This document shows, in pieces, positions 1-40,379 of a stretch of DNA of 40,379 bases. Source of the DNA: a virus; IMG/VR virus record IMGVR_UViG_3300008259_000154, positions 1 to 40,379 of that record; one strand, 5' to 3'. Both the position numbers and the translations under genes were made by a program. Within the stretch, counting starts at the first letter, position 1; each line of letters starts with the position of its first letter. The notes below the pieces were generated by a model. That model was not told where the DNA came from. It made no database searches and saw only the letters and a program-made list of their open reading frames with translations.

Positions 1-501
1 ATGTTGAGCCAGTTAGAAAAGAATCCTCAAGATTGGGGTGCACAAAAGAATATGGAAGGTGTACATGATCTTGTAGATGAATGGGGATTCCCAAAAGTTT
101 CAGCTGGTGTTTTGCAACTCGTAATGGGTGCAGTTTCAACACCTGATCAATATGTTGGTGATAGTGAGATTAGTGTACCAACAGATGCATACTACAGACA
201 CACAGAGATTATTGCTTTCCTGAAACGAAACTTCAAAACTTTCTCACGTTGCGGATATCTATCGCTTCCAGTTGGTGGAGAAGTTGGAAAGCATATTGAC
301 ATTGGAAGTTACTATCAAACTAGAGACAGATACCATCTTGCGATCCAAGGCACATATGAATATAGTGTTGGAGATGAAACTGTAAAAGTTGAGCCTGGAA
401 CTTTGCTATGGTTCAATAACAAATTAGAGCATGCAGCTAAGAATGTTGGAGACTGCGTAAGAATTACATTCGTGTTCGATGTACCACACAAGAAGAAATA
501 A
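1..501 (+). CDS. Aspartyl/asparaginyl beta-hydroxylase-like 2OG-Fe(II) oxygenase
   Basis: The 166-residue product shows the facial triad of 2-oxoglutarate/Fe(II) oxygenases of the Asp/Asn hydroxylase type: H98-x-D100 in GKHIDIG, a distal H144 in LEHAAKN, and R154 in the terminal strand as the likely 2OG-binding arginine. The RDRYHLAI stretch (108-115) also fits that family. Such enzymes hydroxylate protein side chains or small molecules; the substrate here is unknown. The reading frame starts exactly at base 1, so the true start could lie outside the window, although the length suits a small phage member. It ends 42 bases before groES, and a promoter separates the two genes, so it probably ends an upstream operon. 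It is one of three different 2OG oxygenases in the window. Confidence 0.7.
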   Translation: MLSQLEKNPQDWGAQKNMEGVHDLVDEWGFPKVSAGVLQLVMGAVSTPDQYVGDSEISVPTDAYYRHTEIIAFLKRNFKTFSRCGYLSLPVGGEVGKHIDIGSYYQTRDRYHLAIQGTYEYSVGDETVKVEPGTLLWFNNKLEHAAKNVGDCVRITFVFDVPHKKK

Positions 502-503
502 AC

Positions 504-532
504 TTGCCATGCAAGAACGATTGCTGTATAAT
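504..532 (+). promoter_or_regulatory. Sigma70-type promoter upstream of groES
   Basis: TTGCCA (504-509), a 17-base spacer and a perfect TATAAT (527-532). The ribosome binding site AGGAG (533-537) follows at once and the groES ATG is at 544. A start about 7 bases after the -10 box would leave the RBS out of the message, so this promoter may yield a nearly leaderless transcript, or groES may be translated mainly from read-through. Confidence 0.6.
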
Positions 533-543
533 AGGAGATATAA

Positions 544-810
544 ATGAACGTACAACCATTAAAAAAGAAAGTTCTTGTAGCTGAGAACAAAGCTGAAACT
601 AAATCTGCGTCTGGAATTATTCTGGAAGGCGCAACATCAGTTAATGAATCTAAACGAGCAACAGTATTGGCAATTGGTCCAGATGTAACTCTAGTTAATG
701 TTGGAGATATTGTGCTACTTGAATGGACTAAAGCGCATGTTGTTAAGGTTGGTGATGCACAACGTGCTATTGTAGATGAAGATAATATTGTAGCAGTATT
801 GGAGAAGTAA
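544..810 (+). CDS. GroES-like co-chaperonin
   Basis: An 88-residue Cpn10 protein. The N-terminal strand MNVQPLKKKVLVAE is followed by a mobile-loop segment with SGIIL, matching the GGIVL-type loop by which GroES docks on GroEL, and then by the beta-barrel core (ATVLAIGP, VNVGDIVLLEW, AIVDEDNIVAVLE). Known role of the family: it caps the host GroEL chamber. Phage versions such as T4 gp31 help fold the major capsid protein. This one is closer in length to bacterial GroES (about 95 residues) than to gp31 (111). No GroEL is encoded here, so it must work with the host chaperonin. The RBS AGGAG is good. The stop overlaps the thioredoxin start (TAATG). Confidence 0.9.
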   Translation: MNVQPLKKKVLVAENKAETKSASGIILEGATSVNESKRATVLAIGPDVTLVNVGDIVLLEWTKAHVVKVGDAQRAIVDEDNIVAVLEK

Positions 811-1061
811 TGAAAGCAATTAAATTTTACGCAGAATGGTGTGGTCCATGCAAAGGACTATCGATGATTATCGAAAGTGCCAAAGAAAAAATCACAGTGC
901 CTATCGAGAACATTGACATCGATCAGAACATTATGGAGTCTGTACATTATGGAGTTCGTTCAGTACCAACAATGATTCTGTTGGATGAAAATGGTGCTGA
1001 GATTAAACGTAAGGTTGGTACAATGAATGAAGCGCAACTGTTAGAATTCTTAAAGGTTTAA
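810..1061 (+). CDS. Thioredoxin/glutaredoxin-like protein
   Basis: An 83-residue thioredoxin-fold protein with the classical active site C11-G-P-C14 just after the first strand (KFYAEW), and the cis-proline loop SVPTMILL. It is shorter than E. coli thioredoxin (about 108 residues), as is usual for phage members. The probable job is electron delivery, above all to the phage ribonucleotide reductase encoded at 25.2-28.5 kb, whose large subunit keeps C-terminal redox cysteines. It is translationally coupled to groES through a TAATG overlap and lies 2 bases before uvsX. Confidence 0.9.
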   Translation: MKAIKFYAEWCGPCKGLSMIIESAKEKITVPIENIDIDQNIMESVHYGVRSVPTMILLDENGAEIKRKVGTMNEAQLLEFLKV

Positions 1062-1063
1062 AC

Positions 1064-2134
1064 ATGAGTATACTAGACAAAATTAAAAAGAACAGCACCA
1101 TTAAAGAGACTGCTGTTCTATCGCAATCAAAATTCTTCACAAAGAAAGATATGATTCCAACAAGCATTCCTATCATCAATGTGGCTCTTTCTGGTCGTCT
1201 TGATGGCGGTCTTACTCCAGGTCTTACAATGTGGGCTGGTCCAAGTAAGCACTTTAAAACTGCGTTCTCTTTGTTGATGGCAAAGTCTTATATGGAAAAG
1301 TATGAAGACTCTGTTCTTCTGTTCTATGATTCAGAGTTTGGTACTCCACAATCGTACTTTGACTCATTTGGTATTGATACAGATCGTGTTGTCCATACTC
1401 CGATTATGGACGTTGAACAATTGAAGTTTGATATTATGCAGCAGCTGAATAATATTGAACGAAACGAGCATGTCATCATTGTTATTGATTCGATTGGTAA
1501 CTTAGCTTCTAAGAAAGAAGTTGAAGATGCTATGGATGGTAAGTCTGTTGCTGATATGTCTCGTGCGAAACAGATGAAGTCATTGTTCCGTATGGTTACA
1601 CCTCACCTTACAATGAAAGACATTCCTCTTGTTGTAGTGAATCATACATATAAAGAGATTGGTCTGTATCCCAAAGATATCGTTGGTGGTGGCACTGGTT
1701 CATACTACTCTGCCGATAACATCTTTATTCTTGGTCGTCAGCAAGAGAAAGATGGTAATGAATTAACTGGCTACAATTTTATTATCAATGTTGAAAAGAG
1801 TCGTTATGTCAAAGAAAAATCTAAGATACCTGTTAGCGTATCTTTTGATGGTGGTCTTAGTAAGTGGTCTGGTCTACTTGACATTGCGCTGGAGTCCAAA
1901 CATGTGGTTAAGCCATCCAATGGATGGTATGCCAAATGCAATCCTGACACTGGCGAAGTAGAAGACAAGAAGTATCGTCTTGCAGATACAAACACAAAAG
2001 AATTTTGGATGCCAATTCTAATGGACAAGTCTTTCTATGACTATGTGAAAAACAAATACTCAATGGGTCAAACTGATATGATTAAAGCAGATGATCTTGA
2101 TGCAACACTGGCAGCTTTGGAGTTTGAAGATTGA
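1064..2134 (+). CDS. uvsX: UvsX RecA-like recombinase
   Basis: A 356-residue RecA/RAD51-fold recombinase of the T4 UvsX type. Walker A is the unusual UvsX form GPSKHFKT (59-66; T4 has GPSKSFKS), and Walker B is VIIVIDS (about 138-144). The DNA-binding loop region around VVNHTYKEIG and GGGTGSYYSADNI fits UvsX. It forms filaments on single-stranded DNA and catalyses strand exchange for recombination-dependent replication. The order uvsX, small protein, gp41-like helicase repeats the T4 order uvsX-40-41. The stop codon overlaps the TTG start of the next gene. Confidence 0.95.
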   Translation: MSILDKIKKNSTIKETAVLSQSKFFTKKDMIPTSIPIINVALSGRLDGGLTPGLTMWAGPSKHFKTAFSLLMAKSYMEKYEDSVLLFYDSEFGTPQSYFDSFGIDTDRVVHTPIMDVEQLKFDIMQQLNNIERNEHVIIVIDSIGNLASKKEVEDAMDGKSVADMSRAKQMKSLFRMVTPHLTMKDIPLVVVNHTYKEIGLYPKDIVGGGTGSYYSADNIFILGRQQEKDGNELTGYNFIINVEKSRYVKEKSKIPVSVSFDGGLSKWSGLLDIALESKHVVKPSNGWYAKCNPDTGEVEDKKYRLADTNTKEFWMPILMDKSFYDYVKNKYSMGQTDMIKADDLDATLAALEFED

Positions 2135-2451
2135 AACCGTATGTAGTTGTTGAAAATAAGAGAACTGGAATGGATGCCATTAAGTTGACATCTGATCCAT
2201 ATTCAGGTATAATTTATACTTACGGTAAGGTTGAGTTTATTCCTGACGAAGAAAACTCAACACTAAAGATAAAATTTGATTACGAGATTTTAGATTATGC
2301 AAGCAAGCAGTTTGATCTCTCAATCTTTGAGAATTATATTGGTGAATTATTGACTGATATGATTCATGAAGGTATAGCAGAAAATAGTATTTCATACACA
2401 GGCGGAATTGATGAGAATAGAACAGAAGATCCTGAGCAATCTAGTAAATGA
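2131..2451 (+). CDS. Conserved small T4-like protein between uvsX and helicase
   Basis: A 106-residue protein of unknown function. It opens with a TTG at 2131 that overlaps the uvsX TGA; an ATG at 2170 would give a shorter product missing the first strand. The middle (FDYEILDY, FENYIGELLTDMIHEGI) looks like a strand followed by an amphipathic helix. The C-terminus (YTGGIDENRTEDPEQ) is acidic and probably disordered, a layout I associate with conserved proteins of marine T4-like phages. Its position is that of T4 gene 40, but I cannot show homology. It overlaps the helicase start by 41 bases. Confidence 0.7.
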   Translation: MKPYVVVENKRTGMDAIKLTSDPYSGIIYTYGKVEFIPDEENSTLKIKFDYEILDYASKQFDLSIFENYIGELLTDMIHEGIAENSISYTGGIDENRTEDPEQSSK

Positions 2452-3805
2452 TGAGCAATATTGTCGTAAGGTAATTCCATTTCTTAAGAAAGAGTATTTT
2501 TCAGATCGTAAGGAATTTATTGTAGCACAAGAGATTGTAGAATTCTTTAACGAGTATAACAAACCTGCCACCAAAGAAATCCTTTCAATTGAAGTTAGCA
2601 ATAGAAAAGATCTCAATGATAAAGAGTTATCTGAGATTAATGAGTACATCACTAACCTAAGCACAGAGCCAGTCAACGAAGATTGGATGTTGACTAACAC
2701 TGAAAAGTTTTGTAAAGATAGGGCGGTCTATAATGCAATTCTCTCATCAATTAAAATCATTGACGGCAACGACAAGCATCATACGCAAGATGCTATTCCT
2801 AATATTCTATCTGATGCTCTTGCCGTTTCATTTGATAATCATATCGGTCATGACTACTTGGATGACCATAATGAGAGGTATGATTTTTATCACAGGGTGG
2901 AAGAGAAAGTTGCTTTCGACTTGGAGATGTTCAATAAAATCACCAAAGGTGGGATGAGTAAGAAAACTCTAAACATCGCACTGGCTGGTACTGGTGTTGG
3001 TAAATCTTTGTTTATGTGCCATGTGGCTGGAGCCTGTTTGAATCAGGGATTAAATGTTTTATACATAACAATGGAGATGGCAGAAGAAAGAATTGCTGAA
3101 CGTATTGACGCAAATCTATTGAACCTGACTATGGATGAACTGAAAGTGATCGACAGAGATATCTACGAAAATAGAATCAGTAAGATTACAAATAAGACTA
3201 AAGGTAAATTGATCATCAAGGAATATCCAACAGCCAGTGCCCATGCTGGTCACTTCAGAGCACTGTTGGAAGAATTGAAACTTAAACGAGAGTTTAAACC
3301 AGACATTATCTTTATTGACTATCTGAATATCTGTTCAAGCCAACGTATGAAGCAGGGTGGAAGTATTAACTCTTATACATATATCAAGGCAATCGCAGAA
3401 GAGTTGCGAGGTTTAGCAGTTGAATACAATTTACCAATCGTATCAGCAACTCAAACAACTCGATCTGGTTTCACAAACTCAGATCCAGGACTTGAGGATA
3501 CTTCAGAATCTTTCGGTTTGCCAGCGACAGCTGACTTTATGTTTGCTTTGGTCAGTAATGAAGAACTCGAAGGATTGAATCAGATTATTGTTAAGCAGTT
3601 GAAGAATCGTTATAATGATCCAAGTTTCTATAAGAGATTTGTAGTGGGAATTGATAGATCCAAGATGAAGTTGTATGATGTAGAAGCATCAGCACAAACT
3701 GGATTGGCAGACGCTGGACAAGAAGACGATGATACTCCAATGTTCGATAAGAGTAACTTTGGTCGTAGACAAAAGGCAGAAGGATTCGAAGGATTTAAGT
3801 TTTAG
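2411..3805 (+). CDS. gp41-like replicative DNA helicase (DnaB family)
   Basis: A 464-residue DnaB-type helicase. The N-terminal helical domain (1-150) is followed by the RecA-like motor with Walker A AGTGVGKSL (192-200), Walker B around DIIFIDYLNI, and the downstream SATQTTRSGF glutamine-finger region. It unwinds the parental duplex at the fork and partners the primase encoded at 23.5 kb. I chose ATG 2411, preceded by AGGCGGA, rather than the TTG codon at 2408. The start lies inside the preceding gene, which implies translational coupling. The C-terminus is acidic and then FGRRQKAEGFEGFKF, a possible loader or primase contact. Confidence 0.92.
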   Translation: MRIEQKILSNLVNDEQYCRKVIPFLKKEYFSDRKEFIVAQEIVEFFNEYNKPATKEILSIEVSNRKDLNDKELSEINEYITNLSTEPVNEDWMLTNTEKFCKDRAVYNAILSSIKIIDGNDKHHTQDAIPNILSDALAVSFDNHIGHDYLDDHNERYDFYHRVEEKVAFDLEMFNKITKGGMSKKTLNIALAGTGVGKSLFMCHVAGACLNQGLNVLYITMEMAEERIAERIDANLLNLTMDELKVIDRDIYENRISKITNKTKGKLIIKEYPTASAHAGHFRALLEELKLKREFKPDIIFIDYLNICSSQRMKQGGSINSYTYIKAIAEELRGLAVEYNLPIVSATQTTRSGFTNSDPGLEDTSESFGLPATADFMFALVSNEELEGLNQIIVKQLKNRYNDPSFYKRFVVGIDRSKMKLYDVEASAQTGLADAGQEDDDTPMFDKSNFGRRQKAEGFEGFKF

Positions 3806-3814
3806 GAGAAAGAA

Positions 3815-5134
3815 ATGGTAAAGGTAATTGTAGCAAAACAAAAACACGATATGACTCATATGTTGGGACAGTTCCCAGATGAGTCACATTATGATCATCT
3901 GATTGAAGAAGATACAGATGTTTATATGCCAGAAATCCCTGGACATCCAGAGATGACATTTTCTGAAGAGAGAATTGTTTTGAAGTTTCGTAAAAATTAT
4001 TTTAGTAAAGAGCAACAAGACCAAGCGTATATTGGACTTCGTGAAGCTGCAACTGAAACACAGAACAGAGGAATGGCTGCTGGACCACGTGCTGAGAAAT
4101 TAGGTAATCGTGAGTGGGTCACTGAATATGAATATGCAGTGATTGATTACTTTACAAATCCAGGTGCAAATTTGTATGGTGATGATCCAATCGAAACTAT
4201 TCGTGCAGAATTTAAGAATAAGAAAGAAGCACCATCAACTCGCAATAATGTTTGGGGTATTCAAGCAGTTAAGAGAGACAACTTTGTCTTTGAAGATTGG
4301 GTCAATGCCACTAAAAATCTTTCTAATGATGATATGATAGCTGAAGCTAAACGTATCTCTGACAAATATGTTTGTGCAACTACCTACGCAAATGGTGTGA
4401 TGTCTGGTATCGCTGGATGGTTCGATCGTTACCCACGTCTTCCATATGGTCGAGCAACTTCTTATACTGCTCGTGAGCCACAAAAGTTTGCTATGTCATT
4501 TCCATTCCTACAGCAATTGGCACAGGGTTTCAAAGACTTACTGCCATGGAGATATAACAACCAAATGGAAGCTGCAAAGAAACTAGACCCTCGTTTCTTA
4601 GTTCCTGGAACTCCATTCACTACTATCACTGTAAACAAATCGTTCAGAACTGCATGCCACTTTGATGCTGGTGATTTTACTGCTGGTCTTTCCAATCTTT
4701 TAACACTAACTAATAATGGCAACTATCGTGGATGTCATCTTGTAGCACCAGAGTATCGTGTTGCAGTAAATCCAAGACCTGGAGATTTGTTGCTCATTAA
4801 TAACCATGAAGTTATGCATGGTAATACTCAGATTGAACTGCTTGATGATGTTGCAGAAAGAATTTCTTTGGTTGTATACTTTCGTGAGAAGATGCTTGAA
4901 TTGGGTTCCAAAGAATATGAAGACTGTCGTTATGAATATGTTGAATCACGTAGACTTAATAAAGAACATCCAGGTCATGTCGGTCGTAATCTTTGGAATG
5001 GTATCGATGCTGGTATGTGGGAGAGTGAAGAGTGGCATACGTACTTAGAATCAAAACTTGGTACTGAAGTCTTACATAAATATCATCCACCAAAGACTAC
5101 TACAGTGGGTGCATTAGAGGAGTTTTTCGGATAA
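3815..5134 (+). CDS. TET/JBP-family 2OG-Fe(II) DNA base dioxygenase (predicted)
   Basis: A 439-residue protein whose C-terminal half matches the TET/JBP pattern: TVNKSFRTACHFDAGDF with H282-x-D284, then NYRGCHLVAPEYRVAV, RPGDLLLINNHEVMHGN (iron His 331 or 335), and ERISLVVYFRE with the 2OG-binding R349. The upstream NRGMAAGPR (85-92) is also typical. Known family chemistry: oxidation of 5-methylpyrimidines in DNA (5mC in TET, thymine in JBP). The first 50 residues and last 80 are phage-specific. It has a good RBS (AGGAGAAAG), and its stop overlaps the amidotransferase start (TAATG), opening a cluster of likely base-modification genes. With kinase and amino acid:DNA transferase candidates nearby, thymine to 5-hydroxymethyluracil is the most economical inferred reaction. 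Confidence 0.8.
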   Translation: MVKVIVAKQKHDMTHMLGQFPDESHYDHLIEEDTDVYMPEIPGHPEMTFSEERIVLKFRKNYFSKEQQDQAYIGLREAATETQNRGMAAGPRAEKLGNREWVTEYEYAVIDYFTNPGANLYGDDPIETIRAEFKNKKEAPSTRNNVWGIQAVKRDNFVFEDWVNATKNLSNDDMIAEAKRISDKYVCATTYANGVMSGIAGWFDRYPRLPYGRATSYTAREPQKFAMSFPFLQQLAQGFKDLLPWRYNNQMEAAKKLDPRFLVPGTPFTTITVNKSFRTACHFDAGDFTAGLSNLLTLTNNGNYRGCHLVAPEYRVAVNPRPGDLLLINNHEVMHGNTQIELLDDVAERISLVVYFREKMLELGSKEYEDCRYEYVESRRLNKEHPGHVGRNLWNGIDAGMWESEEWHTYLESKLGTEVLHKYHPPKTTTVGALEEFFG

Positions 5135-5841
5135 TGTGTGCTGTTATTGGTGCTATATTAAAGTCTCCGACTAAGGAAGACTTTCAAATGATTAAACGTG
5201 TGTTCCTTGAGTCTAAGGTTCGAGGAATGCATGCCACAGGTATGTCTTATCTTCCAAAATGGAGTAAAGAAATTGCAACCATTAAGGAATCTAGACCTGC
5301 CAATGAATTTGCATTTATTCATCTACATGATGATAACTTGAGAGATATGGTGAACGAAGATGGAATTTTATATCTTATTGGTCATTGTCGTTATAGCACT
5401 AGCGATTTGGAATATAATCAACCCTTAGGAAATGGCACAAAGTCCATTGTACACAATGGGGTTATTACACAGGAACTACCAGAGAACTGGGAACAGTTGT
5501 ATGGTTACAAGTGTATGACTAAAAATGATAGTGAGTTAATCTTACACTCTAGTGATCCATTAAAAGAGTTTTCTGATATGTCAATGGGTGCGATTGAACT
5601 TACAAACGATAGAAAAGTAAGAGCATACCGCAACGGTAAACGTCCATTGTATTTGACATCTTTAACAAATGGATGTATAATTACCTCTACAGAGGACATT
5701 ATTAATCGTGCAAAGGTAGTTGGAGTTACAACTGAAATTCCTATGAACACTTATGTTACATTTGATGAATATCTTACAATGACATTAGAACGAGTTGTAG
5801 CTACTAATGAAGTAGACTATCAAAATTATGAACCTAGTTAA
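5134..5841 (+). CDS. Class II glutamine amidotransferase (Ntn hydrolase)
   Basis: A 235-residue stand-alone glutaminase domain. The sequence opens MCAVIG, so Cys2 becomes the N-terminal nucleophile after Met removal. Other family marks are RGMHATG (31-37), GHCRYST, HNGVITQ, and NDSELI for glutamine binding. In GlmS, PurF and AsnB this domain frees ammonia for a partner synthetase domain; here no synthetase is fused. Encoded between a TET/JBP-like dioxygenase and a GNAT-like gene, it may donate nitrogen to a modified base, but that is inference. The start overlaps the upstream stop (TAATG), and the end overlaps the next gene by 14 bases. Confidence 0.85.
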   Translation: MCAVIGAILKSPTKEDFQMIKRVFLESKVRGMHATGMSYLPKWSKEIATIKESRPANEFAFIHLHDDNLRDMVNEDGILYLIGHCRYSTSDLEYNQPLGNGTKSIVHNGVITQELPENWEQLYGYKCMTKNDSELILHSSDPLKEFSDMSMGAIELTNDRKVRAYRNGKRPLYLTSLTNGCIITSTEDIINRAKVVGVTTEIPMNTYVTFDEYLTMTLERVVATNEVDYQNYEPS

Positions 5842-6469
5842 TTCAACGAAGGTTGAAGACCTTATCAAAAACTCACCAGCTGGTAAGAATACAAAATTCT
5901 TATCGGCTGCACATTCGTTGTGGTATCGCTTTCATAACTACGACAAAGCACCACCAATGTCTTATGAAGTAAATGGTGAAGTTGTATCATTAATCTTTGC
6001 TACATTCAATCGTGATGGTTATGCTAATCTATACGAGATTGTTACACTTGAAGGAAAAGAAGGAAATGGATACGCAAGTAAATGCTGGGACTGTTGGATT
6101 AAATATGCAGTTGAAGAACGAAAGATGCAACGACTAAAAATCTCATGCACTCCTTCTTCAGTCACATGGCACAATAAAAATGGTCTGATTTTTTGGGCAG
6201 TCGATCCAACAGGGTCACTTCGCAGTGACCAGCTATTGTTCTCTACACGTGCCGAACAAATTTCTTACAGAGACAATGCAATCGTGAATCCACTCCAAGC
6301 ACTACCACCATATAAAGCACGAGATCAATTTCGTTCTGAAGGTTTAGAATCATATAACTGGGGTGAAAAGAAGAAAGCAAAGACACAGGCTGCAATTGAT
6401 GCAGTTGGCAAAGCATGGCTTCGTGATGCACTAATGGATCAACCTTCACTTGAAGAATTTTTACTATAA
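5828..6469 (+). CDS. GNAT-fold acyltransferase, Mom-like (predicted)
   Basis: A 213-residue protein. The strand LYEIVTLEGKEGNGYASKCWDCW (about 75-98) resembles GNAT motif A, in which the GxGxA loop binds the acyl-CoA pyrophosphate. It is followed by KISCTPSSVTWHNKNGLIFWAVDPTG, reminiscent of DNA-modifying GNATs such as phage Mu Mom. Mom-type proteins modify adenines, while GNATs in thymidine-hypermodifying phages acetylate aminated bases; the neighbours make the second role more likely. The C-terminal 60 residues are basic, then helical. The start overlaps the amidotransferase end, and the stop overlaps the next ATG (TAATGG). It is not certain that this acts on DNA rather than protein. Confidence 0.6.
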   Translation: MNLVNSTKVEDLIKNSPAGKNTKFLSAAHSLWYRFHNYDKAPPMSYEVNGEVVSLIFATFNRDGYANLYEIVTLEGKEGNGYASKCWDCWIKYAVEERKMQRLKISCTPSSVTWHNKNGLIFWAVDPTGSLRSDQLLFSTRAEQISYRDNAIVNPLQALPPYKARDQFRSEGLESYNWGEKKKAKTQAAIDAVGKAWLRDALMDQPSLEEFLL

Positions 6470-7488
6470 TGGATTATCGTTTAGAACAAAATCGCAGAGA
6501 AGCATTCATTCGTTGGTACGCATGGTCATTGAAGTATGATGATTGCGATCCAGCTGTGTGGGCTACCAACTATCTCAACAAACGATTCGAACATAATGAT
6601 GAACAGAAGCTATGGCTCTGTTGGTTGTATGGTAACACGTACTATCTTCCAACTGCTTGGATTTTGATGAACGAGTTTCCTGACTTTGAGTTAGCTACCG
6701 TAGATCGTATGACACAATGGAACACTGCCAACTACAAACGTCTTCGCTATCAAACAGATACAAAGTGGAACAAGGGGCATCTGCCAGAGATGTTTGCATC
6801 ATATCAGAAGTTTATTGGTAATAGGAGTCAACGTGAGGCATTCGAATCATACTATGTGGGTAGTCCTGAGCAAAACTTTGAGTCTTTATGGGATGCGCTT
6901 AAAGGAAACCTTCATAAGTTTGGGCGTTATTCTACTTGGTTCTATATGCAGCATCTTAAGCATACTGGTGCTATTGATGTACAGCCTACTTCTCTTATGC
7001 TTGACGATTATGATGGTTCCCGTAGCCATCGTAATGGGTTGCTTATGGCCATCGGGCAAGATAACGACTATGATAGAAAACTTTCTAGAGCAGAATATGC
7101 AAATCTTGAATCTATTGGCAATGGAATTATCGATGAGATGGTAGATCGTTTTCCAGAGTTAAAGGATCAGATTGATTTCTTTACAATGGAAACCTGCCTA
7201 TGTTCATTCAAGAAAATCTTTAGAGCACACCATGGAAGATATCTTGGTTACTATCTGGATAGACAGGCTGAGGAAATTCAGCAGTGTGAGAAAGATGGAT
7301 GGTACGGTATCGACTGGGATGTTCTATGGCAATCACGTGAAGAAACTATTGATTTGAGATTGGATCATCGAAGAGGTATTGATAAAGATAGATTTAGTTC
7401 ATTTATGAATACTGGTAAGATGGAAAATTTTGAGTGGATGTTTACTGACGAAAGACCTTTATTAACTGGATTGGAGAATTTTATATGA
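6469..7488 (+). CDS. Amino acid:DNA transferase-like protein (aGPT-PPlase clade 2-like)
   Basis: A 339-residue helical, Trp/Tyr-rich protein. The N-terminal part (FIRWYAWSLKYDDCDP, EQKLWLCWLYGNTYYLPTAW, NEFPD, QWNTANYKRLRY, TKWNKGHLPEMF) strongly resembles the alpha-glutamyl/putrescinyl-thymine pyrophosphorylase clade 2 proteins, renamed amino acid:DNA transferases. These displace the phosphate or diphosphate of kinase-activated 5-hydroxymethyl-dU with an amino group. I judge this from remembered family patterns, not a search. Co-encoding with a P-loop kinase (7942) and a TET/JBP-like oxygenase (3815) supports the assignment. A possible metal or active-site segment is LMLDDYDGSRSHRNG. The ATGA overlap with the next gene implies coupling. 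Confidence 0.6.
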   Translation: MDYRLEQNRREAFIRWYAWSLKYDDCDPAVWATNYLNKRFEHNDEQKLWLCWLYGNTYYLPTAWILMNEFPDFELATVDRMTQWNTANYKRLRYQTDTKWNKGHLPEMFASYQKFIGNRSQREAFESYYVGSPEQNFESLWDALKGNLHKFGRYSTWFYMQHLKHTGAIDVQPTSLMLDDYDGSRSHRNGLLMAIGQDNDYDRKLSRAEYANLESIGNGIIDEMVDRFPELKDQIDFFTMETCLCSFKKIFRAHHGRYLGYYLDRQAEEIQQCEKDGWYGIDWDVLWQSREETIDLRLDHRRGIDKDRFSSFMNTGKMENFEWMFTDERPLLTGLENFI

Positions 7489-7949
7489 GTATTACAACTA
7501 CAACTACAACTTTACCAGGAGCAGGGGTTGATGTAAATCCCCAGTATGATCCTAGTATGGATACACTAAAAGTTATGACTGGAAATTCATGGCTTCCTAT
7601 CACTACTGGTAGTGGTGGTATTGGTGATGGTGTTATTACTGCTAATAATGCCATCTGGAATCATCAACAAAAGCATGAAGATATTCTAGATAAGTTTGAG
7701 ATGAATCAAGTTGTGGTTGAACATAAAGTCGCAGAACATGAATTGATGAAACTTAAAACTGATCAACCTGATTATGCAGAACACATCAAACAAAACCTAG
7801 CTAAGACTGCTACTACACAGATTCTCAATAAGATGTCATTCACAAAGAAAAGAAATATGGATACCGATGTTAATCATTTCATCGGAAGAGTATGGGTCTT
7901 TAATAAAGACGAAATGGAAACATTGATTAAAGAGATTAGAAATGCTTAA
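7485..7949 (+). CDS. Unknown 154-residue protein in the modification cluster
   Basis: I do not recognise this protein. It begins with a Thr-rich tract (SITTTTTTLPG) encoded by ACT/ACA codons, followed by a Gly/Ser-rich segment and then a helical part rich in His, Glu and Lys (about 60-115). The C-terminal strand DTDVNHFIGRVWVFNKDEMETLIKEI looks folded. It is coupled on both sides (ATGA with the transferase-like gene, an 8-base overlap with the kinase), so it is probably a cofactor or structural partner of the pathway. A virion protein inserted in the operon is the alternative. Confidence 0.6.
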   Translation: MSITTTTTTLPGAGVDVNPQYDPSMDTLKVMTGNSWLPITTGSGGIGDGVITANNAIWNHQQKHEDILDKFEMNQVVVEHKVAEHELMKLKTDQPDYAEHIKQNLAKTATTQILNKMSFTKKRNMDTDVNHFIGRVWVFNKDEMETLIKEIRNA

Positions 7950-8547
7950 TGAACGAGTTGGTGTCACAGATATCGCTACTGTTACGAAAGTCACAAAACC
8001 TATGAAAACGAGAAAGCTAATCGCAGTTGGTGGAAGTCCAGGAACTGGTAAGACTACATTGTTCCGTAAATTCATGGAAGGTAAAACATGGATCGAGGTA
8101 GAACCAGCTAAACTGGTATCTGCCATGTATAATGAAGAGATGGATCTTTATATTCTCGGCAAGTATCAAGAGGGTGAAGTCTTCGCTGGAACCGATCGCC
8201 TATCGATGGCAGTCCAACCAAACGTCCAAGAATGGATCAAGAATCATAATTGCAACATCCTTTTCGAGGGTGACCGAATCTTCAACCAATCTTTCTTAGA
8301 GTATGCAATGGCTCTACCGAGTACGGACTTCCAAGTGGTCTATCTAAAAGTACCTAAGCCAATGTTGGAACAGCGATATAAAGATCGTGGTTCAGACCAG
8401 TCTGAGACTTTCCTAAAAGGTCGTGAAACTAAATATAGCAATATACTATCTAACTTTGAATTAATGCCCTATATTACTGAGTTTAATAATACTAACTTAG
8501 AGGAGCAACAGAAGGTACTGGAGTTTTTGGAGAAGTCCTTTAACTAA
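7942..8547 (+). CDS. P-loop kinase, candidate 5-hydroxymethyl-dU DNA kinase
   Basis: A 201-residue P-loop kinase with Walker A GGSPGTGKTTL (30-40), a second-strand acidic segment (NILFEGDRIFN), the strand FQVVYLKVPKPMLEQRY, and an arginine-rich lid (QRYKDRGSDQSETFLKGRETKY). Size and layout fit small nucleoside or polynucleotide kinases. Next to the transferase-like gene it fits the 5-hmdU DNA kinases of hypermodified phages, which phosphorylate the base hydroxymethyl group in DNA. A zeta-toxin-like or nucleotide kinase is the alternative. I kept ATG 7942 because AAAGAGA lies upstream; ATG 8002 would also keep the P-loop but lacks a clear RBS. Confidence 0.7.
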   Translation: MLNERVGVTDIATVTKVTKPMKTRKLIAVGGSPGTGKTTLFRKFMEGKTWIEVEPAKLVSAMYNEEMDLYILGKYQEGEVFAGTDRLSMAVQPNVQEWIKNHNCNILFEGDRIFNQSFLEYAMALPSTDFQVVYLKVPKPMLEQRYKDRGSDQSETFLKGRETKYSNILSNFELMPYITEFNNTNLEEQQKVLEFLEKSFN

Positions 8548-8564
8548 AGTGCTTTCTAGGAACG

Positions 8565-9254
8565 ATGAACTTCCTAGAGAAACTGGACTACGACTGGCTG
8601 GACATACTCAATTTTCAAGAGCGTCCATTTAGAGCCAAACTCATTCCAGCAAAAGTGTGGAAAGACCTAGATCTGTATCGCAATGATGCCTCTGGTCTTT
8701 CGAACTACTGTAAAAAGTGGCGCACCAAAGTAGAATTCTGTAAAAAACCCAAAAACAATAAAACATACGAGAACTATATTGCAATTGGGGGTGAATATGA
8801 TGCAGAATCCCGTCAATGTACCATGCATCTTTATACACTAAACTTCGATACATTTAAGTTTAGTAATATCACATGGTTTAGCTTCAAGAAAAGATTCATA
8901 CAAACTCTTATGCATGAGATGATCCATTTCATGCAGTACGATCGTCGTGACGATCGATGGAGTAATTACGTTGTTCCATACAAAAGAATCGGGCATAAGA
9001 AGAAAGATGCTGAGAGAAAGTACCTTTCGGAATTCGATGAGATTCAAGCATACGCCCACTGTGTCTACATCGACCTAAAAATGAATCGCCCCAGAGTAGC
9101 ACTGGATACCCTATTATCACGTTGCAAAGATAAGCGTGATTCTTCTACACTTCACTACTTCTTAAAGACTTTCAACTATGACTTTAAGAACAACGTGGCT
9201 ACACAAAAAATCATCCAACAAATAGGTAAGTGGGATCGTAAATACAAATCCTAA
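8565..9254 (+). CDS. Zincin-type putative metallopeptidase
   Basis: A 229-residue protein with the zinc motif H117-E-M-I-H121, preceded by the helix KKRFIQTLM, and a downstream SEFDEIQAYAH where E156 or E159 is a likely third zinc ligand. This matches SprT/gluzincin-like putative peptidases seen in T4-like phages. No signal peptide is visible, so it should act inside the cell or virion. The surrounding sequence is basic and cysteine-containing. It starts 17 bases after the kinase stop and closes the modification cluster, but a functional link to DNA modification is unproven. A short A/T-rich gap with a CTAAATA box follows. Confidence 0.65.
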   Translation: MNFLEKLDYDWLDILNFQERPFRAKLIPAKVWKDLDLYRNDASGLSNYCKKWRTKVEFCKKPKNNKTYENYIAIGGEYDAESRQCTMHLYTLNFDTFKFSNITWFSFKKRFIQTLMHEMIHFMQYDRRDDRWSNYVVPYKRIGHKKKDAERKYLSEFDEIQAYAHCVYIDLKMNRPRVALDTLLSRCKDKRDSSTLHYFLKTFNYDFKNNVATQKIIQQIGKWDRKYKS

Positions 9255-9257
9255 ATA
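9251..9257 (+). promoter_or_regulatory. Candidate T4-like late promoter box (CTAAATA)
   Basis: CCTAAATAG immediately after the metallopeptidase stop, 27 bases before the next ATG (9284). T4-like phages of marine type use TAAATA-like late boxes read by gp55. The same box precedes the gene at 13248, and both genes look like virion genes. Confidence 0.4.
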
Positions 9258-9283
9258 GTAGACAATTTTACTAATGGATTCAA

Positions 9284-10660
9284 ATGGGTTACGATTTTAA
9301 GAAACTTGGAGATACTGCTAAGAAAGTCTCCACATACCTTGCTAGTAAGGGTGTGAAGGTAGCAGTAAAAACATCTAGATACCAGACTGAAATCAAAGCA
9401 GTTGAGGTAGCATCACCGACTTCTCTCGAAGACCTATTAAATTCTGTTGGTCTTAAAGGTACGATCTCTGATCTATCCACTACTGAAGAGAAAGCAATCT
9501 CAGGTAAGTACAAAGCCAAGCTAATTAAAATAACTGCATCCAGTGGACCATGCTCTACTGGAGAGACATTCTTTATCGTCAACACCTTCACAGAAAAGGG
9601 TACACTAAAGACGAAAGACCTAGCACCAGAGAAATTCAATTTAACGTCTAGTCGTTTTGATTCATTGGACACTTTTGATACTGCTGTATTAAAAGGTATC
9701 AAAGCAAACACCACAGTACCAAATGATATTAAGACTACAATAACAGAATTATATAAGTCTGTTGTAGCTAATAAATCAACAAACAAAGACAATATACCAA
9801 TGTCTATCGCTGCAAAGAAATCTTTTGCAACAGTTAAGCCTCAAGACAAACAAGCTATTGGTAAAGACTTCGGTGAAGTATTATCAATGAGATGGTATGT
9901 CACTCAAGCATTCGCTTCAACATGGCAACAATGTTATTTTTCAGAAATAAGTAACGAAGCATTGGTTGACTTTGTTGTCACAAAGAAAGTTGGATCAAAG
10001 GTTGTTCCTTCAAACATATCAGCTAAGTTTGAAGCTGGTGCTGCTCCATCAATTGGTGCAATTGTTGATAACTTAGATGTGGTTTATAAAACACCAACTG
10101 CTGCAGAGAAAGCAGCTATTGATGTACTTAAAGCACTGGCAGATAGTAACTCAAATACATCCACCAAAATTCTAGCTGCGATGAAAACTATTAAACATCC
10201 AGCATATGTTGTTCTTAAAAAGATTATCGGTAAACCATCATTTACTATTGCCGATATCTCTGCTCACATACAGAAGATTGCCACTAAAAATAAAACAGCC
10301 AAAGGTCGTATTGATGAGTTTATGAAAACATATAAACCATTCTATGATGAATTGGGGAAGAATGCTAGCCCAGATTCTATTGCTGTCGTATTTGCTGGTG
10401 CGTCTTATAAGAAATATTATTCATTAGTAATGGCTCCATCTGGTTATGCATTGGTTGATTATATGAATAAACAACCCATATACCAAACTATATTAAATAA
10501 CATTAGTCAGCAAATGAAGACCGAACAGGTTTATTTAAACTTCGTTGGGGAAACTATGCAATTTACTAAGAAGTTATTTTCAAAAGCTAGTTTTAAATTT
10601 GCGTATGGGGCTAATGCAAAGGACTCTGATAATACAGGTATCAAATTCTCTATGTTATAA
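9284..10660 (+). CDS. Unknown 458-residue protein with PD-(D/E)XK-like signature
   Basis: I do not recognise this family with confidence. The N-terminal third (SGKYKAKLIKITASSGPCSTGETFFIV) is beta-rich. The centre has an ordered series, DFGEVLSMRWYV, then ALVDFVVT, then NISAKFEAGAAPS, which resembles the E...D...xK arrangement of PD-(D/E)XK nucleases with K in SAK. That is a weak pattern call. The C-terminal half is helical with a Ser/Tyr-rich patch (SYKKYYSLVMAPSGYALVDYM). It is preceded by a possible late promoter and followed by a conserved repeat and a strong promoter, so it seems to be its own transcription unit. It could be a head-associated nuclease or a structural protein. Confidence 0.6.
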   Translation: MGYDFKKLGDTAKKVSTYLASKGVKVAVKTSRYQTEIKAVEVASPTSLEDLLNSVGLKGTISDLSTTEEKAISGKYKAKLIKITASSGPCSTGETFFIVNTFTEKGTLKTKDLAPEKFNLTSSRFDSLDTFDTAVLKGIKANTTVPNDIKTTITELYKSVVANKSTNKDNIPMSIAAKKSFATVKPQDKQAIGKDFGEVLSMRWYVTQAFASTWQQCYFSEISNEALVDFVVTKKVGSKVVPSNISAKFEAGAAPSIGAIVDNLDVVYKTPTAAEKAAIDVLKALADSNSNTSTKILAAMKTIKHPAYVVLKKIIGKPSFTIADISAHIQKIATKNKTAKGRIDEFMKTYKPFYDELGKNASPDSIAVVFAGASYKKYYSLVMAPSGYALVDYMNKQPIYQTILNNISQQMKTEQVYLNFVGETMQFTKKLFSKASFKFAYGANAKDSDNTGIKFSML

Positions 10661-10681
10661 TCCCCTCAACTTTGTAGGGTT
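10661..10681. repeat. Copy 1 of a 21-base inverted repeat (partner at 36241-36261)
   Basis: The segment from AATCCCCTC to GTAGGG is the reverse complement, with one mismatch, of the segment just after the dsbA-like gene. It has a short CCC/GGG hairpin potential. Each copy lies directly upstream of a perfect TTGACA-17-TATAAT promoter. Confidence 0.55.
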
Positions 10682-10685
10682 ATTG

Positions 10686-10714
10686 TTGACATAGGTTGCA
10701 ATTTAGGGTATAAT
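10686..10714 (+). promoter_or_regulatory. Consensus sigma70 promoter (TTGACA-17-TATAAT)
   Basis: TTGACA (10686-10691) and TATAAT (10709-10714) are both perfect, with 17 bases between. Only 6 bases separate the -10 box from the ATG of the HAD phosphatase gene, so the predicted transcript begins at or next to the start codon and would be leaderless. Confidence 0.75.
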
Positions 10715-10720
10715 AGGTAT

Positions 10721-11335
10721 ATGATAAAAAGTTTCAAAGAATATTTAAAAGAAGAAAGTAAGGGATCTTTATCAATATTTGATATTGATGATACCCTATT
10801 TCATACAACTGCTCAGATTGCTGTGATGAAAGATGGTAAGTTATTAAAGAAACTTACTAATCAAGAGTTCAATAATTATAAATTGAAGACAGGAGAAGAA
10901 TTTAATTTTTCTGAGTTTAAAGATGCCTCTAAATTTTACCACGAAAGTGAACCAATTAATAGAATGTTATTAAAGGCAAGAACGATGTTGGTTAAATCAG
11001 AATTACATCCATTAAGTAGAGTTATTATTTTAACAGCAAGATCTAATTTTGATAATCGTAAAAAGTTTTTAGATACATTTCGTAAACATAACTTTGATAT
11101 AGATAGAGTTTATGTTGAACGTGCTGGTGAACTTGAAGGTAATGAAGTGCCTGCTATTAAAAAAACTATTATTATAAGAAAATATTTAAAAACAGATCAG
11201 TATAATAAAGTTAGATTATTTGATGACTCCATGAGTAATCTTAGAGAATTTCTAAAACTACAAAAAGAATTTTCTGATATAACATTTCAAGCATTTTTTG
11301 CAATGCCAGATGGATCAGTAAAGATTATAAAGTAA
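10721..11335 (+). CDS. HAD-superfamily phosphatase with capsid-targeting-like N-terminus
   Basis: A 204-residue HAD phosphatase: motif I FDIDDTLF (nucleophile D21, acid D23), motif II ILTARS (T105), and motif IV LFDDS (D168/D169). The domain resembles the 3'-phosphatase part of T4 Pnkp and other nucleic-acid-end or nucleotide phosphatases. The first 12 residues, MIKSFKEYLKEE, match the pattern shared with the following genes and resemble the T4 internal-protein capsid-targeting sequence, with LKE/E as a possible prohead protease site. It may therefore be packaged and injected. It begins almost on top of a consensus promoter and is followed closely by the ligase-like gene. Confidence 0.8.
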   Translation: MIKSFKEYLKEESKGSLSIFDIDDTLFHTTAQIAVMKDGKLLKKLTNQEFNNYKLKTGEEFNFSEFKDASKFYHESEPINRMLLKARTMLVKSELHPLSRVIILTARSNFDNRKKFLDTFRKHNFDIDRVYVERAGELEGNEVPAIKKTIIIRKYLKTDQYNKVRLFDDSMSNLREFLKLQKEFSDITFQAFFAMPDGSVKIIK

Positions 11336-11342
11336 GGATACT

Positions 11343-12560
11343 ATGTTACAATTTAAAGAATTTTTAAAAGAAGAAAAAGATGCACAAGGTCATGGTTCAG
11401 ATGGAGATAAATTAAAACACATCACTCATCCAGAAGATCGTCCATTGATGCATGGTCATTCTGGCTTTGAACGTGCTCATGGTTCATTGACTCAAGCACA
11501 TGAACACATAAAATCTGGTTCCAGTAATAGTAATCTTAGTATGAAGTATGATGGATCTCCATCAGTTGTGTTCGGTCACCACCCAGATACCAAGAAATTC
11601 TTTGTAGCAACTAAGTCTGCTTTTAACAAAGATCCAAAGATCAATTATACTGCTAAAGATATCGAGATAAATCATGGACATGCTCCAGGTCTTGTCACTA
11701 AACTCAAAGCTGCATTACAACATCTACCTAAAGTTGCTCCAAAGTCTGGAGTCTATCAAGGTGATATTATGCACTCTGAAGGTGATGTGAAGCACGATAA
11801 GAAAGCTGGAACTGCTACTTTTACTCCAAACACTATCACATATAAAGCTAGTGGTGAACAGGCGAAGAAAATTGCAAAGTCTAAATTTGGTGTTGTAGTT
11901 CATACCAAATATCAGGGTAAAGATTTCAATTCAATGAGAGCACATCATGATGTTGGTCATTCTGACTTCGGTCAACACCCAGATGTTTATCACCATGATG
12001 CAAGTCATGACACAAGTAAGGTTAGCTACCCTGCAGCTGCACAGGCTAAATTCCAGAAACACATGGCTGCAGCAAAAGATATCCATGACACTCATGGAAC
12101 TAAAATGTATAATGCGGTTCATCCAGAACACAAAGGTGATTCTGGTCACCTAGCTTCTTATATCAACTCCACTGTTAGAACAGATAGCGTACCAACTGCT
12201 AAAGGATTCCAACAGCATGTGGCTTCTCAGTACGAAAAGAAAGCTGCTAAATTAAAGTCAGAAGCTGGTCAACAAAAACATAAAGCAGAGGGTGCGAGTC
12301 AGGTGGCTCATATAGAGAAGAATAAATCTCACTATGAAAATCTATTGAATATGCATCATCACTTAGCACAGGCTAAGAATACACTGGTGAAACATCTTGA
12401 AACTCACGAGGGTGGGTACACACATAGCATTGGTGATAAGGAATCGAAGCCAGAAGGTTTCGTGGTTCATCATAGACATGTTGGTGTTTCTCAGCCAGAT
12501 AAATTAGTTAATCGTGCCGAATTTGCTAAGGCTAACTTACTAAAGGTTACAAAGAAATGA
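11343..12560 (+). CDS. Ligase-like nucleotidyltransferase (KxDG), capsid-targeted
   Basis: A 405-residue protein. After a targeting-like N-terminus (MLQFKEFLKEE) and the shared KDxxGHGS motif, it shows the covalent-nucleotidyltransferase motif I MKYDGSPSVVFG with K68 as the likely AMP-accepting lysine. Then come FFVATKSAFNK, GVYQGDIMHS (motif III-like), FGVVVHTKYQGK, and near the end PEGFVVH (motif IV-like) plus DKLVN (motif V-like). I associate this layout with the phage DUF6267 type. Function is inferred: ATP-dependent ligation or adenylylation of nucleic acid. The central insert is His-rich. It overlaps the next gene by 4 bases (ATGA). Confidence 0.7.
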   Translation: MLQFKEFLKEEKDAQGHGSDGDKLKHITHPEDRPLMHGHSGFERAHGSLTQAHEHIKSGSSNSNLSMKYDGSPSVVFGHHPDTKKFFVATKSAFNKDPKINYTAKDIEINHGHAPGLVTKLKAALQHLPKVAPKSGVYQGDIMHSEGDVKHDKKAGTATFTPNTITYKASGEQAKKIAKSKFGVVVHTKYQGKDFNSMRAHHDVGHSDFGQHPDVYHHDASHDTSKVSYPAAAQAKFQKHMAAAKDIHDTHGTKMYNAVHPEHKGDSGHLASYINSTVRTDSVPTAKGFQQHVASQYEKKAAKLKSEAGQQKHKAEGASQVAHIEKNKSHYENLLNMHHHLAQAKNTLVKHLETHEGGYTHSIGDKESKPEGFVVHHRHVGVSQPDKLVNRAEFAKANLLKVTKK

Positions 12561-13204
12561 AATCGTTAATTGAATACATCAATGAAGCTAAAGACAAAGA
12601 AGGTCATGGTTCAGAGAAACATGGAGTTATGACATTCGGTCGTATGAATCCACCGACTGCTGGACATGAGAAAGTTGTTAACAAAGTCCATGAGATCGCA
12701 AAGAAACATGGCGCATCACATGATGTTGTTCTTTCTGGCTCGCATGATACTACACCAAAGGAAAAGAAAGCTAATAAGAATCCTCTTTCTCCTGAGTCAA
12801 AAGGTAAGCATGCTAAGAATGCATTCCCTGGAACTAATATTGTAGTTGCAAAGAAAGGTGAAACTATGTTACACCATGCAGCTAAGATGCATGCAGCTGG
12901 TGTAGAGCATTTACATATGGTTGTTGGTTCTGATCGTGAGAAAGCAACTCATGATCTACTACATCAATATAATAATGTTCCTTCTAAACATGGTCATTAT
13001 AACTTTAAGTCTATTACTGTACATTCATCTGGTGAGCGAGATCCAGACGACGAAGGTGTATCGGGTATCTCTGCATCCAAGATGAGAGCCCATGCAGCCA
13101 ATGGAAACAAAGATGAGTTCCATAAGAATCTTCCAAGTAATATGAAACCTCAACATAAAGAAGCTCTTTATAATGACCTTCGCAAGTCCATGGGTCACAA
13201 ATAA
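12557..13204 (+). CDS. HxGH-type nucleotidyltransferase (NMNAT/cytidylyltransferase-like)
   Basis: A 215-residue protein. Residues 23-37 hold the nucleotide-binding signature FGRMNPPTAGH, and GISASKMRAH near the C-terminus is the ISxSxxR signature of the nicotinamide-nucleotide adenylyltransferase/cytidylyltransferase superfamily. The reaction would be transfer of a nucleotidyl group from NTP to a phosphorylated acceptor, for example NAD synthesis. The acceptor cannot be read from sequence. The start MKSLIEYINEAKDKEGHGS shares the targeting-like motif and the KDxxGHGS stretch with the ligase-like neighbour, suggesting both enter the head. It starts in an ATGA overlap. A CTAAATA box follows. 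Confidence 0.8.
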   Translation: MKSLIEYINEAKDKEGHGSEKHGVMTFGRMNPPTAGHEKVVNKVHEIAKKHGASHDVVLSGSHDTTPKEKKANKNPLSPESKGKHAKNAFPGTNIVVAKKGETMLHHAAKMHAAGVEHLHMVVGSDREKATHDLLHQYNNVPSKHGHYNFKSITVHSSGERDPDDEGVSGISASKMRAHAANGNKDEFHKNLPSNMKPQHKEALYNDLRKSMGHK

Positions 13205-13210
13205 TTATTC

Positions 13211-13217
13211 CTAAATA
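13211..13217 (+). promoter_or_regulatory. Candidate T4-like late promoter box (CTAAATA)
   Basis: TCCTAAATAATAGG lies between two nucleotidyltransferase genes, 31 bases before the chosen ATG at 13248. It is the same CCTAAATA string that precedes the gene at 9284. Confidence 0.4.
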
Positions 13218-13247
13218 ATAGGTAAACCTACTTTATAGATGGATAAA

Positions 13248-16235
13248 ATGAAAGATTATAGACAGTTAATCAAAGAACTACCGTCAAGAACTATCGTCTG
13301 TGCCTTCGGAGAATTTAATCCTCCAACTACAGGACATGAACTATTAGTTAAGACAGTCAATAAACTGGCAGAGCAAAGAAACTCTGACCACGTAATCTTC
13401 ACATCCCCATCTAAGAATAATTCCCTAGTAGAAGAAAAGAAGTCTCAGTATCTTAAACTGATGTTCCCGAAGACTAAGTTTAAGTTAAGCGAGTCCAAGG
13501 TTTCTTCTATTAAATCTCTATCTGAACGCTACAAAAATATTGTAGTTGTAGCAGGTAGCGAGCATAGCACAGACTTAAAGAAAGTCTTAAAAGAATATAC
13601 TAACATTGAGGTTATTTCAATCGCAGAAAAAGATCCAGATGCACTTGACTCTAAGATGAAGTCATATGCAACTAAAGGTATTTACGAAGAGTTTAGAAAG
13701 AAACTACCTAGCACAATTCGTGAACTTGATGCACGTCGTCTAATGAATGACATGCGTGAGACTATGGGACTTGACTCTGTTAAAGAACAGATCGTCTTAG
13801 TTAAAGACAAACTACGAGATGACTATTTTCGTGGTGAGGTTTTTAATGTTGGAGACATCGTTGAGTCTGATGGTGTAAAGTACACAATCGCCAAACGTGG
13901 ATCAAATCATTTATTGTTGAAAGAAAGTTCGGGTGCTCTAGTATCCAAATGGATTCATGATGTTCAACCTACGGAAGAAAAAGAAATGAACGAAGAATTA
14001 ACAGATAAGACAATCAAGGTGACTGATAAGATTAAAGTTGCTCGTATTATTGCAACTATGCTTGGTGTTGAAAATGCTGAATCATCTTCAAATCCAGAGA
14101 ATCTAGTTAATATTGCTCTTCGTAAAGTTCGTTCTAAGACTCTTAATCCAGAATCTTTAAACATTATAAACAAAATGCTACGTCTAGCTGCTGAAGTTGG
14201 AATCGAATATGATAACAATTTAGTTCCTTCAAAACTAAAGGAAGGTGTTGTTCAACCAAATGGCACTAGCCAAATTGATACACCAGTTGATGCTCCAAAA
14301 GTTATCAAAAAGATTGAAAAGAAAGCTAAAGCGCAAGGCAAACTACCGATTACATTTACTGATTTTACTAAGAACATCTACAATAGAGAAGTAGAACCAG
14401 AACCAGTTGGTGATGAACCTGACGCTGATGTTGAAAAACAAAATGATTCAGATATTGATGCTGACTTTGATACCAAAGACATGGACAGGAAAGAAGTTGG
14501 TCACACTCTAGTATCTCCAGGTGGTCAGGATAATCTACGTCGTCGTAAAATTAAATATCATCTAGGCGAACAAAAAGGCTCATACGAATTAGAAGGTGGT
14601 CATGAGAATACTGCACAGCATATTGCCACTGCATCATCAAAAGAACATGGCGCAAAGTCTAAAAAGTTGGCCAAGTCATTCTTAGATAGAATGCAGAGCA
14701 TGGCGGAAGCGAATGAACTCTCAGAAGTATCATCTGAACTATTGGCACGTTATAAGAAAGCTGCTGGTGATCAGGCATCTGCTGCAGATAAAGCTGGTGA
14801 TTACGCTAAAGGTAATAAGCGTTTCTCTGGTATTATTAAAGCAACTAAGAAACAATTGGCTAATGATGTTAAGTCTCATGTTAAAGAAGAGACTAAAGAA
14901 ACACCAACAGGAAAAATTCATAAGAAAGATGACTGGGAAGGATATCCTTCTACATTTAAAAAGAGAGATGATGATAAACTGTTGCCTTCTCAATCACGTC
15001 ACAAACTGAATAAAGTAATACCACCAAATGATAAATTAAAAGAAGAAGCTGATCCTGATGACAAGGCACTGACTAAACAAGACTTGGCTAACAAGAAAAA
15101 TAAAGGTGGCTTCAAAGGTTTTATGATTGCTAATCTGCAACGTAAATTATCTGAAGAAGCCGAACTAACCGAGTCACATGCAGAATTAAATAAACATATT
15201 TCTGAATTCTCTAAAGGTGTTAAGTCTTCATCTGCAAAACAAAGCACTTATAAGAGAGACAACAAACCTATCCACAACATGAAGCATGTTGAGACTGACT
15301 CAGATCATCAGAAAGTATTTGATCATCTAAAGAAAATGGGATACAAAAAGACTTCTGGATACGATCCAAAACCTAATGAGTTCAGTATGAGTCACAATCG
15401 TGAAGAGATGACAGCAAAAAGTGATCCAGTTCATCATTCATCTGGTATCTCTGCTCATATTGAAAGTGAGCATGGTGGTAAAACCAAAGTTCATTTCATT
15501 CATAGAAATATAAAAGAAGGTAAGATAAAGAGCAACTTTAAAATGCCTCCTGATTCTGCTCAAGAAAAGTTATATAAAAAACATCAGGAACTGAGAAAGA
15601 AAAGTGGTTTACCTGATCCAGAAGAGTATAAAAAGAAAGCAGTCGAAACCCAAAAAGAAAACAATATTGATTCTACTAAGATAAACAAACCATTCGATCC
15701 ATTCTTTGAAGAAGATGAAGGAAAGGAATTAGATTTATCTGATAAAGATATCGATCAGTTGATTGATGACTTACAAGATGACGATTTGTTAGAAACATAT
15801 GATGAAGATGAGTTATCTTTAGTTGATGAAGAGACTGGTGAAGAATTAGAACACCATCCAGATGAAGATAAGATCTCCATTATGGAAGTTCTTTCTCGTA
15901 CAGAAAGAATGAAAGCAAAGTTTCGTCTACGTAGAACTGCTTCAAAGAGAGCTAGATCTACAAAGATTGCGTTAAAGAGATATTCAAGCACTGAGACTAT
16001 AAACAAACGTGCAAGAAGATTGGCGATTATGTTAATGAAGAAACGTATGCTTCGTGGTCGTAATCCATCTCAAATTTCTGTCGGTGAAAAAGAACGTATC
16101 GAAAGAGCCATTGAAAAGAGAAAGACTATTGTTGGTAGAGTTGCAAGCAGATTAGTATCACGCATTCGTAAAGTAGAGAAAGCCAGAATGTCACACAGTA
16201 AATTTACTCAAGGAAGTCCAAATGTTTCGTTTTAA
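13248..16235 (+). CDS. Large multidomain head-associated protein with N-terminal nucleotidyltransferase
   Basis: A 995-residue protein if ATG 13248 is used (MKDYRQLIKEL, a targeting-like start); ATG 13239 would add three residues. Residues about 10-170 form a second HxGH nucleotidyltransferase (FGEFNPPTTGH), but the ISxSxxR motif is degenerate (DSKMKSYA). Next come an SH3-like stretch (FNVGDIVESDGVKYTIAKRG), acidic linkers, the module NELSEVSSELLARYKKAAGD with ADKAGD and KRFSGI, an EEAELTES site, and a very basic C-terminus rich in Arg (RRTASKRARSTK, RARRLAIMLMKKRMLRG). It reads as a mosaic of modules joined by acidic linkers with (L/I)xE sites, as expected for a prohead-processed internal protein. 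The basic tail may bind DNA. Its stop overlaps the next start. Confidence 0.75.
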   Translation: MKDYRQLIKELPSRTIVCAFGEFNPPTTGHELLVKTVNKLAEQRNSDHVIFTSPSKNNSLVEEKKSQYLKLMFPKTKFKLSESKVSSIKSLSERYKNIVVVAGSEHSTDLKKVLKEYTNIEVISIAEKDPDALDSKMKSYATKGIYEEFRKKLPSTIRELDARRLMNDMRETMGLDSVKEQIVLVKDKLRDDYFRGEVFNVGDIVESDGVKYTIAKRGSNHLLLKESSGALVSKWIHDVQPTEEKEMNEELTDKTIKVTDKIKVARIIATMLGVENAESSSNPENLVNIALRKVRSKTLNPESLNIINKMLRLAAEVGIEYDNNLVPSKLKEGVVQPNGTSQIDTPVDAPKVIKKIEKKAKAQGKLPITFTDFTKNIYNREVEPEPVGDEPDADVEKQNDSDIDADFDTKDMDRKEVGHTLVSPGGQDNLRRRKIKYHLGEQKGSYELEGGHENTAQHIATASSKEHGAKSKKLAKSFLDRMQSMAEANELSEVSSELLARYKKAAGDQASAADKAGDYAKGNKRFSGIIKATKKQLANDVKSHVKEETKETPTGKIHKKDDWEGYPSTFKKRDDDKLLPSQSRHKLNKVIPPNDKLKEEADPDDKALTKQDLANKKNKGGFKGFMIANLQRKLSEEAELTESHAELNKHISEFSKGVKSSSAKQSTYKRDNKPIHNMKHVETDSDHQKVFDHLKKMGYKKTSGYDPKPNEFSMSHNREEMTAKSDPVHHSSGISAHIESEHGGKTKVHFIHRNIKEGKIKSNFKMPPDSAQEKLYKKHQELRKKSGLPDPEEYKKKAVETQKENNIDSTKINKPFDPFFEEDEGKELDLSDKDIDQLIDDLQDDDLLETYDEDELSLVDEETGEELEHHPDEDKISIMEVLSRTERMKAKFRLRRTASKRARSTKIALKRYSSTETINKRARRLAIMLMKKRMLRGRNPSQISVGEKERIERAIEKRKTIVGRVASRLVSRIRKVEKARMSHSKFTQGSPNVSF

Positions 16236-17394
16236 TGATTACATAAATGAAACACAGATTTGTGAAACAGCCGACGCTGGTCTTGCTGCCAAAGCAGAGA
16301 AGTCTGGTGTTTCAATTGGTACACTACGTAAAGTTTATAAACGTGGTGTAGCAGCATGGAATAGTGGACATCGTCCAGGAACAACTCCACAACAATGGGG
16401 TATGGCTCGTGTAAATTCATACATCACAAAAGGTAAAGGCACATATCATGGTGCTGATAAAGATCTTCGTGAAGAAGAAGAGTTAGAAGAAGGAATCTCT
16501 AGCGTTTATCATAAAGTTATGGCAAAGCGTGCAGGAGCAAAAGCAGATCACGCATATGATATGGGTGATGAAAAAGAATTTGCCAAACATGTTGATAAGG
16601 CTGAATACCACAGAGTAAAGGCTGGTGGTAAACCAACTAAAATTAATACTGATCCAGATAAAAAATCTTTGACATATCGTGAATCAAAACTACCTGAAGT
16701 ACCAAAAGATAAAGAGTCTGGTCTTCCAAAGAAATATGTGGCAGGGTTATCTGATGCAACTGCAAAAGCAAGAGCATCACACTGGGACAAGATGGATAAG
16801 AAAAGCGATAGCGATCCATCAGCATATGAACCAGCACCTGGAGATGCAACTGCTAAAACTAAACCAAGCAAACATACTCTAAAGTATCGTGCCATGTTCG
16901 GTGAAGACATGGACGAAGAATTATATGAAGCATGCTGGGATACTCACAAGCAAGTTGGTATGAAGAAGAAAGGTAATCGTATGGTTCCTGACTGCGTACC
17001 AAAGAATGAAGAACTATCTGCCGATGAACAGTTTGATATTATTGAAGAAATGGTCATGGCTATGGCAGAAGAGTACAACATGGATCCTGAACTTGTTTGG
17101 GAAAAGTTTGAAGTTATTGACGACATTGCTCTTTATGAAGCTGCAGTTGACGCTAAGGGACATAAGTCATCTACTGGTGGACTTACACAAAAGGGTCGTG
17201 ATGCATACAATGCTAAAGGTGCTAATCTACAAGCACCAGTTACTACTCCTCCATCTAAATTAAAGGCTGGTAGTAAAGCTGCCAATCGTCGTAAATCTTT
17301 CTGTGCTCGCATGGGTGGTATGGAAGGTCCAATGAAGAAACCAAATGGCGAGCCAAGTCGTAAAGCACTCGCACTAAGAAAGTGGAACTGTTAA
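16222..17394 (+). CDS. DUF5824/DUF6321-like virion-associated protein
   Basis: A 390-residue modular protein. After a targeting-like start (MFRFNDYINET), residues about 20-75 (KSGVSIGTLRKVYKRGVAAW, GTTPQQWGMARVNSYI) match the phage DUF5824 pattern. The middle holds acidic linkers and a short module (YDMGDEKEFAKHVDKAEYH). Around 240 is HKQVGMKKKGNRMVPDCVPK, a segment common in T4-like phage proteins. The C-terminus (RRKSFCARMGGMEGPMKKPN, ALALRKWNC) matches DUF6321. DUF names are from memory. Like its neighbours it looks like a mosaic assembled from small domains. Function is unknown; incorporation in the head is inferred. It overlaps the upstream gene by 14 bases. Confidence 0.75.
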   Translation: MFRFNDYINETQICETADAGLAAKAEKSGVSIGTLRKVYKRGVAAWNSGHRPGTTPQQWGMARVNSYITKGKGTYHGADKDLREEEELEEGISSVYHKVMAKRAGAKADHAYDMGDEKEFAKHVDKAEYHRVKAGGKPTKINTDPDKKSLTYRESKLPEVPKDKESGLPKKYVAGLSDATAKARASHWDKMDKKSDSDPSAYEPAPGDATAKTKPSKHTLKYRAMFGEDMDEELYEACWDTHKQVGMKKKGNRMVPDCVPKNEELSADEQFDIIEEMVMAMAEEYNMDPELVWEKFEVIDDIALYEAAVDAKGHKSSTGGLTQKGRDAYNAKGANLQAPVTTPPSKLKAGSKAANRRKSFCARMGGMEGPMKKPNGEPSRKALALRKWNC

Positions 17395-17395
17395 T

Positions 17396-17872
17396 ATGTC
17401 AGGTAAACACATTATACAACATACAGAAACTGAAATAGTTTTTAAGTGTTATATTACTGATACAAATGGTGGAACTATTGATTTAAGTTTGCAGAATGAT
17501 ATGACAAAATCTACTCAGGTATATGTTACACCAACATCAATACCAGATGAAACGAGTGGAGCTTTTGTTCAATATACTGGATCAAGAGTTTATATTACTG
17601 AACTTTGGTGGGGTTGTAAACATAATAAACATTGGGATGTTGCTAGATTACTAGATGCTACTCCTACTTTACACAATCATTACTATTTGGTTAACGCTGG
17701 ATATTTTGACTACACGGGATTCGCTGATAGAGTTTACGCTAATAAAGATATTAGATTAGTAGCAGATGGTCCAGCACACTTAATTATTAAATTAAGAAAA
17801 GAAGGTTGGAATCCAAAAGTCGAGACTGCTCAATTTGGTCCATACGATAATCAAAGCGTGGTAGGTTCATAA
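17396..17872 (+). CDS. Putative virion structural protein, beta-rich
   Basis: A 158-residue, beta-rich protein with no cysteine cluster, signal peptide or membrane span. It has aromatic segments (ITELWWGCKHNKHWDVARLL, YYLVNAGYFDYTG) and a C-terminal strand (AHLIIKLRKEGWNPKVETAQFGPYDNQ). The pattern resembles small structural proteins of marine T4-like phages, and its place between modular head proteins and a Dps supports a virion role. A specific function is not recognisable. It starts right after the upstream TAA, and its stop overlaps the Dps start (TAATG). Confidence 0.7.
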   Translation: MSGKHIIQHTETEIVFKCYITDTNGGTIDLSLQNDMTKSTQVYVTPTSIPDETSGAFVQYTGSRVYITELWWGCKHNKHWDVARLLDATPTLHNHYYLVNAGYFDYTGFADRVYANKDIRLVADGPAHLIIKLRKEGWNPKVETAQFGPYDNQSVVGS

Positions 17873-18321
17873 TGAATGAATTAAAATTAGCACTTAAAAT
17901 TGTTCTAGCCGATAAGTTCTTTATGTATTTTAAGGCTCATTCCTACCACTGGAATGTTGAGGGGATGTTCTTCTCTCAGTTCCATGAGTTCTTCGGTAAT
18001 ATCTACGAAGATGTTTATGGTTCGATTGATACTGCTGCAGAAGAATTAAGAGCATTGGATGAGTATGCTCCGATCTCTATCGAAGAAGCCCACAAATTTA
18101 AAACTATTAATGAAGATGAAGAAAGACCTTCATCTGTTACTGCTATGTTACAAAACTTGCAAGATGCGAACACTAAAGTAATTGATAGCCTAAATAAATT
18201 ATTCGAGTTAGCGAATTCACAAAACGAACAAGGATTGGCAGACTGGGCTGCAGGAAGAATAGATTCACATAAGAAACATGCTTGGATGATTCGTGCAAGT
18301 TTAAAGAAAACAGAGGGATAA
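17872..18321 (+). CDS. Dps-like ferritin
   Basis: A 149-residue four-helix protein of the Dps/ferritin-like family. The first helix carries FKAHSYHWNVEG (H in YHWN and nearby), followed by QFHEFFGNIYEDVYGSIDTAAEELRALD, which holds the Dps-type ferroxidase residues (H, D and E with x3 and x7 spacing across a subunit interface). Known role: 12-mer cages that oxidise iron with H2O2 and can protect or compact DNA. A phage copy inside a block of head-associated genes could protect packaged DNA or manage iron during infection. It is coupled on the upstream side (TAATG), with one base to the next gene. Confidence 0.85.
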   Translation: MNELKLALKIVLADKFFMYFKAHSYHWNVEGMFFSQFHEFFGNIYEDVYGSIDTAAEELRALDEYAPISIEEAHKFKTINEDEERPSSVTAMLQNLQDANTKVIDSLNKLFELANSQNEQGLADWAAGRIDSHKKHAWMIRASLKKTEG

Positions 18322-18322
18322 A

Positions 18323-20812
18323 ATGAATTATACAAAATTTATGGAAGCATTGAAAGGTAAACAGCATAAGATCGACAAGAACAAAAATGGTAAGATCGAT
18401 GCCCATGACTTTAAATTGCTTCAAAAAGAAGAAGCAGAACAACTTGAAGAAGGTTTAGATCCGTCTGAAGTTGCTGGCAATCCACGCATGTATAGTGCTG
18501 ACACTGTAAAGAAAGCATTCTATCATAAGAAAGCATCTGCTGGCGATAAAGAATCTTTGGCTCGCCACTTAGATCGTCACCATGGTAATAAAGATTGGCG
18601 CAAATCAGTTAAAGAAGAAGCAGAGCTAACAGAGGCAACAGTCAAATCTGATAAAGTAGTTCATACTAGAACTGGTGCCGATGGTGCCAAGTACCATATT
18701 ATGCAAGACTCTCCAAGTGATTACTCTATCCATAGAGAGCACAACGGTAAAACTAAACACATCGATACGTATGGTTCACTAAATCGTGCCAAGTCTGTAT
18801 TAGACAACGAAGTTAAAGAAGAAGTTGAGCAAATTGATTATCTTTTAGAATATCCTGAAGATCTACAGAAGATGAAGAAAGCTGACTCATATAAAGTTGG
18901 TGACAAAGTCTTTACAAAAGTTGGTGGCAAATGGCACAAGGGGCATGTCACAACTCCGTTGAATAAAGCTGGTAATCACGGAGTCAAATTCCAACATAAT
19001 GGAAAAACTCATTCTTATGTAAGTTCACCCGACCAACTTAGATTGCATGTTGAAGAAGTTGAACATATTGATGAGATTGATATGAGCAAGACATTGGCTG
19101 CTTTTAATAAAGACAAACCTCACTATGCTCAGGCAAAGATTGACACAAGAACATCTGCAGAGCGTAGAGCAGAAACAGATAAAAAACTAGCTGCACAGAA
19201 AAAACCATTCTCTCCAACAAAAATGTCTCCTACATCAAAAGATGATATGAATAAACAGATTGCAAAATCTTATGCAGATCATAAACCAGGACAGTATGTT
19301 GGTGACAGCTACGAACTAAATGGAGAAGTAATGAGCGAAGAATCATTAGACGAGAAACTAAACCCATCAATGGGTGCTGGTGAGTATATCAAAGACTTCC
19401 AGAAATCAGACGCACCACAATTCGCTGGTAAATCTAAAGAGAAGCGTCGTGTCATGGGCATTGCTGCTTACTTGAGTGCTAAGAGTAAGATGAAAGAAGA
19501 AGCAGAGCTAACAGAAGCAACAGTTAAGACACAAAAGTATTCATGGGGAACTATGAAAACTATTCACCATGGTTCTTCTTTCTCTATTCCTCTGCACCCA
19601 GAACATCACCAAGAGATTGCTAAGTTAAAAGATCAGCAAGAGCATAAGTTTAAAGATGAAACAGGTCGTCACTGGACTGCTAAACGTATGGGTGATGATG
19701 TTCATCTACACTCTGCTAATGATGGTCCAAAGACTAAGGTCAAACATTCTGACCTAGTAGAAAGCCATGCCCCAGTTGCTCCAGTTCCAGATAAGAAATA
19801 TATTAAAGGTACTCCAGAAAACATAGCATACAAAGCGACTAAGCAGCCAAGAGTTGGGCATCCAACTGGTCAATCAAATAAATTACCTATGAGTCAAGCT
19901 GCAGCTGTATTGGCTGCAGAGGAAACAGAAATAGAAGAATCAAGTGCTCATAAGAAACTAGCTACATTCTTTAAAAATAGAGAAATAGCACAAAGAGCAT
20001 TCAAAAAATTAACTGGTGGATCAGATGAAGATCAACTTAAAGATCTCCAAAAGAGAGTAGGTGTTCCAGTCACTGGTAAGAAACCAGTAAAGGAAGACAT
20101 TAGCGAAGAAGATAAAAAGAAAAACGATCTTCCATTTGATGGTCCATACTCTAAAACTAAAGGAACTACCACAGACAAGTCTGGTGCAGTTCACACACCA
20201 ATGAGTCGTGCAAGACATCTAGCAAAAATGGCTATGAAAAAAATGACAAAAGAAGATATCGAAGAAGCTGCTCCTGTAACAGTTAAAGTTAATCATGCTT
20301 TAGAAGCACCACATGAAGAAGAATGGGAAGCTACTGGTATCTGCCCAGAACACAATAAAAAAGATTGCCACGAATGCGGAAAGGCTGGTATGAAAGAACA
20401 AGTTGAAGAGATTCAAGAAAAATCAGATCAAGCAAAACAAAACAAAACAATGAAGAATTTAATGGCTGCATCTAAAGGTGCTAGGCTAAATCGTGATTCT
20501 GGTTTGAAGTTAACTCCAGGAGATACTGGTCACTCAAATGCTCAACAAATGAATAAAGCACTTGGACGCCATGCGATGAGAGAAAACGAAGGACTAAAAT
20601 CCTATAAAGAATTTATGATGATGCTTGAATACGAGTCAGATAAATCTGGTAGTTATAAGCACAAAGGCACTTATGGATCTGAGTATGCTAAAAAAGAACG
20701 TGAGAAAGATGAAGAAGGATTCGATAGCGAACCAACTAAGCGTGGTCCGAAAATGGGATCTAAGCGTGGTCCGAAAGCTAATCTAGGCAGTTCTAAACTG
20801 CATACAAAATAA
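18323..20812 (+). CDS. Modular head-associated protein with EF-hand and repeated protease-like sites
   Basis: An 829-residue mosaic. Near the N-terminus is a full EF-hand-like calcium loop, DKNKNGKIDAHD (18-29). Small basic or SH3-like modules follow (KYHIMQDSPSDYSI, YKVGDKVFTKVGGKWHKGHV, TGRHWTAKRMGDDVHLH), separated by acidic linkers containing (L/I)xE sites: AELTE/A twice, DLVE/S, EIEE/S, DIEE/A and EIQE/K. A CPEHNKKDCHECGK segment near residue 675 looks like a zinc knuckle. SYKEFMMMLEYE near the end resembles the targeting motif in a C-terminal place. The tail has a repeated KRGPK. It is probably an internal head protein processed by the prohead protease; individual module roles are unknown. 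Confidence 0.75.
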   Translation: MNYTKFMEALKGKQHKIDKNKNGKIDAHDFKLLQKEEAEQLEEGLDPSEVAGNPRMYSADTVKKAFYHKKASAGDKESLARHLDRHHGNKDWRKSVKEEAELTEATVKSDKVVHTRTGADGAKYHIMQDSPSDYSIHREHNGKTKHIDTYGSLNRAKSVLDNEVKEEVEQIDYLLEYPEDLQKMKKADSYKVGDKVFTKVGGKWHKGHVTTPLNKAGNHGVKFQHNGKTHSYVSSPDQLRLHVEEVEHIDEIDMSKTLAAFNKDKPHYAQAKIDTRTSAERRAETDKKLAAQKKPFSPTKMSPTSKDDMNKQIAKSYADHKPGQYVGDSYELNGEVMSEESLDEKLNPSMGAGEYIKDFQKSDAPQFAGKSKEKRRVMGIAAYLSAKSKMKEEAELTEATVKTQKYSWGTMKTIHHGSSFSIPLHPEHHQEIAKLKDQQEHKFKDETGRHWTAKRMGDDVHLHSANDGPKTKVKHSDLVESHAPVAPVPDKKYIKGTPENIAYKATKQPRVGHPTGQSNKLPMSQAAAVLAAEETEIEESSAHKKLATFFKNREIAQRAFKKLTGGSDEDQLKDLQKRVGVPVTGKKPVKEDISEEDKKKNDLPFDGPYSKTKGTTTDKSGAVHTPMSRARHLAKMAMKKMTKEDIEEAAPVTVKVNHALEAPHEEEWEATGICPEHNKKDCHECGKAGMKEQVEEIQEKSDQAKQNKTMKNLMAASKGARLNRDSGLKLTPGDTGHSNAQQMNKALGRHAMRENEGLKSYKEFMMMLEYESDKSGSYKHKGTYGSEYAKKEREKDEEGFDSEPTKRGPKMGSKRGPKANLGSSKLHTK
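18611..18645 (+). repeat. 35-base direct repeat, copy 1 (encodes KEEAELTEATVK)
   Basis: Differs from the copy at 19493-19527 at only two synonymous positions. It encodes an acidic linker with an LTE/A site that resembles the T4 gp21 consensus. Confidence 0.8.
19493..19527 (+). repeat. 35-base direct repeat, copy 2 (encodes KEEAELTEATVK)
   Basis: Second copy of the linker repeat, 882 bases (294 codons) after the first, in the same frame. A diverged third version (EEAELTES) occurs in the 995-residue protein near 15150. Confidence 0.8.
20736..20776 (+). repeat. Tandem 17-base repeat encoding KRGPK twice
   Basis: CTAAGCGTGGTCCGAAA occurs at 20736-20752 and again at 20760-20776. It encodes a basic Gly-Pro tail that might contact DNA. 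It resembles but does not equal an AT-hook (which needs RGRP). Confidence 0.7.
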
Positions 20813-20828
20813 ATTTAAGGAGAACAAA

Positions 20829-21356
20829 ATGGCACTATGGACAAATGTTGACGAAGAAGCAGGTAAACCAAAATACCTATCTTCAGGTGATCTAACAAAT
20901 ACTGTTGGTATTAACGCTGAAGAAGCGACTGCTAATGGACTTACTGCTGGTTGGAATTTAAAAACAACTGGTACTGGTGATCGTTCAGGTCGTGTATTTC
21001 ACGAAGTGTTGGTTGCAATGGGCTCAATGACTGGTGACAATGATACAATTGCACCAGAAATTACTATCACTGTACAACCAGCTAACGTATCTGTTACTGC
21101 TCCAGCAACTGCTACATTTAGCGTAACTGCTACTCGTACTGGTACTGGTACAATTGGATATCAATGGCAGATTCAACAAGAAGGTGCAGGCGCATGGACT
21201 GACATCTCTGGAGCAACTTCAGCATCATATACTACTGGCGCAACAGCGACTGGTGATGGCGCAGGTGCAACAGATGGTGACAAGTATCGTGTTCTAGTAT
21301 CTCTAGCAGGTGCTGATACTAAGACTTCTACAGCAGCAACATTAACTGTAGCGTAA
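20829..21356 (+). CDS. Ig-like domain structural protein
   Basis: A 175-residue protein. The N-terminal part (MALWTNVDEEAGKPKYLS, GLTAGWNL, HEVLVAMGSM) is typical of small decoration proteins in marine T4-like phages. The C-terminal 85 residues form an Ig-like domain: ITVQPANVSVTAPATATFSV, then YQWQIQQ, WTDISGATSASYTT, and DKYRVLVS with the final strand AATLTV. Phage Ig-like domains sit on capsid or tail surfaces and may bind host-surface or mucus glycans. Strong RBS (AAGGAG), standing 16 bases after the modular protein. A clear terminator follows, so it ends the head-gene transcription unit. Confidence 0.8.
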   Translation: MALWTNVDEEAGKPKYLSSGDLTNTVGINAEEATANGLTAGWNLKTTGTGDRSGRVFHEVLVAMGSMTGDNDTIAPEITITVQPANVSVTAPATATFSVTATRTGTGTIGYQWQIQQEGAGAWTDISGATSASYTTGATATGDGAGATDGDKYRVLVSLAGADTKTSTAATLTVA

Positions 21357-21369
21357 TAAATAGAGTGTA

Positions 21370-21391
21370 AGTGGGGAGATTCCTCCCCACT
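21370..21391 (+). terminator. Rho-independent terminator after the Ig-like gene
   Basis: Perfect 9-bp stem AGTGGGGAG/CTCCCCACT with loop ATTC, followed by CTGTTTATT. It closes the virion-gene block. Confidence 0.8.
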
Positions 21392-21410
21392 CTGTTTATT
21401 GTGGAACTAT

Positions 21411-21791
21411 ATGGTTAGTGAAAAGCTGAATGATAATAATTTTTTAGTATATGCAATGCATAATTATGATAACCCTCAGTGTCATAGTATACTGGAGTTT
21501 GAAGAAGATATGAAAAGATTTTTATATCTCAAGAAGTTGTTATCGAGGTATAAAAATAATGGTGAATTAAGAGAAAGATTGATACTTAATCATATCATCG
21601 TTCTTTATAACATCTTCGGTGAATCTGCTACACGCATGTTGTTCTATAAAATAGATTCATCATGCTGGGATACGCTGGTAACATTTTTAGTATATCTTGA
21701 GAGGATGCCTGATGAATTACCAGAATTTGGTATTGTCACATCGAGCATTATGTTAGACGAAAATATCATAAACACGTTAAGGGCTATATGA
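21411..21791 (+). CDS. Conserved T4-like phage protein, 126 residues
   Basis: A 126-residue helical protein with the pattern NFLVYAMHNYDNPQCHSILEFEEDM, LSRYKNNGELRERLILNHIIVLYNIFG and ATRMLFYKI, which I associate with conserved hypothetical proteins of T4-like phages. Function is unknown. I chose ATG 21411 over an in-frame TTG at 21399, which lies next to the terminator. The stop overlaps the next start (ATGA). It is the first gene after the terminator, and no obvious sigma70 promoter is seen, so a late box (AATAAATA at 21355-21362) or read-through may drive it. Confidence 0.75.
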   Translation: MVSEKLNDNNFLVYAMHNYDNPQCHSILEFEEDMKRFLYLKKLLSRYKNNGELRERLILNHIIVLYNIFGESATRMLFYKIDSSCWDTLVTFLVYLERMPDELPEFGIVTSSIMLDENIINTLRAI

Positions 21792-22312
21792 GTCGTATTG
21801 TAGACAACCTGATTGCTTATAAGATCCTCTCAATGATGGTCACTAATTTCGAAGATACACAGGCATATAAACTTGGTATCATCGATAAGACAGGCAAGGT
21901 TTTAAGAAAGTCTAGTTCTCTCAAAACAACTGAAGAGAGAGATGCATACTCGTATTTGGATCGTCTTGTTTTTAATATGAAAAAGATCATTAACAAAATC
22001 GGTGGTGAGAACAAATTAAAGAGTCTTATTGCTGGTCTCTGGTTAGTTAAAGAATACTATGAAACTAATGATCGTTCAACTGCGTTAATGGAAGAAAAAT
22101 TTGACAACATCATTAAGATGTTGGATAATAGCGTGTCGCTAGTTGAAGAAGAGATTATTGTTACTAGATTCTTGTCTGAAGACGGTATGGTTGGTGGTGC
22201 ACCAACGAACAATACTGCAGGTGTTTCAGTTAATGAACCAAAGATCTACAAAAAAGATATTAACAAATATAGAAAGCTGGCGAGACGTACATCACCGATA
22301 GAGGTTAAATAA
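21788..22312 (+). CDS. Conserved T4-like phage protein, 174 residues
   Basis: A 174-residue protein with an N-terminal block (MSRIVDNLIAYKILSMMVTNFEDTQAYKLGIID) and a central helical block (YLDRLVFNMKKIINKIGG, IAGLWLVKEYYE) that recur together in T4-like marine phages. The C-terminus is Gly/Asn-rich and then basic (KKDINKYRKLARRTSP). No catalytic motif is visible. Its location next to virion and lysis genes suggests late expression; a structural or assembly role is possible but not shown. It is coupled on both sides (ATGA and TAATG). Confidence 0.7.
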   Translation: MSRIVDNLIAYKILSMMVTNFEDTQAYKLGIIDKTGKVLRKSSSLKTTEERDAYSYLDRLVFNMKKIINKIGGENKLKSLIAGLWLVKEYYETNDRSTALMEEKFDNIIKMLDNSVSLVEEEIIVTRFLSEDGMVGGAPTNNTAGVSVNEPKIYKKDINKYRKLARRTSPIEVK

Positions 22313-22773
22313 TGAGTCAATTGTTATGGGTACTAACACTGTTGCCAGATACATTTATCATCTGGTTTGTAAACATCCTACTATCACTAGGTGTCATTGG
22401 TATAGTAGTGAGTTTCTTTGTTAAGTTTATCCCAATCGTAAATACATACAGATTACCGATTCAGATCGTTTCTGTTATAGTCTTGATGTGCGGAATTTAT
22501 TTCCAAGGTGGTATTGATACAGAACAAAAATGGCGTGATAGAGTTGCAGAAGCAGAAGCTAAAGTAGCAATTGCTGAAGCTAAATCTAAAGAAACCAATA
22601 CTGTTATTAAGACCAAGATCGTTGAGAAGATTAAAGTTGTCAAAGACGTACAAATAGTTGTACAAGAAAAGATTGTTGAGAAAGAAAAGATAATTGATGC
22701 TGAGTGTAAAGTTGCACCTGAAGCAGTCGATATATTAAATGACGCTGCTAAAAATATAGGAGCAGATAAATGA
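22312..22773 (+). CDS. Inner-membrane spanin (Rz-like)
   Basis: A 153-residue protein with two predicted membrane spans (residues about 5-40 and 48-65), followed by a long charged coiled coil (AEAEAKVAIAEAKSKE, repeated KIVEK/IKVVKD) and a Cys near the end (DAECKVAPEAVDILNDAA). A membrane anchor plus periplasmic coiled coil, directly before a small lipoprotein gene, is the i-spanin/o-spanin arrangement. The extra N-terminal span is unusual, since most Rz proteins have one. Spanins fuse the inner and outer membranes in the last step of Gram-negative lysis. Confidence 0.75.
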   Translation: MSQLLWVLTLLPDTFIIWFVNILLSLGVIGIVVSFFVKFIPIVNTYRLPIQIVSVIVLMCGIYFQGGIDTEQKWRDRVAEAEAKVAIAEAKSKETNTVIKTKIVEKIKVVKDVQIVVQEKIVEKEKIIDAECKVAPEAVDILNDAAKNIGADK

Positions 22774-23033
22774 AACTCTTATCTTTACTTTTAATTATAT
22801 CGTTAACTGGCTGCTCACTATTAGTACCAGTAAAAAGAAACTTCCCAGAGGTTCCTACAGAATTAATGGAGAAGTGCCCAGCCCTTAAACAAACAGAAGC
22901 TACCACCAAAATGAGTGATGTTCTGAAAGTTGTAACAGAAAATTACTCTCAATATCATGAATGTACTATTAAAGTAGAAACTTGGATCGATTGGTATAAA
23001 GCACAAAAAGATATATTTGAGAGTGCGAAATGA
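22770..23033 (+). CDS. Outer-membrane lipoprotein spanin (Rz1-like)
   Basis: An 87-residue lipoprotein: signal peptide MKLLSLLLIISLTGC with lipobox LTGC, so the mature protein starts at Cys15. The periplasmic part carries FPEVPTELMEKCP and KVETWIDWYKAQKDIFES. Lipidation would anchor it in the outer membrane, where it pairs with the Rz-like protein encoded immediately upstream. The genes overlap by four bases (ATGA), the separated-but-adjacent spanin layout of T4-like phages rather than the nested lambda layout. Confidence is high because lipobox, size and context agree. Confidence 0.85.
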   Translation: MKLLSLLLIISLTGCSLLVPVKRNFPEVPTELMEKCPALKQTEATTKMSDVLKVVTENYSQYHECTIKVETWIDWYKAQKDIFESAK

Positions 23034-23395
23034 ATGAACACTTAGATGTAGAAAGACTAGCTAAATTGGAATCCCAAGTAGAAACCATTAAGGAAAATGT
23101 ATCCGAAATGAAGGAAAACATAAAAGAACTTCATTCTCGTATCACAACTAGCAATCGGGAGATCGTTGATAAGATTGACGACATGCAAACACGCATTGAG
23201 CATAAGATGAATGCAAATGCTGCAGTCTCTCAGCAACAGCATGAGAAAATTACTTCTGCTGTTAATAATGACTTGGATAAGATTCGTAGTAGAGTTGATT
23301 CTCTTGAGCAATGGAAGTGGTATGTTATTGGTGGTGCTGTTGCAATAGGATATCTCGTAGGACACATCAGCTTTTTTGCAAATCTATTAAAATAA
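23030..23395 (+). CDS. Coiled-coil membrane protein, XhlA/holin-like
   Basis: A 121-residue protein: about 90 residues of heptad-rich coiled coil (LAKLESQVETIKENVSEMKENI..., IVDKIDDMQTRIEHKM), then SLEQWKWYVIGGAVAIGYLVGHISFF, a single C-terminal membrane span. This is the layout of XhlA-type haemolysin/holin-accessory proteins. It follows the spanin genes with an ATGA overlap and ends the cassette, so a role in membrane permeabilisation or its timing is likely. No endolysin is visible in the window, so the cassette is incomplete here. Confidence 0.65.
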   Translation: MNEHLDVERLAKLESQVETIKENVSEMKENIKELHSRITTSNREIVDKIDDMQTRIEHKMNANAAVSQQQHEKITSAVNNDLDKIRSRVDSLEQWKWYVIGGAVAIGYLVGHISFFANLLK

Positions 23396-23398
23396 GAT

Positions 23399-23427
23399 TT
23401 GCTTTGTAATGATATGTAGGGTATAAT
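23399..23427 (+). promoter_or_regulatory. Sigma70-type promoter for primase operon
   Basis: TTGCTT (23399-23404), 17 bases, perfect TATAAT (23422-23427). The primase ATG is 26 bases beyond the -10 box with GGAG between, a normal leader. Confidence 0.75.
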
Positions 23428-23453
23428 ACTACCTTACCTGTGGAGTTTTCATT

Positions 23454-24488
23454 ATGTTATACATTGATGCAAAATACGCCCAAATTCTGGGTAGTCGTTT
23501 GCGAAATTTCAAACAAAAAAAAGATTATGTCTGGAACTACTCATGTCCAGTGTGTGGTGACTCATCTAAAAATAAGTTAAAGGCACGTGGCTACATTTAT
23601 CGTGCACAGGCTGACTTATTTGTTAAGTGTCACAATTGTGGTTATGGAACAAACATCGGTAATCTTATCAAGTATGTTGATCCTGTTCTTTATGATGAGT
23701 ATGTTCTGGAAAGATATAAAGGTGGTGCCAGTCCATATAATTCACATAAAGATGTCACACCAATCCTTGAACGTGCATCAACAAAAGATTTATTAGAAGA
23801 TGATATCTTGTCATCTCTCACAAGACTTGATACATTATCATTAACAAATCCGAAGCACCCAGCAATCAAATATATCGAAGATAGAAAGATACCAAGAGAT
23901 AAATGGTATCTGTTATACTTTGCACCTAAATTTAAGACATATACGAATACCGTAATTCCTAAATTTATGGAACCAGTTGAAGGTGATCATCCTCGGATGA
24001 TTATTCCATACTTTACCAATGCAGGTAAATGTTTTGCGTATGGTGCTAGAGCGTATGGAAATGAAGAGCCTAAGTATTATACCATCAAAGTAGATGACAC
24101 TCAAGAGAAAGTTTATGGTCTCGAAAGGATAAATTATGCTAAACGAATATATGTGGTTGAAGGACCAATTGACAGTTTATTTCTACCAAATGCCGTGGCT
24201 GTATCTGGAGCCAGTTTTGATACCCCTACTATCCGTAGCCTTTTATCAAATGCTACAATAATTATAGATAATGAACCAAGAAGTAAAGAGATAGTTAAAC
24301 AACTTGGTAAATATATCGATCAGGGATATAGTGTTTGTATGTTTCCAGATACAATACAACACAAAGACATTAATGATATGATTTTGCATGGTGGAATGAC
24401 ACCAGAAGAAATTTTAGAAGTAATAAATACAAACACCTATCGTGGAATTGAAGCTAAACTTAGATATAGTGAATGGAAAAAGATATGA
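23454..24488 (+). CDS. gp61-like DNA primase
   Basis: A 344-residue primase. The N-terminal zinc-binding domain has C31-x2-C34 (CPVCGDS) and C59-x2-C62 (CHNCGYG). The catalytic part shows a TOPRIM-like strand with VVEGPIDSLFLPNAVAVSG, then TIIIDNEPRS, and PDTIQHKDINDMIL. In T4, gp61 lays RNA primers at the fork with the gp41 helicase, whose relative is encoded at 2.4 kb. It is the first gene after a strong promoter and is followed by ThyX through an ATGA overlap, linking priming and thymidylate supply in one early operon. Confidence 0.88.
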   Translation: MLYIDAKYAQILGSRLRNFKQKKDYVWNYSCPVCGDSSKNKLKARGYIYRAQADLFVKCHNCGYGTNIGNLIKYVDPVLYDEYVLERYKGGASPYNSHKDVTPILERASTKDLLEDDILSSLTRLDTLSLTNPKHPAIKYIEDRKIPRDKWYLLYFAPKFKTYTNTVIPKFMEPVEGDHPRMIIPYFTNAGKCFAYGARAYGNEEPKYYTIKVDDTQEKVYGLERINYAKRIYVVEGPIDSLFLPNAVAVSGASFDTPTIRSLLSNATIIIDNEPRSKEIVKQLGKYIDQGYSVCMFPDTIQHKDINDMILHGGMTPEEILEVINTNTYRGIEAKLRYSEWKKI

Positions 24489-25153
24489 AAGTTAGAATGA
24501 TAAGTTATAGTAATCCATCGAAAGAAATTGCTGAGCAAGGGCTGTATGATGTTCAAGAACTTATAGCATTCTGCGCAAGGGTAAGCAACCCCAGCAATCA
24601 AAATAACACAGAGACATCAGAAAAGTTAATTAAGTATTTAATTAAACATCAACATTGGTCACCATTAGAAATGGTCAGTGCATGTTTAGAAATTGAAACA
24701 ACTCGTGACATAGCAAGACAAATATTACGTCATCGTTCTTTCTCATTCCAAGAATTTAGTCAGCGATATGCTGATCCAACAAAAGACTTATCTTTCGTTC
24801 TTAGAGAAGCCCGACTTCAAGATACGAAGAATCGTCAAAATAGTGTTGAGAATACAAATCTAGCATTGGCTGCTTGGTGGGAAGAGAGACAAAAGCGAGT
24901 AATTGAAGAAGCGAAGAATGCTTATGAATGGGCAATCACTAATGGTATTGCCAAAGAACAAGCAAGAGCAGTATTGCCAGAAGGATTGACTGTCAGTCGT
25001 TTATACATGAATGGTACATTGCGTAGCTGGATACATTTTATAGAATTGAGATCTGCGAATGGTACACAAAAGGAACATCAAGAAGTCGCACGAGAATGCG
25101 CAAAAGTTATTGCTGAAGTATTTCCTTTGGCAACTGAATTAGTAAAACTATAA
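24485..25153 (+). CDS. thyX: Flavin-dependent thymidylate synthase
   Basis: A 222-residue ThyX, identified by the diagnostic RHRxxSxxExSxRY motif (RHRSFSFQEFSQRY, residues 82-95) and the C-terminal ARAVLPEGL and NGTLRSWIHFIELR segments. It methylates dUMP to dTMP using FAD, NADPH and methylene-tetrahydrofolate. I chose ATG 24485 (MKVRMISYS), which overlaps the primase stop as ATGA; ATG 24473 would add four residues. Its presence means normal dTMP is made. Thymidine-hypermodifying phages usually carry a ThyA-like dUMP hydroxymethylase, and none is seen in this window. Confidence 0.95.
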   Translation: MKVRMISYSNPSKEIAEQGLYDVQELIAFCARVSNPSNQNNTETSEKLIKYLIKHQHWSPLEMVSACLEIETTRDIARQILRHRSFSFQEFSQRYADPTKDLSFVLREARLQDTKNRQNSVENTNLALAAWWEERQKRVIEEAKNAYEWAITNGIAKEQARAVLPEGLTVSRLYMNGTLRSWIHFIELRSANGTQKEHQEVARECAKVIAEVFPLATELVKL

Positions 25154-25170
25154 TATATTGGGGCAAAAAT

Positions 25171-25779
25171 ATGCAAGAAATTGTGCATGGCATAAAAGTT
25201 GATTACACTCGTGATAATTTGTTTGACGAATTAGGAAGATTGAGACTTAAAGAAAGTTATATGAAAGATGATGAGGTATCTCCTCAAGAAAGGTTTGCTT
25301 ATGTTTCGAGCACTTTTGGCAGTAATCCAGACCATGCTCAGCGTCTGTATAATTACTCCAGCAATCATTGGCTTAGTTATAGTACTCCAATTCTTTCTTT
25401 TGGTCGTAGTAAGCGTGGGCTACCTATTTCATGCTTTCTTAACTATATTGAAGATACAGCAGAGGGTTTAGTTGAAAACTTATCTGAAACAAATTGGCTC
25501 AGCATGCTTGGTGGTGGTGTCGGAATTGGTTTCGGTATACGTTCTGCCGACGATAAATCGACTGGTGTCATGCCTCACCTTAAAATGTACGATGCGAGTT
25601 CTCTTGCTTATCGTCAAGGTCGTACTCGCAGGGGTAGTTACGCTGCTTACTTGGACATTAGCCATCCTGATATTATATCTTTTCTTGAGATGAGAAAACC
25701 AACTGGTGATCAGAAAATGAACATCGTGAGACAGTGTCAGCAAAAGAATTGTGGCAACGTATCCTTGAGATGCGTATGA
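25171..25779 (+). pseudogene. nrdA: Ribonucleotide reductase large subunit, N-terminal fragment (frameshifted)
   Basis: This frame encodes the first half of a short class Ia NrdA without an ATP cone: HGIKVDYTRDNL, NHWLSYSTPILSFG, GLPISCFLN with the first active-site Cys, GGGVGIGFG, and RQGRTRRGSYAAYLDISHPDII. After PTGDQKMN the family pattern stops and an unrelated tail (IVRQCQQKNCGNVSLRCV) runs to a TGA. In relatives a segment of roughly 35-45 residues (a NLHHGxNIxDxFM...W.L.DP type block) lies between GDQ and the RETVSAKELW that continues here in another frame. The sequence thus shows an internal deletion plus frameshift. It could be a real mutation, an assembly fault, or less likely a functional split. 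Confidence 0.85.
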
Positions 25780-26846
25780 TGACTGGTGAACCATATCTAC
25801 ATTTCATTGATGAATCTAATCGTAAACTACCACAGTGGTTGAAAGATAAAGGACTTAAAGTCCACCAATCAAATCTCTGTTCAGAGATTATCCTACCAAC
25901 GAATGAACAACGAACAGCAGTATGTTGCTTATCATCACTAAACTTAGAGTATTATGATGCATGGAAAGACGATCCTATATTTCTTCGTGATGTTGCAGAA
26001 ATGCTTGACAATGTTCTTCAGTATTTTATTGATAATGCACCTGACACAATCAGCCGAGCTAAGTATTCTGCACTGCGTGAGCGCAGTATTGGCATCGGTG
26101 CTTTGGGTTGGCATGCTTATCTACAGCGAAACAATCTCCCATGGGAATCATCAATCGCAGTTGGAAGAAACAAACAAATCTTTAAAAACATAAGAGAGAA
26201 ACTAGATGAGGCTAATAGAGAATTGGGACTGGAGCGTGGTGAGGCTCCTGATGCAGTGGGCACTGGGAATCGTTTTAGTCATCTTATGGCTATTGCTCCC
26301 AATGCTTCTTCTTCCATTCTCATGGGCAATACTTCTCCTAGTATTGAACCTTATCGTGCCAATGCTTATCGCCAAGACACTCTATCAGGTTCTCACTTAA
26401 ATAAGAATAAGTATCTTGACGAGGTAGTTAATAATTATGTTGCGACAAACCCTAAAGCGGATGCACAAGAAATATGGAGTTCAATTATTGCGAACGATGG
26501 TTCAGTTCAGCACTTGGATTGGATGGAAGAGTGGACAAAAGATGTTTTCAAAACATCTATGGAAATTGACCAGCGTTGGGTCGTACAGCATGCCGCAGAC
26601 AGGCAGGTATTTATAGACCAAGCTCAATCACTCAATGTATTCTTTAGACCAGATAGTCATATCAAATATATTCATGCTGTGCACTTCCAAGCATGGAAAC
26701 AAGGATTGAAGACTATGTACTACTGCCGTTCTGATAAGATTGCTAAGGCAGATAAAGTTTCAAAACGTATTGAACGTGAAGTTATCAAAGAGATTGATTT
26801 ACATGCACTTGCAGAAGGAAACGATTGTTTAGCATGTGAGGGATAA
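25734..26846 (+). pseudogene. nrdA: Ribonucleotide reductase large subunit, C-terminal fragment
   Basis: A 370-residue frame starting at GTG 25734 (SAKELWQRILEMR), 45 bases inside the previous frame. It carries the remaining active-site elements: SNLCSEI (radical-site Cys with Asn and Glu), AVCCLSSLNLE, GIGALGWHAYLQ, APNASSSILMGNTSPSIEP, QWVVQHAADRQ-like C-terminal barrel segments and the end DCLACEG, whose two cysteines receive electrons from thioredoxin. No RBS is apparent at the GTG, and upstream the frame is open only to a TGA about 25 bases before, so efficient independent translation is doubtful. The stop overlaps the next gene (TAATG). Confidence 0.85.
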
Positions 26847-27484
26847 TGAAAACTATCGCTCTGTTTGTATATGATCCTAAATGCTCTGTACAATGTTGTA
26901 ATGCTGTGATGAATACTATTGGTCATGATTATAACATAAAGCTGTTTTCTAAGAACAAAGTAGAAGATAACTTTTTTGATGATGTTGATATGGTTATTGT
27001 TCCAGGCGGTATCGGAGACTCTGAATCTTTCCACTCACTCTTTAAAAACAATGCACAGAGAGTAAGGAAGTTTGTGGCTAATGGTGGTAAGTATCTTGGA
27101 ATATGTATGGGTGCTTACTGGGCAGGTAAACACTATCTGAATATATTGAATGGTATCGACACTGTTCAATATATTAAAAGACCAAATACTGATACTCGTA
27201 GACCTCATGCAAAACATATAAAGGTTTATTGGGAAGGTATTCCAACCAATATGTTTTTCTACGATGGATGTGCGATAGTTGGTGACTATAGTAAAATGCA
27301 GATTATAGCTAAGTATGCTAATGACGATGTGATGGCAGCGTTTCAAGATAATATTGGATTGATTGGATGCCATGCAGAAGCAGAAGAATGGTGGTATGAT
27401 AGTTACAGTTATATGAAAGGTAAGTGGGAGTATCAACAGATGCATCTGCGTTCAATGATTAACGAATTAATGGAGAAAAGATGA
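26846..27484 (+). CDS. Class I GATase-like protein (BPL_N-type)
   Basis: A 212-residue flavodoxin-like protein of the class I glutamine amidotransferase superfamily. The nucleophile elbow is YLGICMGAYWAG with C87, and GCHAEAEEWW supplies H176 and E178 as a Cys-His-Glu triad. The loop VPGGIGDSESFHSLF and VANGGKYLGIC match the N-terminal domain of fungal-type biotin-protein ligases (BPL_N). The substrate is unknown; glutaminase or small-molecule hydrolase activity is plausible. It sits between nrdA and nrdB with overlaps on both sides, so it is co-expressed with deoxynucleotide synthesis. Confidence 0.7.
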   Translation: MKTIALFVYDPKCSVQCCNAVMNTIGHDYNIKLFSKNKVEDNFFDDVDMVIVPGGIGDSESFHSLFKNNAQRVRKFVANGGKYLGICMGAYWAGKHYLNILNGIDTVQYIKRPNTDTRRPHAKHIKVYWEGIPTNMFFYDGCAIVGDYSKMQIIAKYANDDVMAAFQDNIGLIGCHAEAEEWWYDSYSYMKGKWEYQQMHLRSMINELMEKR

Positions 27485-28470
27485 TTAAAAAAACAAATAG
27501 ACTTACTGACGAACGAACATACTTTAAACCATTCAACTATCCATGGGCATATGATGCATGGTTAAAGCATGAACAGGCACATTGGTTACATACAGAAGTA
27601 CCAATGGCAGAGGATATGAAGGACTGGAAAAAGAAGCTAAGTAAAGAGGAGAAACAATTCCTTACTAACATCTTTAGATTCTTCACACAGGGCGATATTG
27701 ACGTAGCTGGTGGATATGTGAAGAATTATCTTCCATACTTTCCACAACCAGAAGTGCGTATGATGTTAATGGGTTTTGCTGCAAGAGAAGCATTACACAT
27801 TGCTGCATATTCACACTTGATTGAGACTCTTGGAATGCCAGAGTCAACATACAATGAGTTCTTGGAATATCAGGAGATGCGTGACAAGCATGATTATGTA
27901 AAAGAACTAAGTTCTAAGAATGGTGATCTGTCTTCAACTGCAACCCACATTGCCGTGTTCAGTGCTTTCACTGAAGGGATGCAGTTGTTCTCTTCATTTA
28001 TTATGTTGTTGAACTTTCCACGTCATGGTATTATGAAAGGTATGGGACAGATTGTTACTTGGTCTATTGTTGACGAAACAATGCATGCTGAGAATATGAT
28101 TAGATTGTTCAAAGAATTCATCAAAGAGAATCCAGAGATCTGGAATGATGAATTGAAAGGTAGAATATATACAATAGCTGAAAAGATGGTTGAACTTGAA
28201 GATAAGTTTATCGATCTTTGCTATCAAGGTGCTGATATGCGTGAACTATCTGCAGAAGATGTTAAGAAGTACATCCGCTATATTGCAGATCGTCGTCTTA
28301 TCTCGTTAGGAATGAAGGGGATCTTTAAAGTTAAAAAGAATCCACTTCCATGGGTTGAAGAAATGATCAATGCACCTGTGCATGGGAATTTCTTCGAAAA
28401 TCGTGTGACCGACTATGCCAAAGGGGCATTGTCTGGATCATGGGATGATGTGTGGGGCAAAGCTGCCTGA
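27481..28470 (+). CDS. nrdB: Ribonucleotide reductase small subunit
   Basis: A 329-residue class Ia beta subunit. The di-iron and radical residues are in place: E39 (WLHTE), E103 and H106 with the radical Y110 in AREALHIAAYSH, a further Glu in AVFSAFTEGMQLF, and Glu/His in VDETMHAEN. It houses the tyrosyl radical that starts ribonucleotide reduction in NrdA. Because it is intact while nrdA is interrupted, the pair may not be functional as assembled. The start overlaps the upstream stop (ATGA). The C-terminus (DYAKGALSGSWDDVWGKAA) is the tail that normally binds NrdA. Confidence 0.93.
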   Translation: MIKKTNRLTDERTYFKPFNYPWAYDAWLKHEQAHWLHTEVPMAEDMKDWKKKLSKEEKQFLTNIFRFFTQGDIDVAGGYVKNYLPYFPQPEVRMMLMGFAAREALHIAAYSHLIETLGMPESTYNEFLEYQEMRDKHDYVKELSSKNGDLSSTATHIAVFSAFTEGMQLFSSFIMLLNFPRHGIMKGMGQIVTWSIVDETMHAENMIRLFKEFIKENPEIWNDELKGRIYTIAEKMVELEDKFIDLCYQGADMRELSAEDVKKYIRYIADRRLISLGMKGIFKVKKNPLPWVEEMINAPVHGNFFENRVTDYAKGALSGSWDDVWGKAA

Positions 28471-28489
28471 TTTAAATTAAAAGGAAAAC

Positions 28490-29041
28490 ATGAAATTAAC
28501 AAAATTATTAGTAACAATTGGTGCATTAATGATCACAGGGTCATCACTCGCCAACAGCTATGCTACATATGAGTATAGCGAAGAAGAAAATACTGTAACT
28601 AACGTATACAATATTTCTAACGCTGTAGTAGTTGGTGTCAAAACCACAGAAGGATGGGATTACAGTCTAAAAAGCAATAGTAGCCAAACTTCACTAGGTT
28701 CAGGTTCAATCAGCTCAGGTTTAGAAGTTCGTGCTAGAAAATCACTGGGTGCATTCTACTTGGGTGGACGACTAGGTGAACGTATCACTAGTAGCACACA
28801 CTTTAGCACCTATGCTATCGACGCAGGTGTCAAGTTTCCATTGGTAGCAGGTTTCACTGGTGATGTAGGTGGTCGTTATCGCAATGCGTTTGAAAGTGGT
28901 AAAGCCTACAAAACTCAACGTGTACATGCCACAGTAGGATATGCACCTACTAAACTGGACGCAGTTGCTGTTCGTTTCTCACGTTCTTATGGTGATGAAG
29001 AGAAAGATGCATGGCGTTTGAGTTATACACGTAGTTTCTAA
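28490..29041 (+). CDS. Secreted outer-membrane beta-barrel protein
   Basis: A 183-residue protein with a signal peptide (MKLTKLLVTIGALMITGSSLANS, cleavage probably after LANS or SLA). The mature part alternates polar and hydrophobic residues in strands (NAVVVGVKTTEGWDYSLK, GLEVRARKSLGAFYLGGRLG, VHATVGYAP, AVAVRFSRSYG) and ends WRLSYTRSF with a C-terminal Phe, the outer-membrane barrel insertion signal. It is probably an 8-stranded barrel. A phage protein placed in the host outer membrane could block superinfection or alter the surface, as Lom-like proteins may do. RBS AAAAGGA. It stands directly after nrdB, an odd context. Confidence 0.75.
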   Translation: MKLTKLLVTIGALMITGSSLANSYATYEYSEEENTVTNVYNISNAVVVGVKTTEGWDYSLKSNSSQTSLGSGSISSGLEVRARKSLGAFYLGGRLGERITSSTHFSTYAIDAGVKFPLVAGFTGDVGGRYRNAFESGKAYKTQRVHATVGYAPTKLDAVAVRFSRSYGDEEKDAWRLSYTRSF

Positions 29042-29056
29042 TTAAAGGACTGGTAA

Positions 29057-29209
29057 ATGGCAACTAAATACTTTGAGTGTGAATCATGCGAGGCAAGAGG
29101 AAAGATCATCCTCAAAGGAGATGACCACTCAACATCGGATATTGTATATTGTCCAGTATGTTCAGCGGACATCTATGAAGAAGAGGACGACTTCACAGAT
29201 GAAGAATGA
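29057..29209 (+). CDS. Small zinc-ribbon protein (50 residues)
   Basis: A short reading frame starting at ATG 29057 gives 50 residues: FECESCEARGKI, then YCPVCSADIY, i.e. two CxxC pairs about 22 residues apart, followed by an acidic tail (EEEDDFTDEE). This is a rubredoxin/zinc-ribbon layout for one zinc ion. An RBS-like AAAGGA lies about 10 bases upstream. The stop overlaps the next start as ATGA, which strongly supports that it is translated. Possible roles include nucleic-acid or protein binding; none can be assigned. Confidence 0.75.
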   Translation: MATKYFECESCEARGKIILKGDDHSTSDIVYCPVCSADIYEEEDDFTDEE

Positions 29210-29634
29210 GTTGGTATTACCAGAATAAAATTGTAGAAGAACTACCTGAAGACTGTGTTGGCTTTGTATACTTAATTGTAAACAAAGCCAACAGTCGTAT
29301 GTACATCGGCAAAAAACTATCGAAATTTTCCAAAACAACTTACAAGGTAGTTAAGTTAAAAAATGGAACAAAGAAAAAGAAGAAGGTTAGAAGTAAGATT
29401 GATTCTGACTGGATGGAATATTATGGTTCAAGTATAGACCTAAATAAAGATGTAGAGTCTCTCGGGAAGGAAAACTTCACACGAGAGATTTTGTACTTCT
29501 GTAAGTCTAAAGCTGAGTGCTCATACATAGAAGCACGAGAACAATTTGGGAGGAAAGTATTAGAATCAGATGACTATTATAATGGACAGATTTCTGTTCG
29601 AGTCCATGGTTCTCATATTAAAAATAAATTATGA
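29206..29634 (+). CDS. SegE-like GIY-YIG endonuclease
   Basis: A 142-residue protein whose first segment VGFVYLIVNKANSRMYIGKK matches the GIY-YIG pattern (VY...YIG), followed by a basic stretch (KLKNGTKKKKKVRSK) and DWMEYYGSS, ENFTREILYFCKSKAECSYIEAREQFG with a glutamate suited to metal binding. This is the layout of the T4 SegE-type endonucleases, which drive their own spread by cutting cognate DNA. It may be a free-standing homing endonuclease next to nrdB, a frequent homing target in T4-like phages, or a domesticated nuclease. It is coupled to the zinc-ribbon gene and overlaps the next gene by four bases. Confidence 0.75.
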   Translation: MSWYYQNKIVEELPEDCVGFVYLIVNKANSRMYIGKKLSKFSKTTYKVVKLKNGTKKKKKVRSKIDSDWMEYYGSSIDLNKDVESLGKENFTREILYFCKSKAECSYIEAREQFGRKVLESDDYYNGQISVRVHGSHIKNKL

Positions 29635-30797
29635 CATATCTACTATTTGCAGTTGCGCTATCTCTTTCTGCTGTTGCCGCATACTATGCCATCTTTGGAT
29701 TGATGGCTATCTTTGCTGCAGCTGCAATTCCTATCGCCATCATGGGTGGATTGCTTGAAGCATCCAAACTTGTTGTGGCTTCATGGATGTACCGTAATTG
29801 GAAAGAAATACCAAAGTTATTCAAAGTGTATTTCTTAACAGCACTAGTGATTCTAATGATGCTCACATCAATGGGTATTTTTGGATACTTATCCAAGGCA
29901 CACTTGGATCAGGCAGTGCCGACTGGTAACGTGGCTTCTGAAGTCGCAATACTTGATGAGAAAATAGCAATACAAAAGGAGAATATAAATGCAGCTCGTA
30001 AACAAATTAGTCAAATGGATTCAATCAATGATCAAACCATCAGTCGAACAGACGATGCCAAAGGAATTGAGCGAGCCAATCAAATCAGAAGAAGTCAGCA
30101 AAAAGAGCGAGCCAGAATCCTTGACGAAATCTCCAGTGCTCAAAAAGAGATCTCCAAACTCAACGACCAAAAAGCCCCAATCGCCAAAGACCTCCGTAAA
30201 ATCGAAGCAGAAGTTGGACCAATAAAATATATTGCTGCATTAATCTATGGTGACAATCCTGATAATAATGTTTTAGAAAAAGCAGTTAGGTTTGTCATCA
30301 TAATGATTGTTGCTGTATTTGATCCATTGGCAGTTTTAATGTTGGTTGCTGCTAATTGGAATATGAAATACTATGCAGTTCCTAGAAAACAAGAGGAAGA
30401 GCATCCTCCATATTATGTGGCAGATGTTGGTGAAAAACCAACAGCAGAAGAGTTACAGGAAATAAAGGAAGACCCTGTTGATATGAAGTGGTCAGAAAAT
30501 TGGCCATGGCAAGAAAATGACCCAGCACCAGTTGTTACTCATAATGTTTCTAAAACAGTTTCAGAATCTGTTACTGACGAACAACCAACAGAAGAGTTAC
30601 TTAACATAGAGGTAGATGCTCCAACTAAAGACTGGGAACCACCACTATATCAAAGAGTTGAAGATAAAGAAGTAGGACGATATATGAAGGAAGTTGGTGC
30701 AACGCCAGCTAAAACCGAATCGTTTTTGAAAAAGGTTCAATCAGTATACGCTGAACCTATTGAAGTCGAAGTAGAAGAGTTGCAAAAACCTAAATAA
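29631..30797 (+). CDS. Multi-spanning membrane protein with coiled coil
   Basis: A 388-residue protein. There are two or three N-terminal membrane spans (LLFAVALSLSAVAAYYAIFGLMAIFAAAAIPIAIMG within 1-42, and YFLTALVILMMLTSMGIFGYL near 67-87), then a 100-residue charged coiled coil (VAILDEKIAIQKENINAARK to KDLRKIEAEVG). One more span (FVIIMIVAVFDPLAVLMLVAA) follows, and an acidic Pro-rich cytoplasmic tail of about 140 residues. The layout recurs in marine T4-like phages. Function is unknown; it could shape host-membrane or lysis events, since a holin-like gene follows at 32.4 kb. It is followed by hairpins that may end transcription. Confidence 0.65.
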   Translation: MTYLLFAVALSLSAVAAYYAIFGLMAIFAAAAIPIAIMGGLLEASKLVVASWMYRNWKEIPKLFKVYFLTALVILMMLTSMGIFGYLSKAHLDQAVPTGNVASEVAILDEKIAIQKENINAARKQISQMDSINDQTISRTDDAKGIERANQIRRSQQKERARILDEISSAQKEISKLNDQKAPIAKDLRKIEAEVGPIKYIAALIYGDNPDNNVLEKAVRFVIIMIVAVFDPLAVLMLVAANWNMKYYAVPRKQEEEHPPYYVADVGEKPTAEELQEIKEDPVDMKWSENWPWQENDPAPVVTHNVSKTVSESVTDEQPTEELLNIEVDAPTKDWEPPLYQRVEDKEVGRYMKEVGATPAKTESFLKKVQSVYAEPIEVEVEELQKPK

Positions 30798-30800
30798 TTT

Positions 30801-30818
30801 AAAGGGAAATCTCCCTTT
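30801..30818 (+). terminator. Short hairpin after the membrane-protein gene
   Basis: AAAGGGA/TCCCTTT, a perfect 7-bp stem with loop AATC, followed by CATTTAGG. The T-tract is poor, so termination would be partial. Confidence 0.45.
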
Positions 30819-30831
30819 CATTTAGGAAAAT

Positions 30832-30957
30832 ATGAGTAAAAAGAACGCAGAAACTGCGGTGCTTTTTATCATGGATACATTGCTGACAATCGACTCGAGT
30901 CTTAGCACAACAGAATTTTATCCCAATTTAGAATATGCAGTTAACACGAAAGATTAA
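30832..30957 (+). CDS. Possible small protein (41 residues)
   Basis: ATG 30832 opens a 41-residue frame (MSKKNAETAVLFIMDTLLTIDSSLSTTEFYPNLEYAVNTKD) with an upstream AGGA at normal spacing. The composition is reasonable for a small helical protein, and the stop is 5 bases before the next gene. The frame overlaps a hairpin (30838-30867) that could be a terminator, so the region may be non-coding. No homologue is recognised. Confidence 0.4.
   Translation: MSKKNAETAVLFIMDTLLTIDSSLSTTEFYPNLEYAVNTKD
30838..30867. terminator. Candidate bidirectional terminator hairpin
   Basis: AAAAAG and CGCAG pair with CTGCG and CTTTTT around an AAA loop, with a small internal loop (AA/GTG). The A-tract on one side and T-tract on the other suit termination in both directions, but it overlaps a possible small gene. 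Confidence 0.4.
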
Positions 30958-30962
30958 CTGCA

Positions 30963-31787
30963 ATGGATCCAATCACCCTATTTGCACTGGCTAATGGTGC
31001 TGTTTCCGCAGTCAAGGCTGGATGTAAACTTTATAAAGACATAAAAGGTGCAGCAGGTGATATTAAAGATGTACTTAAAGACTTAGATGCACAATTTGCC
31101 AAACTACATCCTCCAAATAAACCTCCCACTGTTGAACAAAAAAATCATTTCATTAAAACAAAAAATGAAGTTATAGTTAACAACAAAAAAGCCAATGCTG
31201 ATGAGCATACTAGTATTTACGCAGACATTGGTAATCATCTTGGCACATACTTCGATAACTACAACAAATGTAAAATTATTTTTGAGGAAGAAGAAAGAAA
31301 AGCTAAAACTCAGGTATATACAGGTGACGATAGTTTAGGTAAAAGAGCCTTACAGCGTGTTCTAATGAAAAAACAATTAGAGCAAATGGGAACAGAACTG
31401 CGTGAGATTATGATTTACCAAAGTCCACCAGAATTAGGTGCGCTTTGGACTGAAGTTAATGATATGATGGATGTGATGAGTAAGCAACAAAAAACTCTTA
31501 TCATTAAACAAATACAACAACAAGAAGTTATTGAGAGAAGAAGACAGGCAAGAATAAAAAAACTTAAACAAGAGATGTTGTGGGTTGTTGGTGTTGTTGT
31601 AGTTATAATATTTTATACTCTTTGTTTAGTTTGGGTTGTTGAAATGCGTAAAGAAGACTATCCAGAATATGGACAAGAATTTATACCACGTCTAGTGACT
31701 GATCATGAAAGAGTACTTGCAGAAAAAAATGCGAAGTACTGGGATAATAAAGCTGAAGAGTATCGTAGACAACAAAATAATAAATAA
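30963..31787 (+). CDS. Membrane-anchored coiled-coil protein
   Basis: A 274-residue protein. The N-terminus (DPITLFALANGAVSAVKAGCKLYKDIKGAAGDIKDVL) is an amphipathic or weakly hydrophobic segment. A long charged helical region follows, then EVIERRRQARIKKLKQEMLWVVGVVVVIIFYTLCLVWVVEM gives a basic stop and a single span near residues 200-222. A short charged tail ends it. This resembles membrane or virion proteins of cyanophage-like T4 relatives. It begins a run of four membrane-associated genes. No enzymatic motif is seen. Confidence 0.6.
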   Translation: MDPITLFALANGAVSAVKAGCKLYKDIKGAAGDIKDVLKDLDAQFAKLHPPNKPPTVEQKNHFIKTKNEVIVNNKKANADEHTSIYADIGNHLGTYFDNYNKCKIIFEEEERKAKTQVYTGDDSLGKRALQRVLMKKQLEQMGTELREIMIYQSPPELGALWTEVNDMMDVMSKQQKTLIIKQIQQQEVIERRRQARIKKLKQEMLWVVGVVVVIIFYTLCLVWVVEMRKEDYPEYGQEFIPRLVTDHERVLAEKNAKYWDNKAEEYRRQQNNK

Positions 31788-31804
31788 TTGCAAAAGGAGA
31801 ATTT

Positions 31805-32350
31805 ATGGCAGAAGACAAACCACTATCACGTTCAGAGCGTGAGGCACTAATTAAAGATAAGGCTGGATGGGTAATTACTGTTCTAGCTGCTTTACTGGCT
31901 ATTAATACTTTAATGGGTGGTAGTAACTCAAGTAAAGTTCTAAACAATACAATTGATGCTAACAATACTTGGTCTTTTTATCAAGCTAAGTCTATCAAAA
32001 GCACTCTTGCTGAGATGGCTCTAGATGACGCTAAGAGAACAAATGATAAAAGAAAAGAATTAGATTTATCTCGTAAGATTGCTCGATACGAATCTGATCC
32101 AGTATCTGGAGAAGGTAAGAAAGAATTGATGGCAAAGGCACGAAAACTAGAGGAAGAACGTGCAGTGGCTAAATCTCGTAGTCCATGGTACACTTATGGT
32201 GGATCCTTACTACAGATCGCAATTGTTTTACTGACTGCTTCTATTTTGGCTGTTAACAATAGATTATATTATGCAAGTCTCGGAGTAGGTGGTTTAGCTG
32301 CTCTGTTGATGTCACAGGCAATATGGTTGTGGCTTCCAATAACACTATAA
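31805..32350 (+). CDS. DUF4337-like membrane protein
   Basis: A 181-residue protein. A first span (GWVITVLAALLAINTLMGG, about 21-39) is followed by a soluble helical segment with NNTWSFYQAKSIKSTLAEMALDDAK, the hallmark of the DUF4337 family. Two C-terminal spans follow (LLQIAIVLLTASILAVNNRLYY and GVGGLAALLMSQAIWLWLPITL). DUF4337 proteins occur in bacteria and phages; their function is not known to me. Good RBS (AAAAGGAG). Its position between a coiled-coil membrane protein and a holin-like gene suggests a membrane-remodelling or lysis-timing module. Confidence 0.7.
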   Translation: MAEDKPLSRSEREALIKDKAGWVITVLAALLAINTLMGGSNSSKVLNNTIDANNTWSFYQAKSIKSTLAEMALDDAKRTNDKRKELDLSRKIARYESDPVSGEGKKELMAKARKLEEERAVAKSRSPWYTYGGSLLQIAIVLLTASILAVNNRLYYASLGVGGLAALLMSQAIWLWLPITL

Positions 32351-32362
32351 TAAGGAAGAATA

Positions 32363-32791
32363 ATGACTGAAGAAATAAAAGAAATAAAAGAGGTCAAAAA
32401 AGACGAAGACTGGATGCAGAAAAAATGGCGTCCAGCCATGGGTTGGATGTACATGGTTGTTTGTACAATGGACATGGTTATATTTCCTGTAGCATGGAGT
32501 ATCCTTCAAACTGTTATGGGTCAACAAATCACTCAGTGGCAACCATTGACGCTACAGGGAGCGGGATTGTTCCATTTAGCAATGGGTGCTGTTCTTGGTA
32601 TCGCTGCTTTTGGTCGTACACAGGAAAAACTTGCTGGTACTGCTACTAACGCACCTGCTCCATCTCCAATGGTTCCGCCACCAATGTCTGCACCAATGTC
32701 TGCACCGATGGCGAGACCGATGACTTCACATACACCTTCAATGGACTTGCACCCAGACGATCCACCGACTCGCAACACTCGAAACGACTAA
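32363..32791 (+). CDS. 3-TM holin-like protein
   Basis: A 142-residue protein with the pattern WMQKKWRPAMGWMYMVVCTMDMVIFPVAW (spans 1 and 2), QWQPLTLQGAGLFHLAMGAVLGIAAFGRTQEKL (span 3) and a hydrophilic C-terminus. This matches holins of the three-transmembrane type described in marine phages and gene-transfer agents. The tail is Pro/Met-rich with MSAPMSAPMARPM repeats. It would make inner-membrane holes at lysis. It lies about 9 kb from the spanin cassette, so the lysis genes are in two places. RBS AAGGAAG. Confidence 0.7.
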   Translation: MTEEIKEIKEVKKDEDWMQKKWRPAMGWMYMVVCTMDMVIFPVAWSILQTVMGQQITQWQPLTLQGAGLFHLAMGAVLGIAAFGRTQEKLAGTATNAPAPSPMVPPPMSAPMSAPMARPMTSHTPSMDLHPDDPPTRNTRND

Positions 32792-32799
32792 GGAATATT

Positions 32800-33225
32800 A
32801 TGTATCAATACAAATGTAAAATCCTTAAAGTTCTTGATGGTGATACAGTTGACATCGACTTAGATTTGGGTTTTAAAATTATTCTTGCTAATCAAAGAGT
32901 ACGTATGGCTGGAGTCGATACTCCAGAATCTAGAACTACTATTGCAGAGGAAAAGGTTCGTGGACAGCTTTCTAAAAAAAAGTTGGCAGAGAAATTACCT
33001 ATCGGTTCCTGGCAAATTATTGAAACACAAAAATCCGACAGCAATGATGACAAGTTTGGTAGAATCCTCGGGGTCTTTATTCTTGAAAATGGTACTCGTG
33101 TCAACGACTGGCTTATACAAAATAATTACGCTGTTCCATACAAAGGTGAGAACAAAGAGATGACACAGGCTGAACATCAGGCTAACAAGAAGATTTTGAT
33201 CGAGCGTGGTGAATTAAAGGAATAA
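32800..33225 (+). CDS. Thermonuclease-like (SNase) endonuclease
   Basis: A 141-residue staphylococcal-nuclease-fold protein: VLDGDTVDIDLDLGF (calcium-binding Asp residues), RVRMAGVDTPESR (catalytic Arg and Asp), DKFGRILG (second Arg), and NDWLIQNNYAVPY. It is close to the minimal OB-fold nuclease. No signal peptide is present, so it acts in the cytoplasm, probably in host DNA breakdown or nucleotide salvage. The strong terminator at 33245 shows that it ends the operon running from the late 20 kb region. Confidence 0.88.
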   Translation: MYQYKCKILKVLDGDTVDIDLDLGFKIILANQRVRMAGVDTPESRTTIAEEKVRGQLSKKKLAEKLPIGSWQIIETQKSDSNDDKFGRILGVFILENGTRVNDWLIQNNYAVPYKGENKEMTQAEHQANKKILIERGELKE

Positions 33226-33244
33226 CCACATTCTTAGTAGGGTC

Positions 33245-33282
33245 AAAACCTCTGTAAGTTGTTGAATTTACAGGGGTTTTTT
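33245..33282 (+). terminator. Strong rho-independent terminator
   Basis: A 13-bp stem (AAAACCTCTGTAA with TTACAGGGGTTTT, one T-G wobble), a 10-base loop, and six T's in a row at the end. It separates the nuclease operon from the next promoter. Confidence 0.88.
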
Positions 33283-33296
33283 GTTGCATAAATTTG

Positions 33297-33325
33297 TTGC
33301 CTTTAAATGTAGTTTGCTGTATAAT
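33297..33325 (+). promoter_or_regulatory. Sigma70-type promoter for the small-gene operon
   Basis: TTGCCT (33297-33302), 17 bases, perfect TATAAT (33320-33325). The expected start near 33332 falls on an in-frame ATG, which favours the second ATG (33356) with its AAAAGGG as the real translation start. Confidence 0.75.
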
Positions 33326-33355
33326 TAAGGTATGAAAAATGAAAAAGGGCATATC

Positions 33356-33736
33356 ATGAGTGAATTTAAGTCTTGGGAAGAAATGTCTTTGTTGGAACAA
33401 ATGCAGTGCCAGTACTGGGATATGTATAAGGACGCCTATGGTGTTCGTCCACGTGGTATTAATACATCCAGCTGGACTGAGGCTGACTTCGAAGCTGAAT
33501 TCGAAGTGCTTGGTCGTGCAATCGATCGTGAAGAAACAGATCGCAAAGTGCGTGAAGCTGAAGCCACTGCCAAGTTTGAACAGCATGTCACCAATACCAT
33601 CTGCATGGGTGCGAGAGATCGTGCCACTGCACTCCGCTGGATTATGGATGCCAGCCAAGCCGATGGTGACTGGGAATATTTCTGTTACCTCAATGGTCTC
33701 CCTTATGGTTACTTTAATATGAAGAAGGTGGCTTAA
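33356..33736 (+). CDS. Conserved phage protein, 126 residues
   Basis: A 126-residue charged helical protein (SWEEMSLLEQMQCQYWDMYKDAYG, SSWTEADFEAEFEVLG, MGARDRATALRWIMDA, YLNGLPYGYF) with a pattern I associate with conserved hypotheticals of aquatic phages. No catalytic motif is visible. I chose ATG 33356 because the promoter's predicted transcript starts about 24 bases upstream and contains an RBS (AAAAGGG); ATG 33332 would add eight residues and be leaderless. It is the first gene of an operon of small genes that probably acts early. Confidence 0.7.
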   Translation: MSEFKSWEEMSLLEQMQCQYWDMYKDAYGVRPRGINTSSWTEADFEAEFEVLGRAIDREETDRKVREAEATAKFEQHVTNTICMGARDRATALRWIMDASQADGDWEYFCYLNGLPYGYFNMKKVA

Positions 33737-33737
33737 C

Positions 33738-33899
33738 ATGAAAGGATCTATTCGTGTTTTTATCGGTTTTATGGTTGTTCTTGGTGCTGTTGGCACTTTG
33801 GATGTTGACCCCAGTGCTAGCGTTCTTGTTCAGAGTGGTATTGCTGCTCTTGGCTTGCTTATTATGTACTCTGGTATTAAAGTAATGGAGCGTGTATAA
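33738..33899 (+). CDS. Small two-span membrane protein (53 residues)
   Basis: ATG 33738 gives a 53-residue product with two hydrophobic stretches, VFIGFMVVLGAVGTL and SGIAALGLLIMYSGI, joined by a short DVDPSAS loop, and a basic-acidic end (KVMERV). This is a helical hairpin membrane protein of a type common among small phage genes. It starts one base after the previous stop and ends in a TAATG overlap with the next gene, so translation is well supported. Function is unknown. Confidence 0.75.
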   Translation: MKGSIRVFIGFMVVLGAVGTLDVDPSASVLVQSGIAALGLLIMYSGIKVMERV

Positions 33900-34096
33900 T
33901 GACTTTCGATAAAATCAACGAACTGTGTGTAGAAATTGCTGAAGAAGATCAGCGAAACTATCTGGAAAACACACTCAATGCGTTCATGGCTGAACAAGAA
34001 GAACTCGAGATGCTAGAGTTGCAAAAGCAGTATGAGTTTTTGTCTTATGCTGATGAATGTGCAAATGACGACGCACAATATTATAGCGAAATGTAA
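33899..34096 (+). CDS. Small acidic protein (65 residues)
   Basis: A 65-residue, strongly acidic helical protein (KINELCVEIAEEDQRNYLENTLNAFMAEQEELEML, YADECANDDAQYYSEM). I do not recognise it. Acidic DNA-mimic or host-takeover proteins have such composition, but nothing more specific can be said. It is coupled to both neighbours by TAATG overlaps in the early-type operon. Confidence 0.65.
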   Translation: MTFDKINELCVEIAEEDQRNYLENTLNAFMAEQEELEMLELQKQYEFLSYADECANDDAQYYSEM

Positions 34097-34404
34097 TGAA
34101 TAAATTTACAATGATGAAACAAAAGAATGCGATTGACAGTGAGATTCTGTTGATCACGCAGGAAGAATGTGCTGAAGTTAGCCAAGCGATAAGTAAAGTA
34201 TTCAGGTTTGGTATGGAAGACGCACACCCAGTAACTAAAATTAACAATCGAGAACATCTCGAAGAAGAAATTGGTGACCTGATGTGTATGATTGACCTGC
34301 TAATTGATAATGGTATCGTTAGCGAAGCTGCTTGTTTGGCTGCAAAGAATGAGAAGCTGAACAAGCTGATGACATGGTCTAACATTTTTAAGGAAACAGT
34401 ATGA
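34096..34404 (+). CDS. MazG-like nucleotide pyrophosphohydrolase
   Basis: A 102-residue all-alpha protein with the MazG metal-binding pattern: the first helix has ITQEECAEVSQAISK (EExxE) and the next conserved helix REHLEEEIGDLMCMIDLLI (ExxED-type). It hydrolyses NTPs or dNTPs to monophosphates. Phage MazG-like enzymes are thought to clear unwanted nucleotides or to alter (p)ppGpp, and could remove a competing dNTP in a modified-DNA phage. That link is speculation. It is coupled upstream by TAATG and downstream by a 4-base overlap. Confidence 0.85.
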   Translation: MNKFTMMKQKNAIDSEILLITQEECAEVSQAISKVFRFGMEDAHPVTKINNREHLEEEIGDLMCMIDLLIDNGIVSEAACLAAKNEKLNKLMTWSNIFKETV

Positions 34405-34616
34405 TTACGATTAAAGGTATCTCCAAGCGTCATGTGCAACTCTTGGATGAGATGTGGGCATGTGATTCTTTCGAGGAATTCGAGCAATTGAAAGCATCGC
34501 ATTCTGCAGAGGATCAACTCATTATTGATTCACTAATGCGTATGGTATTGGCTGAGTGTATTGACAATGATCTTGGAGACATGGCAGAAGCTAAAGAATT
34601 GCTGAGTAAATTCTAA
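34401..34616 (+). CDS. Conserved small phage protein (71 residues)
   Basis: A 71-residue helical protein (ISKRHVQLLDEMWACDSFEEFEQLKASHSAEDQLIIDSL and LAECIDNDLGDMAEAKELLSKF). The pattern ISKRH...LLD.MW.C is familiar from conserved hypothetical proteins of aquatic phages; function unknown. It sits between MazG-like and 2OG oxygenase genes with overlaps on both sides, so it belongs to the same operon. Confidence 0.7.
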   Translation: MITIKGISKRHVQLLDEMWACDSFEEFEQLKASHSAEDQLIIDSLMRMVLAECIDNDLGDMAEAKELLSKF

Positions 34617-35140
34617 TGTTAGAGATTCATGATAACTTAGTAAATGAAAATTATGCAAACAGACTGCGTAATATTTTATTATCTCCAAACTTTCCATGGT
34701 ATTATTTACCAGAAACAACACCATTTGATGGAGCGCATGATTTTGGAACATTGACTCATATCTTTGATCATGAGGATGTTTCCGTTAAAACGTCTGAGTA
34801 TATCGGGACTGCTATAACTTTGTTAGATTTATTTTCAGGTTCTACTGGTTATAAGATTGACAAAATAATAAGAAGTAGATCTAATCTAGTGATTGGATAT
34901 CCAGGCTTGCATGATAGAATGTCTGATAAACACATAGATTATGACATCCCACATCATGTCATATTGTACTATGTTTGTGGAAATGCTAACACAGTCTTCT
35001 TTAACGAAGATGGAAGTATCATGCAGGAAGTAGAATCAAAAACAGGAAGATTCGTTATCTTTGATGGAAGTATTATGCACTCTATAAGAATTCCAGACGC
35101 AACACGAGTTGTATTTAATTTTAATGTAATCTTAAAATAA
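34616..35140 (+). CDS. Prolyl hydroxylase-like 2OG-Fe(II) oxygenase
   Basis: A 174-residue double-stranded beta-helix protein: DKHIDYD with H106 and D108, then HHVILYYVCGNANTVFFNEDG, GRFVIFDGSIMHSI with distal H155, and TRVVFNFNVIL with R164 binding 2-oxoglutarate. This is the phage prolyl-hydroxylase-like class, common in cyanophage-like T4 relatives. The substrate is unknown. It is the third 2OG oxygenase of the window, different in class from the TET/JBP-like and Asp/Asn-hydroxylase-like ones. It starts in a TAATG overlap and ends just before a promoter. Confidence 0.8.
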   Translation: MLEIHDNLVNENYANRLRNILLSPNFPWYYLPETTPFDGAHDFGTLTHIFDHEDVSVKTSEYIGTAITLLDLFSGSTGYKIDKIIRSRSNLVIGYPGLHDRMSDKHIDYDIPHHVILYYVCGNANTVFFNEDGSIMQEVESKTGRFVIFDGSIMHSIRIPDATRVVFNFNVILK

Positions 35141-35143
35141 AAT

Positions 35144-35172
35144 TTGCTTTGTAAGAGACTATCATGTATAAT
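35144..35172 (+). promoter_or_regulatory. Sigma70-type promoter overlapping a small-gene start
   Basis: TTGCTT (35144-35149), 17 bases, TATAAT (35167-35172). The -10 box comes immediately after the ATG (35164) of the 48-residue frame, so this promoter would skip that ATG and serve the downstream genes. Confidence 0.65.
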
Positions 35173-35310
35173 AACAAAACACTGAAACGAAGAAATCCGA
35201 TTGCAAAGGATTTGCGCACTCCAAAATATCGTCAAAGAGTTGTGGAGTCTAAGGTTCAGTATATTCGAAACCCTAAGCACAAGAAGGATACGTATGAGTC
35301 TCAACTATGA
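35164..35310 (+). CDS. Small basic protein (48 residues)
   Basis: ATG 35164 opens a 48-residue, very basic frame (MYNNKTLKRRNPIAKDLRTP, KYRQRVVESK, NPKHKKD). The NPIAKDLRTPKYRxRVV core is a pattern I know from tiny phage proteins of many tailed phages; function unknown. The start codon lies 5' of the -10 box, so it would be made from read-through of the oxygenase gene, or from a non-ATG start further in on the short transcript. It overlaps the next gene by 17 bases in another frame. Confidence 0.65.
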   Translation: MYNNKTLKRRNPIAKDLRTPKYRQRVVESKVQYIRNPKHKKDTYESQL

Positions 35311-35539
35311 AGCAGAGTTGTACAAGGGTGGATTACTTACCACCGTAAAGGTAATGAAGCATGAGTATGACAACATTGAAGTTACATTCAAGAGAAACCT
35401 AAAGGGAGAAACTGGTAAACCTATCATTGATAGTTCTTTTACTATGTTTTACACTGAACGAGAATTTAAAGAATTCTTTTTACCATTGATTAATGAATTG
35501 AAAGTGAGATTTGAAAATGAACCTGAATCTAACAACTGA
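35294..35539 (+). CDS. Small phage protein (81 residues)
   Basis: An 81-residue protein starting MSLNYEAELYKGG, with AAGAAGGA upstream. The frame is open further 5' to 35201, but that part overlaps the conserved basic gene and has no RBS. The core LLTTVKVMKHEYDNIEVTFKR, TMFYTEREFKEFFLPLINEL looks like an alpha/beta fold. No function is recognised. Its end overlaps the SH3-like gene by 23 bases. Confidence 0.6.
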   Translation: MSLNYEAELYKGGLLTTVKVMKHEYDNIEVTFKRNLKGETGKPIIDSSFTMFYTEREFKEFFLPLINELKVRFENEPESNN

Positions 35540-35795
35540 TACAGAAGCACAACAACATGTCCTCAAAAATTTGCGCACTAATGAACAAGGAATTCGGATT
35601 GTCTTCACAAAAAAAGATGGAACAGAACGATCAATGCTCTGCACTCTCTCCGAAGCGAAAATCCCGCAAGACAAGCAACCAAAAACCGAAACGACAAGTA
35701 GCCAAACTTCTGGATCCGCAGTACGTGTTTTCGATTTAGAGAAATCTGAGTGGCGTAGTTTTCGTTGGGACAGTGTAACATCAATGGAGATTTAA
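35517..35795 (+). CDS. SH3 barrel-like phage protein (DUF2693-like)
   Basis: A 92-residue protein. RIVFTKKDGTERSMLCTLSEAKIP followed, after a variable linker, by VRVFDLEKSEWRSFRWDSV matches the small phage SH3-barrel family (DUF2693-like, name from memory). Such proteins are usually of unknown function, perhaps nucleic-acid binding. I chose ATG 35517 (MNLNLTT) rather than the TTG at 35511. The start lies inside the upstream gene, and the stop is one base before the next gene. Confidence 0.75.
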   Translation: MNLNLTTDTEAQQHVLKNLRTNEQGIRIVFTKKDGTERSMLCTLSEAKIPQDKQPKTETTSSQTSGSAVRVFDLEKSEWRSFRWDSVTSMEI

Positions 35796-35796
35796 T

Positions 35797-35991
35797 ATGA
35801 AGTTTGATAATCCAGCAGCGTATATATTTTTAGTGCTACTTGTTGTAGCATTATTCATTTTTATACCTTTTGCAATTGTGTGGGCACTTAATGCATTGTT
35901 CCCTGTTCTTGCGATTCCGTATACCTTTGAGACATGGTTAGCCACTATTGTTCTAAGTGGTGTGTTAAAAACAACAATTGTAAAGAAATAA
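35797..35991 (+). CDS. Small membrane protein (64 residues)
   Basis: A 64-residue protein with two hydrophobic helices, YIFLVLLVVALFIFIPFAIVWALNALF and the C-terminal FETWLATIVLSGVL, and a basic end (KTTIVKK). It is a typical small phage inner-membrane protein. No function is known. RBS GGAG in TGGAGATTTA. It stands in the early-type cluster right before the DsbA-like gene. Confidence 0.75.
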   Translation: MKFDNPAAYIFLVLLVVALFIFIPFAIVWALNALFPVLAIPYTFETWLATIVLSGVLKTTIVKK

Positions 35992-35992
35992 T

Positions 35993-36253
35993 ATGAGTAT
36001 TCAATCAGAAGAAGATCGCAAGAAACTACGTGGAGCAATCCAAGAAATTAGTGCATCAATGACACGTACAGAAGCTGAACGTGACTTAATCAAGGAAATC
36101 ATTAAGGAAATGTCCGACCAGTTCCAGATCCCGAAGAAAACGATCAAGAAGATTGCAGTAACTTTCCACAAACAGAATCTAACACAGGAAGTTGCAGACC
36201 ACGAGGACTTTGTAGACCTATACGAGACTGTAACAAAGACCCCACAAAGTTGA
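35993..36253 (+). CDS. dsbA: DsbA-like double-stranded DNA-binding protein (T4-type)
   Basis: An 86-residue helical protein (MTRTEAERDLIKEIIKEMSDQF, PKKTIKKIAVTFHKQNLTQEVADHEDFVDLYETV). Length, charge and the C-terminal YHK...E..LYETV-type pattern match T4 DsbA (89 residues), which binds double-stranded DNA and stimulates late transcription. In T4, dsbA lies directly upstream of rnh; here one 365-residue gene lies between, which supports the call. It is not the disulfide oxidoreductase DsbA. It is followed by the 36241 repeat and a strong promoter. Confidence 0.75.
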   Translation: MSIQSEEDRKKLRGAIQEISASMTRTEAERDLIKEIIKEMSDQFQIPKKTIKKIAVTFHKQNLTQEVADHEDFVDLYETVTKTPQS

Positions 36254-36261
36254 GGGGATTA
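36241..36261. repeat. Copy 2 of a 21-base inverted repeat (partner at 10661-10681)
   Basis: CCCCACAAAGTTGAGGGGATT is the reverse complement of the 10661 copy except for one base. CCCC and GGGG can form a short hairpin. It overlaps the end of the dsbA-like gene and lies just before the promoter at 36272. Confidence 0.55.
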
Positions 36262-36271
36262 AAAATAGGCA

Positions 36272-36300
36272 TTGACACTAATTACGTTTTGCGGTATAAT
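36272..36300 (+). promoter_or_regulatory. Consensus sigma70 promoter (TTGACA-17-TATAAT)
   Basis: Perfect -35 (36272-36277), 17-base spacer, perfect -10 (36295-36300). The gene start is 26 bases beyond the -10 with GGAGGA between, so this is a complete promoter-leader-RBS unit. Confidence 0.85.
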
Positions 36301-36326
36301 ATATTATAAATTGGAGGATTAGTCCT

Positions 36327-37424
36327 ATGGCGATGGCTGCAAAACGTAGAGCAAATGCTCATGCTTCTCTTAACCGAAAAGCTGATGAGCCGATGTTAGA
36401 TCAAGACAACTACAATGTCTCAATTTCGAGAGCATTGCAATGGTATACTTTAAACGCAGACGACAAACTGCGTCGCAAGTATGCCATTGAGTATTTCGCA
36501 AAACAAAATAAGAAAAAAGAAGTCATTGCAATCAGCAGGGCAGAAGATTATGATGTGCGCCAACTTGGTACACTTTGTCGTTTGATTGCAAATGGTAATA
36601 CACTTTCTGAAGACCATATGGGTGCACTCAACAATATGGTCAAGAATATTATGAGTAAAGAAATACCCACTGTAACTAAACAGGATACATCAGTCAGTGT
36701 TCCTGTGGTTTCTATTCAAGACCGCATGGAAGAAAAGGCACATCAACTCGCTGCCGAGATCGATGCTGCGATTGATGATTTTATTATCAACAGAACATCC
36801 GACTTCTCAACAAAGAACTATCTGCTAACCAATAGCGTTGCAGCACCCATTGCCAAACGCATTGGTGAGATGTATGTTAGTACACTGAATGAGTTGAATG
36901 CGGTTCTTGCTGGTGACGATGAACAGCTGGTTGAGGGTTACTCTCAATTCTCTAAACGAGAGTTAAAGAAATTCATCCAGTTTATGGAATCAATCATCCA
37001 AGACTGCCAACAACAAGTACAGACTGCCAAGGCAACTCGTGCGCCACGCAAGCGTAAGGCTACGAATCCTAACAAGGTAGTTTCTAAGATGAAGTACTTG
37101 AAAGAGTTTGCTGAATTGAAACTCAAGTCATGTAACCCAGTTGACATTATCACTGCAACTGAGTTGTGGGTATATAATACGAAGTATCGTAAGGTTACTG
37201 TCTACAAAGCAGATGTTGGGTCATTGTCTGTTAAAGGTACGACTATCCTTGGATTTAGTGTCAGCGAGTCTAAGACTATGACACTACGCAAACCAGAAGA
37301 ATTCTTCAATGGATTGTCTATGGGTAAGAGAGCATTGAATGGTGCTTTCAAGAAATTGACCACGAAGCCAACTGTGCCGAATGGTCGTGTGAATGAAGAA
37401 TGTGTATTGCTGGGAGCATTTTAA
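36327..37424 (+). CDS. Conserved T4-like protein between dsbA and rnh (365 residues)
   Basis: A 365-residue protein I recognise as a conserved family of marine T4-like phages but without known function. The N-terminus is basic (AAKRRANAHASLNRKA), then helical (RKYAIEYFAKQNKKKEV). A central helical segment ends in a highly basic linker (KATRAPRKRKATNPNKV), followed by a beta-rich C-terminal domain (ELWVYNTKYRKVTVYK, VKGTTILGFSVSESKTMTLRKPEEF, GRVNEECVLLGAF). The basic linker suggests nucleic-acid binding. It is driven by the strongest promoter of the region, so it may be abundant early. Its stop overlaps the RNase H start (TAATG). Confidence 0.75.
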   Translation: MAMAAKRRANAHASLNRKADEPMLDQDNYNVSISRALQWYTLNADDKLRRKYAIEYFAKQNKKKEVIAISRAEDYDVRQLGTLCRLIANGNTLSEDHMGALNNMVKNIMSKEIPTVTKQDTSVSVPVVSIQDRMEEKAHQLAAEIDAAIDDFIINRTSDFSTKNYLLTNSVAAPIAKRIGEMYVSTLNELNAVLAGDDEQLVEGYSQFSKRELKKFIQFMESIIQDCQQQVQTAKATRAPRKRKATNPNKVVSKMKYLKEFAELKLKSCNPVDIITATELWVYNTKYRKVTVYKADVGSLSVKGTTILGFSVSESKTMTLRKPEEFFNGLSMGKRALNGAFKKLTTKPTVPNGRVNEECVLLGAF

Positions 37425-38317
37425 TGATATTGGTTGATTATAGTCAGGTTGCACTTGCAGCTATCTTAACTTTCCAACGAGAGTTAAAGGGTACTGAAGC
37501 AGAAGTGAAGAATCTTATTCGACATGTGACACTGTCCACATTGAAGTCATACAAGAAAAAGTATGGCAAAGAATATGGTGAGATGGTTATCTGTTGTGAT
37601 GGTCGCAAGTACTGGAGGAAAGATTTCTTTCCTAACTACAAAGCATCACGCAAGAAAAATCGTGAAGCATCCGATCTGGATTGGAAGTTAATCTTTGATA
37701 CACTATCAGAGATGCGAGATGACTTGGCTGTTTACTTTCCGTATCGAGTTATTCATCTGGAACAGGCAGAGGCAGATGATGTTATCGCTGTGATGACTAA
37801 GTGGCTCCAGACTAACAATCAATGCGTCCAAGGGTTGGTTGAGGAACCACAGAAGATTCTTATTCTTTCTTCTGACAAAGACTTCAAGCAACTGCAATTG
37901 TATCCTACTGTGAAGCAGTGGTCACCAATGCAGAAGAAGTATGTTACTGCAACTCAGAAAGAGATCCATGAGTTTATGATTGAGCATATCGTCAAAGGTG
38001 ACTCTGGTGATGGTATTCCAAACATTCTGAGTAAGGATGATGTGTTCGTTAATGCTGAGCGTCAAAAGACTGTATCATCTAAACGACTGCAGGAATTTAT
38101 CGATAATGGATTCATCGCATGCCGTAATGATGAAGAGCGACGTAACTGGCATCGTAACTCTACATTGGTAGCATTCGAACATATTCCAGAAGAAGTTACA
38201 CAGAACATCGTACAAGTGTATCTAAATACTAAGCCAAATAACGATAAGATGAAGATCATGAACTATCTCATGGAACATCGTTGTCGATTACTATTAGACG
38301 AAATTGAGGATTTTTAA
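37424..38317 (+). CDS. rnh: RNase H-like 5'-3' exonuclease (T4 Rnh/FEN family)
   Basis: A 297-residue FEN-type nuclease: ILVDYSQVAL at the N-terminus (first metal Asp), MVICCDGRKYWRKDFFPNYKASRKKNR (helical arch with Lys/Arg), LEQAEADDVIA (metal acidic cluster), ILSSDKDFKQLQ, and KGDSGDGIPNIL. T4 RNase H removes RNA primers from lagging-strand fragments. I chose ATG 37424, overlapping the upstream TAA and preceded by GGGAG; ATG 37400 is in frame but would add eight residues not seen in relatives. It pairs with the helicase, primase and recombinase genes of the same phage. Confidence 0.9.
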   Translation: MILVDYSQVALAAILTFQRELKGTEAEVKNLIRHVTLSTLKSYKKKYGKEYGEMVICCDGRKYWRKDFFPNYKASRKKNREASDLDWKLIFDTLSEMRDDLAVYFPYRVIHLEQAEADDVIAVMTKWLQTNNQCVQGLVEEPQKILILSSDKDFKQLQLYPTVKQWSPMQKKYVTATQKEIHEFMIEHIVKGDSGDGIPNILSKDDVFVNAERQKTVSSKRLQEFIDNGFIACRNDEERRNWHRNSTLVAFEHIPEEVTQNIVQVYLNTKPNNDKMKIMNYLMEHRCRLLLDEIEDF

Positions 38318-38740
38318 ATGAGAAAATATGTAACAGAAATGCTTAAAGAAATCAATGCTGATACAACAACATTGGACAAGTACAAAGAAGATGCAGCACT
38401 GAAAATTATCTTTGATTATGCATTCGATCCAACCAAGAAGTTTATTCTTCCAGAAGGTGAGCCACCATTCAAACCAGCAGATGAACCACTGGGTATGACT
38501 CCAACAAATATGTTCAATGAGGTTAGACGATTCTACGTATTCTGTCGTACTGATTTGAAACCTATCAAACGAGAGAGCCTATTCGTTTCTTTCTTGGAAG
38601 GTATTCATCCAGACGAAGCTAAGTTGATGCTTGCCATTAAAGACCAGAAGCTAACGAAGTTATATCCAAAGATTACACGTAAGCTGTTGGAGTCTCATAA
38701 CTTGATCAAACCCATTGTGAAGGAAACTAAAGATGCCTAA
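38318..38740 (+). CDS. DUF6433-like T4-family protein
   Basis: A 140-residue protein with the pattern KEDAALKIIFDYAFDPTKKFILPEGEPPFKPADEPLG, SPTNMFNEVRRF-like segment, ESLFVSFLEGIHPDEAKLMLAIKDQKL and LYPKITRKLLES, which I associate with the phage family DUF6433 (name from memory). It is conserved in T4-like phages next to replication genes; function not known. It starts right at the RNase H stop and its end overlaps the next gene by 8 bases, so it belongs to the rnh operon. Confidence 0.75.
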   Translation: MRKYVTEMLKEINADTTTLDKYKEDAALKIIFDYAFDPTKKFILPEGEPPFKPADEPLGMTPTNMFNEVRRFYVFCRTDLKPIKRESLFVSFLEGIHPDEAKLMLAIKDQKLTKLYPKITRKLLESHNLIKPIVKETKDA

Positions 38741-39221
38741 TTGGTGCAGCAACTCAGCAACACTGTTTCATGAACTTAAAGAGAAAGTTGATGCTCTTGA
38801 GCAGGAACTACAAAAAGGTGATGACGCCAGAGTGTTAAATCATCTTGTACCATGTCCTCCAGAAGAAAAAGAAAACTGGTACATGTGGAATGTAAACAAC
38901 TGGGGTACTAAATGGGATGCTACAATCTATGATTGGCAACGAGTTGATGAACATACTATCTTTATAAGTTTTGATACAGCATGGTCGCCACCAAGTACAT
39001 TGTATGAAGTGATTGGTGATGAGGAATGGATTATCAAAGCACACTACCATGAACCTGGGATGGGATTTATTGGTAAGTTTGAAGACGGTATCGATGAGTA
39101 CTACGAATACGATCTTTCAGACAGAGGAAGTATCGAACTGCTTCCAGAGGATGTCATTGAATATGGCAATCTAATGGAAGAACACGAGATGTGGGTAGAG
39201 AATAATGAAGAGGATGAATAA
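38733..39221 (+). CDS. DUF1281/YubB-like ferredoxin-fold protein
   Basis: A 162-residue protein starting MPNWCSNSATL, with the later NNWGTKWDA and FISFDTAWSPPSTLY segments, the marks of the DUF1281 (YubB-like) family common on plasmids and phages. The C-terminus is very acidic (NEEDE). The function is unknown; the fold is ferredoxin-like in the family. It is coupled to both neighbours (8-base overlap, then TAATG). Confidence 0.85.
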   Translation: MPNWCSNSATLFHELKEKVDALEQELQKGDDARVLNHLVPCPPEEKENWYMWNVNNWGTKWDATIYDWQRVDEHTIFISFDTAWSPPSTLYEVIGDEEWIIKAHYHEPGMGFIGKFEDGIDEYYEYDLSDRGSIELLPEDVIEYGNLMEEHEMWVENNEEDE

Positions 39222-39973
39222 TGTTTTGGATTAAACCATCAGTGATAAATGTAGACTGTTTCACATTTAACGATACAGCGTATACAAATTTTGCTCCAGA
39301 TATAGCAAGTAAATTTTATCCGAAGGAATTTAAGAAACTTGATAATAGTATTAGATTGAAAAATAATCCAAATATTAATTCTAAACTAATGAGTGAAATG
39401 AATACTATTAGATTGTGTAATGGAGTGACAGATTTATATACTAATGGATTTATTTTACCTAGTTGGCAGGATATAATTCTAGAATCTACTATAGATGGTA
39501 ATATCTTTCTAGACGAAAGAACTTCCAATATGTTAAATAAACCAGCTATACAGATACACGACAGATGGCAATTTGGAAATGATTTATATCCTGCATTTAA
39601 TCATGTTAAATTACTTTCTCACTGGTTCTTTAAAGAAAAAACTGGTGTTCAATTTACATGGAACATGTGTGATTGGGATAGATCAGATATTGCAGATAAA
39701 GTAAGAATATTATCTGCTGTGCTTGATTTTAAACACCAGACAGCTACTAATGTTAATATGTTTATTAAAAAAGATAGTACGATTTCTTATAATGCTGGAG
39801 ATCCTCTAGTCCATTTAATTCCACTATCAGAAAAGCGTGTGAAGATACATAAACATCTTTTGTCTGTGGAAGAATATGATAGAACTACAATTATGCAGGG
39901 AGTGAAGATGTCTTATAATAATCATAGAAAATTAACAGCAGAAGCTAAGTGTCCCTTCGGGTTTGGAAAATGA
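39221..39973 (+). CDS. Unknown 250-residue phage protein, DUF6065-like
   Basis: A 250-residue protein. The sequence includes LPSWQDIILEST, FNHVKLLSHWFFKEKTGVQFTWNMCDWDR, VLDFKHQTATNVNMF and AGDPLVHLIPLSEKRVKI, resembling phage cupin-like DUF6065-type proteins, though I am not certain of the family. There is no HxD...H triad, so it is not a standard 2OG oxygenase. Its codon use is more A/T-rich than the neighbouring genes (many ATA/AGA/TTA), suggesting separate ancestry. It is coupled to DUF1281 by TAATG and overlaps dCMP deaminase by 4 bases. Confidence 0.6.
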   Translation: MFWIKPSVINVDCFTFNDTAYTNFAPDIASKFYPKEFKKLDNSIRLKNNPNINSKLMSEMNTIRLCNGVTDLYTNGFILPSWQDIILESTIDGNIFLDERTSNMLNKPAIQIHDRWQFGNDLYPAFNHVKLLSHWFFKEKTGVQFTWNMCDWDRSDIADKVRILSAVLDFKHQTATNVNMFIKKDSTISYNAGDPLVHLIPLSEKRVKIHKHLLSVEEYDRTTIMQGVKMSYNNHRKLTAEAKCPFGFGK

Positions 39974-40379
39974 AACAAAAATGGGCTGAAGCATTTATGG
40001 ATACAGCTGAGAGGTTTGCTCAGTTGTCTTCTGCTAAGCGTTTGCATGTTGGTGCTGTTGTAGTTAAAGATGATCGTATCATCTCAATTGGCTACAATGG
40101 AATGCCATCTGGCTGGGATAATAACTGTGAGTTTGTTTTCACACATCCACAAACAAAGATCGATGAGTTAGTGTCACGTAAAGAGGTGTTACATGCTGAA
40201 ACAAATGCGATTGCAAAGCTGGCTAAGTCTAACGAATCTGGTATGGGTGCTACTATGTTTATTACCCATGCTCCATGTTTGGACTGTGCCAAACTTATAT
40301 TCCAAAGTGGTATTGGGAGTGTTCTATATCGGAACTCTTATCGGGATACTGCTGGTATCGATTTTCTCAAAAAATGTAA
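39970..40379 (+). CDS. dCMP deaminase (3' end beyond window)
   Basis: An in-frame sequence from ATG 39970 to the window edge without a stop encodes at least 136 residues. The zinc-binding signature is H75-A-E77 with P102-C103-L-D-C106, and VGAVVVKDDRIISIGYNGMPSG is the substrate-site region. It converts dCMP to dUMP, feeding thymidylate synthesis by ThyX (24.5 kb). The usual length is about 150-190 residues, so only the C-terminus is missing. Allosteric residues cannot be judged. The start overlaps the upstream stop (ATGA). Confidence 0.92.
   Translation, partial: MKQKWAEAFMDTAERFAQLSSAKRLHVGAVVVKDDRIISIGYNGMPSGWDNNCEFVFTHPQTKIDELVSRKEVLHAETNAIAKLAKSNESGMGATMFITHAPCLDCAKLIFQSGIGSVLYRNSYRDTAGIDFLKKC

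Follow-up and report, generated by a model that had tools for sequence, protein, structure and literature searches.

A conserved TET/JBP oxygenase operon of a T4-like aquatic phage, predicted to hypermodify thymine in DNA

A T4-like aquatic phage carries an operon that would hypermodify thymine in DNA after replication, using a TET/JBP-type oxygenase (TET), a P-loop kinase, an amino acid:DNA transferase (ADDT), a class II glutaminase and a GNAT-fold acyltransferase; the probability of this reading is put at about 0.7. Sequence comparison supports well the view that the operon is real, conserved and devoted to thymine-directed DNA hypermodification. Its core combination has already been described, and its tailoring set is apparently new.

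Genes of the operon

The window, that is, the whole stretch of DNA analysed, is a 40,379-base virus record, and its phage is regarded as T4-like because UvsX and a gp41-type helicase match T4-like proteins. The operon lies on the + strand directly 3′ of the helicase gene, and its coordinates in the original prediction, 3815-8547, were confirmed. That prediction had counted five overlapping genes; the overlaps (successively 1, 14, 1, 4 and 8 bases) are present, but the number of open reading frames (ORFs) is six, because an unnamed ORF sits between those for ADDT and the kinase (Table 1). The TET and ADDT family assignments have strong support and the glutaminase assignment has good support; support is moderate in the case of the kinase and, by sequence, weak in that of the GNAT protein.

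Table 1. Features of the operon and other features of the window
Feature	Coordinates	Strand	Evidence or remark
TET/JBP-type 2OG-Fe(II) dioxygenase, 439 aa	3815..5134	+	Tet_JBP 6.9e-27
Class II glutamine amidotransferase, 235 aa	5134..5841	+	GATase_6 2.5e-8
GNAT-fold N-acyltransferase, 213 aa	5828..6469	+	Acetyltransf_1 0.0019 and predicted fold
ADDT, amino acid:DNA transferase (aGPT-PPlase family), 339 aa	6469..7488	+	PF18724 1.4e-21
Unnamed ORF between ADDT and kinase, 154 aa	7485..7949	+	C-terminal half conserved
P-loop kinase, predicted 5-hmU DNA kinase, 201 aa	7942..8547	+	Ploopntkinase3 3.2e-9
Zincin-like HExxH protein, after the operon	8565..9254		downstream in most relatives (92 loci)
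ThyX flavin-dependent thymidylate synthase, outside the operon	24473..25153	+	motif RHRxxSxxxxSxR
Ribonucleotide reductase large subunit, two overlapping ORFs	25171..25779 and 25734..26846		as if frameshifted or interrupted
Further oxygenase-like protein	1..501		Asp_Arg_Hydrox 1.5e-7
Protein resembling a 2OG-Fe(II) oxygenase	34616..35140		judged by eye only

The assignment of the first gene to the TET/JBP-type 2OG oxygenases holds: its product scores 94.1 bits with the Pfam family Tet_JBP (cut-off 34.9) and gives profile matches to TET2 (1.3e-9) and CcTet (0.003), and H282, D284, H335 and R349, which make up the HxD...H iron site and the 2OG-binding Arg, are invariant in 19 homologues. The reaction predicted for this enzyme is the oxidation of thymine in DNA to 5-hydroxymethyluracil (5-hmU). 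Its AlphaFold2 model was poor (pLDDT 57, pTM 0.46) and was left out of the fold search. In public records, TETs also appear under the misleading names 'SNF2 DNA repair protein' and 'queuine tRNA-ribosyltransferase'.

The amino acid:DNA transferase-like protein was likewise correctly named. It scores 77.8 bits with PF18724 (cut-off 26.2) over profile positions 20-230 of 232, and matches phrog_3271 (6.9e-52) and the homologous proteins of ViI-like phages; it is predicted to place an amine on an activated hydroxymethyl group. The kinase had been said to resemble 5-hmdU DNA kinases, and the evidence on this point is mixed. It shares phrog_800 (5e-15) with the ViI kinase, and the two have in common the P-loop, G73-Y75, D85, E109-G110 and R145, with an hhalign probability of 90%. 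However, it is only a distant relative of that kinase; a phmmer search with the ViI kinase as the query gave no match, and the Pfam families differ, PF18748 (5-hmdU DNA kinase) for the ViI kinase versus Ploopntkinase3 (37 bits) for the window kinase. Ploopntkinase3 is the family to which the actinophage kinases adjoining TET and ADDT belong, and the kinases of phages Wooper, Prince and Phelemich score 199-246 bits with it. Profile searches place both the kinase and the transferase in relevant families, not in unrelated ones, and the characterised relatives of both act on 5-hmdU (PMC6449724). Public labels for the window kinase family include 'terminase small subunit' (phrog_800) and adenylate kinase (e.g., L162:38203-38865 and L003:17349-17894), both of which are misleading.

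The class II glutaminase call also stands. The ORF consists of the glutaminase domain only, beginning with an N-terminal Cys2 and containing the conserved Arg, Asn-Gly and Asp of the class II site, and C2, R86, N108, G109 and D132 are invariant in 17 homologues. The protein is a predicted source of ammonia. No solved structure matching ADDT or the glutaminase by sequence was found. For the third gene, described previously as a GNAT/Mom-like transferase, the GNAT part was retained: the Acetyltransf_1 match is below the Pfam cut-off, and the assignment is supported by the predicted fold, as the AlphaFold2 model (pLDDT 65) retrieved SpeG-type N-acetyltransferases in Foldseek (1e-5). A Mom-like identity was rejected, with no match to the Mom family and with nearly all of the 50 structural matches listed being generic N-acetyltransferases, none of them named Mom. 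The GNAT protein is predicted to acylate the added amine. The unnamed ORF gave no significant Pfam or PHROG match; homologues 32-48% identical to it occur in most relatives, and loci L072 and L129 contain no detectable copy.

Conservation and exchange of tailoring genes

A scan of viral contigs with the window TET as the query gave matches in 330 stretches, and the best 80 of these 330, combined with an ADDT scan, yielded a related set of 138 loci in 128 distinct contigs. Gene order and strand are kept in 127 of the 128 contigs of this set, and the catalytic residues of TET and the glutaminase are invariant; therefore, the association of the genes is not due to chance. The glutaminase and ADDT lie between TET and the kinase in all 70 contigs of the set that hold both, a count that for ADDT is partly by construction because some of the contigs were picked with an ADDT query. 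A window-type GNAT gene is present in 65 of these 70 contigs (same set, from the best 80 of 330 TET matches and the ADDT scan), and other genes occur in the rest. In L142, its place is taken by another kind of GNAT (Acetyltransf_10, 5.8e-12) and an amidoligase-like protein with a weak match, a pair to which proteins in L138, L131 and L133 are similar; in L141, the replacement comprises a glycosyltransferase-like protein, an Amidoligase_2 protein (6.2e-9) and a low-molecular-weight phosphatase. These replacements indicate that TET, the glutaminase, ADDT and the kinase form a constant core, while the finishing enzymes are exchanged. The gap between TET and the glutaminase has additional sequence in eight loci in total, including L013 and L072, where it holds an additional ORF (in L013, a 2OG-Fe(II) oxygenase, 1.7e-18). 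Additional sequence, perhaps a mobile nuclease, was also seen between GNAT and ADDT in 22 loci with the window-type GNAT, and L013 has an additional 225-aa ORF at that place (L013:11114-11791) with no Pfam match.

Glutaminase and amidoligase families also work in metabolite synthesis, a fact that would suit a cluster whose target is not DNA but something like tRNA or a small molecule. TET, ADDT and the window kinase family are tied to DNA base modification in other phages, and the conserved residues and the retention of the operon in the 128 contigs argue against an inactive cluster. Either situation, an inactive cluster or a target other than DNA, is considered very improbable.

The base acted upon

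The search for a hydroxymethylase or a C5 methyltransferase outside the locus was made on four relatives of 161-171 kb, the window itself being a genome fragment; these are near complete because all 16 T4 core genes tested are present. Neither a thymidylate-synthase-fold hydroxymethylase (PF00303) nor a C5 cytosine methyltransferase (PF00145) was found in the four, and phmmer with the ViI hydroxymethylase also gave no match in them. As positive controls, PF00303 detected the ViI hydroxymethylase at 54 bits and PF00145 detected the methyltransferase of Methylophilales phage Melnitz. ThyX and ADDT are present in all four relatives, and ThyX (PF02511) was found in six of six related viral contigs tested. 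The ThyX of the window, to which the original prediction had assigned the synthesis of dTMP, was verified by its motif.

A second line of evidence comes from the neighbours of TET. In Melnitz-type loci, a C5 methyltransferase is directly upstream of TET wherever more than 1.3 kb of upstream sequence is available (58/58) and ADDT is found in none of 71, whereas window-type TET loci of the related set (best 80 of 330 TET matches and the ADDT scan) usually have ADDT and in no case (0/70) a C5 methyltransferase; these counts do not represent independent events, because the loci within each group are related. Phylogenetic analysis placed window-type and Melnitz-type TETs in separate clades of a tree whose root is not fixed and in which S-CBWM1 forms a long branch. 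A P-loop kinase related to that of the window accompanies 25 of the 71 Melnitz-type TETs (L206-L276), so that the kinase alone is no marker of thymine. Given the absence of a hydroxymethylase and a C5 methyltransferase in the relatives, together with the contrast between methyltransferase and ADDT, thymine already in DNA is the likely substrate, and it is simplest to suppose that window-type TETs act on the methyl group that thymine already has.

We know of no phage TET with demonstrated activity on thymine and, to our knowledge, a single phage TET assay has been published, on 5-methylcytosine (5mC). This assay (Burke et al. 2021, as cited in PMC12730594) and the Melnitz-type coupling of a C5 methyltransferase with TET, and in some loci with a kinase, would fit a route in which TET oxidises 5mC supplied by a methyltransferase that is either the host's or unrecognised, and in which the kinase and ADDT act on 5-hydroxymethylcytosine. 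Such a cytosine substrate is nevertheless unlikely: although a host enzyme could provide 5mC, the C5 methyltransferase is missing not only from the four near-complete relatives but also from phages Cr30, DLP6, C48C1, S-CBWM1, Kozie, Wooper, Prince and Phelemich, and ADDT never accompanies the methyltransferase-linked TETs. The base-contact residue (Asp287; Asn in TET2) was tried as an indicator of substrate preference and was discarded, as it is Asp in both window-type and Melnitz-type TETs; Asp occupies this position in most TETs of these two types and of DLP6, with Asn or Ser in others.

In the characterised thymidine hypermodification pathways, those of M6, ViI and phiW-14, the starting compound is 5hmdU synthesised prior to replication (PMC6449724). 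By analogy, 5-hmdUMP could be supplied by an unrecognised or ThyX-derived hydroxymethylase, with TET having another role, for instance in RNA modification or additional oxidation; since the ViI hydroxymethylase reaches just 54 bits with PF00303, the search could overlook a more divergent enzyme. The phmmer result in the four relatives and the intact ThyX motif speak against this, as does the fact that the operon consistently begins with TET. Furthermore, PF00303 has no match in Kozie, Wooper, Prince and Phelemich, and the only thymidylate-synthase-fold enzyme of Cr30 is a canonical thymidylate synthase. Pre-replicative synthesis is accordingly judged quite unlikely, slightly more so than the cytosine substrate.

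DLP6 (L002:6057-6920, 9001-10347) and S-CBWM1 (L005:3729-6061) possess TET and a TET-associated glycosyltransferase (PF20691), and they have neither a C5 methyltransferase nor an enzyme of the thymidylate-synthase fold. Both are candidates for base-J-like glycosylated 5-hmU in phage DNA.

Proposed pathway and known systems

Oxidation of thymine in DNA, followed by the kinase reaction, amino transfer and acylation, as originally predicted, is still the best reading, having passed the hydroxymethylase, methyltransferase and family tests; from family assignment and genome context we infer all of the reactions, the nature of the nucleophile and the final product. Thymine made by ThyX would enter DNA normally and be hydroxylated there by the TET/JBP oxygenase to 5-hmU, whose 5-hydroxymethyl group the P-loop kinase would phosphorylate. 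A nitrogen nucleophile would then displace the phosphate in the ADDT reaction, and the GNAT protein may acylate the resulting amine. The glutaminase, whose role is the weakest point of the proposed mechanism, would supply ammonia either for amination by ADDT or for amidating a transferred amino acid. That amides are formed, in at least some relatives, is suggested by the amidoligase variants. Tentatively, glutaminase-derived ammonia may be passed to ADDT; the 5-hmU made by TET and activated by the kinase would then be converted directly to 5-aminomethyluracil with no amino acid donor, to be decorated by the exchangeable enzymes GNAT, amidoligase or glycosyltransferase; this version is possible but doubtful. 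The purpose of the modification is most likely escape from host nucleases, by analogy with ViI, M6 and phiW-14.

Iyer et al. in 2013 reportedly predicted that hydroxymethylpyrimidines made by TET/JBP enzymes are starting points for more modification, and Lee et al. in 2022 are said to have described the installation of an amino acid and its subsequent tailoring, including acetylation. The original prediction knew of no description of the combination found here, and on this point it was wrong for the core trio: the GenBank annotation of Gordonia phage Wooper lists TET, aGPT-PPlase2 (ADDT) and 5-hmU DNA kinase, and the same three proteins were described as a thymidine hypermodification system in Rhodococcus phage Tonitrus (Daspit et al. 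2025, PMC11955845). TET, ADDT and kinase also occur together in the cultured phages Cr30, Kozie, Prince and Phelemich. The actinophage module (Tonitrus, Wooper, Microbacterium phage Kozie, and Mycobacterium phages Prince and Phelemich) shares with the window TET/JBP, ADDT/aGPT-PPlase2 and a Ploopntkinase3 kinase, and Kozie, Wooper, Prince and Phelemich resemble the relatives of the window in having neither hydroxymethylase nor C5 methyltransferase. Unlike the window, the module has ParB-like genes and, in some cases, FAD oxidoreductase genes; neither a glutaminase nor an amidoligase was seen in it, and its TET belongs to a separate clade of the tree. Caulobacter phage Cr30 is T4-like and has ADDT, with a TET 46% and a kinase 41% identical to those of the window; however, its genes are scattered across about 9 kb, a TAGT-like glycosyltransferase and an inositol-1-phosphate synthase are added, and the region read has no glutaminase match. 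ViI, M6 and phiW-14 probably share the chemistry of a 5-hmdU kinase and an amino acid:DNA transferase with the window (PMC6449724) but make 5hmdU before replication, for which ViI has its hydroxymethylase. The C5-methyltransferase-TET phages (Melnitz and the phages of Burke et al. 2021) have in common with the window TET and sometimes a related kinase, and differ in the two neighbours described above. In kinetoplastid base J synthesis, a TET/JBP enzyme oxidises thymine in DNA to 5-hmU, as proposed for the window, but glucosylation follows instead of kinase action and amino transfer. What appears to be new is the constant glutaminase alongside ADDT, together with swappable tailoring genes, namely GNAT, amidoligase with another GNAT, or glycosyltransferase with amidoligase and phosphatase.

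The occurrence of a C5 methyltransferase or ADDT, never both, offers a simple rule predicting the substrate of a phage TET. If the proposed pathway is true, thymine hypermodification can begin at the normal thymine of replicated DNA via the JBP reaction and not only at a pre-made nucleotide. The direct use of ammonia, if true, would give aquatic T4-like phages a branch of DNA hypermodification that is new and that begins with ordinary thymine.
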